Shown here: in pieces, positions 1 through 64,000 of the stretch | Layout: each line of letters starts with the position of its first letter | Position numbering within the stretch: the stretch's first letter is position 1 | Assembly: GCA_902514665.1 (NCBI GenBank) | Contig: CABXRS010000004.1 | Location: 1-64,000, forward strand | Reading direction: 5' to 3' | Source: an uncultured Pelagibacteraceae bacterium | GTDB taxonomy: Bacteria; Pseudomonadota; Alphaproteobacteria; Pelagibacterales; Pelagibacteraceae | DNA: 64,000 nt | Program-made: the position numbers and the translations under genes | The notes under the pieces: generated by a model | The model's input: only the letters and a program-made list of their open reading frames with translations | What the model was told of the DNA's origin: nothing | Database searches by the model: none

Positions 1-2238
1 GTTCTAACAGCTCATCCTACAGAGGTGAAAAGAAGAACTTTAATTCAAAAATATCATAAAATTATTGAAATTTTAGAGCAGAGAGACCTTTTTAAATCTT
101 ATCCCTCAAAAATTAAAATATTAGATAAACAATTGCGAGATGAATTTTCAATTATTTGGAACACAGATGATCTTAAAAGAACAAAACCGACACCATTTGA
201 TGAGGCAAGGTGGGGTCTAGCAATTATAGAGGATAGTCTTTGGGACACAATTCCAAAAGTATATAGAAGATTGAATTCTATTTTTGTTAAAAATATGAAC
301 AAAGGTTTACCAAAAAATTTTAATCCCATTCAATTTGGGTCATGGATGGGTGGTGATAGAGATGGAAATCCAAATGTAACATCTCAAGTTACCAAACAAG
401 TGATTTTATTATCAAGATGGGAAGCTGCAAAACTTTACGAAAAAACGTTGACTAAAATTATTAGATCTTACTCCATGAAAAAATGTTCAAAAAAAATATC
501 CAATCAAGTAGGAAAGTCTTTCGAACCTTATCGTGTCTTTCTAAGACCTCTAAGAGACAAAATAAGGTTGACTCATAGATCTATTGAACAATACTTAATT
601 GACAAAAAACCTTTGAACCAAAAAATTTTATTAAGATCCACTGAAGAAATCTTAAAGCCTTTAAGAGTTGTAAGAGAGTCGTTAGAGCAAAATCAAAATG
701 AAAATATTGCTAGTGGAGATTTGTTAGATCTTATGAGAAGAGCAAAGTGCTTTGGTATAAATCTAGCTAGATTAGATATTAGACAAGAGTCCTCGAGACA
801 TACTCAATTAATCGCTGAGTTAGTTAAAAAAAAATTTAATAGAAATTATTATAAATTTTCTGAGGATGAAAAAATTAATTTCTTAAAATCTAAATTACTT
901 TCAAAAAATAATTGTATAAACAATTTTAAATTTTCTAATAAAGAAAATAATGAAGTTTGGTCCACATTTAAAATACTTGCTGACGAACCTTCTGAATGTT
1001 TAGGTGCCTATGTGATTTCAATGACCACTTCTGCATCTGAAATTTTAGCAGTTTCATTTCTTCAAAAAGAAGCAAAAATAAAGCATAAATTAAGAGTTGT
1101 TCCGTTATTTGAAACGTTAGATGATTTAGTCAATGCAAGTAAAATAATCAAAAATTTGTTTTCAAAAAAATGGTACAGAAAATTAATAAACAATAAACAA
1201 GAAGTAATGATAGGTTACTCTGACTCTAGCAAAGATGCAGGTAAAATATGTGCAAGCTGGCATCAATATAAAGCGCAGGAGCAGATTGTTAAATTAGCAA
1301 AAAAATATAGCGTTAATACCAGTTTTTTTCATGGAAGAGGAGGTTCGCCAGGAAGAGGCGGAGGACCAATTCAAGCAACCCTAAGATCTCAACCACCAAA
1401 TTCTGTAAATGGAAAAATAAGAATTACAGACCAAGGTGAAGTTATTCAGCAAAAATATGGTTATGAACCAATTGCTGAATATAATTTGTGTAGTTACATT
1501 GGGGCAGTAACTGAGGCAACATTAAATCCACCACCAACACCAAAAACTGATTGGAGGTCACTAATTGAAAAAATGTCAGATATTTCAAAAAGTTCATATA
1601 GAAAAAATATCAATCAAAGTTCAGAATTTATAAAATATTTTAAAAATGTCACACCTCATCAAGCACTTGGTAAATTATCTATTGGATCCAGACCATCAAA
1701 AAGAAAGAATTTAGATAATATTAAAAGTTTGCGAGCTATACCTTGGGTATTCGCATGGACACAGATTAGATTAATGTTACCTGCGTGGTTAGGTAGCGCT
1801 GAAGCTTTAAGATATGCTTATATAAAAAAGTTTAGAAGGACTTTAATAGATATGGAAAAAAATTGGCCCTTTTTCAATTCAATGTTAGATATACTTGATA
1901 TGGTAATTACAAAAGCTGATCCAGAAATTTCAAAAATTTATGAGAAATACTTAGCAAATGAAAAACTAAAAAGAGTTGGAAAAAAACTTAGATTTCAATT
2001 TGAAGTAATAAAAAAATTAAATAAAAAAATTACTACAAAAGAAATTTTATTAACACGAAAACAATCTAGAGCATTAATAATTGTAAGAAATATATATTCA
2101 GAAGTACTAAATATCATACAGCCCATTGTGATCCACAAGCTTAAAAAAAATAAAAAAATATCTGATAAAAAAGATTTAAATGATGCACTTTTAACTTCAA
2201 TCGCAGGTATATCTGCAGCCATGAAAAATACTGGGTAA
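1..2238 (+). CDS. ppc: Phosphoenolpyruvate carboxylase, 5'-truncated by window edge
   Basis: Frame is open from base 1 (VLTAHPTEVKRRTLIQK, the PEPC TAHPTE motif); also FHGRGGSPGRGGGP and C-terminal MKNTG. The GTG start at 25 in the ORF track is an edge artefact. Confidence 0.97.
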   Translation, partial: VLTAHPTEVKRRTLIQKYHKIIEILEQRDLFKSYPSKIKILDKQLRDEFSIIWNTDDLKRTKPTPFDEARWGLAIIEDSLWDTIPKVYRRLNSIFVKNMNKGLPKNFNPIQFGSWMGGDRDGNPNVTSQVTKQVILLSRWEAAKLYEKTLTKIIRSYSMKKCSKKISNQVGKSFEPYRVFLRPLRDKIRLTHRSIEQYLIDKKPLNQKILLRSTEEILKPLRVVRESLEQNQNENIASGDLLDLMRRAKCFGINLARLDIRQESSRHTQLIAELVKKKFNRNYYKFSEDEKINFLKSKLLSKNNCINNFKFSNKENNEVWSTFKILADEPSECLGAYVISMTTSASEILAVSFLQKEAKIKHKLRVVPLFETLDDLVNASKIIKNLFSKKWYRKLINNKQEVMIGYSDSSKDAGKICASWHQYKAQEQIVKLAKKYSVNTSFFHGRGGSPGRGGGPIQATLRSQPPNSVNGKIRITDQGEVIQQKYGYEPIAEYNLCSYIGAVTEATLNPPPTPKTDWRSLIEKMSDISKSSYRKNINQSSEFIKYFKNVTPHQALGKLSIGSRPSKRKNLDNIKSLRAIPWVFAWTQIRLMLPAWLGSAEALRYAYIKKFRRTLIDMEKNWPFFNSMLDILDMVITKADPEISKIYEKYLANEKLKRVGKKLRFQFEVIKKLNKKITTKEILLTRKQSRALIIVRNIYSEVLNIIQPIVIHKLKKNKKISDKKDLNDALLTSIAGISAAMKNTG

Positions 2239-2945
2239 TGTTTGAGTTTTTAATAGCTTTTGGTGCAGGATTAATAAGTTTTTTATCACCCTGTGTGTTA
2301 CCTTTAATTCCAGGATATGTTTCGTATATTTCGGGCCAATCACTTCAAGAAATATTAGAGTCAAAAAAAACAAATTTTTTTCCTCTTGTCTTATTTTGTT
2401 TAGGGTTTTCAACTGTATTTGTATTATTAGGCGCTTCGGCATCTTTTTTAGGGCAAGCACTTTTACAAAACTCTGAAATTCTACGAATTATTGCAGGAAT
2501 AATTATTGTAATATTTTCATTTCAGTTACTAGGTATAATTAATATTTCTTATCTAAATTTTGAAAAAAGATTTGATGCAAAAGAGTCTAGAAATATTTTG
2601 TTTCCATATGTAATTGGTCTTGCATTTGGTTTTGGGTGGACTCCTTGTATTGGACCTATTTTAGGCTCCATCTTAGCTTTAGCCTCTATTGAAGAAACAT
2701 TATCAAGAGCAATAATATTACTAATATCTTACTCTTTAGGTCTTGCTATACCTTTTGTATTGTCAGGATATTTAATTCAAAGATTTTTATTATTTTCTAA
2801 AAATTTTAGAAAAAACATAAATTTAATCTCAAAAATAGGTGGAATAACTCTTTTAGTTACAGGTATTTTAATTTTAACTAATCAATTACAGGCAATTGGT
2901 TTTTATATAATTAAAGTTTTTCCTTTTATGCAAAATTTCGGCTAA
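2238..2945 (+). CDS. ccdA: Cytochrome c biogenesis protein CcdA/DsbD transmembrane family
   Basis: GLISFLSPCVLPLIPGYVSYISG and GFGWTPCIGPILGSIL motifs; start overlaps ppc stop (TAATG). Confidence 0.93.
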   Translation: MFEFLIAFGAGLISFLSPCVLPLIPGYVSYISGQSLQEILESKKTNFFPLVLFCLGFSTVFVLLGASASFLGQALLQNSEILRIIAGIIIVIFSFQLLGIINISYLNFEKRFDAKESRNILFPYVIGLAFGFGWTPCIGPILGSILALASIEETLSRAIILLISYSLGLAIPFVLSGYLIQRFLLFSKNFRKNINLISKIGGITLLVTGILILTNQLQAIGFYIIKVFPFMQNFG

Positions 2946-2954
2946 AAAGAAGAG

Positions 2955-3542
2955 ATGAAAATCTATCAGATAGACTCAAGTGCGAGAAAAAAAGGCTCAA
3001 CCTCAAGAGCTTTAGCCAAAAAATTATTAGATAAAATAAAGAAGCCTGGAGATGAAGTTTTATACAGGGATTTAGATGAAGAAATGCTTTTTGTAAGTGG
3101 CCTTACTGAGTCAGGGATGAAAATTGATGAAAAAGATCAAACGGAACATCATAAAAAAATGTTTGAATTATCAGATCAACTTGTAAAAGAACTTAAGGAA
3201 AGTGATATTATTATTATTTCAGCTCCAATTTATAATTACGGTCCACCGGCTACATTAAAAGCTTGGTCAGACCTGGCAGCTAGAATTGGAGAAACTTTTA
3301 AGTTTAAACCCAATGGAAGAAGAGAAGGACTACTAAAAAATAAACAAGCTTATTTAGTAATCACTTCAGGTGGCACAAAACTTAACAGTGCTGAAGATTT
3401 TTTAACTCCATGGCTAAAATTTATTTTAAATTTTTTTGGAATAGAGAAGGTAGAAGTAATCAGTGCTGATCAAATGGCTCTTGATTATGATAAATCGATT
3501 AAAGCTGCAGAAGCACAAATTGAGAGTTTATTCAAAAATTGA
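2955..3542 (+). CDS. Flavodoxin-fold FMN-dependent NADH-azoreductase / NAD(P)H oxidoreductase
   Basis: SAPIYNYGPPATLKAWSDLAARIGETFKF motif; AzoR-like length. Confidence 0.85.
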   Translation: MKIYQIDSSARKKGSTSRALAKKLLDKIKKPGDEVLYRDLDEEMLFVSGLTESGMKIDEKDQTEHHKKMFELSDQLVKELKESDIIIISAPIYNYGPPATLKAWSDLAARIGETFKFKPNGRREGLLKNKQAYLVITSGGTKLNSAEDFLTPWLKFILNFFGIEKVEVISADQMALDYDKSIKAAEAQIESLFKN

Positions 3543-3600
3543 AAGATATAAATTAAAAAATTAGCTTTAACCAAAATTAATTTGATAGTAAGAGTTCATT

Positions 3601-4404
3601 GTGCATTATTTAGATAAAAAAAAATACAAAATATTTGCTAATTTTTTAAATCAATTAGCAAAAGAACTTACTAATTTTTATTATTCTAAATTAAATAGAA
3701 CTTTTAAAGTTTCAAATAAACTAAAAGGAAAAGGCTACGACCCCGTAACAACATCAGACAAGGCCTTTGAAAAATTTATAAGATTAAAAATAAAAAAAAA
3801 ATTTCCAAATCATCAAATAATAGGAGAAGAGTTTGGACATAAAAAATCAAAGAGTGAATTTACCTGGGTAATTGATCCTATAGATGGAACAAGATCATTT
3901 GTAATAGGAAATCCTACTTGGAGTAATTTAATTTCTTTAAATTATAAAGGTACTCCAGTTTTAGGATTAGCTAATTTTCCAGTTTTGAAAAAATATTATT
4001 TAAATTATTCTGATAAATCAGCGTATGTAGTAGAAAATGGAAAAAAAAGAAAAATTCATGTAAATAAAAAAGCTACTTTTAGAAATGTTAGAGTGTCTGC
4101 AGCATTTCATGGATCTTTATCTTTAAATAAACAAAAAAAAATTCCTCAAATTTTAAAATTAATGCAGTTTCCGTGCAGTGATGCTTTAAGCTACTCACAT
4201 TTAGCTGAGGGTAGACTGGATATTGTTATTCAATGTTCTAACAAAATTTGGGATATTCATCCATTAATACCAGTTATTAAAGCTGCAGGCGGATACTTAA
4301 ACACTTGGAATAATAAAGATGCAATTAAAGGTGGCAACATTTTAGTTTCCTCGAATAAAACTATTCATCAAAAATTTTTGAAATTACTAAAACCTGTTAG
4401 TTAA
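3601..4404 (+). CDS. hisN: Inositol-monophosphatase-family phosphatase, probable histidinol-phosphatase
   Basis: GEEFG and DPIDGTRSF metal-binding motifs; IWDIHPLIPVIKAAGG C-terminal motif. Confidence 0.8.
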   Translation: MHYLDKKKYKIFANFLNQLAKELTNFYYSKLNRTFKVSNKLKGKGYDPVTTSDKAFEKFIRLKIKKKFPNHQIIGEEFGHKKSKSEFTWVIDPIDGTRSFVIGNPTWSNLISLNYKGTPVLGLANFPVLKKYYLNYSDKSAYVVENGKKRKIHVNKKATFRNVRVSAAFHGSLSLNKQKKIPQILKLMQFPCSDALSYSHLAEGRLDIVIQCSNKIWDIHPLIPVIKAAGGYLNTWNNKDAIKGGNILVSSNKTIHQKFLKLLKPVS

Positions 4405-4416
4405 TTTTAGTTAATT

Positions 4417-4770
4417 ATGAATTTAGAGTATATTTTTAAAATATTGCATAAAGAAGAGTGGACTAAAGCAAAAAATAGTGGTGTTTATTCTGGTTCATCA
4501 AAGGATTTAGAGGATGGATATATTCATTTTTCTGAGGAGGATCAAGTTTTAGAAACTTTAAAAAAATACTACTCTAAACAGAATGATTTAATCTTATTAA
4601 AAGTACATACTTTACATCTTGATCATTTACTTTGGGAGCAAGCCTCTAATGGTGATATGTATCCTCATTTATATTCGCCTCTTGATATAAAAAATGTGAA
4701 AGATGAATTTGAATTAATCTTGAATGAAAATGGAATTCATCAATTACCAGAAAATTTTAAAAACTATTAA
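4417..4770 (+). CDS. DUF952 family protein
   Basis: IFKILHKEEW...DGYIHFSEEDQV...LLWEQASNGDMYPHLY pattern typical of DUF952. Confidence 0.85.
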   Translation: MNLEYIFKILHKEEWTKAKNSGVYSGSSKDLEDGYIHFSEEDQVLETLKKYYSKQNDLILLKVHTLHLDHLLWEQASNGDMYPHLYSPLDIKNVKDEFELILNENGIHQLPENFKNY

Positions 4771-4776
4771 AGTTTA

Positions 4777-5112
4777 TTAACTTATTCTACCCAAATAATT
4801 GACCATCACTACACCAATTATAATTAATATTATTCCAATTATTCCATAGATATTTGGAATTTGGTTAAATTTAAGTACAGCAAATAGAACAACCCCTGTT
4901 ACAGTTAATCCACTATAAGTAGAATAAGCAAACCCAACGGGAAGAGCAGACATAGCCTTCGCTATTGAAAACATAGTAATACACATAAATAATATACATA
5001 AGAACGATGGAGTAAATTTTGTAAAACCATCAGAAATTTTAGCAAGACTGTTTGAGGCTATTCCAAATATAATCCCATTTGCTAAAAATAAATATCCTAA
5101 AAAAGGTTTCAT
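4777..5112 (-). CDS. SMR (EmrE-like) family membrane protein
   Basis: Four TM segments; ISDGFTKFTPS, PVGFAYSTYSGL and LIIIGVVMVN SMR motifs. Confidence 0.88.
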   Translation of the reverse strand: MKPFLGYLFLANGIIFGIASNSLAKISDGFTKFTPSFLCILFMCITMFSIAKAMSALPVGFAYSTYSGLTVTGVVLFAVLKFNQIPNIYGIIGIILIIIGVVMVNYLGRIS

Positions 5113-5114
5113 AG

Positions 5115-5339
5115 TTAATCTATTGTAATTTTATCTATGAGAGATCTTATCATTGGTGCTATTAAAATAGCAGCTATTAGAGCAACAGGAAAAGCAAACA
5201 TCCAAGAATAAAACCACCTTCCAAAAAATCCATCTGTTAAACTTGTATTAACAGCTACAACAACACCACTCATAATTAAACTCATTCCAAAAGACATTAA
5301 GAAAATAAAAATAAATTGTGCATATTTTTTTTTAATCAT
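5115..5339 (-). CDS. DUF2798-like two-TM membrane protein
   Basis: Short protein with FIFLMSFGMSLIMSGVVVAVNT...FFGRWFYSWMFAFPVALIAAILIAPMIR pattern. Confidence 0.75.
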   Translation of the reverse strand: MIKKKYAQFIFIFLMSFGMSLIMSGVVVAVNTSLTDGFFGRWFYSWMFAFPVALIAAILIAPMIRSLIDKITID

Positions 5340-5341
5340 AT

Positions 5342-5674
5342 TTAATTATTTCCTAATAAGTTAACCATTAACACTCCAATGATTATCAGAGCTAATCCAA
5401 TTAATGAATATAAATTTGGTATCTGATTAAATCTGATAACACCAACGATTACAGTTGCTATGATTGTTAATCCTGCAAATGACGCATAGGTTATTCCCAT
5501 TGGTATATTTTTCATCACCAAAGAAAGTGCATACATACATAGAACTATAGTAATTGCTGTAATGATACTTGGAAAGAGAAGGGTAAATCCATCAGCACTT
5601 TTTGCAAAACTATTTGAAGTAACACCTAGGAAAACAGCAATTCCTAGAAAAAGATAGGAAGTAGCGAGACTCAT
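5342..5674 (-). CDS. SMR (EmrE-like) family membrane protein, paralogue of 4777..5112
   Basis: Shared SNSxAKxxDGFT, RFNQIPNLYxxIG and LIIIGVxMVN motifs with neighbour. Confidence 0.88.
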   Translation of the reverse strand: MSLATSYLFLGIAVFLGVTSNSFAKSADGFTLLFPSIITAITIVLCMYALSLVMKNIPMGITYASFAGLTIIATVIVGVIRFNQIPNLYSLIGLALIIIGVLMVNLLGNN

Positions 5675-5712
5675 TTAGTAACTTTAAATGAAATCTCGCT
5701 AAATTTATATAA

Positions 5713-6033
5713 TTATTTAGGTATTGGAGTAGCGCCTGTCTCCAAGCTTGCTATTTTGCCATCTTTATATTTGTAAACAGCCATCACAGCTTCAACATTA
5801 CCATCATTAAATGTTACAAAAGCATGATGAACACCTACTTCATCATTTTCGTAAACTATTCTTACTTTATCTTGATTAATGTCACCACTCATAGCCCACT
5901 TCATTACGTCACTTTTAGTTAAAACATTTCCTGACTTATGCATTGTAAATTTAAAATCATCATGCAAAAGTTCATTCATTGCTGCTTCATCTTTGTTTTT
6001 CAAAGCAGCGCTATATTTTTCTAATATCGACAT
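5713..6033 (-). CDS. SnoaL/NTF2-like small protein
   Basis: YSAALKNKDEAAMNELLHDDFKFTMHKSG pattern; NTF2 fold length. Confidence 0.7.
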   Translation of the reverse strand: MSILEKYSAALKNKDEAAMNELLHDDFKFTMHKSGNVLTKSDVMKWAMSGDINQDKVRIVYENDEVGVHHAFVTFNDGNVEAVMAVYKYKDGKIASLETGATPIPK

Positions 6034-6035
6034 TT

Positions 6036-6326
6036 TTATGCTCCTTGTATTATTATCCCATTAGTATTTGCGTTAACTAATCGGATTTTTTTTATTGGTT
6101 GATATTCTTCCGAATTGTACCATTCCAATGCTTTTTCATAAGAAGGAAACTTTATTACTACAGTTCTGCTATATTGCCAAGTTCCTTCAATAATTTGGTT
6201 TGTGCCTCCTCTAACTATGTAATCACCACCAAATTTTTCTGCAATTGGTTTAACTTTTTCAACATATTCCTTGTAATCTTCTGGATGAGTTACCTCTATG
6301 TTAAAAATAGCATAGCCAGCTTGCAT
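6036..6326 (-). CDS. DUF1330 family protein
   Basis: YVEKVKPIAEKFGGDYIVRGG...VVIKFPSYEKALEWYNSEEYQPIKKIR is the DUF1330 signature. Confidence 0.9.
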   Translation of the reverse strand: MQAGYAIFNIEVTHPEDYKEYVEKVKPIAEKFGGDYIVRGGTNQIIEGTWQYSRTVVIKFPSYEKALEWYNSEEYQPIKKIRLVNANTNGIIIQGA

Positions 6327-6340
6327 TTTTAATTATTAAC

Positions 6341-6631
6341 TTAAAGAGTTATCTCAGACATTTCCCAAAGCTGAGAACTTTCGATGCATTCTTCATAAAT
6401 CGCTTTACCTTCAGGATGATTTCCAGATACAAACTCTTTCATTCCAGCTTCATTGTGAACTGTAACCTTAAACAACATGCCTGTTTTATCTGGTTTCATT
6501 GCACCTATAGTTTTTTCTGGGTAGGCAACACTTTTTCTTACACCCATACCTTCATCAGACTGCATCCATCCCATGAAAGTCTCCATTTTACCTTCTTTAA
6601 AATTTACTAATGCTAACATTTCTTTTTCCAT
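6341..6631 (-). CDS. Small alpha/beta-barrel-like hypothetical protein
   Basis: Intact ORF with good spacing in a co-directional run of small genes; fold assignment tentative. Confidence 0.55.
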   Translation of the reverse strand: MEKEMLALVNFKEGKMETFMGWMQSDEGMGVRKSVAYPEKTIGAMKPDKTGMLFKVTVHNEAGMKEFVSGNHPEGKAIYEECIESSQLWEMSEITL

Positions 6632-6731
6632 TTTTTCTCCTATTGTTAATTTAATATAAAGTTTGTACTACTTTTTTTTATTTATTATTGTAAATCAATC
6701 TAATGATTATTCAATTGTTTCAATAAATTTA

Positions 6732-7217
6732 TTATTTCATTAATGTGTATTCGCCCTTCATAAAATTTGAGGAGTGTACCTTGCCTTCTTGGGCTGAATT
6801 AATTTGTGTATAACCTGTTGTTCCACTACATGTTATTCCTTCATATTTTCCAGTTCCTCCTATACACTTAAATGTACCATTCATTGGCTTTCCTAGTTGG
6901 ATTTCATAATAAGTGAATATTGAATCTCCATCTATTAAATTTATTTTACAATGACCCATTTCAAATCCCTTTCCTGGGATTGTGCCTGCTCCAAGACAAT
7001 ATTGTGATGAGTTATTCAAAAATTTTGTATCTTCTACTGCCATAAATCCACCAATACCTTCATAGGTATAGGTCAGAAAATTACCTTTATCATCATTAAT
7101 TAACTTTCCATCTGCAACAAAAAAACCTTTAAGATCAATTTTTCCTTTATGACCGTCTGCAAAACTTGATGTTGTAAATATTATAAACATCATAATTAAA
7201 TATATTTTTTTCACCAT
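6732..7217 (-). CDS. Exported hypothetical protein, predicted beta-rich
   Basis: N-terminal signal peptide (KKIYLIMMFIIFTTSSFADG) and Gly/Thr/Tyr-rich beta pattern. Confidence 0.6.
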   Translation of the reverse strand: MVKKIYLIMMFIIFTTSSFADGHKGKIDLKGFFVADGKLINDDKGNFLTYTYEGIGGFMAVEDTKFLNNSSQYCLGAGTIPGKGFEMGHCKINLIDGDSIFTYYEIQLGKPMNGTFKCIGGTGKYEGITCSGTTGYTQINSAQEGKVHSSNFMKGEYTLMK

Positions 7218-7236
7218 TACCTATCTGTTATTATTT

Positions 7237-7506
7237 TTAGTCTGAACATACAATCATTACTGTTGTCTCTTGTTTATGGCCAGACTCCAGAATTACTTTA
7301 GCATTCTCTGGATTCTGCATAAATTTTTGCATAGTGTCTGCTGCTGGTGTTTCCATCACAATATGTACCTTATTTGGATTTTCTATTTCATTACCAACGT
7401 AAATAGTTTTGATACCTGCTGCTTCTCTTGGGCCAGAGTGTTCATCAAACATTTTTTTCCAGTGAGCCCAGTCATTTACCTCAAAATTACCTACCATTTT
7501 AACCAT
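7237..7506 (-). CDS. Small dimeric alpha/beta-barrel-like protein (DUF3764-like)
   Basis: Start re-assigned from the track: GGAGGATAAG-ATG gives MVKMVGNFEV at 7506, removing the overlap with the upstream gene. Confidence 0.65.
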   Translation of the reverse strand: MVKMVGNFEVNDWAHWKKMFDEHSGPREAAGIKTIYVGNEIENPNKVHIVMETPAADTMQKFMQNPENAKVILESGHKQETTVMIVCSD

Positions 7507-7507
7507 C

Positions 7508-7894
7508 TTATCCTCCGTAAATTGTTTTTGAAGTTTCCTCCACTTTCTCTTTACCATTTGGTATTAATTTGAAAATAAATGCATAACAATTATCCATTAA
7601 ATTTTCTTGATAAGGTTTACCAAACATTTCATCAACAGTAGAATTTATACTTGAATTTATTTTATCTTCTAAAATGCCCTCATTTGTTAGAAATTCTCTA
7701 GTTACTTTTGCTGCAGCAAGACTATTTTCTTTATAAGCAAGATCTCCATTTGGCAGTTCACCTTGTTTAATAAATTGAGTTGATGTAAAAATTCCAGCAC
7801 ATCTTAAAGTCTCAGATATTTCTTTATTACTTATTTTTGCATGTGAAGTTGCTGTTAGTAAAACCAATAAAAGCGTAAAAATTATTTTTTTCAT
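7508..7894 (-). CDS. Exported hypothetical protein
   Basis: Signal peptide MKKIIFTLLLVLLTATSHA. Confidence 0.6.
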   Translation of the reverse strand: MKKIIFTLLLVLLTATSHAKISNKEISETLRCAGIFTSTQFIKQGELPNGDLAYKENSLAAAKVTREFLTNEGILEDKINSSINSTVDEMFGKPYQENLMDNCYAFIFKLIPNGKEKVEETSKTIYGG

Positions 7895-8061
7895 TATTTT
7901 TTTCTTATAAGTTTTATTTGATTTAACTATATGAAAAGACTTTTACATTTTCTATAATTAATTTCTTGTGTTTATAACGCGCGACAGATATGCATTTTTA
8001 GAGTAAAAAAAATTTTGATTAAGCTATTATAATTAATTTAAATATTTTATATTAATTATTT

Positions 8062-8478
8062 ATGATCGAAAAATTTAATGGAATTGTTTATTTAATCATT
8101 TTTGTTGTTCATTTCCTTGTTTACGCAGTTTATGCTTTCAGAGCTATAGTAGGAACCAAGAGTTTTATGGATCAATATAATATCGATCATTCGGCAGCTG
8201 TGATTACAAGATTTTTTGGAGCTCCTTTTGTTGGGTCTTTCTTAATGGCTCTTTATATTATGTTCGTCAGAGATGGTGGAGTTAATGGAACTTGGGCATT
8301 CTTTAATTTAGTATTTGTTCAAAATTTAATGTATTTGATATTCGGCATTTATACTATTTACATAAATAAACTTGGACACACTGAAAAGACCAATAGTGAA
8401 GGTGTGATAGCTGCTCTAGTGCTTACAATTTTAAGTGCTATTCTTACTTACGGATTAGCTGATAAAATTTATATTTAA
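8062..8478 (+). CDS. Four-TM hypothetical membrane protein
   Basis: Intact ORF with four hydrophobic segments. Confidence 0.6.
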   Translation: MIEKFNGIVYLIIFVVHFLVYAVYAFRAIVGTKSFMDQYNIDHSAAVITRFFGAPFVGSFLMALYIMFVRDGGVNGTWAFFNLVFVQNLMYLIFGIYTIYINKLGHTEKTNSEGVIAALVLTILSAILTYGLADKIYI

Positions 8479-9476
8479 AACCAATTAGGAATCGGCAAAC
8501 CCTTTTCTTCTAAAAATTTTTTATTAAACATTTTAGTTGCGTATTTGTCACTTCTATCACAAAGAATAGTTACAATAGTTTTTCCTGGCCCTAACTCTTT
8601 TCCCATTCTTATTGCTCCTGCAATATTTATTCCACAGCTTGTGCCTAAACTTAATCCCTCGTTTTGAATTAAATCATATAAAATAGGCAGAGCTTCGTGG
8701 TCATCAATAGAATATGCGTCATCAATTTTGGCTTCATCAAAGTTAGCAGTCACTCTACTGGAACCAATACCTTCAGTAATTGATCCACCTTCTGATTTTA
8801 GTTCACCATTTTTAATGTAATTATAAAGAGCAGAGCCTTTTGGATCTGACAAATAAATTTTTATATCTTTATTTTTTTCTTTTAGAGCATTACTAACACC
8901 TGATATTGTACCTCCGGTGCCCGAAGAACAAACAAAACCATCTACTTTACCGTCGGTTTGTTTCCATATTTCTTGACCTGTCCCTTCATAATGTCCTTTG
9001 GCATTTGCAGTATTATCAAACTGGTTAGCCCAAATTACTCCATTGTTATTTGTGGGTCTTAGTTCATCAGCAAGTTTAGCTGCTACTTTTACAAAGTTGT
9101 TGTCATCTTTATAAGGCTTAGGTGGAACTAATCTTAATTCAGCTCCAAGGTTTCTAAGTAAATCTTTTTTTTCTTGAGTTTGGTTATCATTCATTACAAT
9201 TATTGTTTTATAACCAAGAGAATTTCCTAAAAGACCTAAGCCAATTCCTGTGTTCCCAGCTGTTCCCTCAACAACAGTTCCACCTTTAGAAATTAATTTT
9301 TTTTCTTGAGCGTCTTTTATTAGTGCAAGTGCAGCTCTATCTTTTACAGATCCTCCGGGGTTTAAAAATTCTGCTTTTCCATAAATGTTACACCCAGTAA
9401 TTTCAGAAGCTGATCTAAGTTTAATTAGTGGGGTATTTCCAATTCCAGAAATAAAATCATTTTGTAAATCATTCAT
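8475..9476 (-). CDS. cysK: Cysteine synthase A / PLP-dependent beta-synthase
   Basis: NPGGSVKDRAALALI PLP lysine motif; EGTAGNTGIGLG; SSGTGGTISGVS. Confidence 0.92.
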   Translation of the reverse strand: MNDLQNDFISGIGNTPLIKLRSASEITGCNIYGKAEFLNPGGSVKDRAALALIKDAQEKKLISKGGTVVEGTAGNTGIGLGLLGNSLGYKTIIVMNDNQTQEKKDLLRNLGAELRLVPPKPYKDDNNFVKVAAKLADELRPTNNNGVIWANQFDNTANAKGHYEGTGQEIWKQTDGKVDGFVCSSGTGGTISGVSNALKEKNKDIKIYLSDPKGSALYNYIKNGELKSEGGSITEGIGSSRVTANFDEAKIDDAYSIDDHEALPILYDLIQNEGLSLGTSCGINIAGAIRMGKELGPGKTIVTILCDRSDKYATKMFNKKFLEEKGLPIPNWF

Positions 9477-10054
9477 TATTCTGATTTTTTATCACTATCA
9501 TGAGTAATTCCATAAGGTTTAAATTCACTATCTGCGAGACCAACATTTTTTGCGGGTATACCAACCATCACAGCTTTCTCAGGAACATTTTTCGTAATAA
9601 CAGCGTTTGCTCCAATTTTTGCACAACACCCAACAGTAACTGGTCCTAAAACTTGAGCACCAGATCCAATGACAACTTCATCTCCAATTGTTGGATGACG
9701 TTTAACATTTCTTTGGTTATCTGAATTTATGCTTGGAGCTATTCCTCCTAATGTTACCATATGATAGATAGTTACATTGTCTCCAATTTCTGAAGTTTCT
9801 CCAATAACAACTCCCATGCCGTGGTCAATAAATAAGTTTTTTCCTATTTTTGCTTTTGGATGTATTTCAATACCAGTTAAGAATCTTGAAAATTGAGAAA
9901 TTACTCTTGCAATCAAGTCAAATTTTGCTGTGGAAAAAAAATTTGCTAACCTGTGAAAAAAAACTGCCTTTACCCCAGGATAAGTTAAAATTAAACTTAA
10001 TTTTGACTTTGCTGCGGGATCACGGTCGATTATTGATTGTAAAAAGTCGCTCAT
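9476..10054 (-). CDS. cysE: Serine O-acetyltransferase
   Basis: Hexapeptide repeats; IHPKAKIGKNLFIDHGMGVVIGETSEIGD; adjacent to cysK. Confidence 0.93.
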   Translation of the reverse strand: MSDFLQSIIDRDPAAKSKLSLILTYPGVKAVFFHRLANFFSTAKFDLIARVISQFSRFLTGIEIHPKAKIGKNLFIDHGMGVVIGETSEIGDNVTIYHMVTLGGIAPSINSDNQRNVKRHPTIGDEVVIGSGAQVLGPVTVGCCAKIGANAVITKNVPEKAVMVGIPAKNVGLADSEFKPYGITHDSDKKSE

Positions 10055-10122
10055 ATTTATGCTAGTTGAATTTAAAATTAAAGGTTATATAGTGATTATA
10101 TTCAGTAATTAAAGGATAAATT

Positions 10123-10533
10123 ATGTACAAAAACACTAACTGTTTTCACCTGGCAATTCCATGTGGAGATTTAGAGATAGCAAAAAAATTTTATAACGAA
10201 ACTTTAGGATGCAGGTTAGATAACTCAGCCCAAGAATGGGCAGATGTTGATTTTTGGGGAAATGAATTAACTCTACACAAAAGTGAGCATAAATTAGACA
10301 GTGAAAGACATGATGTAGATATGGGGAACGTATCAGTACCTCATTTTGGCGTTCATTTATCTAGAAAAGATTTTGATAGCCTCAAGCAAAGGTTAAAAGA
10401 TAGTGGAACAAAATATTATGATGAACCTTATTTAAGATTTAAAGGTACAAAATATGAGCAAGAAACTTTCTTTGTTAAAGATCCAAACGAAAATATTTTA
10501 GAAATCAAAACTCTTACAGCAAATTCGGAATAA
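10123..10533 (+). CDS. VOC/glyoxalase family protein
   Basis: FHLAIPCGDLEIAKKFYNETLGC...FFVKDPNENILEIK. Confidence 0.9.
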   Translation: MYKNTNCFHLAIPCGDLEIAKKFYNETLGCRLDNSAQEWADVDFWGNELTLHKSEHKLDSERHDVDMGNVSVPHFGVHLSRKDFDSLKQRLKDSGTKYYDEPYLRFKGTKYEQETFFVKDPNENILEIKTLTANSE

Positions 10534-10557
10534 TTATTTTTTTAATAATTATTTTTA

Positions 10558-11163
10558 ATGGAATTTTTTTTACTTGGTTTTTTAACAAGTCTTAGCTTAA
10601 TATTAGCTATAGGAGCTCAAAATATATTTGTAATTGAGCAGGGCTTAAAAAAACAATATACATTTGTAGTTTGTTTTATATGCTCAATTTCAGATTTTTT
10701 TCTTATATTTATAGGCATTTTTCTTTTTAATTATTTTAATCAATATTTTACTTATACGATTGAACTAATCTTTAATATTCTTTTACTTTTATTCTTAATT
10801 TATTTTATTTACTCAAAAATAAATTTGGGTATTAAAAAAATTGATTTTAATCAGAGTTATAAAAAAACATCTTTAGCAAGTATAATTTTTAAAACTCTGA
10901 GCTTTACATATTTGAATCCCCATGTTTATTCGGATACAGTTTTCTTTTTAGGAAATTTTTCTAAAAATTTTTTATTAATTGAAAAAATAAAATTTGGAAT
11001 TGGAGCCTCCTTTGCATCAATATTATTTTTCTTTTCCATTGGATATGCCTCAAATTATTTTTCAAAATATTTAAATAATGAAAAAGTTTGGAGAATAATA
11101 AACTGGATAATAATATTTATAATGTCACTTATTGCTTTATACGTGCTTCAACAGATAATATAG
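10558..11163 (+). CDS. LysE/ArgO family exporter
   Basis: AIGAQNIFVIEQGLK...TLSFTYLNPHVYSDTVFFLG motifs. Confidence 0.9.
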   Translation: MEFFLLGFLTSLSLILAIGAQNIFVIEQGLKKQYTFVVCFICSISDFFLIFIGIFLFNYFNQYFTYTIELIFNILLLLFLIYFIYSKINLGIKKIDFNQSYKKTSLASIIFKTLSFTYLNPHVYSDTVFFLGNFSKNFLLIEKIKFGIGASFASILFFFSIGYASNYFSKYLNNEKVWRIINWIIIFIMSLIALYVLQQII

Positions 11164-11167
11164 AGAA

Positions 11168-11533
11168 TTAATCCTTAATTTTATTCCACTCTGCAATACC
11201 ACCAGAAATATTCTTTACATTCTTAATTCCCATATCTTTCATAGTTTTTGTTGCAAGTGTTCCTTGTCCACCAACACCACAAAAAACTACATATTCTTTA
11301 TCTGGATTGTCTTTAAAAATTTTGTTTTCAAGAGGGCTTCCTTCAGCCAAGTAAAATTCAAGTAGACCTCTGTCCATGTGTACAGCATTGCCTATAGTAC
11401 CTTTTGAAAAGCTTTCTTTATCCCTTACATCAATAAATTGAACATTTGGGTCATTAATTTTTTTCATTGCATCTTCTGCAGTTATATTTTCAATCTCGTT
11501 ACTAACGCTCATTAGCTCTTCAAATTTTTTCAT
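11168..11533 (-). CDS. Rhodanese-like domain protein
   Basis: NVQFIDVRDKESFSKGTIGNAVHMDRG; catalytic Cys in VFCGVGGQ. Confidence 0.9.
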   Translation of the reverse strand: MKKFEELMSVSNEIENITAEDAMKKINDPNVQFIDVRDKESFSKGTIGNAVHMDRGLLEFYLAEGSPLENKIFKDNPDKEYVVFCGVGGQGTLATKTMKDMGIKNVKNISGGIAEWNKIKD

Positions 11534-11661
11534 TATTCTCCTTTTAATTTTATTTTTTTAGATTGTAACTAAGATTCTACAAAAGTGAATTATTTAATTA
11601 TTATTTTTGTTGTGACACAAGTGTTTATTGAAATAATAAAATTTTTTCGTATGAGTATAAA

Positions 11662-12123
11662 ATGAACAACAAAAGAAACTTTATAAAAATTGTAGGTCTA
11701 TCAGTTTTGTCATTATTAATAGCCCCTTATAAATTTGCTTTTTCGGAAATTAAGAAAATTATCAATAAAAATTTAACTAAAAGACAAAAAGAAATAATGT
11801 TTAATGAAGGAACAGAGAGAGCTTTTACAAGTAAACTACTTAATGAGAAAAGAAAAGGATTTTACCATTGTGCTAATTGTGGGGCTAAACTATTTTCTTC
11901 AGAGGCAAAGTTTGATAGTGGTACTGGTTGGCCATCTTTTAGTGAGGCACTCCCAGGTGCTTTTAAAACTAAAATAGATTATTCTTTTGGCATGAGAAGA
12001 ATAGAATACCATTGTGCGAATTGTGGTGCTCATCATGGACATGTTTTTCTTGATGGTCCAACCGCTACTGGAAAAAGATTTTGTAATAATGGTTTGTGCC
12101 TATTGTTTGTTCCTGAGACTTAA
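11662..12123 (+). CDS. msrB: Peptide methionine sulfoxide reductase MsrB with N-terminal export/anchor segment
   Basis: CANCGAKLF, FDSGTGWPSF, CANCGAHHGHVF, KRFCNNG motifs. Confidence 0.93.
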   Translation: MNNKRNFIKIVGLSVLSLLIAPYKFAFSEIKKIINKNLTKRQKEIMFNEGTERAFTSKLLNEKRKGFYHCANCGAKLFSSEAKFDSGTGWPSFSEALPGAFKTKIDYSFGMRRIEYHCANCGAHHGHVFLDGPTATGKRFCNNGLCLLFVPET

Positions 12124-12782
12124 GATTTAAATATATTTTTATTTATTTTATTTATTTTTTTAAAGGCACCATTAAATTTTTTAGATCTGTGAAAATTTCC
12201 AGGAAATATAAAACATTTCAATTTAGCTTTTATTGCAGAATTAAGACTTACTTGCGCATCCTCTATTGCAATGCACTCTTTAGCTTTTAGTCTAAGTTTT
12301 TTTAAAGCCAATTTGTATATTTCAGCAGACGGTTTAGGTTTTTTAACTAATTTTGAATTACCAATAAAATCAAAATCTTTTTTATTTAAACTATCCCTTA
12401 AACAAAAAAAAATTGAATTTATATTATTTTTAGACGTTGAAGAAACAAAAGCTAGTTTGATTTCTTGTTGTTTACAATATTTTATTATTTCCTTAACGCC
12501 AGTTCTTAACTTAAGTTTATTTTTTTTTAAGTAGCTATTAAATATTTTTGTTTTTAATTTGATTATATTTTTGGAATTAACATTGCTTTTAGTTTTTTTT
12601 GCATATCTCAATATTCTTTCTTCACCACCAGATTTATTGAGTAAATTTTTGTAAATTTCATTTGTCCAATTCCATTTAAGACCAGCAATCTTAAAAGCAT
12701 TATTAAATGATTTTCTTTGAATCTCAGATGTTTCAACGATAGTTCCAATTGATCCAAACAATAGAGCCTTGTATTTTGTCAA
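12120..12782 (-). CDS. HAD-superfamily hydrolase (phosphoglycolate-phosphatase-like)
   Basis: KYKALLFGSIGTIVETSEIQRKSF...KPKPSAEIYKLALKKL...AIEDAQVSLNSA. Start re-assigned to TTG at 12782, overlapping the upstream permease stop (TTGA). Confidence 0.75.
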   Translation of the reverse strand: MTKYKALLFGSIGTIVETSEIQRKSFNNAFKIAGLKWNWTNEIYKNLLNKSGGEERILRYAKKTKSNVNSKNIIKLKTKIFNSYLKKNKLKLRTGVKEIIKYCKQQEIKLAFVSSTSKNNINSIFFCLRDSLNKKDFDFIGNSKLVKKPKPSAEIYKLALKKLRLKAKECIAIEDAQVSLNSAIKAKLKCFIFPGNFHRSKKFNGAFKKINKINKNIFKS

Positions 12783-13660
12783 CCTTTGATAGCTCCAGCT
12801 GTTAGACCACTTATAATTTGCCTTTGGAAAAACATTACCAATATAAAAAGAGGTGCTGTTGCAGACACAACAGATGACACTGCCCACATCAAATTTCCTT
12901 CATGTTGATTAGTTCCTAAATAACTTTGTATCTTTGGTACCATGGTATGATTTTCTTGATTTAATAATAATGCAGTAACTGTAAAATCGTTATAAGCTAA
13001 CATTAAACTAAATAAGCCAGCAGTTATAACGCCAGGCCACATCACAGGCATTATAATATGTCTGAAAGTTTGAAAATATGAACATCCATCTATTAAAGCA
13101 CTCTCGTCAAGTTCTCGAGGTACTGTTTTAAAAAAGGAATACAGAAGCCATAGTGTAAATGGTTGATTAATAGCAACCAATACAACAATTGTAGTAGGTA
13201 ATATTCCCCAAATTTGAAGCTCAAAAAAGGGAAACAGATAACCAGATACTAAAGTTATGTGTGGCATTGCTCTAAAAATTAAAGCTAGAATTAATAACCA
13301 AAATGCATAATTTCTAGTTGATCTTGATAGAGCGTATGCACCAAGTGTTCCAAGGAATAAAGAAATACTAACAACAAAAATTGTAACAATAACTGTATTT
13401 TTTGACGCCTTCCAAAATTCTCCCTCAGTCCACGCTTGACCATAGGCGTTTGTAGTAAATTTTCCTCCAGTTTCAATTAAAGTATTAAAAGCTGAAATAG
13501 CATACCACCAATCAGATCTAGAAAAGAAATCAGCTCTAACTTTAAATGATCCCCAAAATGTCCAAATAAATGGAAAACATGCAATCAAAAGCCATACAAT
13601 TATAAAAATTGTATTGAAAGTTTTTAAACTTGTTGTTTTTTTATCTAGTCCATAATCCAT
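12779..13660 (-). CDS. ABC sugar-type permease (MalG/UgpE-like)
   Basis: C-terminal EAA motif LDESALIDGCSYFQTFRHIIMPVMWPG. Confidence 0.9.
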   Translation of the reverse strand: MDYGLDKKTTSLKTFNTIFIIVWLLIACFPFIWTFWGSFKVRADFFSRSDWWYAISAFNTLIETGGKFTTNAYGQAWTEGEFWKASKNTVIVTIFVVSISLFLGTLGAYALSRSTRNYAFWLLILALIFRAMPHITLVSGYLFPFFELQIWGILPTTIVVLVAINQPFTLWLLYSFFKTVPRELDESALIDGCSYFQTFRHIIMPVMWPGVITAGLFSLMLAYNDFTVTALLLNQENHTMVPKIQSYLGTNQHEGNLMWAVSSVVSATAPLFILVMFFQRQIISGLTAGAIKG

Positions 13661-13662
13661 AA

Positions 13663-14691
13663 TTATCTTGCTATCCTAAATTCTTTCCAGGTTCTTATCA
13701 AAACTGGAGCTAATAAAATTGCTATCCCAATTATAGTCATAATAGAAGTTGCTGCAGCAGAACCAAATAATATTACTTCTTCGTTAACTAAATTATCATA
13801 TATTAACCATGATAAAGACTGTGCACTTCCTTCTGCACTAAATCCAATTATTGGTTCGAAAACTCGGAAGTTATCCATCAAAGAAATCAGGGCTACAAAA
13901 GTAACTACAGGGTAAATATGTGGAAGTACAATATGCTTAATTCTTTGTAATCTTGATGCACCATCAATAATTGCAGCTTCCACTGGTTCCTGAGGAACCG
14001 TTTGTAGAGCCGCATAAAATACTACAAACGCAAAAGGAGAATGATGCCAAATACCATAAATAATTATTGTAATCCAAGTTAATGTCTTTGAGGACTTAAG
14101 AGATAAATAAGGATCATTCATCAAGTTTTGAATATTTGCTCCAATTATTCCCTGCGAGTCTATCATCCAAAATAATACTAATGACCCCACTAGCGGTGTA
14201 ACAATCATTGGTAAAATTGTACCAAAGATTAAAGGACCCCTAATTTTTCTTGCAACAGCATTTAAACTCAATGCAATAATAAATCCTAATAGAAGCACAT
14301 TTGGAGTAACAAATAAACAATAGGTTAAAGTAAAAATTAGAGCTTTATAAAAGGGTAGATTAGTTACTTGATCTATAAAAGCACTGAAACTTTCGGTTTC
14401 ATTCCAAAATTTTTTTATTTCACCAACTGCTAGATGATTCCGGTCAGTATAAGTTCCAAACCCGTTAAATTTTCCAAGAGGCTTTGCTTCTCTAATTTTA
14501 GAGGTTTGTTCATTATCTACCACAATTGAAACAGTACATCCAAAAGGATCACATTTTTTAACTTCTTTTACTATCTGATCATGTTGTGCGTAAAATGATT
14601 GAATCCCAGTTGATATAATTGGTAGCCCTATAAACAGGATCATTGCTAAACCCGTTGGTAAAAAAAACCAAAAAAAAGTTTTATTAGGCAT
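13663..14691 (-). CDS. ABC sugar-type permease (MalF/UgpA-like)
   Basis: EAA motif PVEAAIIDGASRLQRIKHIVLPHIYP; multiple TMs. Confidence 0.9.
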   Translation of the reverse strand: MPNKTFFWFFLPTGLAMILFIGLPIISTGIQSFYAQHDQIVKEVKKCDPFGCTVSIVVDNEQTSKIREAKPLGKFNGFGTYTDRNHLAVGEIKKFWNETESFSAFIDQVTNLPFYKALIFTLTYCLFVTPNVLLLGFIIALSLNAVARKIRGPLIFGTILPMIVTPLVGSLVLFWMIDSQGIIGANIQNLMNDPYLSLKSSKTLTWITIIIYGIWHHSPFAFVVFYAALQTVPQEPVEAAIIDGASRLQRIKHIVLPHIYPVVTFVALISLMDNFRVFEPIIGFSAEGSAQSLSWLIYDNLVNEEVILFGSAAATSIMTIIGIAILLAPVLIRTWKEFRIAR

Positions 14692-14706
14692 TTAAAAACT
14701 AATTAA

Positions 14707-14725
14707 GTGGGGAGGTGATCCCCAC
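14707..14725 (-). terminator. Stem-loop between binding protein and permease genes
   Basis: gtgggga-ggtga-tccccac, 7-bp stem, 5-nt loop. Confidence 0.55.
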
Positions 14726-14740
14726 CTAAAAATTTAGATT

Positions 14741-15961
14741 TTATAGAAAACCTTGTTCTTTAGCTTTACTGATATAAGCAGCCTCAACATCTTTCAATGC
14801 TTGTTCGGCTGACTCTTTACCTTGTAAAAACTCAACAATCTCACTCCCTAATGCACCATGCATTAAACCCATTTGCGGTAACATTGGATATGGTTTTGCT
14901 TTCATTTTTACAGCTTCAATTACACCAATAGATTTTGGTCCTGGTACAAATCCTTCCACTAACCAAACAGCTTGGTCAGCAGCGTCAGCAACCATTTTCT
15001 TATTTGATGCAGCATGTGCTAAAGCTCTAAATGTAGCATCTGCGTCAGCATCTGATCTATTTTTTGCAAGAGTAAAACCATCCCACCATAGTGTAGCTGC
15101 AGGAATATTTCCTCCACCTACAGTGGCAGGTCCAGCTAGTTTTGTTGCTTTAGTAATATTCGGATCACCCTCATCATCTAAAAGAGTCCCTGATCTAGAT
15201 GCCCATAACGTCATTAATGCAACATTTCCAGACTCCCATTCTACTTTAATTGCTTCACTATCATGAGTTAAATAATCAGGATTACTCAATTCAGATAATT
15301 TTTTTAACATATTTAAAGTGGCAACACCTTTAGCGTTATTAATGTTTGGCTCTGCACTTCCTGATTTAAAGAATTCACCACCATGACCGATAAACATGTT
15401 AACAAACTCTTCTGCTAAGTTCCAACCAGCTTTATAGGCAGCTGCATATGGATGTTGCATTTTCCCTGAAGCTCTAATTTTTTCAGAAGCGGCAACAACT
15501 TCCTCATATGTTTTCGGTACAGCAATGCCCATTTCTTTCAAAACATCCTCTCTATAGTACAAGTGCTGAGTGTTAGCCATAAATGCTACAGCCATTACTT
15601 TTCCATCAATTGTAATTAATTGAGAATCTTGAATTCCTTTTCCATATTTTTTAACAAGATCATCTAATGGTCTTATTAAATCCTGGTTCATTAAAGGAAC
15701 AATAGAACTGTTTGCTGCAATTCTTGCTGAAAATTCAGACGGATTTGCAGTTAATGCCGGCACTGCGATTTTATTATGCTCAGATGAATGAGTCACTTTA
15801 AAATCAGCACTTCCTTTACATTGTTTAGAAGTTTCAACGAAAGTTCTCAATGCAGGAAAATCATTAGCCAAAATATTTATTGATCCACTTTTAATATTAC
15901 AATCTGCAAATGCAGATGTTCCAAAAAATAGAAACAATAATGTAACTAGTATTTTTCTCAT
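14741..15961 (-). CDS. ABC extracellular solute-binding protein (family 1, sugar-type)
   Basis: Signal peptide; IDGKVMAVAFMANTQHLYYREDVLKEMGI..PKTYEEV is typical of sugar-binding proteins. Confidence 0.9.
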   Translation of the reverse strand: MRKILVTLLFLFFGTSAFADCNIKSGSINILANDFPALRTFVETSKQCKGSADFKVTHSSEHNKIAVPALTANPSEFSARIAANSSIVPLMNQDLIRPLDDLVKKYGKGIQDSQLITIDGKVMAVAFMANTQHLYYREDVLKEMGIAVPKTYEEVVAASEKIRASGKMQHPYAAAYKAGWNLAEEFVNMFIGHGGEFFKSGSAEPNINNAKGVATLNMLKKLSELSNPDYLTHDSEAIKVEWESGNVALMTLWASRSGTLLDDEGDPNITKATKLAGPATVGGGNIPAATLWWDGFTLAKNRSDADADATFRALAHAASNKKMVADAADQAVWLVEGFVPGPKSIGVIEAVKMKAKPYPMLPQMGLMHGALGSEIVEFLQGKESAEQALKDVEAAYISKAKEQGFL

Positions 15962-16031
15962 ATATTCTCTCTCTTTAATTTGTTAAATTATAATTTAAGT
16001 GAGAAAACTATACCCACTCCTTAAAGGTAAT

Positions 16032-16055
16032 AAAAGTGATAATTAAATCACTTTT
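16032..16055 (-). terminator. Stem-loop overlapping the 3' end of the MetE-like gene
   Basis: aaaagtga-taattaaa-tcactttt, 8-bp stem followed by T-rich sequence on the minus strand. Confidence 0.55.
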
Positions 16056-17170
16056 GACGCAAGTTCTGCACCCTTTACTAAAGACTTAAGTTTTTCATAA
16101 ACTATATTTTCATCAACATTTCCAAAACCAGCAAAAGTACTAAATCCACAGTCTGTTCCTGCTAATAATCGTTCTGCATCAATTACTCTAGAAAAAGTTA
16201 AAATTCTATTCTTTACAACTTCGGGATGTTCTACAAAATTAGTTGTTGAGTCTATTACACCTGGGACAATTATTTTATTATGTGGAACTTTTAAATTTTC
16301 AAAAATTTGCCACTCATGAGAATGTCTTGGATTAGATGACTCAATTAAGTAAGTTTGAACATTAGCTTTTAATGCAATTGGCATTATTTTTTCCAGAGAA
16401 ATATCGTGTAAATGAGGACCCTCATAATTTCCCCAACAGATATGAAGTCTTATATTAGAACTATCAATATTCTTGATAGCATTGTTAAGACACTCTACTT
16501 GTTTTTCTGCTCTAATCAAAAATTCTTTTTCACTTAAATCTTTAAAAGTCATGTGTCTTGCTAAAGCTAAATCAGGACAATCCAGCTGCAATTTTATTCC
16601 ATTTGAAGTAATTTCTTCGTATTCTTCTTTCATTAAATTTGATAAATTTTCCAAATAATCATCATCATTTTTATAAAATTTATTTGGTAAAAAGGCAGAT
16701 ATCACACCAGGAGATGCAGCATTCATAAAACCAGTTTTATGATTATTTTTATTTAATGCTTGTTTAAAATTACCAATATCTTTCGTTAAAGATGATCTAT
16801 CCTTTATTTTGAGCTTACTAGTACAACATGGTCTTGTATATTTAGGTGTACCACCTATTCTTGCGATCCTTTCCTTGTAAGATGGAAAGTCATCTAAATC
16901 CTTAGGGGCTTTTCTTTCACTTTCACCAGAAAAACCATCCAATCTATCTTTAACATAAGTTGCATAGCTTATTTTTGACATTTCACCGTCACTTATAATA
17001 TCTATACCTATATTAATTTGTTTTTTTACAACCTCATTTACATCTCTACTAACTATTTGATCAAATTTATTTAAGTCAATTTTTTGATTTTGGTCTTTCT
17101 TAAATAAAAGGTCAGATAATTCGTGTGATCTAGGTAAACTTCCTACATGAGTTGTTTTAATTTTACCCAT
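16043..17170 (-). CDS. Stand-alone MetE catalytic-core (cobalamin-independent methionine synthase family) protein
   Basis: N-terminal THVGSLPRS; Zn-ligand-like HICWGNYEG and LLAGTDCGFSTF motifs. Confidence 0.8.
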   Translation of the reverse strand: MGKIKTTHVGSLPRSHELSDLLFKKDQNQKIDLNKFDQIVSRDVNEVVKKQINIGIDIISDGEMSKISYATYVKDRLDGFSGESERKAPKDLDDFPSYKERIARIGGTPKYTRPCCTSKLKIKDRSSLTKDIGNFKQALNKNNHKTGFMNAASPGVISAFLPNKFYKNDDDYLENLSNLMKEEYEEITSNGIKLQLDCPDLALARHMTFKDLSEKEFLIRAEKQVECLNNAIKNIDSSNIRLHICWGNYEGPHLHDISLEKIMPIALKANVQTYLIESSNPRHSHEWQIFENLKVPHNKIIVPGVIDSTTNFVEHPEVVKNRILTFSRVIDAERLLAGTDCGFSTFAGFGNVDENIVYEKLKSLVKGAELASKVI

Positions 17171-17173
17171 AAA

Positions 17174-18136
17174 TCAATTCATTAAGATTTGTTTCCATAT
17201 AGCAACCTCATCAAATAAAACCCATTCTCTTATAACTTTTCCATCACTTATTTCAGCGTGATTAATACCCATTATAAAAATATTTTTATTTGTTGCTTTT
17301 CCAAAGTCTGAGGTTTTATTCGAGTGATTTGCATCCAAAAACCATCTTATGGAAGCCTTAGCATTTTTACTCGGCTCCTCTAAATATCCAATATGTTCAG
17401 TTGAAAATTTACAATTACTGAAAGCTTCCTTCAGAGATTGCCAAAAATTCTCTACATCTTCTCTTCCATGGCCAATTTTATTTCCTGGCCAATAAATACT
17501 CGTGGCTCTTGCATAATCAGAAAAATCATAATCACTGTTAAAAATTTTATTTAGTATATTCGAATATTTTACTCCAACAGAATCAATGGGTGCAGGATTT
17601 GGTCTATATTCTGATTTCATGTCAGATTTTAAATTAAATATTTTTTTAGATTTTTCTATACCACCTTCGTTTTCAATTATTTTTTGAGCAAATTCTTTAG
17701 GAGTATAACCTATCTGTCTTACCATAGCTCCTTGATCTCTTACAATCCATTCGTCATAAACCTGATTATTTTTACATGCACAATCAGCAATAACTCTATA
17801 ATAAATATTTTTACCTGATGGTTTACCATATGAACCATCTCCAAGGTGAGTACCTTTGCTTAAAATTCTATGGGACGAATGGTAACCTCCTTCTGTATCT
17901 TTGTTCCAGATAACATCTTCACCTAATAATTGTCTATTTGGAAATTCTCTTAAAGTTGCGAATGTTGCATTTATAACTGGCTTATTTCCATAGGTTACTC
18001 CAAAGGGAGACCTCACTGGAATATTTTCAGTATAAAAATTTGCAATGGAATGAACGTCTTTACCTTCCCAAATTTGTTTTGTAATTTTTAGGATATAATC
18101 AGGAAAACTTTTATATTTTTTATCAAAACCTTTCAT
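17174..18136 (-). CDS. Tandem SnoaL/NTF2-like (polyketide-cyclase-like) protein
   Basis: Two NTF2-like halves. Start set to the ATG overlapping the upstream stop (TAATG) rather than 18166. Confidence 0.7.
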   Translation of the reverse strand: MKGFDKKYKSFPDYILKITKQIWEGKDVHSIANFYTENIPVRSPFGVTYGNKPVINATFATLREFPNRQLLGEDVIWNKDTEGGYHSSHRILSKGTHLGDGSYGKPSGKNIYYRVIADCACKNNQVYDEWIVRDQGAMVRQIGYTPKEFAQKIIENEGGIEKSKKIFNLKSDMKSEYRPNPAPIDSVGVKYSNILNKIFNSDYDFSDYARATSIYWPGNKIGHGREDVENFWQSLKEAFSNCKFSTEHIGYLEEPSKNAKASIRWFLDANHSNKTSDFGKATNKNIFIMGINHAEISDGKVIREWVLFDEVAIWKQILMN

Positions 18137-19080
18137 TAGATTTGAGTGACGCAATTTAATAAACATTCATGTTCACTATCTATACTAAGATTTACATTTG
18201 AATTTATTGGAACAGAAATTGTATCTTTAGGATTAAGATTTACTTCAAAATCATCAATTTTTATCAGCCATGAACCAGTTTGTGAAAACATCACTGTTGG
18301 CTTTAAGAATTTTAAATTATTTATTTTACCCTTTTTTGACTTTAAAATTGATAAACTAAATCCAGTATTATGATTAATAATAGGAGAGAAATTTTTATTT
18401 TGGAAATGGTTACCAAGTATCTGGGTTATTTTAAAATTTTCATTTAATTTGATTTCATGATTAATTCTGGTAGGAAATTCATAAATAAATTTCTCAATCT
18501 CACTTAAATTATAATTATCAAATTTTTTAATTTCTTCTGAAGATATTGGATTAAGAAGTGTTTTATCTTTAGGAATATTATTTTTAGACAAATCAATCAA
18601 AGTATTATCGTTTAAAAGTGCCATACCTGTTTCTTTTGCTTTCTCTAAAACACTTGGTAGCCAAGTAATTATACCAGGATCATCTCCACCAAGCACTACA
18701 AACATGGTTCCCTCTTGATCACCTGCGTTTTCAAATCCTCTAAACATATTTGTAGGCATTGAAATAATATCACCAGCACTTAGAATTTTTTCATCCTTAC
18801 CCTGAGTGCCCCAATAAAATCTCCATTTACCAGAAAAAACAATAAACACTTCAGCAGTTGTGTGACTGTGTAAGCCAGAGCCATTTCTTGGCATTGCGGA
18901 GACAGCACCTAAATTAAAACTATGTGGTGAAGAAATTTTTATTGATTGACTTATATCTTCTGCTACTCCTGGCCCCACTATTGAATAGTTTTTTCTATTT
19001 TTATGTCCCTCAAGCTTACCCTCTACAAATGGGAGTTTACTTGGGACAAGATCTGAAAATTTTGCTAATTTTAAATTCAT
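18136..19080 (-). CDS. Cupin-domain protein, probably bicupin
   Basis: GSGLHSHTTAEVFIVFSGKWRFYWG...GDIISMPTNMFRGFEN cupin motifs; second beta-rich half. Confidence 0.8.
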   Translation of the reverse strand: MNLKLAKFSDLVPSKLPFVEGKLEGHKNRKNYSIVGPGVAEDISQSIKISSPHSFNLGAVSAMPRNGSGLHSHTTAEVFIVFSGKWRFYWGTQGKDEKILSAGDIISMPTNMFRGFENAGDQEGTMFVVLGGDDPGIITWLPSVLEKAKETGMALLNDNTLIDLSKNNIPKDKTLLNPISSEEIKKFDNYNLSEIEKFIYEFPTRINHEIKLNENFKITQILGNHFQNKNFSPIINHNTGFSLSILKSKKGKINNLKFLKPTVMFSQTGSWLIKIDDFEVNLNPKDTISVPINSNVNLSIDSEHECLLNCVTQI

Positions 19081-19129
19081 ATATTTATTTATTTATAAAT
19101 GTGATAAAGAAATATTCCAATAAAAATAT

Positions 19130-20224
19130 ATGCTTATAGAACAATTTGATACAGGGTTAAAATCTAAGAAAGATATAAAGGATATTAATCTTTCTCCAAA
19201 AGAAAATTACAAAAATAAGCTCTTTGTGAGAAATGAACTAAAAAAAATTTTTTACAATAAAAATAAAAATTTAGAAAAAAATTTACAAATACTCTTTGAT
19301 AAAGATTTAAAAGTAAATTGTTTTCACCCAATTAATGAATTTGATAGTATAGAAAATTTAAAAAGCAAATTTTTTGAACCTTTGTTTAAAGCATTTCCAG
19401 ATATAGAAAAAAGAGAATTAATAGTTGTTGGTGGTGCTTTTAGGGACAAGATTCAAGTGGGGTCAATTTCAATACTATCTGGAATATTCAAAAATCCTTG
19501 GCTCGGAGTTAATCCAAATTTTAAAATGATAAACTTAAGATGCTGTGAAATTCATGAAATTAAAAATGGAAAAATAATTGAAAGCCATATTCTTATAGAT
19601 ACCCTAGATTTTATTAGACAATTGGGCATTTGGCCCATTAATAAATCTAGAGGGTCTGAAGGTTCGTGGCTAGGTCCATACAATACAGACGGGTTAGATT
19701 TTTATGAGGAAGATTTAAATGTTTCAAAAAATAATTTGAGACAAGCAATGGAAATGAATAGAAGTTTAAATTATAAGCCAGAATTAGAAAATTTAACTGA
19801 TCAAGAATTAAAACAGAGACTTTTAAGTCATCCACAAAAAGAATTTTGGCATAAAGATATGATTTGGTATGGGCCGTGTGGGATTGGGACATCTAGAAGT
19901 CTAGAGGGATTTATAGACATGCATCAATTACCATTTAGAAAGTCGTTTAGTCAGAGGGATTACTTCAAATTAGGCCATTATTGTGAAATAGGAGATGGAA
20001 AATTTTCTCTTTGCGCTGGATGGCACAGCTTAGATGCAAATTATGGAAAAAATGATTGGCTAGGTTATTCTGCTGAAAACCAAAATGTTACAATGAGAGT
20101 CATGGATTTCTACCATCATGATGAAGGAAAAATTAGAGAGAATTGGGTGCCTATAGACATAGCACATATATTAAAACAAATTGGTGTTGATATATTTCAA
20201 CTAGTTAAAAATAATAATGTCTAA
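19130..20224 (+). CDS. Tandem SnoaL-like protein
   Basis: Two SnoaL-like halves, each ending IxxTLDFIRQLGIWPI / VPIDIAHILKQIGVDIF. Confidence 0.7.
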   Translation: MLIEQFDTGLKSKKDIKDINLSPKENYKNKLFVRNELKKIFYNKNKNLEKNLQILFDKDLKVNCFHPINEFDSIENLKSKFFEPLFKAFPDIEKRELIVVGGAFRDKIQVGSISILSGIFKNPWLGVNPNFKMINLRCCEIHEIKNGKIIESHILIDTLDFIRQLGIWPINKSRGSEGSWLGPYNTDGLDFYEEDLNVSKNNLRQAMEMNRSLNYKPELENLTDQELKQRLLSHPQKEFWHKDMIWYGPCGIGTSRSLEGFIDMHQLPFRKSFSQRDYFKLGHYCEIGDGKFSLCAGWHSLDANYGKNDWLGYSAENQNVTMRVMDFYHHDEGKIRENWVPIDIAHILKQIGVDIFQLVKNNNV

Positions 20225-21272
20225 TATTAAATTTACCAATATTCATAAATCCTTTGGATCAAATAAAATTATTAATAATTTTAATCTAGAGGGTAAAGAG
20301 GATGAATTTTTAGTTTTGGTTGGTCCGTCAGGTTGTGGAAAGTCTACTTTGTTAAGAATGATTGCAGGATTGGAGCAGATAGATGAAGGTGAAATATATA
20401 TTAATGACCAATTAGTTAATGAATTACACCCCTCAAAAAGAGAAACAGCAATGGTTTTTCAATCATATGCTTTGTATCCACATATGAATGTATTCGAAAA
20501 TATGTCTTTTGGTCTTAAAATAGAAAAGCGACCAAAGGAAGAAATTGAAAAAAAAGTAATGCAGGCTGCAAAAATTTTAAAAATTGAGGAGCTGCTCGAG
20601 AGAAGACCAAAACAACTTTCTGGTGGCCAAAGACAAAGGGTTGCAATTGGAAGAGCCATAACAAGAAATCCTAAGATTTTTTTATTTGATGAACCATTAT
20701 CCAACCTTGACGCTGCACTTAGAGCTGAAATGAGGGTTGAAATCTCCAAACTACATAATCAAATTAAAACTAATATGATTTATGTAACGCATGATCAGGT
20801 AGAAGCAATGACACTAGCTGATAGAATAGTTATATTAAATCATGGCAATATTGAACAGGTAGGCACACCTGATGAAATTTACAGTGATCCTGCTAATATT
20901 TTTGTAGCTCAATTTATTGGAACTCCAAAAATGAATATACTTAAAATAACTAGTGAATATATAATCTCAAATAATGAAATTAATTTTTTAGGTAATAAAG
21001 TTAAACTAGACAAATTAAATTTTTCTAAAAAAGACTATTACCTAGGCATAAGACCTGAACATTTTAATGTATCAGAAAATAATGAATATAGTTTCAATCC
21101 AAAAGTAGATTTAATTGAAAATTTAGGTAATGAAAAAATTGCTTATATTAAAATAGATCAATATGAAATAAGTGCTAAAATATCTAGCAAACACAATATA
21201 GAGAATTCAATCGGCTTTAATTCTAAAGATATTTTTGTTTTTGATGAAACTGGAAATAGAATTAAATCTTAA
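20217..21272 (+). CDS. ABC transporter ATP-binding protein (MalK/UgpC-like)
   Basis: Walker A GPSGCGKST, LSGGQRQRVAIGRA, Walker B IFLFDEPLSNLD; C-terminal TOBE region. Confidence 0.95.
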   Translation: MSNIKFTNIHKSFGSNKIINNFNLEGKEDEFLVLVGPSGCGKSTLLRMIAGLEQIDEGEIYINDQLVNELHPSKRETAMVFQSYALYPHMNVFENMSFGLKIEKRPKEEIEKKVMQAAKILKIEELLERRPKQLSGGQRQRVAIGRAITRNPKIFLFDEPLSNLDAALRAEMRVEISKLHNQIKTNMIYVTHDQVEAMTLADRIVILNHGNIEQVGTPDEIYSDPANIFVAQFIGTPKMNILKITSEYIISNNEINFLGNKVKLDKLNFSKKDYYLGIRPEHFNVSENNEYSFNPKVDLIENLGNEKIAYIKIDQYEISAKISSKHNIENSIGFNSKDIFVFDETGNRIKS

Positions 21273-22555
21273 TTTTGAAAGCCATATTTTCTTAATCTAG
21301 CATCACCAGTTCTTGCATGAGCCTCCATACCTTCGTATCTTGATATTCTTGCACAAGCTGCTCCTACAGTTTTTGTAGACTCCTTCGACATTCTTTGAAA
21401 ACTCAGAGTTTTTATAAATTTACCAACAAATAATCCTCCCGTATATCTACCTGCACCCTTAGTTGGTAGAATATGGTTGGTTCCTGAACATTTATCACCA
21501 TAAGCAACTGTTGTTTCTTCACCAATAAATAGCGATCCATAATTTTTTAATCTTTTGTGGTACCACTCCAGGTTTTGAGTTTGTACTTCCAAGTGTTCAG
21601 GTGCATACTCGTCACTGATGGTAGCAATTTCCTCATCAGTGTCACATAAAATAACTTCCCCATAATCTCTCCATGCAGCACCAGCGTTTTCTCTCGGTAA
21701 ATCTGGAAGTTCTGCAATTAATTCTGGAACTCGTTTAATAACATAATCTGCAATTCTTTTACTTTTTGTATAAAGCCATGCTGGTGAGTTATATCCGTGT
21801 TCAGCTTGACCAACTAAGTCAACTGCAACAAGTTCTTCGTCAGCTTTATCATCAGCTATTACTGCAATCTCAGTTGGTCCTGCAAATAAATCAATTCCAA
21901 CCTTTCCAAATAAAATTCTTTTTGCTTCTGCTACAAATTGATTTCCTGGTCCAACTAACATGTCCGCAGGTTCATTACCAAATAAGCCGTTTGTCATTGC
22001 TGCAATAGCTTGTACACCACCAAGGTTTAATATTGAGTCTGCACCACAAAGATCAGCAGTGTAAACAATAGAGGGGTGAACTCCTACACCTGGTTTTGGT
22101 GAGCTAGCAACAATTATGTTTTTTACTCCAGCTACTTTAGCTGTTGTAACACTCATTACGGCTGACGCGATATGAGCATATCTACCTGCTGGCACATAGC
22201 AACCCGCGGTGTTAACTGGTATTAATTTTTGGCCAGCAAATAAACCATCTGATAATTCTACCTCAAAATCTTGACCATAATTCTTTAATTGTGCCTCAGC
22301 AAATTTTCTAACTCTTTCATGAGAAAACTGAATATCATCTTTTGTTTTTTGATCTAAATTTTTTTTAATCTCCTCAATTTTTTCTTTTGAAACAACTACA
22401 TCTCCCTCATATTTATCAAATTTTTTTGAAAGTGCTTTACAACCTTCTTCTTTAGTTTTTTCTATATCTTTGAGAATATTTTCAACAATTTCCCTGGTCT
22501 TAGTATCATCTGTTGAAGATGTTTTTGGAGATTTTTTTAAATACGTTATTGCCAT
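21269..22555 (-). CDS. Histidinol-dehydrogenase-family protein, likely HpsN-type sulfopropanediol 3-dehydrogenase
   Basis: HisD family signature (AGPTEIAVIADD..DEELVAVDLVGQAEHG). N-terminal ITYLKKS and overall pattern resemble HpsN more than biosynthetic HisD. Confidence 0.7.
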   Translation of the reverse strand: MAITYLKKSPKTSSTDDTKTREIVENILKDIEKTKEEGCKALSKKFDKYEGDVVVSKEKIEEIKKNLDQKTKDDIQFSHERVRKFAEAQLKNYGQDFEVELSDGLFAGQKLIPVNTAGCYVPAGRYAHIASAVMSVTTAKVAGVKNIIVASSPKPGVGVHPSIVYTADLCGADSILNLGGVQAIAAMTNGLFGNEPADMLVGPGNQFVAEAKRILFGKVGIDLFAGPTEIAVIADDKADEELVAVDLVGQAEHGYNSPAWLYTKSKRIADYVIKRVPELIAELPDLPRENAGAAWRDYGEVILCDTDEEIATISDEYAPEHLEVQTQNLEWYHKRLKNYGSLFIGEETTVAYGDKCSGTNHILPTKGAGRYTGGLFVGKFIKTLSFQRMSKESTKTVGAACARISRYEGMEAHARTGDARLRKYGFQN

Positions 22556-22615
22556 TATATTTATCTAAATAAATTACTTACTTAAATGAATTTAATAAAA
22601 ATATCAATGAAACAA

Positions 22616-23527
22616 TTAGTCAAGAGCAACCACTGCAGCAGCAATAGAAGCTAATCTTGCTGGAGCTTCATCAGATCTACTTGTAATTACAACTGGAACT
22701 TTGCCACCAATTACAACACCAGCTGCACAAGCACCCATAAAATAGATCATCATTTTTACTAAAGCGTTTCCTGCTTCAACACTAGGAACTAACAGAACAT
22801 CTGCTTCTCCTGCTACTGAATTTTTTATACCTTTAATGTTTGCCGATTTTTTGGAGATACTATTATCAAAAGCTAATGGTCCAAACACATCAGCATTTAA
22901 ATTTTCTTTTTCTACTAATTTTGTGAGTTCTGCTGCCTCTAATGAGGTAGGCACACTTTCAATTACTTCTTCTGTTGCTGATAATATAGATACTTTTGGT
23001 CGAGAGATACCAATTCTGTGCGAGAAGTCTACGACGTTCTTAAGAATGTGCATTTTTGTTTTGATATTAGGCAATACATTTAAAGCACCATCAGTAATAA
23101 TTAGTGGAGCATCTTCTTTCGCAATAGTCATGTGCCATATATGACTTAATCGAGTTTTACCCATTAAATTATATTCACGCTTTAGTACTTCTTTCATTAA
23201 AATGTCAGTATGAATATGACCTTTAACAATAATCTTTACTTTATCTTTACTTGCTAGTTTAGCTGCTATAGAGGCTGTATTGTTTTCTACAGGTTCATCA
23301 ATAATTTCATATTGAGAAATATCCCATTTTAAATCTTCAGCACATTTTTGAATTTCTTTTTGGTCTCCAATAAAAATTGGCTCTATTAAATTTTCTTTAA
23401 CCGCATCCTGAGCAGAAAGCATTGGCAAGGGCATTCCTGCATTTACAACTGCTGCTTTAACACCTTTTTTTTTATGCGCTACATCAAGCAGATTATTAGG
23501 ACAAATAATTTCTTTATTTGAGAGCAT
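22616..23527 (-). CDS. Phosphate acetyl/butyryltransferase family protein
   Basis: DGALNVLPNIKTKMHILKNVVDF...GPLAFDNSISKKSA...VLLVPSVEAGN. Confidence 0.88.
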   Translation of the reverse strand: MLSNKEIICPNNLLDVAHKKKGVKAAVVNAGMPLPMLSAQDAVKENLIEPIFIGDQKEIQKCAEDLKWDISQYEIIDEPVENNTASIAAKLASKDKVKIIVKGHIHTDILMKEVLKREYNLMGKTRLSHIWHMTIAKEDAPLIITDGALNVLPNIKTKMHILKNVVDFSHRIGISRPKVSILSATEEVIESVPTSLEAAELTKLVEKENLNADVFGPLAFDNSISKKSANIKGIKNSVAGEADVLLVPSVEAGNALVKMMIYFMGACAAGVVIGGKVPVVITSRSDEAPARLASIAAAVVALD

Positions 23528-23613
23528 TTGCTACAAATATGTGAAAATAATCTCCATGTACATAGAAAAATATTTTAATATCTTTAAGTTATAATTTTAT
23601 ATGTTTACTAAGA

Positions 23614-24459
23614 ATGGAAATAGTTACTAAAATTGCACCGATAGTTTTAGCCCTAATCATGCTAGGATTAGGTCTTGGGCTTTCAATTAAAGATTTTACA
23701 AGAATATTAAGAACACCAAGAGATTTTATTGTAGGTTTTTTATCTCAATTAATTTTGTTACCAATTGTAGCTTTAATTATTGCACTAAGTCTTGATCTTC
23801 CTTCTGCTATAGCGGTTGGTCTAATGATAATTGCTGCTGCACCTGGTGGCGTTACTTCAAATGTTTTAACCAAATTCGCTAATGGTGATGTAGCTTTATC
23901 TATTTCTTTAACTGCAGTAACTAGTTTAGTTTGTATAATTAGTATTCCAATAATTGTAATTAATTCTGCAAATATCTTGGGAGTTACTATTGCAAAAGAA
24001 ATTTCAGTAATCGGTATTGCTTTGAAAATGGCATTAGTGGTTACAGTCCCTGTAATTATTGGAATGATTATAAGAGGTTTTGCTGAAAATTTTATTTTAT
24101 CTAAAATCAATTTAATTAATAAATTAACAGGATGGTTGTTTGTAATCGTATTTATTGCAATATGGATTGAAGAAAAAGATAATATTTTTACCTATCTTGC
24201 TCAGGCAGGTTTAGCAGTATTAATTTTAAATGTTGTTATGATGGTATTAGCATACTTTATTGCTAAAAAGTTTGTATCAGGAGCAGCACAACAAAAATGT
24301 ATAGCATTAGAGTGCGGTCTGCAGAATGGAACTTTAGCGGTGTTTGTTGCAACATTAATATTTGATGAGGTAGTCTATATAGTGCCAACAGGAGCCTATG
24401 CACTGCTAATGTATATAACTGGATTTATTTTTATTTATATCTTAAGAAAAAATAATTAA
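23614..24459 (+). CDS. Bile acid:sodium symporter (BASS) family transporter
   Basis: MIIAAAPGGVTSNVLTKFANGDVALSISLTAVTSL and ALECGLQNGTLAVFVA motifs. Confidence 0.92.
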   Translation: MEIVTKIAPIVLALIMLGLGLGLSIKDFTRILRTPRDFIVGFLSQLILLPIVALIIALSLDLPSAIAVGLMIIAAAPGGVTSNVLTKFANGDVALSISLTAVTSLVCIISIPIIVINSANILGVTIAKEISVIGIALKMALVVTVPVIIGMIIRGFAENFILSKINLINKLTGWLFVIVFIAIWIEEKDNIFTYLAQAGLAVLILNVVMMVLAYFIAKKFVSGAAQQKCIALECGLQNGTLAVFVATLIFDEVVYIVPTGAYALLMYITGFIFIYILRKNN

Positions 24460-25482
24460 TTATCTCAAGTAACTAGGAATAAAGTCGTCATCTTGCTCTT
24501 TACTCGAATCTATAATTTTAATTTGATTAAATACTTTAAAAATAAAATTACTTAAGCTTTTAATATTTGCATCTTGTAATTCAGAACTTCGTTTTAAATT
24601 TGTACCTTTAATATTTATAAAAAGAAGTTTTTTTTCATTAATAGTTATATAATTATTTTTAATTAAAAATTTTAATTTTCTAACAACGGTTGGCCTTGGA
24701 ATTCCTGTAATATCAGACAAAGACATTGCATTCATACCTCTCTCATCTGAACCCATAACTTTTTTTTGATATGTTTTTAAATTTAAGTCCTTTACTTTGA
24801 AGCTCTTATTTTCAGATGCATTAAGCATTACTAAAATTCCAATACACATAGTTTCCAAATCTTTTACTTCTTCTCTCCACCTGTTGGTATAAACAAATAT
24901 AAATTTATAAAACTGATACCAGCAAAAAGAGAAGTTTTGTTTAATTGAGGATGATATCTGATCAATGTTAAAGATTTTTTCTCCTAATTTTTCATTTTTT
25001 AATATTTTGTTAAATTCGAATAATAAAGCACTTATATCTTTTATAGTATCTTTTCCGTTTGATATAGAAAGTGCAGATCTATCGATAAATATTTTCTTTC
25101 CATTTTTTTTAATTATATTTTTTTTTTCTAATTCTATAACTTTTCTTCTCACGCTTTCTTTAGGAATTTGAAGATCTTTTGAAATATCGCTAATGTTTAT
25201 TTTGTCGATTTCTAGCGACCTATCTTTGTAAAAAGTGTCATAACTTACAATTAATCCATTTCTCCTGAAAATGATTAAATCTTTGTTAATTAGGTAAAGT
25301 AAAATCAAATATTTATCTATATCGTTTTGAACACCGTAAGCTCTTATTAACCAATTACTTATCATGGCATAATAATAGGGAGCTAATTTGCTAAAATTAT
25401 TACCAATAACTTTAAAAATTTCTTTCTCATCAATTTGAGCCGAAACGCTAGGTACTATTACCATTGTTATCTCCTGACCCAC
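24460..25482 (-). CDS. Putative transcriptional regulator with two winged-HTH-like segments
   Basis: ISDISKDLQIPKESVRRKVIELEKKNII and LSDITGIPRPTVVRKLKFLIKNNYI. Confidence 0.65.
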   Translation of the reverse strand: MGQEITMVIVPSVSAQIDEKEIFKVIGNNFSKLAPYYYAMISNWLIRAYGVQNDIDKYLILLYLINKDLIIFRRNGLIVSYDTFYKDRSLEIDKINISDISKDLQIPKESVRRKVIELEKKNIIKKNGKKIFIDRSALSISNGKDTIKDISALLFEFNKILKNEKLGEKIFNIDQISSSIKQNFSFCWYQFYKFIFVYTNRWREEVKDLETMCIGILVMLNASENKSFKVKDLNLKTYQKKVMGSDERGMNAMSLSDITGIPRPTVVRKLKFLIKNNYITINEKKLLFINIKGTNLKRSSELQDANIKSLSNFIFKVFNQIKIIDSSKEQDDDFIPSYLR

Positions 25483-25566
25483 TTTGAACTATTACACATC
25501 GAATAGCAACCCAAATTGGACTCACGCTATATATCAAATTTTAACACCTCGTGATTTAATGGGCTA

Positions 25567-25764
25567 ATGAATAATGAAGGCTTAAATAGAACATCCCACG
25601 TTGTTGATGACCCTACTCAAGAAACTGAGGCTCCTCTTAGAGTGAACGTGGATGTTCTTAAGCAAAGACTAAGTGAACAAAAGAGAAAAGAACGAGTAAA
25701 ACGTACAATTATTTTATCTACAGTTGTTGTATCATTAGGTGCTTTGACTGTATTAACTTATTAA
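25567..25764 (+). CDS. Small tail-anchored hypothetical protein
   Basis: 65 aa; charged N-terminus then one C-terminal TM segment; similar layout to 37891..38091. Confidence 0.6.
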   Translation: MNNEGLNRTSHVVDDPTQETEAPLRVNVDVLKQRLSEQKRKERVKRTIILSTVVVSLGALTVLTY

Positions 25765-26757
25765 AGTTTCCAAGTCTTTTTTAATTATATTTGAAATAGA
25801 AATTTCTTTTTTAAGATTATTTTTATATCTATAAAACTTATTTTGTCCTGGATACATTATTTCTTTTACCCCTTTAATTTTTGGAAGTTTTTTAATTGTA
25901 TAAATATTATCTTTTATTCTTTGATTATAATTTTTTTGAAATAAATTAGCTTTAAATGTTATAAATAAATGTCCAATATTTTGTGGTCCAGAAAAATCAT
26001 CAAAAGGATCTTTAACTCTTCCCGCATGATTTCCACCTGTAATTACTCCACTTAAAATGTCTACCATCCAAGCAAGGCCTGATCCTCTAAATCCTGCAAT
26101 TGGTAGCTGAACACCTTTTAAGGCTTTTTTTGCATCAATAGTTGGTTTACCAAAGTTATCCAAAGCAACACCTTCAGGGATTTTTTGATTGTTCCTTGCG
26201 GCAACTCTTATTTTACCTCTATTAATCAATGAGATTGAGGTATCTAATATAAAAGGAATTTCGGTTCCAGTCGGAGTTCCAAAACATATAGGGTTTGTTC
26301 CAAATAAACTTTTTAATGCACCATGTGGTGCAACAGCAGGTGGTGCATTAGTATAAATCATAGTAATCAAATTTTTTTTAACTGCTTGCTCAGCGTAATA
26401 ACCTGATAATCCATAATGTCCACTTCCTTTGATTGCAACCATACCAATACCTGTTTTCTGCGCATGTTTAATAGCTATCTTTATTCCAAGATCAGCAGCA
26501 ACAAATCCTATACTGTTGTTTGCATCAATATGGGAGACAGATTGAGAAATTTTCTTAATTTTTATTTTTGGTTTTGGATTAATAATTTTTTTTGAAATTC
26601 TATCACAATACATCTTAACTCTAGATAACCCATGACTATGAGCACCAACTAATTCTGCATTGATTATTGCTTCGGTGCATATTTTTGAATGTGCAGAACT
26701 AAGTTTATACTTTTTAAAAATGATCTTTAGCTTTTTTCTTAGTATTTCTATTTTCAT
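25753..26757 (-). CDS. Ldh2/malate/ureidoglycolate/sulfolactate dehydrogenase family oxidoreductase
   Basis: SHGLSRVKMYCDRI...GSGHYGLSGYYAEQA...SLFGTNPICFGTPTG...GFRGSGLAWMVDILSGVITGG. Confidence 0.9.
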   Translation of the reverse strand: MKIEILRKKLKIIFKKYKLSSAHSKICTEAIINAELVGAHSHGLSRVKMYCDRISKKIINPKPKIKIKKISQSVSHIDANNSIGFVAADLGIKIAIKHAQKTGIGMVAIKGSGHYGLSGYYAEQAVKKNLITMIYTNAPPAVAPHGALKSLFGTNPICFGTPTGTEIPFILDTSISLINRGKIRVAARNNQKIPEGVALDNFGKPTIDAKKALKGVQLPIAGFRGSGLAWMVDILSGVITGGNHAGRVKDPFDDFSGPQNIGHLFITFKANLFQKNYNQRIKDNIYTIKKLPKIKGVKEIMYPGQNKFYRYKNNLKKEISISNIIKKDLETLIS

Positions 26758-26774
26758 TTAAAAATTTTAGAAAT

Positions 26775-27833
26775 TTATAACTCATAAGAACTATAATTAA
26801 TCAATTCTTTTATTATTTTCTTTGTATTATATTTCTGTCTCCATTTTGGGTAATGCTTTTTAAACTTGTTAAGGTTAGAAATATACCAAATATGATCTCC
26901 AACCCTAGGTGTTTTTAGAATTTTTCTTTTTATTTTTATTTTTGTTATATCCTCAACAATACTCAAGGCTTCTAATATTGAGCAGTTTGAGTATCTGCCG
27001 CCCCCCATGTTGTAAACTTCACCAGATCTTGGTTTTTTATAAAATTCCCAAAAACAATTTACCAGATCATTACTATGAAGGTTATCTCTTACTTGTTTTC
27101 CCTTATAACCAATAAGATTATATTTTTTTTGGATCAAACTTGATTTTACCAAGTAAGATAAAAAACCATGCAAACTAGCTCCACTATGATTTGGACCAGT
27201 AATACAGCCTCCTCTAAAACATACTGTTTTTAGACCTATATTTTTTCCATATTCTTGCACAATTAGATCTGCATATGTTTTAGACACACCAAAAAAACTA
27301 TGTGTAGCATTATCTATAGAAAAGCTTTCACTAATGCCTTTAAAGTTCTTATCTTTTTCGGATAGTTCCCACCTTGTTTTTTTTTCAAATATTTTGAGTT
27401 TATTTGGATTATCCCCATAAACTTTATTAGTAGACATAAATATGAATGGAGAGTCTGGACAGTATTTTTTAGTTAATTCCAAGAGATTTAAAGTTCCACT
27501 AGCATTAATACTAAAATCTAAAAATGGAAAATTTTTACCATAATCATGGGAAGGTTGAGCAGCACAGTGAACTATAACAGATATATTTTTTTTATATTTT
27601 TTAAATATTTTATTTAGTTTATCAAAACTTCTAATATCAATACTAAAATTTTTAAAATTTTTGTTTCTTTTTATTAAATTTTTCTTAACCCAAGTTGTAG
27701 ATGCATTATTACCAAAAAAAAATTTTCTATAATTATTATCAATTCCAATAACATCAAAACCCTTATCATGAAAAAAATTTACTGTTTCCGATCCAACTAA
27801 ACCAGTAGAGCCTGTAATAATTGCAAGAGACAT
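26775..27833 (-). CDS. NAD-dependent epimerase (CDP-paratose/tyvelose 2-epimerase-like)
   Basis: GSTGLVGSETVNFF Rossmann motif; IGIDNNYRKFFFG; SKTYADLIVQEY. Confidence 0.85.
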   Translation of the reverse strand: MSLAIITGSTGLVGSETVNFFHDKGFDVIGIDNNYRKFFFGNNASTTWVKKNLIKRNKNFKNFSIDIRSFDKLNKIFKKYKKNISVIVHCAAQPSHDYGKNFPFLDFSINASGTLNLLELTKKYCPDSPFIFMSTNKVYGDNPNKLKIFEKKTRWELSEKDKNFKGISESFSIDNATHSFFGVSKTYADLIVQEYGKNIGLKTVCFRGGCITGPNHSGASLHGFLSYLVKSSLIQKKYNLIGYKGKQVRDNLHSNDLVNCFWEFYKKPRSGEVYNMGGGRYSNCSILEALSIVEDITKIKIKRKILKTPRVGDHIWYISNLNKFKKHYPKWRQKYNTKKIIKELINYSSYEL

Positions 27834-28057
27834 TAAAAATATTTATTAGTTTTAATTTTATCTTTTTTTAACAATACACAAACATCACAAACAACCTTAA
27901 AGATAACTCTGAGAGTATTTTCTAGATTATAAGCTGGAATATAAGTTGATACTTTTTCTTTCATTACTTTAGCTAGAGTAAATATAAATTTTAATTAATG
28001 TTTTTTTTTTAAATTTCTTAATGTATCTTTTCATTATATTTAATAAGAACTAATTAT

Positions 28058-28933
28058 ATGAAAATTATTGATACTACAACTTATTTTGAGGAAGATCTTA
28101 TGATGAAATTAAGATTTAATATATTAGATCCTTATGTAGATAAGTTTATAGTTTCTGAAGCTACATTCTCACATAGTGGAAATAAAAAAGATATTAAATT
28201 TGATATAAAAAACTTTCCAAAATTTAGAGAAAAAATAGTTCACATTGTTCTTGATAAAGAACCAGAAAATTTAATAAAAAAAAATATATTAAGTAATTCA
28301 GATCTCAGATTGAATAGTATCAATAGAATAAGAGAACAAAGAAATTATATTTTTAAATATCTAGAAAATTTTTCGCCTAATGATTATATCATTCATAGTG
28401 ATAATGATGAAATACCAGATTTAAAAAATTTTGATTTACGAAAGAATAAAAAAAAATATGTAATTTTCAATCAAAAAATGTTTTATTATAAATTTAATTT
28501 ATCGCTACCCAATCTTGATTGGTTTGGATCAAAAGCTTGTAAATTAAAAAATTTAAAAAGTATTGACTTTTTAAGATCAATAAAAAATAAATCTTATCCT
28601 TTCTATAGAGTTGATACCTTTTTTTCTAATTTAAAACATCAAAGTGTAGAAATTGTAAATTCAGGTGGTTGGCATTTTTCCAATTTAAAAAATGTTGATG
28701 AACTTGAAAGAAAGTATCTAAACGATGAAAATCATGCAGAGTATTTTTTACAAGGTTATTCTAAAGAAACGATCAAATCCAATATTTTAAATAAAACAAT
28801 AAGTTATAATCACAAAGCTAAAAAAACTTCATCTGAAAGATTTCAACAGACAAAATTAAGTAAAATTAAATTAGATACTTTGCCAAGTTATTTACTAGAC
28901 AATCTTGAAGAGTACAGTCAGTGGATTGACTAA
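28058..28933 (+). CDS. Glycosyltransferase family 17-like protein
   Basis: ITYFEEDLMMKLRFNILDPYVDKFIVSEATFSHSG...REQRNYI...IIHSDNDEIPD...GGWHFSNL. Confidence 0.85.
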   Translation: MKIIDTTTYFEEDLMMKLRFNILDPYVDKFIVSEATFSHSGNKKDIKFDIKNFPKFREKIVHIVLDKEPENLIKKNILSNSDLRLNSINRIREQRNYIFKYLENFSPNDYIIHSDNDEIPDLKNFDLRKNKKKYVIFNQKMFYYKFNLSLPNLDWFGSKACKLKNLKSIDFLRSIKNKSYPFYRVDTFFSNLKHQSVEIVNSGGWHFSNLKNVDELERKYLNDENHAEYFLQGYSKETIKSNILNKTISYNHKAKKTSSERFQQTKLSKIKLDTLPSYLLDNLEEYSQWID

Positions 28934-30855
28934 CCTTTTCCTCTCCAGGGAATAGTTTTATCTATAATTTTTCTTAAAGTTATATCAAATAAAAGTCCTA
29001 GCATTCCCATGATGAATATAGTGATCCAAATAACCTCATATTGGAAGTATTTTTTAGCTACGTTCTCTACAAATCCAATACCTGTAGTACCAGCTAAAAA
29101 CTCAGCAGCAACTAATGTTCCCCAACACATTCCAACAGCTACTCTTATTCCAGTTAAAATTTCCGGAAGTGAATTTGGAAAAATTACATATCTTAAAATT
29201 TGTTTTTTTGAAGCTCCAAGAGAGTGAGCTGCATGAATTTTTGACAGTTGAGTTCCAGATGCACCAGCTCTTGCAGAAATGATCATAATAGATAAAGAGA
29301 CCATAAATAATAAGAATACTTTACCTGTATTATCAATTCCTAAAACAGAGATAATAAGAGGTGCCCAGGCAAGAGGAGGAACTGGTCTGTATAATTCTAT
29401 TAATGGATCAAAAAATCCCTTAGCAAATCTGTTTAGTCCCATAAATAGACCTAAAGGTACTCCAATTAAAATTCCAAAAACTAAGCCTAAAAATACTCTT
29501 AAAAAAGAGTCCCATATATGTCCGTATGGTACTGGAATTTTAAATAATTTAAAGTCACCAGTAACAACTTTTAAAACATTACCTTTAAAGTTTTCTTTAA
29601 CAATTCCATCTTTGGTGTGAACGGGATAATCACCTGGCAAAACATCAGCTATCCAATCAGGTAAAATAAAACCAACAATTGATGAAACATCAATCATTTC
29701 TATCCATAGAAGTGGAATATTTTTGTAACCAACGCTTGGCTTAGACATTAGAATAAATTTATTCAAGGTATCAGAGGGTTTTGGAAGCCATCTTCCAGAA
29801 CCTTGTTCTGAACAACTAGGTCCACTCGCAACTATTGTACCTGCTGGAAATAATAGAATATCAATTAATCTCAGACCACCTTGTTCAGATTTTTGTAAAT
29901 TATCAAACTCAATGATTGCTTGCTGCATTTCATTGAGAGCATTAGGAGGGTAGATACTTGCAAATTCAATACGTCTTGCAATTTTAACAATATTTTTTGC
30001 ATAGTCTGATGCAGTTTCTTCGTTATCATTTAAACTTTTCCTGTAAGTTTTAATTTCATCTTTTAATTGTTTGATTGAGCTTTTGAACTGAGGATTGTGA
30101 TTTCTCAGTTTAAAGAATTTATCACTTATGATTTTAAGCTCTTCAGCTGCAGCATGGAATTTAAGACCTTTACTTGTTTCAGGTACTACAGGAACCTCTA
30201 TAGTATTTTCTATTGATCCTGTGCCTGATTGGACCTTTATAATTCCCCATCCACCCTGTTCTGATACAGCATTTTGTCTTTCATTTTTTTGTTCTTGAGT
30301 TTCAAAAGGGTAATCTTTTTGTTTAAAGTTTGAGCTTAAGAGTTTTATCTCTTCAGTCATTTCATTAATTTTTATTTTAGTGTCAATCTCAATCAAATCC
30401 TCGTTAGTTAATAAAGGTATTAATTGAGTAGTTTTACTTATGAAGCTTGCCAAAACAGTTTTTTGTTGATTATTTAAATCTGGAGAGTTTTGAATTTCGT
30501 TAGTGATTTTTTTAAGATTTTTATTTTCAATTTTAATTATAGAAGTACTTTTAAATTCTCTTTCTTCAATAGGAAATTGATACTTCAATCCCATTAGAGA
30601 GTCATTTACTTTAGCAACTTGGCACAATTCATTTGCTGATTTTGGGTAAAAACCTTTTGCTATGTCCCAGGAGTAATACAGCCAAACTAAAAGTATTGCA
30701 GCACTTCCAACAATTACCCAGTGGGTACCACCTTTTGCTCTTTCAGGATTTCCAAATACTGCATCTACTTTTTCAGTTCTAATTAATCTTCGACCGTAAA
30801 GAATACTTCCAATAATCGCTACAAATATTAATAAAGTTAAAATTTGAATTAACAT
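28930..30855 (-). CDS. tauC: ABC permease (TauC/SsuC-like) with long N-terminal extension
   Basis: C-terminal permease domain (EAA motif HAAHSLGASKKQILRYVIFPNSLPEILTG). Start set to the ATG at 30855 (TAATG overlap with tauB). Confidence 0.85.
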   Translation of the reverse strand: MLIQILTLLIFVAIIGSILYGRRLIRTEKVDAVFGNPERAKGGTHWVIVGSAAILLVWLYYSWDIAKGFYPKSANELCQVAKVNDSLMGLKYQFPIEEREFKSTSIIKIENKNLKKITNEIQNSPDLNNQQKTVLASFISKTTQLIPLLTNEDLIEIDTKIKINEMTEEIKLLSSNFKQKDYPFETQEQKNERQNAVSEQGGWGIIKVQSGTGSIENTIEVPVVPETSKGLKFHAAAEELKIISDKFFKLRNHNPQFKSSIKQLKDEIKTYRKSLNDNEETASDYAKNIVKIARRIEFASIYPPNALNEMQQAIIEFDNLQKSEQGGLRLIDILLFPAGTIVASGPSCSEQGSGRWLPKPSDTLNKFILMSKPSVGYKNIPLLWIEMIDVSSIVGFILPDWIADVLPGDYPVHTKDGIVKENFKGNVLKVVTGDFKLFKIPVPYGHIWDSFLRVFLGLVFGILIGVPLGLFMGLNRFAKGFFDPLIELYRPVPPLAWAPLIISVLGIDNTGKVFLLFMVSLSIMIISARAGASGTQLSKIHAAHSLGASKKQILRYVIFPNSLPEILTGIRVAVGMCWGTLVAAEFLAGTTGIGFVENVAKKYFQYEVIWITIFIMGMLGLLFDITLRKIIDKTIPWRGKG

Positions 30856-31652
30856 TAATTTTCTTTTCCCATTATTTCTTCTTCCATATTCCAAATCATG
30901 GATAAAATTTCCTCTCTCTTTGATGAAAACTCTTTATTCTTTTTAATCTCTCTTAAATCTTCTTTAAGCCCCATTTCTGCAAAAGGAAGATTGTATTCTT
31001 TATGTATTCTTCCTGGTCTTGGTGCCATTACATACAATCGTTCTCCAAGCAATAATGCTTCTTCAACTGAGTGAGTAATTAGGATAATAGTTTTTCCTGT
31101 TTCTTTCCAAATTTTTAACACTAAAGACTGCATTTTCTCTCGAGTTAATGCATCTAATGCTCCCAATGGTTCATCCATTAAAATTAAATCAGGATCATTA
31201 ATAAGACATCTTGCAAGCGCCACCCTTTGCTGCATGCCTCCTGACAATTGGTAGGTAGGTGTGTTACCAAAACCTTTTAGACCAACAATCTCTAACCATT
31301 CCTCAACTTTTTCTTCAGTTAAATTTGCATTTTCTTTTTTCATCCGCAGTCCAAAGTTTACGTTTTCTGCAACTGTTAACCATTCAAACAATGCACCTTG
31401 TTGAAAAACCATTCCTCTTTCTACTCCAGGGCCGTCTATCTCTTTATTGTTAAGAGTAATTAATCCAGAAGTGGGTCTTAAAAAACCAGCAGTAATATTT
31501 AGTAAAGTTGTTTTTCCACAACCAGAAGGTCCAAGTACAGTAAGTAGCTCTCCTTTTTTTAGGGTAAAACTTACATCTTTTAATGCGTGAACTGTTTCTC
31601 CTTTAGGAGTTTTAAAAATCATGTTTAGATTTTCAGAAATAAGATCACTCAT
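30855..31652 (-). CDS. tauB: ABC ATP-binding protein (TauB/SsuB-like)
   Basis: Walker A GPSGCGKTT, LSGGMQQRVALARCL, LILMDEPLGALD. Confidence 0.92.
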   Translation of the reverse strand: MSDLISENLNMIFKTPKGETVHALKDVSFTLKKGELLTVLGPSGCGKTTLLNITAGFLRPTSGLITLNNKEIDGPGVERGMVFQQGALFEWLTVAENVNFGLRMKKENANLTEEKVEEWLEIVGLKGFGNTPTYQLSGGMQQRVALARCLINDPDLILMDEPLGALDALTREKMQSLVLKIWKETGKTIILITHSVEEALLLGERLYVMAPRPGRIHKEYNLPFAEMGLKEDLREIKKNKEFSSKREEILSMIWNMEEEIMGKEN

Positions 31653-31683
31653 TAATTACCTTATATTAGAAATTTTATAAAAA

Positions 31684-31718
31684 AAATAGGCACCAATCAT
31701 TATAATTGGTGCCTATTT
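31684..31718 (-). terminator. Strong stem-loop between tauA- and tauB-like genes
   Basis: aaataggcaccaat-cattata-attggtgcctattt, perfect 14-bp stem, 7-nt loop. Confidence 0.75.
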
Positions 31719-31737
31719 AAATTTAAAACCTTTAAAA

Positions 31738-32679
31738 TTATAAAGGTAGGAAACTTGTATCTACAGCTCCATCTGGTGTTCCCATTCCTTTTAGGAAACC
31801 ATCAAGATTACCACTTTCCATAGATTGTTTAGTTTCTGATGGAGTTAAGAATTTAAATCCATCTAAAGTTTCTTTCATATCAGCAACTTTCATTTCAGAA
31901 GCTTTTGACATAGAGTTCATATCACTCTTACCAGCTCTATATCTGTCGTTTGCTTCATGAGTTACTTCAATAAAAGTTCTCAACATACCAGGATTTTCCT
32001 TCATAAACTTATCTGTTACAGAAGTAATATCTATTCCTAATATACCAGCATCTCTAGCTTCTTGAACTGTCAATAATCTTGATCCAACAGCAACTGCAGC
32101 TTTGATAGAATTACCACCAAATAAACATGCCATTACAACATCACCACTAACTAATGCAGCAGCACCTTCTTCAGGATCCATTTGAATTATATCCATCTTA
32201 CTTCTGTCAGCTCCAACAACTTTCATACTTTCATCAAAAACGTATTCAGCCATTGTTCCAAGAGGGACAGCAACTTTTTTTCCTTCTAATTCAGAACCGT
32301 TTGCTTTTGTGATGCCTGAAGCATTAGATGTAACACAAGTAGTTCCTCCCATTCCATACTCCATAGCAATATCTACTAGTTTGATAGGTGCTTTAGATTT
32401 TACAGCATTGATAAAAGGCACTAAACCTTGGGAGTAAGATATATCAATATCTCCTGCTAACATAGCATCAGTCATTGCTCCACCATTTGTGAAGTTTGTC
32501 CATTTTACTGGAACTCCAAGAGCTTTGGCAAAGTTTTTCTTTTGCATGTCCTCTAGGTTAGGACTTGGCCATTCTAGAAAATAAGCAACTCTTACTTCTT
32601 TTGCAGCTGAATTAGCAACTGAAATAGATAGGTTTAGCGCAAGTATAGATCCTAGAATAAAAGTTAATATTTTTTTCAT
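31738..32679 (-). CDS. tauA: ABC periplasmic binding protein (TauA-like)
   Basis: Signal peptide; VRVAYFLEWPSPN...GGAMTDAMLAGDIDISYSQGLVPFINAV. Confidence 0.85.
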   Translation of the reverse strand: MKKILTFILGSILALNLSISVANSAAKEVRVAYFLEWPSPNLEDMQKKNFAKALGVPVKWTNFTNGGAMTDAMLAGDIDISYSQGLVPFINAVKSKAPIKLVDIAMEYGMGGTTCVTSNASGITKANGSELEGKKVAVPLGTMAEYVFDESMKVVGADRSKMDIIQMDPEEGAAALVSGDVVMACLFGGNSIKAAVAVGSRLLTVQEARDAGILGIDITSVTDKFMKENPGMLRTFIEVTHEANDRYRAGKSDMNSMSKASEMKVADMKETLDGFKFLTPSETKQSMESGNLDGFLKGMGTPDGAVDTSFLPL

Positions 32680-32890
32680 TTATTCCCCTATGTTTAATTA
32701 ATTAAATTAGACTTATTTAAATTCAATTTTAGATAGAAGTAAAACACTTTATATTGAAGATCTGGATTGCAAATAAATCAATTGTTCAATTAAAAGTTGT
32801 ATGTTATTCTTTGTTCATTGTAGGTCAAAATATATCTAGTAAACAAAACATTTTAGTCTACATATTTTATTATAACTTAAAATTAAAATT

Positions 32891-34237
32891 ATGAGCTCAG
32901 AAAATAGAACTTCAGTACCAAATTCTTTAAATGAACATTGGATGCCATTTACATCCAATAAAGATTTTAAAGCTAATCCAAGATTAATTACTGAAGCTAA
33001 AGGAGTTTATTTAAAAACTCACCATGGAAAAACTCAAATTGATGCAAGCTCTGGATTGTTTTGTAATCCATTAGGTCATGGAAGAAAAGAAATTACTGAA
33101 GCTGTAACAAAACAATTAGATACTTTGGATTATGCTCAACCTTTTCAACAAGGTTTTGGTGGATCATTTGAGTTAGCTACAAAAATTTCAAAACATACTC
33201 CAGGTGATTTAAATAAAATGTTTTACACAATTTGTGGATCAACAGCTGTAGAGACAGCAATTAAAATAGCAGTAGCTTATCACAGAGCAAAAGGAAATGC
33301 TCATAGATTTAGATTTGTAGGTCGTGAACGTGGTTACCATGGAATGAACATAGGGTGTGTATCTGTAGGGGGTATGATTAATAATGTAAAAACATTTGCA
33401 AGTATATTAATGCCAGGAGTTCAACACATGAGACATACTCATTTACCTGAACACAAATTTGTAAGCGGTCAACCAGAGACTGGCGCAGATTTAGCAGACG
33501 ACTTAGAAAGAATAGCAACTAACTTTGGTCCTGAAAATATTGCAGCATGTATTGTTGAGCCAATTGCAGGATCAACAGGAACTTTGGTACCGCCAAAAGG
33601 TTATTTACAAAAGTTAAGGGAAACATGCGATAAGCATGGAATACTTTTAATTTTTGATGAGGTTATTACAGGGTGGGGCAGAACTGGATCTGTATTTGCT
33701 AGTAAAGAGTTTGGTGTAACACCAGATATTATGACTATGGCTAAAGCAACAACTAATGGCGTAGTGCCTATGGGTGTTGTTGCATGTAAAGATGAAATTT
33801 ATGATGCAGTGATGGACGCTTCTCCAATGGGTTCAGTAGAATTATTTCATGGCTACACATATTCAGGAATACCAGTGGCAGTAGCTGCAGCTTTAGCAGT
33901 TCAAGATATTTTTGAAAAAGAAGATATATTTGAGAGAGCAAAAAACTTATCTCCATATTTCCAAAAAGGATTATTTTCACTTGAAGATTTAGAGGCAGTA
34001 GAAAATATACGAGGATATGGGATGATGGGTGGAATTGACATAAAATTAAATACTAAGCCAGGTAAAGCTGGTTATGAAACTTTCAAAGCTTGTTATGAAG
34101 CAGGAGTGAACTTTAAAGCTACAGGAGATTGCTTAATTATAGCTCCACAGTTTATTTGTGAAAAAAAACATATAGATGAAATTATCGATAAACTTAGAAC
34201 TGGTATAACTAATTATCAAAAAAACCAAAAAAATTAG
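32891..34237 (+). CDS. Omega-amino acid:pyruvate aminotransferase, possible taurine:pyruvate aminotransferase
   Basis: Class III aminotransferase: EHWMPFTSNKDFKANPRL, LIFDEVITGWGRTGSVFA, MAKATTNGVVPMG; beside tau-type ABC and ald. Confidence 0.85.
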   Translation: MSSENRTSVPNSLNEHWMPFTSNKDFKANPRLITEAKGVYLKTHHGKTQIDASSGLFCNPLGHGRKEITEAVTKQLDTLDYAQPFQQGFGGSFELATKISKHTPGDLNKMFYTICGSTAVETAIKIAVAYHRAKGNAHRFRFVGRERGYHGMNIGCVSVGGMINNVKTFASILMPGVQHMRHTHLPEHKFVSGQPETGADLADDLERIATNFGPENIAACIVEPIAGSTGTLVPPKGYLQKLRETCDKHGILLIFDEVITGWGRTGSVFASKEFGVTPDIMTMAKATTNGVVPMGVVACKDEIYDAVMDASPMGSVELFHGYTYSGIPVAVAAALAVQDIFEKEDIFERAKNLSPYFQKGLFSLEDLEAVENIRGYGMMGGIDIKLNTKPGKAGYETFKACYEAGVNFKATGDCLIIAPQFICEKKHIDEIIDKLRTGITNYQKNQKN

Positions 34238-34264
34238 TTAATCTAACTTTAAAGAAGAAATCCC

Positions 34265-35383
34265 ATGAAGATTGGCGTACCTAAAGAGATAAAACCTCAA
34301 GAGAATAGAATTGGTCTAACTCCCGATAGTGTAAAAACTTTAATTTCAGAAGGACATAAAGTTATTGTTGAAAATAATGGAGGTTTTGAAGCTGGTTTTG
34401 AAAATGAACAATATATAAAAGCTGGTGCCCAAATTGCCAACTCTGCTGCAGATATTTTTGATGATGCTGAAATAATTGTTAAAGTTAAGGAGCCTCAAAA
34501 AGTTGAAGTAGAGATGATAAAAGAAAATCAAATTATTTATACTTATTTACATTTAGCAGCAGCTAAAGAATTAACTGAAGGTTTAATCAAATCAAAAAGT
34601 ATCAATATTGCTTACGAAACTGTAACAGATAATAGTGGAAGATTACCTTTGCTTGCTCCTATGAGTGCAGTTGCTGGTCGAATGTCTGTACAAGCTGGAG
34701 CTCATTGTCTAGAAAAAAATCAAAATGGAAGAGGTCTTTTACTTGGAGGAGCGCCTGGCGTAACTGGCGCAACAGTTGTTATTTTAGGTGGCGGTGTAGT
34801 TGGAGAAAATGCAGCAGTTATCGCAACTGGAATGCAGGCAAAAGTTCATATTGTTGATAAATCAGAGGAAAGATTAAAACAACTTACGGAAATGTTTGGT
34901 GATAAAATAATTCCAGAGCAAAGTGATAAAATTGATTTAACTAAATTGATATCAGAAGCTGATCTTTTAGTTGGAGGTGTTTTAATTCCTGGTGCTGAGG
35001 CACCAAAATTAGTGACTAAAGATATGTTAAAATTTATGAAACGTGGATCTGTTATCGTCGATGTTGCTATAGACCAAGGTGGATGCGTTGAAACAAGTAA
35101 ACCAACTACCCATCGAGACCCAACTTATATAGTTGATGATGTTGTACATTATTGTGTTGCAAATATGCCTGGAGGTGTTCCAAGAACATCTACATTAGCA
35201 TTAAACAATGCTACACTTCCATTTTTAGTAAAACTTGCGAATAAAGGTTATCAAAAAGCCTTGGGTGAAGACAAAAATTTTTTAGCAGGACTAAATATTC
35301 ACAAAGGCCATGTTACTTATAAGGCTGTTGCTGATGTTTTTGGTCATAATTTTGTGAAGCCTGGAGAAGCTATCAAAAATTAG
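34265..35383 (+). CDS. ald: Alanine dehydrogenase
   Basis: MKIGVPKEIKPQENRIGLTP; YLHLAAAKELTEGLI; VDVAIDQGGCVETSKPTTHRDPTY. Confidence 0.96.
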   Translation: MKIGVPKEIKPQENRIGLTPDSVKTLISEGHKVIVENNGGFEAGFENEQYIKAGAQIANSAADIFDDAEIIVKVKEPQKVEVEMIKENQIIYTYLHLAAAKELTEGLIKSKSINIAYETVTDNSGRLPLLAPMSAVAGRMSVQAGAHCLEKNQNGRGLLLGGAPGVTGATVVILGGGVVGENAAVIATGMQAKVHIVDKSEERLKQLTEMFGDKIIPEQSDKIDLTKLISEADLLVGGVLIPGAEAPKLVTKDMLKFMKRGSVIVDVAIDQGGCVETSKPTTHRDPTYIVDDVVHYCVANMPGGVPRTSTLALNNATLPFLVKLANKGYQKALGEDKNFLAGLNIHKGHVTYKAVADVFGHNFVKPGEAIKN

Positions 35384-35385
35384 TG

Positions 35386-37830
35386 ATGGATAAAAATTAT
35401 CCTTTGAGCACAAAAGTTGTTGTAATAGGAGGTGGAGTTATTGGATGCTCTGTGGCCTATCACTTAACAAAGTTTGGTTGGAAAAATGTTGTTTTATTAG
35501 AAAGAGATAAGCTAACTTCAGGAACGACATGGCATGCAGCAGGATTGGTAAGTCAATTAGGTCCATCAGCTGCAGTAACAAAGATTAGAAAATATACATT
35601 AGATTTATATAAAAATTTAGAAAAAGAAGTTGATCACTCTGCTGGACTAAGACTTAATGGTGCACTTTCTATTGCACAAACTGATAGTCGTTGGCAAGAA
35701 CTTAAAAGACAAGCAACAACTGCACAACTTTACGATGTTGATCTAAGGATACTTGATAAAGAAGAGATTAAAAAAAATTATCCAATGATGAGTGCTGAAG
35801 ATTTAAAAGGTGGCGTTTTAATGCCAGGTGATGGTTCAGCTGACCCAAGTGGGGTCACACATATGCTTGCAAAAGGGGCAAGAAAAGGAGGAGCAAAAAT
35901 ATATGAAGAGTCCCTTGTAGAAAAGATATTGATTAAAAACGGAAGAGTTCACGGCGTTAGAGTTAATGGTCAAGAAATAGAGTGTGAGTATGTTGTTCTA
36001 GCAACTGGAATGTGGTCAAGACAAATTGGTGAAAAGATTGGAGTTAGCATCCCTCTTTATCCTGCAGAACATTTTTATGTAATTACTGAGCCAATAAAAA
36101 AGCTTTCACCAACTTTACCTGTAATAAGAGATTTTGATAGCAGTGTTTATTTTAAAGAAGATGCTGGAAAATTATTAATTGGAATATTTGAAGATAAATC
36201 TATTCCTGCATTTGATAAAACTAATCAAGTACCAGAAGATTTTTCTTTTGGAGAATTTCCTGAAAATTTTGTGCACTTCGAGCCTTATTTGGAAAAATCT
36301 ATGAAAAGGTTTCCTGTATTAGAAAAAACAGGTATTAGAAAATTTTTTTCTGGTCCAGAATCTTTTACCCCTGACACCAACTCTCTATTGGGTGAAGTGC
36401 CAGAAGTAAAAAATTTATTTGTTAGCTGTGGTTTAAATAGTATTGGAATTGGAAGTGGAGGAGGTGTTGGAAAAGTAACTGCTGAATGGTTAATAAATGG
36501 CTACATCAATGAAGATATTTTTAACTATGATATAAAAAGATTTCAAAAATTTCATTCAGCTACAGGTTTTATTAAAGAGAGAATTACTGAGTCTTTAGGT
36601 GATTTGTATGGAATGCATTGGCCTTACAAACAACATAAAACATCAAGAAATATAAAAACCTTACCCCACCATGATTTATTAAAAGGTTTTGGAGCTTGTT
36701 TTGGTGTATCAGGTGGATATGAAAGACCTATGTGGTTTGCTCTTGATGGTGAAAAAACAGATTATGATTACAGTTATAATTATCAAAATTGGTATCCTTC
36801 AGTTGAGTATGAAACGAGCAATACTTTAAATAATGTTGGTTTATTCGATTTAACACCATTTTCAAAATTTGAAATCAAATCAGATAAAGCTCATGAAAAT
36901 TTACAAAGAATTTGTACAGCAAATATTAAAAATGAAATTGGAAAGTGTACCTATACTCACATGCTAAACAAAGATGGCGGTATAGAGACTGATTTGACAG
37001 TTGTCTGCGTTGACAAAAATCATTTTAGAATTATTAGTTCTGCAGCAACAAGAGAAAGAGATAAATTTCATATTAAAAAACATTTATCAGATGGGATTGA
37101 TCTTTTAGACGTAACTGATGACTATTGTGTATTTGGTATTTTTGGTCCCAAAAGTAGATCTCTTATGCAACAAATTAGTAAAAATGATTTTTCAAATGAA
37201 AATTTTAAATTTGGTTGTGCTAGGAATATTCAAATCGATAATTTAGAAATTTGGACACAGCGACTGTCATATGTTGGAGAACTAGGTTACGAATTGTATG
37301 TAAAAATATCTGACGCTAAAAAAATTTACGAACAAATTATCGATAGAGGAAAGAAATTTAATCTTTCTAATTGTGGAATGCATGCTTTAGACACTATGAG
37401 AATGGAAAGTGGTTTTTTGCATTGGGGCCATGATATTTCTCCAGAGGAAAATCAATACCAATCAGGTCTTACATTCACTATCAGTAATAGAAAAGAAGTT
37501 AATTTTATAGGGAAAGAAGCTCTTAAAAAAATTAAAGAAAAAAAAATAGATAGAAGATTTATTATGCTTACTCTTAAAGACAATAAACCAGGATCACCAT
37601 TGTTACTTCATGATGAACCTATTTATTTTAAAGATAAAATTATTGGAAGAACAACTTCAGGAAACTACTCTTTTAATTTTAAAAAAAATTTAACTTTTGG
37701 ATACATAACAAACAATTATTCAAATAAGGATTTGTTAACTAATGATATTTTTATAGAGGTTGAGAAACAAAAATATCTGGCAAATTTAATAGAAAAACCG
37801 CTAAAACAAAGTAATTTTAAAAAAATTTAA
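35386..37830 (+). CDS. FAD-dependent oxidoreductase / aminomethyltransferase fusion (DMGDH/sarcosine dehydrogenase-like)
   Basis: VVVIGGGVIGCSVAYHL; GTTWHAAGLVSQLGPS; C-terminal GcvT-like domain. The ORF-track GTG at 35383 is followed directly by an ATG, so the start is uncertain by one codon. Confidence 0.9.
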   Translation: MDKNYPLSTKVVVIGGGVIGCSVAYHLTKFGWKNVVLLERDKLTSGTTWHAAGLVSQLGPSAAVTKIRKYTLDLYKNLEKEVDHSAGLRLNGALSIAQTDSRWQELKRQATTAQLYDVDLRILDKEEIKKNYPMMSAEDLKGGVLMPGDGSADPSGVTHMLAKGARKGGAKIYEESLVEKILIKNGRVHGVRVNGQEIECEYVVLATGMWSRQIGEKIGVSIPLYPAEHFYVITEPIKKLSPTLPVIRDFDSSVYFKEDAGKLLIGIFEDKSIPAFDKTNQVPEDFSFGEFPENFVHFEPYLEKSMKRFPVLEKTGIRKFFSGPESFTPDTNSLLGEVPEVKNLFVSCGLNSIGIGSGGGVGKVTAEWLINGYINEDIFNYDIKRFQKFHSATGFIKERITESLGDLYGMHWPYKQHKTSRNIKTLPHHDLLKGFGACFGVSGGYERPMWFALDGEKTDYDYSYNYQNWYPSVEYETSNTLNNVGLFDLTPFSKFEIKSDKAHENLQRICTANIKNEIGKCTYTHMLNKDGGIETDLTVVCVDKNHFRIISSAATRERDKFHIKKHLSDGIDLLDVTDDYCVFGIFGPKSRSLMQQISKNDFSNENFKFGCARNIQIDNLEIWTQRLSYVGELGYELYVKISDAKKIYEQIIDRGKKFNLSNCGMHALDTMRMESGFLHWGHDISPEENQYQSGLTFTISNRKEVNFIGKEALKKIKEKKIDRRFIMLTLKDNKPGSPLLLHDEPIYFKDKIIGRTTSGNYSFNFKKNLTFGYITNNYSNKDLLTNDIFIEVEKQKYLANLIEKPLKQSNFKKI

Positions 37831-37890
37831 TTAATTAAGTAATTATTAATTGTTTTGTTTAGTCTTAAATGATTAAATTATGAATTACAA

Positions 37891-38091
37891 ATGTCTCGCA
37901 AATTTACAAATTTTACTAATGATAATCTTACAAGCGAAAATAGTTCGAGTGAACAGATTAAAACTACTGATGTAAATATTTTACTTAACAGGGTTAGATT
38001 AGATAAAAAAAAAACTTTTAAAAAAAAAATGTTAATTTCACTTTTGTTAGTTAGTTTAGTCTGTTCAATAACCATTTTTTTTATTATTTAG
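37891..38091 (+). CDS. Small tail-anchored hypothetical protein
   Basis: 66 aa, polar/lysine-rich then one C-terminal TM; resembles 25567..25764. Confidence 0.5.
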   Translation: MSRKFTNFTNDNLTSENSSSEQIKTTDVNILLNRVRLDKKKTFKKKMLISLLLVSLVCSITIFFII

Positions 38092-38116
38092 TCCATAAAT
38101 CTTGCTTAAAAGTATA

Positions 38117-38144
38117 TTGAAACAATATAGATTTATATTATAAG
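38117..38144 (+). promoter_or_regulatory. Possible sigma70-like promoter upstream of partial tRNA
   Basis: TTGAAA (38117-38122), 16 nt, TATAAG (38139-38144). Confidence 0.4.
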
Positions 38145-38158
38145 ACTTCATTAGTTAT

Positions 38159-38213
38159 GGCGGGGTAGCTCAGTTGGTTAGAGCGCAGGACTCATAAGCC
38201 TGAGGTCAGTGGT
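38159..38213 (+). pseudogene. 5' fragment of tRNA-Met(CAT), broken in the T-arm/T-loop
   Basis: 55 nt identical to 39393..39447, then diverges; no 3' acceptor strand follows. Confidence 0.92.
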
Positions 38214-38261
38214 AGTTATCATTGTTCTTTGTACCTAATTTCATCATCCATATTAAATGCT

Positions 38262-38279
38262 CCACTCATGTTCCAATGA
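38262..38279 (+). repeat. 18-nt repeat copy 1 (ccactcatgttccaatga)
   Basis: Exact match to 39305..39322. Confidence 0.85.
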
Positions 38280-38556
38280 GGTTAAAAAAATTGCCACGTT
38301 TAGAAAATTTAAGCAAATGATAGAAAAGCATTTTAAAGACATTTAATTAATTATTCTTAATGATAGGAAGAAATCTAGGCAAAACTTTTGATTATTTAGG
38401 GATTACAACAATTGAAGATCTTTTCTCAAATTTAGTTGATTAATTTTGCTAAAAGGTTGATAAAAAATTGGTTTCTTGATCGCTTTATAATTATCATTTC
38501 CAAGAATAGGTGGTACATACTCTTGACATTTATAAATTAGATAAATTTGTTAATTT

Positions 38557-39249
38557 ATGATTTTAAATAAAATCAATTTTGTTATAATAAAAAAAAAGTT
38601 AAGAATATACTTGTTAAACTTCTTTTTCTTTAGAAAATTTTTTTATAATTATAAATCTACCAAAAGGTTAAAAATTTTTAATAATTTAAATTTAAATAAA
38701 AATTCAATATTTTTAGATTTTGGTGGCCATGAAGGTATTTTTTCATATTTTTTTTTAGATAAATTTAATTGTAAAATAGAAATTTATGAACCTAGTAAAA
38801 TTTTATTTGAAATTTTAAAAAAAAAATTTAAGAAATTCAAAAATGTGAGTGTACACAATCTAGCAGTTTCAAATAAAAGTGCTTCTTCTAAATTATATTT
38901 CCATAATAAAACAACTAAAGAAAATTTTCTTATATTTGCTCAATCATCTTCCTTAATTAGTGCGCAAAAAGAAAATATTAGTAAAAATATTTTTGAAAAA
39001 GTAAAAACAATTAATTTGAAAAAAATTTTAAATAAACATAAATTTATTGATGTTATTAAAATTGATATTGAGGGAGCAGAATATAAAATATTAGACACAA
39101 TTATCTTAAATATGCACAAAATTGGAATTGTTTATTGTGAGTTAAATGGTAAACCAAAAAACCCTTTATTAGAGAATAAAAAACAAGTAATTATAAAAAA
39201 ATTAAAAAAAAAAGGTTACTGGAATAAAAAATTCATAGAATTTTCTTAA
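38557..39249 (+). CDS. FkbM-family methyltransferase
   Basis: SIFLDFGGHEGIFSYFF...VHNLAVSNKSASSKLYF...IDVIKIDIEGAEYKIL. Confidence 0.85.
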   Translation: MILNKINFVIIKKKLRIYLLNFFFFRKFFYNYKSTKRLKIFNNLNLNKNSIFLDFGGHEGIFSYFFLDKFNCKIEIYEPSKILFEILKKKFKKFKNVSVHNLAVSNKSASSKLYFHNKTTKENFLIFAQSSSLISAQKENISKNIFEKVKTINLKKILNKHKFIDVIKIDIEGAEYKILDTIILNMHKIGIVYCELNGKPKNPLLENKKQVIIKKLKKKGYWNKKFIEFS

Positions 39250-39304
39250 ATTAAGAGTTGAGTTACCAGGTGTCCCAATAAGCTCGAGGACGGCCTAAAA
39301 AATG

Positions 39305-39322
39305 CCACTCATGTTCCAATGA
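39305..39322 (+). repeat. 18-nt repeat copy 2 (ccactcatgttccaatga)
   Basis: Exact match to 38262..38279. Confidence 0.85.
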
Positions 39323-39344
39323 CTAACGGTTACTAGAGCAATAC

Positions 39345-39373
39345 TTGATTGCACTAAAAATAAAATCTATTAT
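39345..39373 (+). promoter_or_regulatory. Possible sigma70-like promoter for intact tRNA-Met
   Basis: TTGATT (39345-39350), 17 nt, TATTAT (39368-39373). Confidence 0.45.
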
Positions 39374-39392
39374 AAATCAACGATAATTACTT

Positions 39393-39469
39393 GGCGGGGT
39401 AGCTCAGTTGGTTAGAGCGCAGGACTCATAAGCCTGAGGTCAGTGGTTCGATCCCACTTCCCGCTACCA
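39393..39469 (+). tRNA. tRNA-Met (CAT anticodon), CCA encoded
   Basis: Manual cloverleaf: acceptor GGCGGGG/TCCCGCT (two G-U), D-arm, anticodon loop CTCATAA, T-arm AGTGG-TTCGATC-CCACT, A73 and CCA. Confidence 0.93.
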
Positions 39470-40189
39470 ACTAAATTTCTTTCTTTTACTTATTATTTGA
39501 TTTAATTTTGAGATATTCATTGTTTGATTTAAAGGTAGTCGTACTTTTTTATTAACTCTAGCTTTTATTATTTCAGGATTATATTTCTTTGCAAATGTAT
39601 AAACTGATCTAGATTTTCCTCCTACATTAATGATACCTTTTTCATTAATTAATAAAGGTAAAATTTTAGCAATTTCTTCTTGAAATATAAAATTAGTTCT
39701 TAAATCAGAAAATGCCTTCTTATAAGGAAAAGGTTTTTCTGTCATTGTTATCCTGAGGATTAGTGAGTTTTTATACATTGCTACAGCACATTCCCCACCA
39801 AGTTTTGATAAACCATAATTATTAAAAGGTTTAACTGGGTCTGTTTCAGAATAATTTCCTTTTTTGCCTTCATAGACATAACCTGTGGAAAAATAAATTA
39901 ATTTTATTTTATATTTTTCACAAATCTTGACCACATTAGATGTTCCAATAATATTTAGATCTATGCTCTTCTGAATATTTTTTTCATGTATGTTCATCGG
40001 TCTAGATAGGCCTGCACAATGAATAATTATTTTGGGTTTAATTTTTTTTATTATTTTTTGCAATGATTTTAAATTCAAAATATTGCATTCACTTTTAGTT
40101 GCAAAATAAAAATTTAAATTCTTACTATAATTTTTTAATTTCTTACAGAACCTACTTTCACCACCAGTTACTAATATTGCTTTATTCAT
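39464..40189 (-). CDS. rfbD: dTDP-4-dehydrorhamnose reductase-like (RmlD substrate-binding family)
   Basis: AILVTGGESRF N-terminus; YFSTGYVYEGKKGNYSETDPVKPFNNYGLSKLGGE; follows rfbC/A/B. Confidence 0.85.
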   Translation of the reverse strand: MNKAILVTGGESRFCKKLKNYSKNLNFYFATKSECNILNLKSLQKIIKKIKPKIIIHCAGLSRPMNIHEKNIQKSIDLNIIGTSNVVKICEKYKIKLIYFSTGYVYEGKKGNYSETDPVKPFNNYGLSKLGGECAVAMYKNSLILRITMTEKPFPYKKAFSDLRTNFIFQEEIAKILPLLINEKGIINVGGKSRSVYTFAKKYNPEIIKARVNKKVRLPLNQTMNISKLNQIISKRKKFSW

Positions 40190-40713
40190 AATTTTCTTTT
40201 TAAAAACTCTGAAAACAACATTGCATTTCTATCTTTTTTTGAAAGGATCTGTCTATTTAATGGCCATTTAATTTTCAAAATTTCATCATTACAATTAATT
40301 GATAATTCACTTTTTTCATTTCTATATTTTGTACAACTATAAATTACATAATTATCTTTATCTAAAGCCTGAAAACCGTGAGCAAAGCCAGGCGGTATGA
40401 ATATCGACGTATAGTTTGCCTCACTTAACACACATCCAAAATATTTACCAAATGATTTTGAGTTAAATCTTAGGTCTACAGCCACGTCATAAATTTTTCC
40501 CTTAACTACACTAACAAACTTTCCTTGTGAATCTTTTGTTTGTAAGTGTAGACCTCTTATTACATTTTTTTTTGAATATGACATGACTTGAAAAGGAAAT
40601 TTATTATTAATCTTATTTTCTCTAATAAGTTCCTCAAAATATCCTCTCTTATCTTTAAATCTATTATGTTTGTATAAAAATAAATCTTTGAAATTCTTTT
40701 TTAAAATTTTCAC
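40186..40713 (-). CDS. rfbC: dTDP-4-dehydrorhamnose 3,5-epimerase
   Basis: HNRFKDKRGYFEEL...VIRGLHLQ...VVKGKIYDVAVDLR...FIPPGFAHGFQAL. Confidence 0.95.
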   Translation of the reverse strand: MKILKKNFKDLFLYKHNRFKDKRGYFEELIRENKINNKFPFQVMSYSKKNVIRGLHLQTKDSQGKFVSVVKGKIYDVAVDLRFNSKSFGKYFGCVLSEANYTSIFIPPGFAHGFQALDKDNYVIYSCTKYRNEKSELSINCNDEILKIKWPLNRQILSKKDRNAMLFSEFLKRKL

Positions 40714-41576
40714 GAAATTATCTTTTTTAAATATTCTGCATAGTTACATCTGCCATAAAACTCTATTGATTTTTTAATATCTTTTTTTTGTATCCATTTG
40801 TTATTTAAAGATATTTCCTCTAAACATGCTATTTTAAAGCCTTGCTGGTTTTCAATTGCTGAGACAAAGTTACTGGTTTTATAAAAATCCTCTATTGATC
40901 CTGTATCTAGCCAAGCTCCACCTCTTCCAATAAGCTCAGCTGATAAGCTGTTTTCCTTCCTATATTCATTCAAAAGGTCAACAATCTCAAGCTCTTTTCT
41001 TCTGGATGGTTTAAGTTTTTTTGCATACTCAATTACTTTGTTATCAAAATAATAAAGTCCAGTAATTGCTAAATTAGAGATGAGCTTTTTTGGTTTTTCA
41101 ACAATTTTTTTGATTTTTTTATCCTCAACAACTGCAACACCAAAATTTTCTGGATTTGTAACTCTATGTAAAACTACTTTAGCACCAGACTCTATTTTTA
41201 CACAATCCTGCAACATTTTTGATAATGACTGACCGTAAAAAAAGTTATCACCAAGTATCATTGCAACTTTATCTTTTTTTATAAATTTTTTTCCCAAAAT
41301 GAACGCATCAGGCAAACCTTTTGGCTTACTTTGTTCTTTATAAGTAATTTTCATACCTAGTCTTTTGCCATCTGGAATAATTTTCTTATATTGATTCAAT
41401 TGACCTTTGTTTACAATAATTAGAATTTCTCTTATTTTAGAAAGCATCAATATAGATAATGGATAAAATATTAATGGTTTGTCATAGATTGGTAGAAGCT
41501 GTTTGTTCACAGCTTTAGTTAATGGGCTCATTCTAGTTCCAATGCCACCAGATAAAATAATTCCTTTTTTAATCAT
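40710..41576 (-). CDS. rfbA: Glucose-1-phosphate thymidylyltransferase
   Basis: KGIILSGGIGTRMSPLTKAVNKQLLPIYDKPLIFYPLS; AWLDTGSIEDF. Confidence 0.96.
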   Translation of the reverse strand: MIKKGIILSGGIGTRMSPLTKAVNKQLLPIYDKPLIFYPLSILMLSKIREILIIVNKGQLNQYKKIIPDGKRLGMKITYKEQSKPKGLPDAFILGKKFIKKDKVAMILGDNFFYGQSLSKMLQDCVKIESGAKVVLHRVTNPENFGVAVVEDKKIKKIVEKPKKLISNLAITGLYYFDNKVIEYAKKLKPSRRKELEIVDLLNEYRKENSLSAELIGRGGAWLDTGSIEDFYKTSNFVSAIENQQGFKIACLEEISLNNKWIQKKDIKKSIEFYGRCNYAEYLKKIIS

Positions 41577-42586
41577 TAGTTACCCAATCTTTTAGTTATA
41601 TCTTTTTTGGAAAGCATTTTATAATAAGCTTTATTTGTTATATACCAATCAAAAGTTAATTTAATCCCTTCTTTAAAAGAAATTTTAGGTTTCCATTTTA
41701 AATTTTTTTTGATTTTGTTGCTATTTAAAGCATACCTTATGTCATGACCAGGTCTATCCTTAACAAAATTTATTTTAACATTCTTTCCTAAACTCAAAAA
41801 TTTTTTCGAAGCACTAATAATCCTGTTAGTTACGTCAATATTTTTTAAATTTTTGTTAGAACCAATATTATAAAACTCTCCAATTTTACCTTTTTTAAAA
41901 ATTTTATACAAAGCCTCACAATGATCCTTAACATATATCCACTCACGAGAATTTTCACCTTTTCCATATATAGGTAATGGCCTATTATTAATAATGTTGT
42001 AAATTAATTTTGGAATTAGTTTTTCAGGATGTTGCCTAGGACCATAATTATTTGAACAATTTGTAACTATTGCTGGTAATTTAAAAGTTTTAATGTAAGA
42101 ACTAACCAAATGATCCGAAGCTGCTTTACTTGCAGCATAAGGTGAACTTGGGTTGTAAGGATAACTTTCTGATGATCTACCTGATAAAATGTCTCCATAA
42201 ACCTCATCTGTTGAAATATGAATTAACCTAGATTTAAATTTTGACGAAAAATTCTTAAAATGCCTTAGTAAATTATATACTCCAACAATATTACTTTGAA
42301 TAAAATTTTCTGGATTATCAATTGATCTATCCACATGTGTTTCAGCAGCTAAGTTAAATACACATAAAGGTCTATATTTAAAAAGGAGTTTATTAAATTT
42401 TTTACTTTTTATGTCACATTTAATAAATTTATATTTTTTTGAGTTTTTAAATTCTCTAGTATTATAAAAATTTGATGAATAAGTAATTTTATCAATATTA
42501 ATAACAAAAAAGTTTTTTTTTATTAAAAAATCTATAAGATTGCTTCCTATAAAACCTAAACCACCAGTAACAATTATTTTTTTCAT
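41576..42586 (-). CDS. rfbB: dTDP-glucose 4,6-dehydratase
   Basis: GGLGFIGSNLIDFL; AAETHVDRSIDNP; STDEVYGD; SSPYAASKAASDHLV; NNYGPRQHPEKLIP. Confidence 0.96.
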   Translation of the reverse strand: MKKIIVTGGLGFIGSNLIDFLIKKNFFVINIDKITYSSNFYNTREFKNSKKYKFIKCDIKSKKFNKLLFKYRPLCVFNLAAETHVDRSIDNPENFIQSNIVGVYNLLRHFKNFSSKFKSRLIHISTDEVYGDILSGRSSESYPYNPSSPYAASKAASDHLVSSYIKTFKLPAIVTNCSNNYGPRQHPEKLIPKLIYNIINNRPLPIYGKGENSREWIYVKDHCEALYKIFKKGKIGEFYNIGSNKNLKNIDVTNRIISASKKFLSLGKNVKINFVKDRPGHDIRYALNSNKIKKNLKWKPKISFKEGIKLTFDWYITNKAYYKMLSKKDITKRLGN

Positions 42587-42644
42587 TAATTTAATTATTT
42601 TTACATTAGTAGAAAGTATTAGTATAGTTGATTAAACTCATCAT

Positions 42645-43535
42645 ATGACAATATCTAGGCAAAATTTATCAATTGTAGTTGTGACATATAAAAGTGAAAA
42701 TGTAATACACGAATGTATAAAATCTATTCCCAGTGATATTGATATTTTAATTGTTGATAATTCAAATGATAATAATTTTAAGCAAAATGTTGAGAAAACT
42801 TATCAAAATGTCCAATGTATTCTTGCTCCAGGTAATTTAGGTATGGGATCAGCAAACAATCTAGGGTTAGAAAAAATTAAAACCGATTATGCTTTCATAA
42901 TTAATCCAGATGTAACTATGGAAAGAAATACAATAGATGAAATTATAAACTCAATAAACGAAATAGGTTCATTCGGTGTTATTGCGCCAATATCAGATAA
43001 ATTAAAATATCCAAATTATCAAGTCAATCAAAATCAAATTTTATTTAAGGAAAAATTAATACCTTTTAAAGTTAATAGTGTTGATGGGTATGCTATGGTT
43101 TTGAATATTAAAAGATTAAATCAATTTCAAGAATTTAAAGATTATAAATATTTTGATGAAAATTTTTTCATGTATCTTGAAAATGATGACCTTTGTAAGA
43201 GAATTAAAAAAGTAAATGAAGAAATATATATTATTCCTAAATCTAAAATAAATCATCTTGGAGGTAGAGCGGTTGATATTAGGTATGAGTATCAAATAGA
43301 AATGTCAAGAAATTGGCATTGGATTTGGTCAAAATTTTATTTTAATAAAAAGCATCATAGTCTTTTTACTGCATTTACAAGTGGACTACCGTCATTCTTC
43401 TCAGCAATAATAAAATTTTTAATATTTTTTTTTATCAATAAAAGAAAAAAAGATATTTATCTTCATAGGATTTTAGGTTTTGTTAATGCATTGATTGGAA
43501 AAAGTTCTTATTTCAGACCAAAAATAAATGATTAA
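42645..43535 (+). CDS. Glycosyltransferase family 2 (rhamnosyltransferase-like)
   Basis: SIVVVTYKSENVIHECIKSI...LGMGSANNLGLE...NPDVTM...FMYLENDDLCKRIK. Confidence 0.92.
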   Translation: MTISRQNLSIVVVTYKSENVIHECIKSIPSDIDILIVDNSNDNNFKQNVEKTYQNVQCILAPGNLGMGSANNLGLEKIKTDYAFIINPDVTMERNTIDEIINSINEIGSFGVIAPISDKLKYPNYQVNQNQILFKEKLIPFKVNSVDGYAMVLNIKRLNQFQEFKDYKYFDENFFMYLENDDLCKRIKKVNEEIYIIPKSKINHLGGRAVDIRYEYQIEMSRNWHWIWSKFYFNKKHHSLFTAFTSGLPSFFSAIIKFLIFFFINKRKKDIYLHRILGFVNALIGKSSYFRPKIND

Positions 43536-44059
43536 TGTCCAGGAAAATTTATTAAATTATCAACTTTATAATTATTTTTTATCAAATTATCTGAACCACC
43601 TAAGTCAAATAAATTGATGACAAATATAAAAGCAGCTACTTTGCCATTTGAAATTTCTACAAGTTTTGCTGCTGCTTCTGCAGTTCCTCCAGTTGCAATT
43701 AAATCATCAATAATTAATACAATGTCATCACTGCCAATAGAGTCTTTGTGTACTTCAATAGTTGCCGTCCCATATTCAAGTTCAAAATCAATTGAATGAA
43801 CCTTTGCAGGTAGTTTATTTTTTTTTCGCAACATAATTAACGGTTTTTTAAGTATATATGAAACTGCAGATGCAAAAATAAATCCTCTTGATTCAATTGC
43901 TGCTATTTTGGTAAATTTAAATTTTTTTGAACGCTCAACAATTTGATTAATAGTTTCAACAAAGGCGTTTTGATCTTTAATCAAAGTTGTAATGTCTCTA
44001 AAAAGAATTCCTTTTTTTGGATAATCTGGTATGGATCTAATGTAATTTTTTAAATTCAT
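43532..44059 (-). CDS. apt: Adenine phosphoribosyltransferase
   Basis: IPDYPKKGILFRDITTLI; AAIESRGFIFA; VLIIDDLIATGGTAEAAAKL. Confidence 0.95.
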   Translation of the reverse strand: MNLKNYIRSIPDYPKKGILFRDITTLIKDQNAFVETINQIVERSKKFKFTKIAAIESRGFIFASAVSYILKKPLIMLRKKNKLPAKVHSIDFELEYGTATIEVHKDSIGSDDIVLIIDDLIATGGTAEAAAKLVEISNGKVAAFIFVINLFDLGGSDNLIKNNYKVDNLINFPGH

Positions 44060-44064
44060 ATATC

Positions 44065-44595
44065 ATGAATAAGTTATTTGTTGCAGCTTTAAAAGAAGAA
44101 ACTCCAAATTTAGATTATTTTCATTATATTGGAGTTGGAAAAATTAATGCTACTTATAATTTATTGAAATTAATTAATAGATTTAAACCTAATCAAGTAA
44201 TAAATTATGGAACCGCTGGTGCAATTAATAAAAAACTATTTGGTATAGTTGAATGTACAAGATTTTATCAAAGAGACATGGATGCAACAGGTCTGTTAGA
44301 CTTACAATTAGGTGAAACTCCTTTTGATAATATTAATGAAATAATTATTTCAGATAAAGGCTTTTCCTGTGGGAGTGGTGATAGTTTTGTAAAAAATAAA
44401 ATTGAAATGGATGTAGATCTGGTTGATATGGAGTCATATGCACTAGCAAAGGTTTGTAAATTAGAGAATATTAAGTTCAGATGTTTTAAGTATTTATCAG
44501 ACAATGCAGATGAAAATGCAACAAATGATTGGATAGAAAATTGTAAAAAAGGTGCAAAACTCTTTCAAAATAAATTAAAAGAATTTGAATTGTAG
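44065..44595 (+). CDS. MTA/SAH-type nucleosidase
   Basis: NYGTAGAINKK...VDMESYALAKVCKLENIKFRCFKYLSDNAD phosphorylase/nucleosidase pattern. Confidence 0.82.
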   Translation: MNKLFVAALKEETPNLDYFHYIGVGKINATYNLLKLINRFKPNQVINYGTAGAINKKLFGIVECTRFYQRDMDATGLLDLQLGETPFDNINEIIISDKGFSCGSGDSFVKNKIEMDVDLVDMESYALAKVCKLENIKFRCFKYLSDNADENATNDWIENCKKGAKLFQNKLKEFEL

Positions 44596-44656
44596 TTTTT
44601 TTAATTGAAAATAAAAGCAATATCTATATCAAGGACTCAATTTCAGGATATAAATA

Positions 44657-45697
44657 ATGACGAAAGTTGGTAAACACATAACTTTAGATATTATAGGAAC
44701 TACTAAAGAATACGATCCTTCAGCTTTTGAAAAAATAATTTATGATATAGCTAAAGCTGCCAAAGTTACAATATTAAATATTTCTAAATATAAATTTCAA
44801 CCCCAAGGTTTTACAATTTTAGCTTTATTAGCAGAAAGCCACATTAGTTTTCATACTTTTCCTGAGAAAGGAATAATTAGTTTTGACTTTTTTACGTGTG
44901 GAAAAATAAATCCATCTGTTGCAGTGAAAATTATTAAAAAGAAATTTGAACATACAAGAATAGTTAAAAAGGAATTTAATAGAGATACAAAGTCTCTTTA
45001 TCCTGATATTTACAGCTCACCAGGTCTACAAAAATCATATGTAGTAAACAATGTCCTAGAAGACTTTAAATCAAAAGCAGGCCAACATATAGAAATTCTA
45101 GAATTGGAGCAATTTGGAAAATCTCTTTTCATTGATGGTGAAATTCAAGTTGCAGCTACCGATGAACATTTGTATAGCTCAACATTTGTAGGAGCAGGTT
45201 TAAATCTTAATAAAAACAATGAGAGAGTAGCTATTATTGGAGGAGGTGATGGAGGAGTTGCCAGAGAATGCATATCAAAAAATTTTAATTTTATTGACTG
45301 GTATGAGCTAGATCCTGAGGTTGTTGATATATGCAATAAACATCTTGAAGATATAGGAAAAAAAGCAACTGAAAAAAATTCAGTTAAGTGTGTATGGGGA
45401 GATGCTTTTGAAAGTATTAAGTCAGTAAATGATGATACTTATGACCATATTTATGTAGATTTAAATGATGATGAATTCTGCATTGATTTAGCATCTAAGA
45501 ATATGGAGTCTTTAATTCGAATTTTAAAACCAAAAGGAGTTATTACAGCCCAAGTTGGTAGCCAAGATAAAAAACCACAACAGGTTGAAAATTGGATGAA
45601 TATTTTTAATCAAAATTTTGGAAACACAAAATTATCAAGAGTTTACATACCAAGTTTTGATTGCTCTTGGAATTTTTCATCTTCTATAAACCATTAA
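44657..45697 (+). CDS. Fused S-adenosylmethionine decarboxylase (SpeD) - spermidine synthase (SpeE)
   Basis: SpeD site LLAESHISFHTFPEKGIISFDFFTCG in the N-terminal third; SpeE motifs LFIDGEIQVAATDEHLYSS, GGGDGGVARE, ELDPEVVDIC in the remainder. Confidence 0.9.
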   Translation: MTKVGKHITLDIIGTTKEYDPSAFEKIIYDIAKAAKVTILNISKYKFQPQGFTILALLAESHISFHTFPEKGIISFDFFTCGKINPSVAVKIIKKKFEHTRIVKKEFNRDTKSLYPDIYSSPGLQKSYVVNNVLEDFKSKAGQHIEILELEQFGKSLFIDGEIQVAATDEHLYSSTFVGAGLNLNKNNERVAIIGGGDGGVARECISKNFNFIDWYELDPEVVDICNKHLEDIGKKATEKNSVKCVWGDAFESIKSVNDDTYDHIYVDLNDDEFCIDLASKNMESLIRILKPKGVITAQVGSQDKKPQQVENWMNIFNQNFGNTKLSRVYIPSFDCSWNFSSSINH

Positions 45698-45756
45698 TTT
45701 TTCTTTTTTATTATTAAAATTTATGAAATAATTATCTCTTAATTAAGGAGAAAATA

Positions 45757-46584
45757 ATGAATAAATTTAAAAAGACTATTTTAACAGTTCTTACATTTCT
45801 TTTTGTTATCGGAAACGTTTATGCTGACAAAATTAAAATAGGAACTGAAGGAGCTTACCCGCCATGGAATTCTAAAGACTCAGCAGGAAATTTGATTGGC
45901 TTTGAAGTCGAATTAGCAAATGAGTTATGCAAAATTATGAAACATGATTGCACTATTGTAGAGCAAGACTGGGATGGAATGATACCAGCTTTAGTCTCAA
46001 GAAAATTTGATGCCATCATGGCTGGAATGTCAATAACTGGTGAGAGAATGAAAACAATAAACTTTTCTCAGGGTTATGCAGATGAAGTTGCATCTTTAGC
46101 TGTTATGAAAGGATCGAAAAACGAAGGCCTTAAAACAATGTCAGCTATAAATTTATCTGACGTAAGTGCTAATGAACAAGCAACACTAGATGTTTTGGGC
46201 AAAGCATTTAAGGGTAAAACTATTGGTGTACAAACAGCAACAATTCATCAAAACTTCTTAGAGTCTGGTTTAATGGGCAATGTAAAAATCAGAACCTACA
46301 AAACTCAAGATGAAGTAAACTTAGATTTATCTGCTGGTAGAATAGATGCAGCACTAGCTGCAGCAGTTGCTTTTACGGATTATGCAGAAAAATCTGGTAA
46401 AGGAGTTATATTAACTGGACCAACATTTGCAGGTGGAGATTTTGGTAATGGTGTTGGTGTAGGTATTAGAAAAGGTGACTCTAAACTTTTAAATGATTTT
46501 AATGCAGCAATTGATAAAGCTAGAGATGATGGCATTATTAGTAAGCTTGCTATAAAACATTTTGGTTTTGACGCCTCTATGTAA
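45757..46584 (+). CDS. ABC amino-acid-type periplasmic binding protein (HisJ/ArgT family)
   Basis: Signal peptide; IGTEGAYPPWNSKDSAGNLIGFEVELANELC...WDGMIPALVSRKFDAIMAGMSIT. Confidence 0.93.
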   Translation: MNKFKKTILTVLTFLFVIGNVYADKIKIGTEGAYPPWNSKDSAGNLIGFEVELANELCKIMKHDCTIVEQDWDGMIPALVSRKFDAIMAGMSITGERMKTINFSQGYADEVASLAVMKGSKNEGLKTMSAINLSDVSANEQATLDVLGKAFKGKTIGVQTATIHQNFLESGLMGNVKIRTYKTQDEVNLDLSAGRIDAALAAAVAFTDYAEKSGKGVILTGPTFAGGDFGNGVGVGIRKGDSKLLNDFNAAIDKARDDGIISKLAIKHFGFDASM

Positions 46585-46594
46585 TAAATTATTT

Positions 46595-46620
46595 ATGGGT
46601 GGCTATAATTAGCCACCTAT
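46595..46620 (+). terminator. Stem-loop between binding protein and permease genes
   Basis: atgggtggct-ataatt-agccacctat, 10-bp stem with one G-U. Confidence 0.6.
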
Positions 46621-46623
46621 ACT

Positions 46624-47316
46624 ATGGAACTTCTATATTTTGGTGATAAAGGTTGGGGAGACGAGTTATTTTTTGCAACATTAATGACAATTGCTGTTTC
46701 AATAACTGCAATGATAATAGGCTTTATATTTGCTGCTTTATTTACTCCATTAAAATTATCTGATAACAAAATTTTAAACACAATTGGTAATGTCTACACT
46801 ACAGTTATTAGAGGTGTACCAGAGCTTCTTGTAATTTATTTATTTTTTTTCGGTGGAAGTGGAGCAATTATGTTTGTTGCCTCAATATTTGGTTATAATG
46901 AGTACATCGAAATTAATGCTTTTTTAACTGGTTCATTTTCAATAGGTATAATTTCGGGAGCATACTCGACTGAAGTATTTAGAGGAGCAATACAATCAAT
47001 TGATATAGGTCAGTTTGAAGCTGCAAAAGTTTTAGGATTTAATAAATATATTTACTTCTTTAAAATTATTTTTCCTCAAATGCTAAGACTATCAATTCCA
47101 AACTTAAGTAACGTTTGGCAAATTACTTTAAAAGATACTTCTTTAATTTCTGTGACTGGACTTGTAGAAATTATGAGACAGTCCTACATTGCGGCAGGCT
47201 CTACAAGAGATCCCTTATTTTTTTATAGTTTTGCAGCAATTTTGTATCTGATGCTCACTTACATCATTATGAAAATTATTAACAGATTAGAGATTAAATA
47301 TAGCAGGGAGTATTAA
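46624..47316 (+). CDS. ABC amino-acid permease (HisQ family)
   Basis: TVIRGVPELLVIYLFFFGG...SGAYSTEVFRGAIQSIDIGQFEAAKVLGF. Confidence 0.92.
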   Translation: MELLYFGDKGWGDELFFATLMTIAVSITAMIIGFIFAALFTPLKLSDNKILNTIGNVYTTVIRGVPELLVIYLFFFGGSGAIMFVASIFGYNEYIEINAFLTGSFSIGIISGAYSTEVFRGAIQSIDIGQFEAAKVLGFNKYIYFFKIIFPQMLRLSIPNLSNVWQITLKDTSLISVTGLVEIMRQSYIAAGSTRDPLFFYSFAAILYLMLTYIIMKIINRLEIKYSREY

Positions 47317-47993
47317 TGGATTTTGATTTAATGTTCACTAGTCTTCCTAAACTTTTAAGTGCAACTGTTGTGACACTAAAATTATTATCTGCATCATTGT
47401 TATTTGGGTTAATCATTGGGCTTTTATTTGCAATATTGCGATTAAATAAAAATATTTTTATTAATAAATTTGCTTATGGGTATTCTTATGTTTTTAGAGG
47501 AACTCCTTTATTAGTTCAAATTTTCATCATTTATTTTGGATTAGGCCAAATTGAATACTTAAGATCAACATTTTTATGGGTTATTTTAAAAGAGCCTTAT
47601 TGGTGTGCAATTATAGCTTTCACTCTAAATACAGGTGCTTATACATCCGAAATATTAAGATCTGCATTTCAAACAATTAAACCTGGAATTATAGAAGCTG
47701 GTAAAAGCCTAGGGATACCAAATAAAATTATTTTTTATAAAATACAAATACCTATTGCTATTAGACAATCTCTTCCAGCTTATGGAAATGAAATAATTTT
47801 AATGATGAAAGGGACTTCATTAGCAAGTACTGTTACCTTAATGGATTTAACTGGTGTTGCCAAATATATTATTTCAACAACTTTTAAACCAATAGAGGTA
47901 TTCATTGTTGCGGGTGGAATTTATTTATTTATGACTTTTATTATCCATAACGTTATAAAATATTTAGAAAAAAAATATAGTTTTTATTCTTAA
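47316..47993 (+). CDS. ABC amino-acid permease (HisM family)
   Basis: YVFRGTPLLVQIFIIYFG...NTGAYTSEILRSAFQTIKPGIIEAGKSLG. Confidence 0.92.
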   Translation: MDFDLMFTSLPKLLSATVVTLKLLSASLLFGLIIGLLFAILRLNKNIFINKFAYGYSYVFRGTPLLVQIFIIYFGLGQIEYLRSTFLWVILKEPYWCAIIAFTLNTGAYTSEILRSAFQTIKPGIIEAGKSLGIPNKIIFYKIQIPIAIRQSLPAYGNEIILMMKGTSLASTVTLMDLTGVAKYIISTTFKPIEVFIVAGGIYLFMTFIIHNVIKYLEKKYSFYS

Positions 47994-48003
47994 AGATAAA
48001 CAA

Positions 48004-48966
48004 ATGCAAAATTGGATAGTTAAATTAACTTTTTTAAAAAAAGTATTAATAATTTTGGTTGTGATTACTTATCCAATTTTATTTTTTGAATATAAAATAT
48101 TCCCATATCAACAAATAAAAATTTTTAAAAATAACCATATTGATATTTATTTAAAACATAGATTTTATATTAAAGAAACAACAAAATGTTCTCTTCAAAA
48201 AAATTATTTTAAAAATGAAAATAAAAAAACATACACCTTTTTTATTGCGGGGCATACGTACGGTGTGCCTCATAAAAAAAAAGATTTAAGCCTATATAAA
48301 AATTTTTATAAAATTATTTCAAAAAATAGCAAATATGATTTTGGAATTTTTGCGGGGGATTTTGTTCAAGATGCAAATAATGAAGCCTGGAGTGCAGTCG
48401 ACAAACAAATAGAAAAAATTGGTCATAAAATATATCTTGTTGCAGGCAATCATGACTTTGATAAGAAAGATGGTTTATATGAGAAAAGGTATGGAAGATC
48501 ATATTATTACTTTAGAAATCAAAAAGATCTTTTTATCGTATTAAACTCTACACAAGATAAATTAAATATAATTGACGATCAATTAAAGTTTTTAAGAGAA
48601 ACTATTAAAAAACAAAAATTTAATAATCTTTTTATAATTTCACATCACATGATTTGGATGTTTAATAAAGAGATATTTAATTCTAACGAAGATGAGAGAT
48701 TAAATTTTACTTCAGCTTATCTTCCTAAAAATTTCAAAACAAACTTTTGGGATGATATTGCGCCTTTATTGTTAGAATTAAAAAATAATGTTTATTTAAT
48801 ATCTGGGAATATTGGACAATTTCCTAATCATAGATCCATATATTGTAGTAATTACAAAAATATAAAATTTTTAAGCACCGGTATGGGTGGAGGTAAATAT
48901 GATAATTTTATCATCTTCAAAAATAATAAAAAAGGTAAATTAAAAATAGACTTTAAGTTTTTTTGA
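48004..48966 (+). CDS. Membrane-anchored metallophosphoesterase
   Basis: N-terminal TM; GIFAGDFVQD, LVAGNHDFD and ISHHMIW metal-binding motifs. Confidence 0.82.
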   Translation: MQNWIVKLTFLKKVLIILVVITYPILFFEYKIFPYQQIKIFKNNHIDIYLKHRFYIKETTKCSLQKNYFKNENKKTYTFFIAGHTYGVPHKKKDLSLYKNFYKIISKNSKYDFGIFAGDFVQDANNEAWSAVDKQIEKIGHKIYLVAGNHDFDKKDGLYEKRYGRSYYYFRNQKDLFIVLNSTQDKLNIIDDQLKFLRETIKKQKFNNLFIISHHMIWMFNKEIFNSNEDERLNFTSAYLPKNFKTNFWDDIAPLLLELKNNVYLISGNIGQFPNHRSIYCSNYKNIKFLSTGMGGGKYDNFIIFKNNKKGKLKIDFKFF

Positions 48967-48981
48967 TAATAAGTTTGAAAA

Positions 48982-49635
48982 ATGGATTTTATATCTAATG
49001 AAGCAAACAATAATCTTAAAGTTTTTATAGATGTAATATTTTTAATTTCTTCTGGTTTAATATTAAGGTTTTGTTTATCTTTGACTGGACAAAACTGGGT
49101 AAAAACTTATCAACAAACGGTAACTTTTTTAATTTTGCCAGTTACGACATATGTAATCGTTATAACAATAAGTGGAAATATAGCACTTTCATTGGGGATG
49201 GTAGGTGCACTATCAATTGTACGTTTTAGAAATCCAGTTAAAAGCGCATTAGAACTAGTAATGTTTTTTGTGCTTATAACGATTGGCATATCAGCTGGTG
49301 TAAAAATAAAATATTCAATACTTTTAGTCACGGTTTCTGTATTTATTATTATATCAATAAAATTAGGCCATTATATTTCTAAAAAAATAATTAAAAAATC
49401 TCTTTACAATGTATCTTTTAATGACGGCATTGAATTAAATACTATTGAAATTTCATCTAAATCAGTAATTGAAAGTATTGAAAATAACAAAAATATTAAA
49501 AATATAATTTACCTTAAGGAGGAAAAAATAATAATTTATAGATTATTATTTGAAAATGAAGAAGAACTTAAATTATTTAAAGAAGAAATTAGATCAAATA
49601 ATGAGATTAATAAAATTGACATAAACTATGTGTAA
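48982..49635 (+). CDS. DUF4956 membrane protein
   Basis: SLGMVGALSIVRFRNPVKSALELVMFFVLITIGIS is the DUF4956 signature. Confidence 0.88.
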   Translation: MDFISNEANNNLKVFIDVIFLISSGLILRFCLSLTGQNWVKTYQQTVTFLILPVTTYVIVITISGNIALSLGMVGALSIVRFRNPVKSALELVMFFVLITIGISAGVKIKYSILLVTVSVFIIISIKLGHYISKKIIKKSLYNVSFNDGIELNTIEISSKSVIESIENNKNIKNIIYLKEEKIIIYRLLFENEEELKLFKEEIRSNNEINKIDINYV

Positions 49636-51982
49636 AAAAAAATGTTGTATAATTTTAGTAATTTTAAATTTTTTATTTTCCAACTTTGCTTACTCTGCTA
49701 TCGAGCCTTTTTGTAATAAAAATCTGAACCAAAATGAGATTAGTTCTATTTATTCATCAAAGCCATCGAAAATAAACATAAAGATTTCAGATTATAGACT
49801 TTGGAGTATAAACAATTTACAAATCTTATCTGATACGCGTGAATATCCATCCCGCGATATAATTTCAGAAAAAAATAAAAAAAGATTTAAATCTAAAATA
49901 GAGGTTGTCTTTCCAAATAATATAAAGTGTAAATTTAATTCAATAATTAGACAAAGCGGTGATTGGAAGGATCACATTTACATGTCACGAGGTAAAATTC
50001 TTCAAAGCGTAGACATAAAATTAATTGATGGAAATATTAATGGTATTACTAGATTTAAATTGCTAATTCCTAAGACTAGAAAAAACCCTGAACAAGAACT
50101 ATTATTTACAAAAATTCTAACTAGCTTAAATTTTTTAGCCCCAAGAACTTTTTTTGTAAATGTAAATCTTAATAATACTAATACAAGAATGTTATTTCAG
50201 GAAAAAATAAATAAAGAAATGTTGGAATTTAATAAAAGAGTAGAAGGCCCTATTTTAGAAGGTGATGAGAGATATATGTGGTCGTATGTCAAAGAAAATA
50301 GCAAATATTTAAATTCTTCAATTACAAATCAGCTTGCAAGACAAACTAATTCCAAATGGTCAATGAAAAGTAAAAACCATCTAATTATTGCAAATGAAGC
50401 ATTGACTAATCTAAATATAATTTACTTAAACTTTATTAATAATATTCAAAATTATACTACTAAAACTATTAATAGCGCCCATTATGACTTAGATAATTTT
50501 TTGTTAGGAAACAAAAAAAAAGAAACCTTTTCAAATTTCGAGTCTTTTGATATTTTAATGTACTCCGTGGGAGCAACACATGGTTTAGCTCCACATAACA
50601 GAAAATTTTATTGGAATTCTATAAAAAATAGTTTTGAGCCTATATATTATGATGGAGATATTTCAATTTTTGGAGCTGGTCATTACATACATGCACATTT
50701 AAGTAATCATTCTCATTTTAGTAGAAAACTTAATTTAAGTGATATTAAAATAATTAAGTCAAAATTTATGAATTTAGACAAAAGTTTATTATTTAGTGAG
50801 CTTAAAAAATCAGGTAGCGAGTTAACGAACTTTGAATTTAAAAATTTATTAAAAAAAATTGAGTCTAATATTGAAGAAATTATTACATTAAACCGATCTA
50901 GTAATTCATCTACAAATAAACCAACTTCAAACATTTTTTTAAATTATGTAAAAAATTTATCTAAGACAAAAACAGGTTACAATAGTATTAAAGTCGTTTT
51001 TAAAAATAAAAGTTATTTTTTAGTTTGTAATTTAAATCAAAATTTGAAATTCAATTTAATTGAACAATGTAAAAACGAAAAATTCGAGAATAATGAAATA
51101 AGAGATTTGTTAGAAGGTAGACTGGTTAAAAACAATGATATATTTCAATATATTGGGGATAAATCGATACTTGAGGAAGTGATTAATAATAAAGAAATTA
51201 CAAAAAAAAATTATAAAGAGTATAACTTTATAAAAATTGATAACTCAAAATTCTTTTATAATAAAGGTATAAGAATAGATTATTCAAATGAAGAAAAAAT
51301 TTTAAATATTTATCAAGAATATCCAGAGTCAAGGGCATATTTTTTAGACGGAAAAATTAAAGATTTTAAAATTAATTTTTATGGTTATGAAAGAAAATTA
51401 AATGAAATCGATACTCTTCTAAGTTTTCCTTTTGATCAAAATCAACTAACCGGTTGTCTAACTTTTTTAAATATAAATTTAGAAAACGTTAAAATGTATG
51501 CTGAAGGAGGTAATTGCGAAGACACATTGAATTTAATTAAATCTAGTGGTGAAATTAATACAATTTTTATTAAAGAAGCTCTTCAAGATGGATTGGATGT
51601 AGATTTTTCAAATTTAATAATTAATAATATTCTTATTAATGATGCTGGTAATGATTGTGCAGATTTTTCATGGGGCAATTACAAAATAATAAAAGCAAAG
51701 GTTGAAAAATGTGGTGACAAAGGATTTTCTATTGGTGAAAAATCTGAAGCTTACATTAAAGATCTAAATGTATCAAAAACATCCATTGGAATTTCTTCGA
51801 AAGATGGGTCAGTGACAAATTTAGATAATGCAATGATGAAAAACACTGAAACATGTTTAGAGGTAAAAAGAAAGAAACAAGAATTTTATGGTGGCACAAT
51901 TAATATAAAAGAACATAATTGTGAAAAAAAAAAAATTTACACTGAAAAAGGTTCATTTATAAATTTTAAAAATGTCTTATAG
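49628..51982 (+). CDS. Secreted CotH-kinase-like protein with C-terminal beta-helix-like repeats
   Basis: Signal peptide; IRQSGDWKDH, SAHYDLDNFLL and PIYYDGDISIFGAG CotH-like motifs; repetitive C-terminus with regularly spaced beta-like turns. Confidence 0.75.
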   Translation: MCKKKCCIILVILNFLFSNFAYSAIEPFCNKNLNQNEISSIYSSKPSKINIKISDYRLWSINNLQILSDTREYPSRDIISEKNKKRFKSKIEVVFPNNIKCKFNSIIRQSGDWKDHIYMSRGKILQSVDIKLIDGNINGITRFKLLIPKTRKNPEQELLFTKILTSLNFLAPRTFFVNVNLNNTNTRMLFQEKINKEMLEFNKRVEGPILEGDERYMWSYVKENSKYLNSSITNQLARQTNSKWSMKSKNHLIIANEALTNLNIIYLNFINNIQNYTTKTINSAHYDLDNFLLGNKKKETFSNFESFDILMYSVGATHGLAPHNRKFYWNSIKNSFEPIYYDGDISIFGAGHYIHAHLSNHSHFSRKLNLSDIKIIKSKFMNLDKSLLFSELKKSGSELTNFEFKNLLKKIESNIEEIITLNRSSNSSTNKPTSNIFLNYVKNLSKTKTGYNSIKVVFKNKSYFLVCNLNQNLKFNLIEQCKNEKFENNEIRDLLEGRLVKNNDIFQYIGDKSILEEVINNKEITKKNYKEYNFIKIDNSKFFYNKGIRIDYSNEEKILNIYQEYPESRAYFLDGKIKDFKINFYGYERKLNEIDTLLSFPFDQNQLTGCLTFLNINLENVKMYAEGGNCEDTLNLIKSSGEINTIFIKEALQDGLDVDFSNLIINNILINDAGNDCADFSWGNYKIIKAKVEKCGDKGFSIGEKSEAYIKDLNVSKTSIGISSKDGSVTNLDNAMMKNTETCLEVKRKKQEFYGGTINIKEHNCEKKKIYTEKGSFINFKNVL

Positions 51983-52556
51983 AACAGAAGAAAAAATTAC
52001 TATTAATTTTTCAATGCTAACTGAGTTTAAAAATTCTTTATTTTTAAAAGGTGCTGAAATATTATTTCCTAAAAGAAAAATCAAAAGTTTATATCTTGAT
52101 AATTTTAATTATCAAATGTATAGAGATTCTATTGAGGGATCTCTTCCAAGAAAAAAAATACGTATAAGAAGTTATAATAATGGAAAATATTTTCATGAGG
52201 TTAAAATATCAAGTACAGAAGGAAGATTCAAAACAAGCAAAGAAATTAAAGAGGAAAAAAATTTAGAAATAAACAAAATTGGATTATTTGATAAAATGTA
52301 TGGTCCTTGCAAACCTGTTTTACTTGTAGAATATGAAAGAGAATATTTCAAATTTAAAGATTTTAGAGTCACTATTGATAATAAAATAAATTATTTTTCT
52401 TATTACAATAAATTTTTAGGTTTAGAAAAACATCCTGTAATTGAATTAAAAGCTTCTATTGATAAGAGTTTAAATGAGTTAATGATCGATTTTCCATATC
52501 CAAGGACTAGATTTTCAAAATACTCTAATGGAATTGAAAAATTATTAATTCAATAA
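51972..52556 (+). CDS. VTC-domain (polyphosphate polymerase-like/CYTH-like) protein
   Basis: SLYLDNFNYQMYRDSIEGSLPRKKIRIRSYNNG..FHEVKISSTEGRFKTSKEI. Confidence 0.82.
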   Translation: MSYRTEEKITINFSMLTEFKNSLFLKGAEILFPKRKIKSLYLDNFNYQMYRDSIEGSLPRKKIRIRSYNNGKYFHEVKISSTEGRFKTSKEIKEEKNLEINKIGLFDKMYGPCKPVLLVEYEREYFKFKDFRVTIDNKINYFSYYNKFLGLEKHPVIELKASIDKSLNELMIDFPYPRTRFSKYSNGIEKLLIQ

Positions 52557-52584
52557 AGAGATAAATAAAATCCTATTATATAAT

Positions 52585-52974
52585 TTAATAATTTGTATAT
52601 TCTTTAATTTCCTTAATTATTGAACCTGTATACTTATTTATTTCTAATTTAATTTTAGCCCTATTATCATTTAAAAAATGCACATCTCTTGAAAGTCTTA
52701 TAAAATTATCTCCAAAATCTTTATCTTTTTCACATTTTCTTTTATCATCTTCAATAATCCAGAGTTTTGCATTTATTTCTTTAAGAGATTGAAAAAGTTT
52801 ATTAAGTTTATCGTCTGACTTAATGTTATTTTTCATTTGATTTTTTAAAATAGAATGTTCTTTAAAAATAAATTTAAGTTTTTCAGGATCTTTGATTTTT
52901 TCTTGTTTGATTTCTAAAATCGAAATTTTGTCCAAAAGTTCACCTATGGAGATCTCTACTATAATTTTATTCAT
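52585..52974 (-). CDS. DUF6165-like protein
   Basis: VEISIGELLDKISILEIKQEKIKDPEKL...LWIIEDDKRKCEKDKDFGDNFIRLSRDVHFLNDNRAKIK. Confidence 0.75.
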   Translation of the reverse strand: MNKIIVEISIGELLDKISILEIKQEKIKDPEKLKFIFKEHSILKNQMKNNIKSDDKLNKLFQSLKEINAKLWIIEDDKRKCEKDKDFGDNFIRLSRDVHFLNDNRAKIKLEINKYTGSIIKEIKEYTNY

Positions 52975-53006
52975 AAAATTTAATACTGTGTTATCTTGTT
53001 ATAAAT

Positions 53007-53948
53007 ATGTCTAATATTTTAATAATCAAACATGGATCCTTAGGAGATATAGCTCAAGCAAGTGGAGCAATTCAAGATATTTCTGAAAATCATAAAGGTG
53101 ATGAAATACATTTACTAACAACAAAACCGTATTTTGATTTATTTAAAAGAAATCCTCATATATCAAATGTTATTTTAGATAAGCGATTATCAAGATTTAA
53201 TCTCATTTACTTATATTTATTGATGAAAAATATTAAGAAATATAAATTTTCTAAAGTTTATGATCTTCAAAACTCTAGCAGAACATCATTTTATAAAAAA
53301 ATATTATTTCCAAAAGTAACAAAAAAAATTTGGTCATCTTCTGAAACAACATTACCAGAGGGGACTTCCAAGCAAGATTTTGACACAAAACCTGTTTTAT
53401 CTAGACTAGATCATCAATTGCAAAGTTCAGGAATTAGTACAAATCATACTTTAAGCCCTGATTTTTCATGGAGCCCATGTGATATATCTCTAATAAAAAA
53501 TTACTATCAATTGGAAAAATATATTGCTCTTTTTCCTTTTTGTTCTTCTCATTTAAGCTTTAAGAAATGGCCTTACTACAATGATTTAATTTCTATGATT
53601 AATGAAAAATTTGAAAATAAACTTAAAGTAGTTGTAGCACCTGGACCAGAAGAAATTATAGAGGCATCCAATATCAATGCACTTTGTATTTTAGATAATG
53701 GTAAAGCATTGGATATCTCTCAGCTAGCAGCATTCATTAAAGATAGCTCTTTTGTTGTTGCAAATGATACAGGACCTGCACATATGACGGCTCACCTAGG
53801 ATCTAAAGGCATTGCTTTATTTGGTGCACACACAACAGCTCACAAAGTAAGCATCGAAAGAAAAAATTTTAAAGCTATTCAGGTAAGTGATCTATCAAAA
53901 CTTTCAGCAAATAAAGTATTTGAAAATATTTTATTGTATTTAGATTAG
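53007..53948 (+). CDS. Glycosyltransferase family 9 (heptosyltransferase-like)
   Basis: ILIIKHGSLGDIAQASGAIQDI...FVVANDTGPAHMTAHLGSKGIALFG. Confidence 0.93.
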   Translation: MSNILIIKHGSLGDIAQASGAIQDISENHKGDEIHLLTTKPYFDLFKRNPHISNVILDKRLSRFNLIYLYLLMKNIKKYKFSKVYDLQNSSRTSFYKKILFPKVTKKIWSSSETTLPEGTSKQDFDTKPVLSRLDHQLQSSGISTNHTLSPDFSWSPCDISLIKNYYQLEKYIALFPFCSSHLSFKKWPYYNDLISMINEKFENKLKVVVAPGPEEIIEASNINALCILDNGKALDISQLAAFIKDSSFVVANDTGPAHMTAHLGSKGIALFGAHTTAHKVSIERKNFKAIQVSDLSKLSANKVFENILLYLD

Positions 53949-55027
53949 TTTATAATTTTTTTATAATCTTGAATAATTTTAGTCCATTGAAATTTATTTA
54001 CAAATTCTTTTGCATTTTTCCCATACTCCAAGTATTTCTTATTTTCCAAAATTGAACTTGTACATGAATAAATGTCATCCAGATTATTCCCATCACAAAT
54101 TAAGCCTGTTTTTTTATGATCTATTGCATCAGCAGCACCACCATCTTTACCTCCTATCGATGGTACTCCATATTGAGCTGCCTCAACATAAGCAATTCCA
54201 AATCCCTCTACAGATTTTTTATGTATTATTGATGGCATCACAAATACATTGGATTTTGCTATTAAAGCATTTTTTAAATCTTTACTTATATCTTTGAAAA
54301 ACATCACTTGACCTTCTAAATCCAGTTCTTTTACAAGGCTTTTAATATTATCCTCCTCTTCACCATAGCCAACACATATATAAACAATATCTGGATAAAT
54401 TTGTTTTAAATTTCTTACAACCATTATTATCTTCTCATGATTTTTTCTTTTATCAAATCTTGAAACAGTGATTAATCTTGGTGTTTTCATATTTAATAAA
54501 CTCTCAACTTTATTCATGGTTTTTTTATCTAACTCTGTAGCACGATCTACACCAGGATTGATTACAATTATTTTACTCTCATTTACTCCAAAGCTAATTG
54601 CTAAATTTTTAGTAAATTCTGAATTAGCAATTACATTTTCAACATTATTTAAAACATTTAATAGTCTTTTATTTAAATTTGAGCCCCTTGAGTGGTTAAT
54701 TTCTTTACTATGAATTAGACAATATTTTTTTTTTGACGATTTAATAAGCTCTAAACTTTTCCAATGATCAGCAATTATTCCTTCTATTTTATTTTTTTTA
54801 ATAAATTCGTTTACTAATTGTGCCTTTCTATATTTTCTCAAGAGTTTAATCCCTCCAACTCTTTCAATTGAAAATGATGCTTTATCATCAAATTCCTCAT
54901 GACCTTTAATATAATCTGCAAAAACTTTAATCATATAGTGTTTTGATAATTCTCTTGAAAGACCCCACATTAAACTTTGCATTCCACCAAGTTCAGGAGG
55001 AAAAGATCTAGTAACGATTAAATACAT
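53945..55027 (-). CDS. Glycosyltransferase family 4
   Basis: SRSFPPELGGMQSLMWGLSRELS-type N-terminus; VSRFDKRKNHEKII; VEGFGIAYVEAAQYGVPSIGGKDGGAADAI. Confidence 0.94.
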   Translation of the reverse strand: MYLIVTRSFPPELGGMQSLMWGLSRELSKHYMIKVFADYIKGHEEFDDKASFSIERVGGIKLLRKYRKAQLVNEFIKKNKIEGIIADHWKSLELIKSSKKKYCLIHSKEINHSRGSNLNKRLLNVLNNVENVIANSEFTKNLAISFGVNESKIIVINPGVDRATELDKKTMNKVESLLNMKTPRLITVSRFDKRKNHEKIIMVVRNLKQIYPDIVYICVGYGEEEDNIKSLVKELDLEGQVMFFKDISKDLKNALIAKSNVFVMPSIIHKKSVEGFGIAYVEAAQYGVPSIGGKDGGAADAIDHKKTGLICDGNNLDDIYSCTSSILENKKYLEYGKNAKEFVNKFQWTKIIQDYKKIIN

Positions 55028-55581
55028 TAATCATATTTCCACTTAATACCGCAACCCGCACTTGGAATTTGATCCTCTGGACCTTTATCTTTTTCAGATA
55101 TTTGCTTCATTGCTTTTAGCAGATCACTTTCACCACTTCTTACAGGAACAAGTTTTTTTAATTCTCGTATTCGACCTCTATATTGAAGTTCCATGTTCTT
55201 ATTAAAGCCAAAGAAATCAGGCGTACAAACAGCGTTATAAGCTTTGGCAACCTCCTGTGTTTCGTCTGTTAAATAAGGAAAGTTAAAATTATTTTCTTTT
55301 GCAAATTTAATCATGTTTTCGAATGAGTCTTCTGGATAATTAATTGCGTCGTTTGAGCAAATCGCAACAGAGCTTATCCCAAACTTTTTTAGGTTATTAC
55401 AATCTTCAACTATATCTTTTGTTACTGCTTGAACATAAGGACAATGGTTACAAATAAACATTATAAGTGTTCCATTTTCTCCTTTGATGTCCTCAAGCTT
55501 GAGAATTTTTTCATCAGTTGATTTTAGTTCAAATGGAATAGCTTTTGTACCAAAATCACATATTGGAGTTTGTATTGGCAT
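55027..55581 (-). CDS. Thioredoxin-family/redoxin protein
   Basis: GTLIMFICNHCPYVQAV...ICSNDAINYPEDSFENM. Confidence 0.9.
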   Translation of the reverse strand: MPIQTPICDFGTKAIPFELKSTDEKILKLEDIKGENGTLIMFICNHCPYVQAVTKDIVEDCNNLKKFGISSVAICSNDAINYPEDSFENMIKFAKENNFNFPYLTDETQEVAKAYNAVCTPDFFGFNKNMELQYRGRIRELKKLVPVRSGESDLLKAMKQISEKDKGPEDQIPSAGCGIKWKYD

Positions 55582-55601
55582 AATGTAATAATGTATAAAT
55601 T

Positions 55602-56114
55602 ATGTTTTACGATTTAAAAGATAAAAAACCAAAAAACTCTGGCGAAAATTGGGTAGCACCTAATGCAACTATAATAGGGGATGTTACTTTAGAGAAAAAT
55701 ACAAGTATTTGGTTTAATGCAGTTTTAAGAGGCGATGTTGAAAACATATTTATTGGTGAAGGATCAAATGTTCAGGATGGAAGCGTTTTGCATACTGATC
55801 CAGGTTGCCCTCTGAAAGTAGGAAAAGATGTAACAATTGGCCATATGGTTATGCTTCATGGATGCACAATAGGTAACAATAGTTTGATTGGAATTGGAGC
55901 AGTAATCTTAAACAATGCAAAAATTGGAAAAAACTGCATTATTGGGGCCAAAGCTTTAATAACAGAAAATAAGGAAATACCTGACAACTCTTTAGTAGTT
56001 GGTTCACCTGGTAAAGTTATAAGAGAAGTGACTGAAGAAGAAAAAAAAGCTATTATTGAAAATACAAAACATTACCAAGATAATTGGAAAAAATATTCAA
56101 AATCAATATTCTAA
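55602..56114 (+). CDS. Gamma-carbonic-anhydrase-like hexapeptide protein
   Basis: SIWFNAVLRGDVENIFIGEGSNVQDGSVLHTDPG...IGHMVMLHGCTIG. Confidence 0.93.
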   Translation: MFYDLKDKKPKNSGENWVAPNATIIGDVTLEKNTSIWFNAVLRGDVENIFIGEGSNVQDGSVLHTDPGCPLKVGKDVTIGHMVMLHGCTIGNNSLIGIGAVILNNAKIGKNCIIGAKALITENKEIPDNSLVVGSPGKVIREVTEEEKKAIIENTKHYQDNWKKYSKSIF

Positions 56115-56119
56115 TTTTT

Positions 56120-56560
56120 ATGCCAACTTATACTGTCACAAATTCAAATTTTAATTTAAGTTCAAGAGAACAAAAAAATTTAGCAAAGGGAATTACAAAA
56201 GTTCACAATGTTATAACAGGAGCAAATACATATTTTGCTCAAGTTATATTTAACAAAACTAAAAAAAATAGACATTTTATGGGAGGTAAAAAAGTTAAAG
56301 AGCCTTCAATATTTTTATTAGGTCAAATTAGAGCAGGCAGACCAAAAAAAACAAAAGATAAATTAATTTCTCATTTAAGAGATATTATAATTAAAAACTC
56401 TAGATTAAATGAAACTCAAGTTTGGGTTTATATTATTGATTTACCTCCGTCACAAATGATTGAGTATGGTGAAGTGCTACCTGAGTCAGGTAAAGAAAAA
56501 GTATGGTTTTCTAAACTTTCCGAAAAATTAAAAAAAAAATTGTCCAAAATAGGTAATTAG
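56120..56560 (+). CDS. Tautomerase-superfamily protein
   Basis: Start re-assigned to MPTYTVT so that Pro follows Met, as required for the tautomerase catalytic Pro1. Confidence 0.75.
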   Translation: MPTYTVTNSNFNLSSREQKNLAKGITKVHNVITGANTYFAQVIFNKTKKNRHFMGGKKVKEPSIFLLGQIRAGRPKKTKDKLISHLRDIIIKNSRLNETQVWVYIIDLPPSQMIEYGEVLPESGKEKVWFSKLSEKLKKKLSKIGN

Positions 56561-56673
56561 AAATTAAGTAGTTTTTTCATTGTTCAAGAATCTAATAAAT
56601 ACAACTAAGGATTGAAGACACAATTGTTTTGTTTACAATTCCTATTAATAGGTTTTTAATTTCAATTGTAAAA

Positions 56674-56862
56674 ATGGTTAAGAAAATAAAAAAAACCAAA
56701 AAGAAAAAAAAGAAATTAGTCAAAACTTCTAGAAAAATAAAAAGAAAAAAAAAGGTTAGGACTAAAATAGTTAGGACAAAAAAGTCTGCGACTAAGAAAC
56801 CTTTAAAAAAATCTAGAAGATCTAATAACATTAAATCAAACAAAAAAATAGGAGAGAAAAAA
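56674..56862 (+). other. Lysine-rich, histone-H1-like coding segment, in frame with downstream ALDH
   Basis: [63 protein letters not shown], no stop before ALDH. Confidence 0.6.
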
Positions 56863-58410
56863 ATGAGTGCAGAAGAAATGAAAGTGTCATCAGCACTAGA
56901 TACCTCTCATTTGAAGGTTAAATTTCCATTTAAAGCAAAATACGGAAACTATATTAATGGAAAATTTGTTGAACCAAAGTCAGGCAAGTATTTTGATAAT
57001 CCAAGCCCGATTACAAATGAGACTATCTGTTCTGTAGCACGTTCGAATGAACAAGATGTCGAAGCTGCTTTAGATGCAGCACACGCTGCTTTTCCTAAAT
57101 GGGGAAAAACTTCAATAACTGAAAGATCAATAATGCTTAATAAGATTGCTGATGTTTTAGAGGCGAATGCCCAGTTATTGGCCACAGCAGAAACTATGGA
57201 TAATGGTAAACCAATTCGAGAGACTGCAGGTGCAGATATTCCATTAACAATAGATCACTTTAGATACTTTGCAGGCGTAATTAGAGCAGAGGAAGGTTCA
57301 GTGGCTGAGATAAGTAATGACATGTATGCTTATCATATCCCAGAACCACTTGGAGTAGTTGGTCAGATTATACCATGGAATTTTCCACTATTAATGGCTG
57401 CGTGGAAAGTAGCTCCAGCTCTTGCAGCAGGAAACTGTATAGTTCTAAAACCAGCTGAGCAAACTCCAGCATCGATAATGGTTATGATGGATCTTATAGG
57501 AGATTTAATTCCACCAGGAGTTTTAAATGTAGTTAGTGGTTACGGTTTAGAGGCTGGTAAACCATTAGCATCATCTAAAAGAGTAAAAAAAGTTGCTTTT
57601 ACGGGTGAAACTACAACTGGTAGACTTATAATGCAGTACGCTTCCCAAAACCTAATACCTATTACTTTAGAATTAGGTGGTAAATCTCCTAACATTTTCT
57701 TTGAAGACATCATGCTTGAGGATGATGCTTATCTTTCAAAATGTTTTGAAGGTTTTGCAATGTTTGCTTTCAATCAGGGTGAGGTATGTACTTGTCCTAG
57801 TAGAGCTCTTGTCCAAGAATCAATTTATGAAAAATTCATGGAAAAAGCTTTAGAAAGAGTAAAAAACATTAAGCAAGACAATCCACTTATTAGTGATACA
57901 GCTCTTGGAGCTCAGGCATCAGTTGAACAAATGGAGAAGATTAAATCATATCTTGATTTAGGTAAAAAAGAGGGCGCAGAGGTTTTAGCTGGAGGAGATA
58001 TTGCTAAATTAAATAGTGGTCTTGAAAAAGGTAATTATATTCAACCTACTGTTTTTAAGGGAAATAACAAAATGAGAATATTTCAAGAAGAAATTTTTGG
58101 ACCCGTCGTTTCTGTTACTACTTTTAAAGATAAAGCTGAAGCATTAGAAATTGCTAATGATACTCTTTACGGATTAGGTGCTGGTGTTTGGACAAGAAAC
58201 ATAAATACAGCCTATAAGTTTGGAAGATCAATTGAAGCAGGAAGAGTATGGACTAATTGTTTCCATGCTTATCCAGCTCACGCAGCTTTTGGTGGATACA
58301 AACAATCAGGTATTGGAAGAGAAACTCACAAAATGATGTTAAATCATTATAGACAAACTAAGAATTTGTTAGTTTCATATAAAGAAGAACCTGATGGATT
58401 TTATCTATAA
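56863..58410 (+). CDS. Aldehyde dehydrogenase (NAD+); start likely internal to the ORF-track frame
   Basis: [60 protein letters not shown] lies just upstream of ATG 56863. Confidence 0.93.
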
Positions 58411-58422
58411 TTAAGTGTTATA

Positions 58423-58445
58423 CTGGCCCGTGATTCACGGGCCAG
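58423..58445. other. Perfect 10-bp GC-rich stem-loop between ALDH and DUF779 genes
   Basis: ctggcccgtg-att-cacgggccag. Confidence 0.7.
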
Positions 58446-58453
58446 AATAAATT

Positions 58454-58813
58454 ATGAAAGTAAGCGCAACTCTATCAGCAAAAAAACTTCTTAGTGATAT
58501 TAAAAAAGATCATGGTGAGGAGTTAATTTTCCATCAATCTGGTGGATGCTGTGATGGAAGTGCACCAATGTGCTATCCTGCAAAAGAATATTTAGTTGGA
58601 GATAGTGACGTTAAATTAGGTGATATTGATGGTGTTCCATTTTACATGAATGAGGATCAGTACGAAAAATGGAAACATACTGATTTAACTATTGACGCAG
58701 TTAATGGAATTGGCGGAATGTTCTCTCTTGATAATGGGCGTGGACGCAGATTCCTGACAAAGTCAGAAATCTGCTTAGTTGTCGATAACGACAAAAAAAT
58801 TAATCAATCTTAA
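58454..58813 (+). CDS. DUF779 family protein
   Basis: LIFHQSGGCCDGSAPMCYP signature; adjacent to ALDH as is common for this family. Confidence 0.93.
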   Translation: MKVSATLSAKKLLSDIKKDHGEELIFHQSGGCCDGSAPMCYPAKEYLVGDSDVKLGDIDGVPFYMNEDQYEKWKHTDLTIDAVNGIGGMFSLDNGRGRRFLTKSEICLVVDNDKKINQS

Positions 58814-59140
58814 TTATTGACCTGGAGCTTTATAGGCACCTGAAGCTACTTCACTTGCTTTAGTTGTAGCTTTTGTAAAATCAATAGCCTCTAACATAGT
58901 TAGGTTTTTAATTGCTCCTGAAGCCTCAACAACAAGTTTTACAGCTGCAAAATCTTCAAATGTAGCTAATTCATTAACAACTACAAAATCGTATGTGCCT
59001 CTTACAATATCCATACTATGCATCGTTCCACCCATAGCTTTAGTTAATTGTTCTACAACTGCTTTTCTATCAGTTTTAGGATCTTTTAAAAAACCCTGAA
59101 ATGCTTTTTCAGTGTAATTTCCCATTATATATGCTTTCAT
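58814..59140 (-). CDS. GYD-domain-like small protein
   Basis: Small ferredoxin-like-fold pattern; VRGTYDFVVVNELATFEDFAAVKLVVEASGAIKNLTMLEAI. Confidence 0.7.
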   Translation of the reverse strand: MKAYIMGNYTEKAFQGFLKDPKTDRKAVVEQLTKAMGGTMHSMDIVRGTYDFVVVNELATFEDFAAVKLVVEASGAIKNLTMLEAIDFTKATTKASEVASGAYKAPGQ

Positions 59141-59288
59141 TATTTCCTCCTTTTAAAATCAATAAATTAGCATGAAGATATTACACTTATGTCAAACAAA
59201 TTGTCTCAATAAAATTCGGTAAATATCCTATTTTTTTTTACTATTTTATGATCTAATTAAATTAACTTATTTAAAGAAAGGAAAAACT

Positions 59289-59546
59289 ATGAACTTTGTT
59301 GGGACAACAACATATGAAGGAACAAAAAAAGATGCAGATGAATTATACAGTATGTTTAAAGATGAAATTGCAAAGTGCACGTCATCATTTGAATGGGCTC
59401 ACATTCGTGAAGGTAAAATGATTTTTATTGCAAATGTCACTGATGAAGAAAAATTTTATGCTTTATTTGAAGATCAAAGATCTAAAGACTGGAACACAAA
59501 GTTTAATGCTAAAGATGAAGCTTGGAAACTTGAGAAAATAATGTAA
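59289..59546 (+). CDS. Hypothetical small protein
   Basis: 85-aa intact ORF preceded by an aaagaaaggaaaa RBS-like stretch. Confidence 0.55.
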   Translation: MNFVGTTTYEGTKKDADELYSMFKDEIAKCTSSFEWAHIREGKMIFIANVTDEEKFYALFEDQRSKDWNTKFNAKDEAWKLEKIM

Positions 59547-59563
59547 TTACATCAAATTAATTG

Positions 59564-60169
59564 TTAAGGAACAAGCCAATTATCTTTATTGTTTTCTAAA
59601 TCAAATCTGGCTCTTCTGTGACCCTTGGCTGCTAAATATAGCCATTCAATAGACTTAATTTTACACTGAATAACAGTAAAATTTTTATAACCTCCCTCGC
59701 TCTGCTCTTTAGTGTAATCAAAATTATCAAGCTCAGGTTTTAGACCAGAAGTTGGTACATCTGAAATAGTACCAGGACCACTATCTACTAAATAACATTT
59801 TCTACTTATATGTTGAGTTTTTTCCCAGGATTGTTTTGTAACATCATTATCATGATTAATAATTGCTTGCACTTTTAATCTTACTTGGATTTTTAATTCT
59901 TTGTCATAAAACAAAAATGAAGCTTTAGGATTTTTTTTTAAAATATCTATTTTATCAGATCTAATATCACTATGAAATTGAACTATATTATTATTTTCGT
60001 CTGATTTTCTTAGAACTACAATCCTACTTTCAATATTATCATTGTTCCCACACGAAAAAACTGGAATTCTAAACTGAGAACTTCTGTCTTTGACAGCATT
60101 ATTTAACATTGACCAAATTTTCTTTTTGATCTCAGAAAAGTTCTCGTAATAAGGAACCGTATAAGTCAC
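59564..60169 (-). CDS. Pyridoxamine 5'-phosphate oxidase-family FMN-binding protein
   Basis: RIVVLRKSDENNNIVQFHSDIRSDKIDILKKNPKASFLFYD; C-terminal IEWLYLAAKGHRRARF. Confidence 0.85.
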   Translation of the reverse strand: MTYTVPYYENFSEIKKKIWSMLNNAVKDRSSQFRIPVFSCGNNDNIESRIVVLRKSDENNNIVQFHSDIRSDKIDILKKNPKASFLFYDKELKIQVRLKVQAIINHDNDVTKQSWEKTQHISRKCYLVDSGPGTISDVPTSGLKPELDNFDYTKEQSEGGYKNFTVIQCKIKSIEWLYLAAKGHRRARFDLENNKDNWLVP

Positions 60170-60172
60170 AAA

Positions 60173-61048
60173 TTATTTTTTCTTTTTTAATAGGGCTATC
60201 AAACTTGAGCTATCCCAACGGTTACCACCCATTTCTTGAACTTTAGCATAATAACTATCAACAATTTCTGTTATAGGAACAGGTGAACCATTTCTCTTAG
60301 CTTCCTCAATAACTATTGCTAAATCTTTTCTCATCCAATCTACGGCAAAACCATAATCAAACTTATCATCTGTCATTGTTCGGTATCTGTTTTCCATTTG
60401 CCAAGACTGAGCAGCACCCTTTGAAATAGTTTCCATAACTTTGTCCATATCTAATCCAGCATTAATTCCAAAGTTAATAGCTTCAGATAATCCTTGAACA
60501 GTTCCAGCTATACACATTTGGTTCATCATTTTAGTTAATTGCCCACTTCCAGACGGACCAATTAATTTCACTTTTTGGCTATAACAATCGATAACTGGTT
60601 GTGCTTTTTTAAAAGTGCTTTCATCACCACCAACCATAACAGTTAATATTCCACCTTCAGCACCTGCTTGACCGCCAGAAATAGGTGCATCTAAAAAATC
60701 AAAACCTTTATCTTTTGCAGCTTTGTAAAGCTCTCTTGAAATTTCTGCTGATACGGTTGAATTATCTACATAAACAGAACCTTTTTTAGCTGTATTAAAT
60801 AATCCATTCTGTCCTAAAGATACTTCTTTAAGATCATTGTCATTTCCAACGCAAGTAAAAATAAAATCCGCACTATCTGCAGCTTCAGCCGGTGTGTTAG
60901 CCATTTTACCTTTGTATTCACCAATCCATTTTTCTGCTTTCGATTTAGTTCTATTAAAAACAGTTACATTGTGTCCGGCTTTTGATATATATCCAGCCAT
61001 TGGGTAGCCCATAACCCCAAGACCTATGAAAGCAACATTACAAGTCAT
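60173..61048 (-). CDS. 3-hydroxyisobutyrate dehydrogenase / tartronate semialdehyde reductase family
   Basis: FIGLGVMGYPMAGYISKAGHNVTVFNRT; FLDAPISGGQAGAEGG; GSGQLTKMMNQ. Confidence 0.93.
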   Translation of the reverse strand: MTCNVAFIGLGVMGYPMAGYISKAGHNVTVFNRTKSKAEKWIGEYKGKMANTPAEAADSADFIFTCVGNDNDLKEVSLGQNGLFNTAKKGSVYVDNSTVSAEISRELYKAAKDKGFDFLDAPISGGQAGAEGGILTVMVGGDESTFKKAQPVIDCYSQKVKLIGPSGSGQLTKMMNQMCIAGTVQGLSEAINFGINAGLDMDKVMETISKGAAQSWQMENRYRTMTDDKFDYGFAVDWMRKDLAIVIEEAKRNGSPVPITEIVDSYYAKVQEMGGNRWDSSSLIALLKKKK

Positions 61049-61059
61049 AATTTTTATCT

Positions 61060-62265
61060 ATGTTTAAAAGTTTAAGTTTAAAAGTAATTCTATTTGGTTT
61101 TATCTTTACATTTTTTTCAAGTTTTGGACAGAGTTTTTTTCTTGGTTTATTCAATTCAAGTATTAGGGATGCTTTATCTATTACACATGGACAATTTGGC
61201 TCAATCTATGCATCCGCAACTTTATTAAGCAGTATTGTTTTAGTTTGGATAGGAAAAAAAATAGATGACGTTAATATTTTAAAATTTTCATCTTATGTAA
61301 TTATATTTCTATCAATTTCTTGTTTCATATTTTCTAAAATTTCTTCTGTAATTTTTTTATTTATTGGAATTTTTTTAATGCGATTATCTGGCCAAGGTTT
61401 ATCAAGCCATACGGCAACAACAACAATTTCTCGGTTTTTTGAAAAAAATAGAGGTAGAGCTTTAAGCACAGGCTGGTTAGGTTTATCTTTAGCAGAATTT
61501 ATCTTACCTGTTTTAATTGTTTTTTTACTTACCTTTATTCACTGGAGAGATATTTGGGTTTCTATATCTATTTTAGTAATTATAGTTTTACCAATTGCTA
61601 CATATTTTTTAGTCAAAGAAGTCAAACTTGATACTAGAGAAGATAGCGATAATGAAGTTATCACTAAACCAATAAAACAATGGAAAAGAATAGAAGTTTT
61701 GAAAGATTATAGATTTTATATTGTTTGTATGACTATGCTGGCTATGCCATGGATTGCAACAGGTACATTTGTTTACCAATCTTTTATAACAACCTCAAAA
61801 GATTGGGGACCATATGTGATTGCACAATCCTTTATGGTTTATTCAATATTATCTGTGGTAACATTATTTATTTCTGGTTTCTTGATTGATAAATTTACCA
61901 GCAGAAAATTATTAATTTATATGAACATTCCATTATTTTTTTCAACTGTAGTCCTGTTCTATTTTAATGTTGAGATTTCATCATTTTTTTTCTTTGGTTT
62001 ATTAGGTGTTACTAATGGCCTAGCTAATGTTTTAGGATCATCTACATGGGCTGAAATTTATGGTGTTAAGCATATTGGATCTATTAAAGCTCTCACAACA
62101 GCTTTAATGGTATTTGCTACTGCTTTTGGAACAGCATTATTTGGTATTCTAATAGATATTAAATTTTCAATTGAGCAAATAGCCATTGTTTCAGGCGCAT
62201 ATATTTTGACCTCAATAATTCTGCTTTATTTAGTTAGAAGCAAGCTAAATCCACAATATATATAA
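61060..62265 (+). CDS. MFS transporter
   Basis: About 12 TM segments; RLSGQGLSSHTATTTISRFFEKNRGRALS. Confidence 0.88.
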   Translation: MFKSLSLKVILFGFIFTFFSSFGQSFFLGLFNSSIRDALSITHGQFGSIYASATLLSSIVLVWIGKKIDDVNILKFSSYVIIFLSISCFIFSKISSVIFLFIGIFLMRLSGQGLSSHTATTTISRFFEKNRGRALSTGWLGLSLAEFILPVLIVFLLTFIHWRDIWVSISILVIIVLPIATYFLVKEVKLDTREDSDNEVITKPIKQWKRIEVLKDYRFYIVCMTMLAMPWIATGTFVYQSFITTSKDWGPYVIAQSFMVYSILSVVTLFISGFLIDKFTSRKLLIYMNIPLFFSTVVLFYFNVEISSFFFFGLLGVTNGLANVLGSSTWAEIYGVKHIGSIKALTTALMVFATAFGTALFGILIDIKFSIEQIAIVSGAYILTSIILLYLVRSKLNPQYI

Positions 62266-62308
62266 TAAACTGCTTGATTTTATAGTTCTCCCTGTATAGA
62301 TACTTCGC

Positions 62309-62830
62309 ATGGCAAGAGTAACTGTAGAAGATTGCATCGATAAAGTAGATAGCCCCTACGAATTAGTATTAGTAGCTAAAGAAAGAGCTACTCAATTAAA
62401 TGCAGGTATAGAACCAACGATTGATAGAGATAATGATAAAAATACAGTTATTTCATTAAGAGAAATTGCAGAAGAAAAAATTCAAGTATCTGATTTAACT
62501 GATAGTGCTGTTTATAAGCTTAGAAAACACGTAGAACAAGTTGATGATACTACAGAGGATGATGAAGATATAGGCGATGATTTTGAAAATTTATACAAAG
62601 GTGAAATTTCTAAAAGTGGAACCCCAATTCTTCCATCAAAAAGAGCAAGAAAAACTCCAGAAAAAATTCAAGTTACAAAAGAGGATTTAGCAGAATTATC
62701 TGAAGCTGCTAAAGCTGATATAGATAGTTCAGTTGGTGAAGAAACTATCAATGAAGAGGGTGAGGTATCTTTAGATGAAATTTCAGATACTGAAGAGCAA
62801 GCTAAAGAAGATGCTCAAGAAGATCAATAA
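62309..62830 (+). CDS. rpoZ: RNA polymerase omega subunit with acidic C-terminal extension
   Basis: [33 protein letters not shown]...[12 protein letters not shown]. Confidence 0.95.
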
Positions 62831-62833
62831 ATT

Positions 62834-63979
62834 TTAATTTACAAATTCTTTTATTATTTTTTCTCGGTGTTCATCTAGATCAGGGATGTCACCTCTTTTA
62901 TCAGGATCATCATATGTAGACATTTTAATAGGGTTTCCTGCCAATCTAAAATCTCCTATTACTTTATGATAAGCTTTTACAATCATGTTTCTTGCTTCAA
63001 CTTGTGGATTTTCAACTGCTTCTTTAATATTAAATATAGGACCACATGGAATTTTATCTTTCTCCATTTGACTAACCCATTCATTTGTTGATTTAGCAGA
63101 AAGTTTATTTTCTAGAATTATTTTAAGTTCATTCATATGTTTTGCTCTTGAAGAATTAGTGTTGAATTTTTCATTATTAAATATTTCAGGAACTTCTAAA
63201 ATATTACAAAGTTTTTCAAATAATTTATCGTTACCGGCAGCAATAATTATATAGCTATCTTTTGTTTTAAATGCCTCAAACGGTGCAATTGATGGGTGCC
63301 TTGAACCCATTGGCTTTGGTATTTCATTTTTAGATAAATATCTTGCAATTGCATTTTCAAGAATTGCAATTTGACAGTCAAGCATTGAAACATCTATATA
63401 CATTCCTTTACCAGTTTTTTGTCTATCATATAAAGCTGCATTGATACCTATTGCTGTGAACAAGCCAGCTGTAATATCACCAATTGAAGTGCCAACTCTT
63501 GTAGGTTCTGAATTTGGTTGACCGGTTACACTCATCAATCCACCCATTCCTTGTACTACCATATCATACGCAGGTAATTCTTTTAAGGGACCTGTTTGTC
63601 CAAAACCAGATGCTGAAGCATAAATTAATTTAGGAAACTTTTTATTTACTTCTTCCCAACCGTATCCCCATTTTTTTAAGGTTCCTGGTTTAAAATTCTC
63701 AACTAAGATATCTGCTTTAGATAAAATTTTATCAAATATTTTTTTGTCATCTGAATTTTTTAAATTTAAACCTATACTTTCTTTTCCTCTGTTAAGAGAC
63801 ATAAAATAGGCTGAGTAGTCCTCAACAAAAGGACCAAATTTTCTCGAGTCATCACCTATTTCGGGAGCCTCAACCTTTATTACTCTTGCACCTAGATCTG
63901 ATAAAATCATTGTGCAATATGGTCCAACTAAAACTCTTGTTAAATCAACAACTAATAAGTTTTTAAGTGGTCCGTCCAT
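62834..63979 (-). CDS. CaiB/BaiF family (family III) CoA-transferase
   Basis: LLVVDLTRVLVGPYCTMILSDLGARVIKVEAPEIGDDSR; LILNRGKESIGLNLK-type motif (SLNRGKESIGLNLK); VENFKPGTLKKWGY. Confidence 0.94.
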   Translation of the reverse strand: MDGPLKNLLVVDLTRVLVGPYCTMILSDLGARVIKVEAPEIGDDSRKFGPFVEDYSAYFMSLNRGKESIGLNLKNSDDKKIFDKILSKADILVENFKPGTLKKWGYGWEEVNKKFPKLIYASASGFGQTGPLKELPAYDMVVQGMGGLMSVTGQPNSEPTRVGTSIGDITAGLFTAIGINAALYDRQKTGKGMYIDVSMLDCQIAILENAIARYLSKNEIPKPMGSRHPSIAPFEAFKTKDSYIIIAAGNDKLFEKLCNILEVPEIFNNEKFNTNSSRAKHMNELKIILENKLSAKSTNEWVSQMEKDKIPCGPIFNIKEAVENPQVEARNMIVKAYHKVIGDFRLAGNPIKMSTYDDPDKRGDIPDLDEHREKIIKEFVN

Positions 63980-64000
63980 AATTAGTATTAAAAATTAATT

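Follow-up and report, generated by a model that had tools for sequence, protein, structure and literature searches.

A DUF4956–CotH-like/beta-helix–VTC gene trio in a Pelagibacteraceae genome and in other bacteria: a conserved mobile unit with a possible role at the cell envelope

What might a compact group of genes for a phosphoesterase, a DUF4956 membrane protein, a secreted CotH-like protein and a VTC-domain protein do in a marine bacterium? The genes lie in a 64,000-nucleotide stretch (hereafter, the window) of a Pelagibacteraceae (SAR11) genome; SAR11 bacteria are among the most abundant bacterial groups of the ocean and have small genomes. An earlier note on this DNA had proposed a four-gene operon led by the phosphoesterase. 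We found all four ORFs on the + strand where that note had placed them (Table 1), with a 15-nt gap between the phosphoesterase and DUF4956 genes and overlaps of 8 nt (DUF4956/CotH-like) and 11 nt (CotH-like/VTC), and its Metallophos (PF00149, 35.7 bits), DUF4956 (PF16316, 39.8 bits) and VTC (76.7 bits) assignments all scored above their own Pfam cut-offs (21.5, 30.6 and 23, respectively). However, the phosphoesterase need not head the operon, because an ABC-transporter permease gene ends at position 47993, 10 nt upstream from its start, and no terminator-like site was found on the + strand between the two genes. A promoter scan at the locus gave a score no better than those of shuffled sequences. 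The literature yielded no functional assignment for precisely this operon.

Table 1. Positions of the genes, domains and key codons of the locus in the window
Feature	Coordinates	Strand	Length or residues	Evidence and remarks
Calcineurin-like phosphoesterase	48004..48966	+	320 aa	Membrane-anchored, optional fourth gene; Pfam Metallophos E 1.6e-8
DUF4956 membrane protein	48982..49635	+	217 aa	Pfam DUF4956 E 5.1e-10; AlphaFold pLDDT 89.5
Secreted two-domain CotH-like/beta-helix protein	49628..51982	+	784 aa	AlphaFold pLDDT 89, pTM 0.89; PDB profile; Foldseek
CotH-fold (protein-kinase-like) domain	49769..50917	+	approx. residues 48-430	PDB profile, AlphaFold, Foldseek
H318 codon, at the place of the catalytic Asp (D228, B. 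subtilis CotH)	50579..50581	+		Alignment
D342 codon, equivalent of D251, B. subtilis CotH	50651..50653	+		Alignment
Pectin-lyase-like beta-helix domain	51443..51937	+		Alignment, AlphaFold, Foldseek, Pfam
VTC-type triphosphate-tunnel domain protein	51972..52556	+	194 aa	Pfam VTC E 2.6e-21; PDB Vtc4 E 7.9e-15

The co-occurrence of DUF4956, VTC and CotH genes in other bacteria, which the earlier note had stated, was borne out by a neighbourhood survey, in which DUF4956–CotH-like/beta-helix–VTC synteny was observed at about 100 loci from four phyla. Beyond SAR11, the trio was present in SAR116, SAR86, Roseobacter relatives, Prochlorococcus, Actinomarina and Flavobacteria. Among 297 Pelagibacterales genomes, 36 carried the CotH-like gene and 42 (about one in seven) the DUF4956 gene; both were present in 33, and each was found alone in only 3 and 9 genomes, respectively (Fisher 4e-32), such that 33/42 of the DUF4956 carriers also had the CotH-like gene. 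The scan of named genomes was carried out with an 11-row CotH-like alignment, as the alignment of all 33 CotH-like rows gave no conserved stretch. The trio is thus a real, mobile unit, far from a chance assemblage, and the cassette would move horizontally between genomes. A viral origin was considered and found to be unsupported: the only viral contig to match did so at its host-like end, where a MutS-like gene comes after VTC–DUF4956.

The phosphoesterase is not part of this conserved unit. The same survey, which compared loci with and without this gene, showed the trio to be recurrent but the phosphoesterase to be missing from nearly all SAR11 trios, and in the closest sister genome it has been deleted, with its last codons remaining and the trio retained. 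It could therefore be a passenger from a sugar/ABC-transporter neighbourhood, unlinked to the trio. We consider this unlikely, since all six phosphoesterase matches among 1117 non-trio ORFs, which came from Alphaproteobacteria and Actinomycetota matches alike, were no more than two genes away from a trio (P 2e-4) and, in the 297 Pelagibacterales genomes, both strong matches were directly upstream of a trio, with one weak match elsewhere. The subfamily is almost confined to trio surroundings. The metal-site consensus of calcineurin-like enzymes comprises DxH, GD, GNH, H and GHxH motifs; here, motif I reads AGHTYG in place of DxH and motif V reads GNIG in place of GHxH, and the subfamily alignment has GH without the Asp in motif I and G[DN]xG in motif V, with the GD, GNHD and HH motifs kept. 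Judging from these motifs, the full classical metal site is absent and the protein belongs to a divergent subfamily. The proposal that it acts as the reversing enzyme of the system fits poorly with an optional, deleted gene and altered metal-site motifs; the membrane-anchored protein may instead be an optional periplasmic accessory.

The gene trio itself has already been described, in Gram-positive Pel loci, where cotH–PPP–DUF4956(–DUF4832) occur as accessory genes (PMC7112168), as in SIR_1592-1594 of Streptococcus intermedius (PMC12345266); the trios published from there lack this beta-helix. In S. intermedius, deletion of the DUF4956 or CotH homologue decreased aggregation by more than 50% in sputum medium and altered Pel levels, and the deletions reported to lower aggregation did not include that of the VTC homologue (PMC12345266). 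The two systems share adjacent genes for a secreted CotH-like protein, a VTC-type polymerase and a DUF4956 protein with an apparently ACT-like C-terminus, in an exopolysaccharide setting. However, the SAR11 CotH protein has a beta-helix instead of FN3 and a His at the catalytic Asp, and the window genes are not contiguous with pelDEADAFG, no pel genes being found among the scanned flanking genes. Moreover, synteny was not found outside Pel loci in the S. intermedius study (PMC12345266), whereas the trio is widespread outside Pel loci in our survey. VTC-domain and CotH genes also share a locus with a glycosyltransferase in Clostridium perfringens (NELoc-2), but the adjoining membrane proteins are annotated there as tubulin/FtsZ and no beta-helix fusion is described (PMC2879425).

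Residues R64, R66 and E158 of the VTC protein aligned with R264, R266 and E426 of yeast Vtc4 and were invariant in the VTC alignment; Vtc4 carrying R264A/R266A/E426N is inactive (PMC9911596). Because these catalytic residues are conserved, we infer that a cytoplasmic VTC-type enzyme may polymerise phosphate from ATP into polyphosphate. As in the yeast VTC complex (Vtc1/3/4), the tunnel domain has a membrane-protein partner, but this partner is the DUF4956 protein, and the SAR11 polypeptide is a single VTC domain, to which neither an SPX domain nor a transmembrane region is fused. Triphosphate-tunnel enzymes form a diverse group, and so short a domain, devoid of the SPX and membrane-spanning regions that yeast VTC has, might belong to a triphosphatase or cyclase making a signal rather than to a polyphosphate polymerase; this is distinctly improbable, given that the best Pfam and PDB matches were Vtc4/VTC subunits, that the catalytic equivalents are conserved and that DUF4956–VTC pairs are associated with PHO4. 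PPK1 was missing from 10 of the 15 trio-bearing SAR11 genomes, some of which are 99-100% complete; the presence of PPK1 in the other five rules out VTC as a universal stand-in for absent PPK1.

The DUF4956 protein has transmembrane helices (residues ~2-136) followed by a putative ACT/Lrp-like alpha/beta domain (~150-215), for which the Foldseek matches were weak (best E 1.4e-3). All 53 relatives matched PF16316, and no MgtC Pfam match was found in the DUF4956 proteins. In three alphaproteobacterial loci, the DUF4956–VTC pair adjoins a PHO4 phosphate transporter gene, without CotH. DUF4956 would be an obligate membrane partner of VTC that regulates or transports its product, and we propose, by analogy, that the two are coupled across the membrane. 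DUF4956–VTC is a core module, and the third gene is swappable: an Asp-type CotH, a His-type CotH/beta-helix protein or a phosphate transporter.

The CotH-like protein was only partly as the earlier note had described it: the fold and the signal peptide stood (the protein also has conserved cysteines), but no Pfam CotH (PF08757) match was obtained for the 784-aa protein or in a search of its own genome, and the catalytic Asp is replaced by His. A Pfam CotH match at E<=0.1 was found in 9/33 relatives. Kinship with CotH was recovered only with the family profile (PDB 5jd9, E 5.4e-18) and the predicted fold (Foldseek 5jda, E 6.5e-9). Compared profile to profile, trio CotH matched Bacteroidota CotH only weakly and in part, and HMMER profile searches were therefore used. 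The position equivalent to D228 was His in 58/59 trio proteins and Asp in none (with an alignment gap of 1-2 residues nearby), whereas canonical CotH proteins placed on the same profile had Asp there in nearly all cases. D342, equivalent to the second residue needed for B. subtilis CotH activity, was Asp in 59/59 trio relatives; it was also recorded as lost in three members (L047, L049 and L053), in which all the beta-helix invariants are retained. The protein shares the protein-kinase-like fold and the D251-equivalent Asp with the spore-coat kinase CotH of B. subtilis and B. cereus (5jd9, 5jda), but differs from it in the His at D228, the extra beta-helix, the lack of a Pfam CotH match and secretion by a Gram-negative bacterium. 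As far as the alignments can tell, this is a subfamily of the CotH fold that lacks the catalytic Asp and is fused to one specific beta-helix.

The C-terminal beta-helix-like region noted earlier was confirmed in the AlphaFold model as a right-handed, pectin-lyase-like beta-helix. Fourteen residues (D632, D654, D657, D659, D676, D679, D697, K698, S701, G703, E704, K725, D726 and K749) were conserved in 33/33 and 59/59 proteins (K698 in 58/59), and they lie on a 22-residue ladder, with polar residues at stacked coil positions. Some members matched the Pfam Beta_helix, GH28 and PL3 profiles and the fold matched PL3 pectate lyases in Foldseek; since the beta-helix profile had no significant match in the PDB (E 0.24 or worse), it is the fold and the Pfam matches that connect it to PL3/GH28. 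PL3 enzymes and GH28 polygalacturonases likewise have a right-handed beta-helix with polar residues clustered on stacked coils, but the conserved set differs (Asp ladder, DK, KD and E in the trio protein). In broader scans, every strong beta-helix match outside SAR11 was inside a trio. No other part of the protein is as constrained as the beta-helix, which looks like an active site rather than the mere target- or glycan-binding module that had been suggested.

The scanned flanks in the window contain ABC transporter, spermidine synthase, heptosyltransferase-like and other glycosyltransferase genes, and immediate trio neighbours include epimerase, GDP-mannose dehydratase and glycosyltransferase genes; SAR11 islands are rich in sugar genes anyway. 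The earlier suggestion of an envelope phosphotransfer, polyphosphate or phospho-glycan system is consistent with these neighbours, the VTC residues, the signal peptide and the PHO4 link, but the phosphotransfer part is weakened by the loss of the CotH catalytic Asp; that note had made its reading depend on the catalytic residues of both proteins, and those of VTC are present but the CotH Asp equivalent to D228 is not. We tentatively favour an envelope cassette in which VTC would make polyphosphate in the cytoplasm, with DUF4956 as its membrane partner, and the product of this pair would feed or control an exported CotH-fold/beta-helix enzyme, which would act in the periplasm to modify a polysaccharide that is exported or part of the surface. 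Of the two halves of this enzyme, the beta-helix would be the catalytically important one, and the CotH fold would serve in binding or in phosphotransfer of a non-canonical kind.

An ordinary secreted CotH protein kinase, acting on envelope proteins selected by the beta-helix and reversed by the phosphoesterase, as first proposed, could draw on the CotH fold, the second essential Asp and the enrichment of the phosphoesterase beside the trio. The periplasm, however, is not known to contain ATP, and this together with the conserved His argues against the CotH-fold half being an ordinary ATP kinase. Ordinary ATP-dependent activity is doubtful because the Asp equivalent to D228 is absent, and the D228Q substitution inactivates B. 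subtilis CotH (PMC7821199). With the phosphoesterase usually missing and the beta-helix conserved in the manner of an active site, we regard this explanation as very improbable. Less improbable, but still rather unlikely, is that the CotH-fold half, as a dead kinase, serves only as scaffold in a polysaccharide lyase- or hydrolase-like beta-helix enzyme, and that DUF4956–VTC is a separate phosphate-status switch timing the making or remodelling of the coat, with no polyphosphate leaving the cytoplasm. The catalytic Asp is indeed never present, D342 is lost in three members with an intact set of beta-helix invariants, DUF4956–VTC occurs with PHO4 in the absence of CotH, and DUF4956 has a putative ACT-like sensor domain; yet such strong conservation of the His and D342 would be unusual for a dead domain, and the CotH-fold and beta-helix were fused in every complete member seen. 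An ATP-free system, in which polyphosphate from VTC is exported through DUF4956 as the periplasmic phosphate donor of a His-type CotH-fold enzyme phosphorylating a polysaccharide held by the beta-helix at the surface, would also be conceivable, but appears improbable.

If the envelope-cassette model holds, the cassette would tie phosphate metabolism to the surface of the cell, the site of attack by phages and predators. With this cassette, the role of the DUF4956–VTC–CotH trio becomes directly testable.

The conserved unit is a set of three genes, encoding DUF4956, a CotH-like protein and a VTC protein. Among 297 Pelagibacterales genomes, the CotH-like gene was found in 36, DUF4956 in 42 and both in 33 (Fisher 4e-32); the three genomes with only the former comprise two contig-end cases and one marginal match. 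The trio lies side by side almost throughout the 34 SAR11 and 77 named loci compared, in a sometimes altered order, and its carriers include SAR116, SAR86, Roseobacter relatives, Prochlorococcus MIT 9201, Actinomarina and Flavobacteriales. These groups are intermixed in the CotH-like tree (Prochlorococcus with Actinomycetota, Flavobacteriales with SAR116; strong support for each), which points to horizontal spread of the trio between planktonic groups. In the most divergent SAR11 trios (L056, L058 and L060), a gene of ~340 aa separates DUF4956 from the CotH-like gene, and at loci L082 and L129 DUF4956 is immediately preceded by an additional CotH-like gene that is shorter (about 535 aa), while another CotH-like protein encoded there is enlarged (about 1000 aa).

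The window forms part of contig C4 of a genome of 970,700 bases (81% complete), the closest named relative being the Pelagibacteraceae single-cell genome AG-457-K11 (81% protein identity across the CotH-like gene). The ORF check placed the four ORFs, proposed as an operon in the earlier note, exactly where that note had them. Metallophos, DUF4956 and VTC each exceeded their own Pfam cut-offs, and the 784-aa protein did not match Pfam CotH. The gene for an ABC-transporter permease stops 10 nt short of the phosphoesterase start. The stretch scanned for terminators holds a single terminator-like site, far upstream and on the opposite strand, so transcription of the cassette may begin upstream of the phosphoesterase. 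A heptosyltransferase-like gene is also found downstream.

Coordinates of the cassette and of related features
Feature	Sequence	Position	Strand	Remark
dTDP-rhamnose pathway genes (rmlC-, rmlA-, rmlB-like) and GT2 gene	window	40189-42586		few kilobases upstream of cassette
Phosphoesterase	window	48004-48966	+	320 aa
DUF4956	window	48982-49635	+	
CotH-like/β-helix protein	window	49628-51982	+	784 aa
VTC	window	51972-52556	+	194 aa
DUF6165 gene	window	52585-52974	-	downstream, convergent with cassette; weak DUF4254 match
Last phosphoesterase codons	L067	8304-8357		directly before DUF4956
VTC-DUF4956 pair, then MutS-like gene	L144	8116-9471		host-like end of IMG/VR viral contig

The phosphoesterase is optional, yet not randomly placed. 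Strong matches in the 297 Pelagibacterales genomes were restricted to the window and genome G198, directly upstream of the trio in both; all six matches in the named loci were at most two genes from it (P 2e-4). Relatives adjoin trios in L057, L101, L103, L106, L120, L124 and L143, and a fragment lies close to the trio in L195. The sister locus L067 lacks the gene but retains its last codons (KLKIDIEFF-stop versus KLKIDFKFF-stop in the window), a remnant that is best explained as the scar of a deletion. In the alignment, GD, GNH and the His after it are retained in this subfamily, with GHxYG replacing DxH and G[DN]xG replacing GHxH, and its chemistry may therefore differ from that of textbook enzymes.

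The AlphaFold model of the 784-aa protein (mean pLDDT 89, pTM 0.89) has an N-terminal half resembling Bacillus cereus CotH (E 6.5e-9), and the family profile also retrieved CotH (E 5.4e-18). In the family-profile alignment, H318 corresponds to the catalytic D228 of B. subtilis CotH, for which D228Q is inactive (PMC7821199). Among trio relatives, 58 of 59 carry His at this position, as do 29 of 33 proteins of a wider set, and none has Asp; nearly all Asp-type CotH proteins from Bacteroidota aligned on the same profile have Asp. The counterpart of D251, the other Asp essential in CotH, is D342, conserved in 59/59. Three members that retain every β-helix invariant have lost D342.

The C-terminal half resembles PL3 pectate lyases and tailspike-type β-helices, and members match Beta_helix, GH28 and PL3 profiles; the PDB profile search with the β-helix yielded insignificant matches only. 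Its invariant residues follow a 22-residue ladder (D632-D654-D676-K698 and N635-D657-D679-S701), with D659, S681, G703, E704, K725, D726 and K749 in addition, and D654-D659, D679 and K698-G703 occupy equivalent strands of successive coils in the model. This set differs from those of both PL3 and GH28 enzymes, and we read it as a putative active or tight ligand site. A β-helix profile search of 349 Pseudomonadota and 99 Bacteroidota genomes gave eight strong matches besides the window, all with His at the D228 position; DUF4956 and a CotH-fold domain are found at every one of these loci, as is VTC except in a contig-end case. Asp-type CotH proteins without this β-helix adjoin DUF4956 and/or VTC in L176, L180 and L208. 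Both types occur in flavobacterial G299, with four DUF4956 copies, and in proteobacterial G437, which has a His-type β-helix trio (L198) and an Asp-type lamin-tail trio (L208). The His-type/β-helix proteins form a distinct subfamily, and trios are thus of at least two kinds.

The VTC family profile matched yeast Vtc4 in the PDB (E 7.9e-15), with R64, R66 and E158 invariant and equivalent to R264, R266 and E426, whose triple mutant is inactive (PMC9911596). PPK1 is absent from 10 of 15 trio-bearing SAR11 genomes, some of them 99-100% complete, and accompanies VTC in the other five; VTC could therefore be the only known polyphosphate polymerase of these 10. In the DUF4956 model, an ACT/Lrp-like domain comes after transmembrane helices, the layout of Streptococcus intermedius SIR_1592 (PMC12345266). 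In two alphaproteobacterial genomes (G483 and G499), the DUF4956–VTC pair, its DUF4956 identified by Pfam, adjoins a PHO4 inorganic phosphate transporter at L204, L205 and L206, where no CotH was seen beside it. The association lends support to a phosphate-related role of these two genes, and it shows the third gene of the cassette to be exchangeable. The L144 pair, with no CotH nearby, is probably host flank.

A CotH–PPP–DUF4956 set lies beside Gram-positive pel operons (PMC7112168), and deletion of S. intermedius SIR_1592 or SIR_1594 (CotH) lowered aggregation in sputum medium by more than half and changed Pel levels; the authors of that study reported no such synteny outside Pel loci (PMC12345266). 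VTC and CotH genes share Clostridium perfringens NELoc-2 with a glycosyltransferase (PMC2879425), and a zetaproteobacterial stalk cluster includes a CotH domain (PMC8250860). None of the papers searched described the marine variant of His type with the β-helix. Epimerase, GDP-mannose dehydratase and glycosyltransferase genes occur among trio neighbours (presence, not enrichment). We favour a phosphate-linked surface-polysaccharide system, in which polyphosphate would be made by VTC inside the cell and coupled to the membrane by DUF4956, and the exported CotH-fold/β-helix protein would modify a glycan, with the β-helix as key site. Polyphosphate crossing the membrane and phosphate transfer by the His-type CotH domain are hypothetical; the boldest reading, compatible with the data, is that exported polyphosphate would be the phosphate donor in the ATP-free periplasm.
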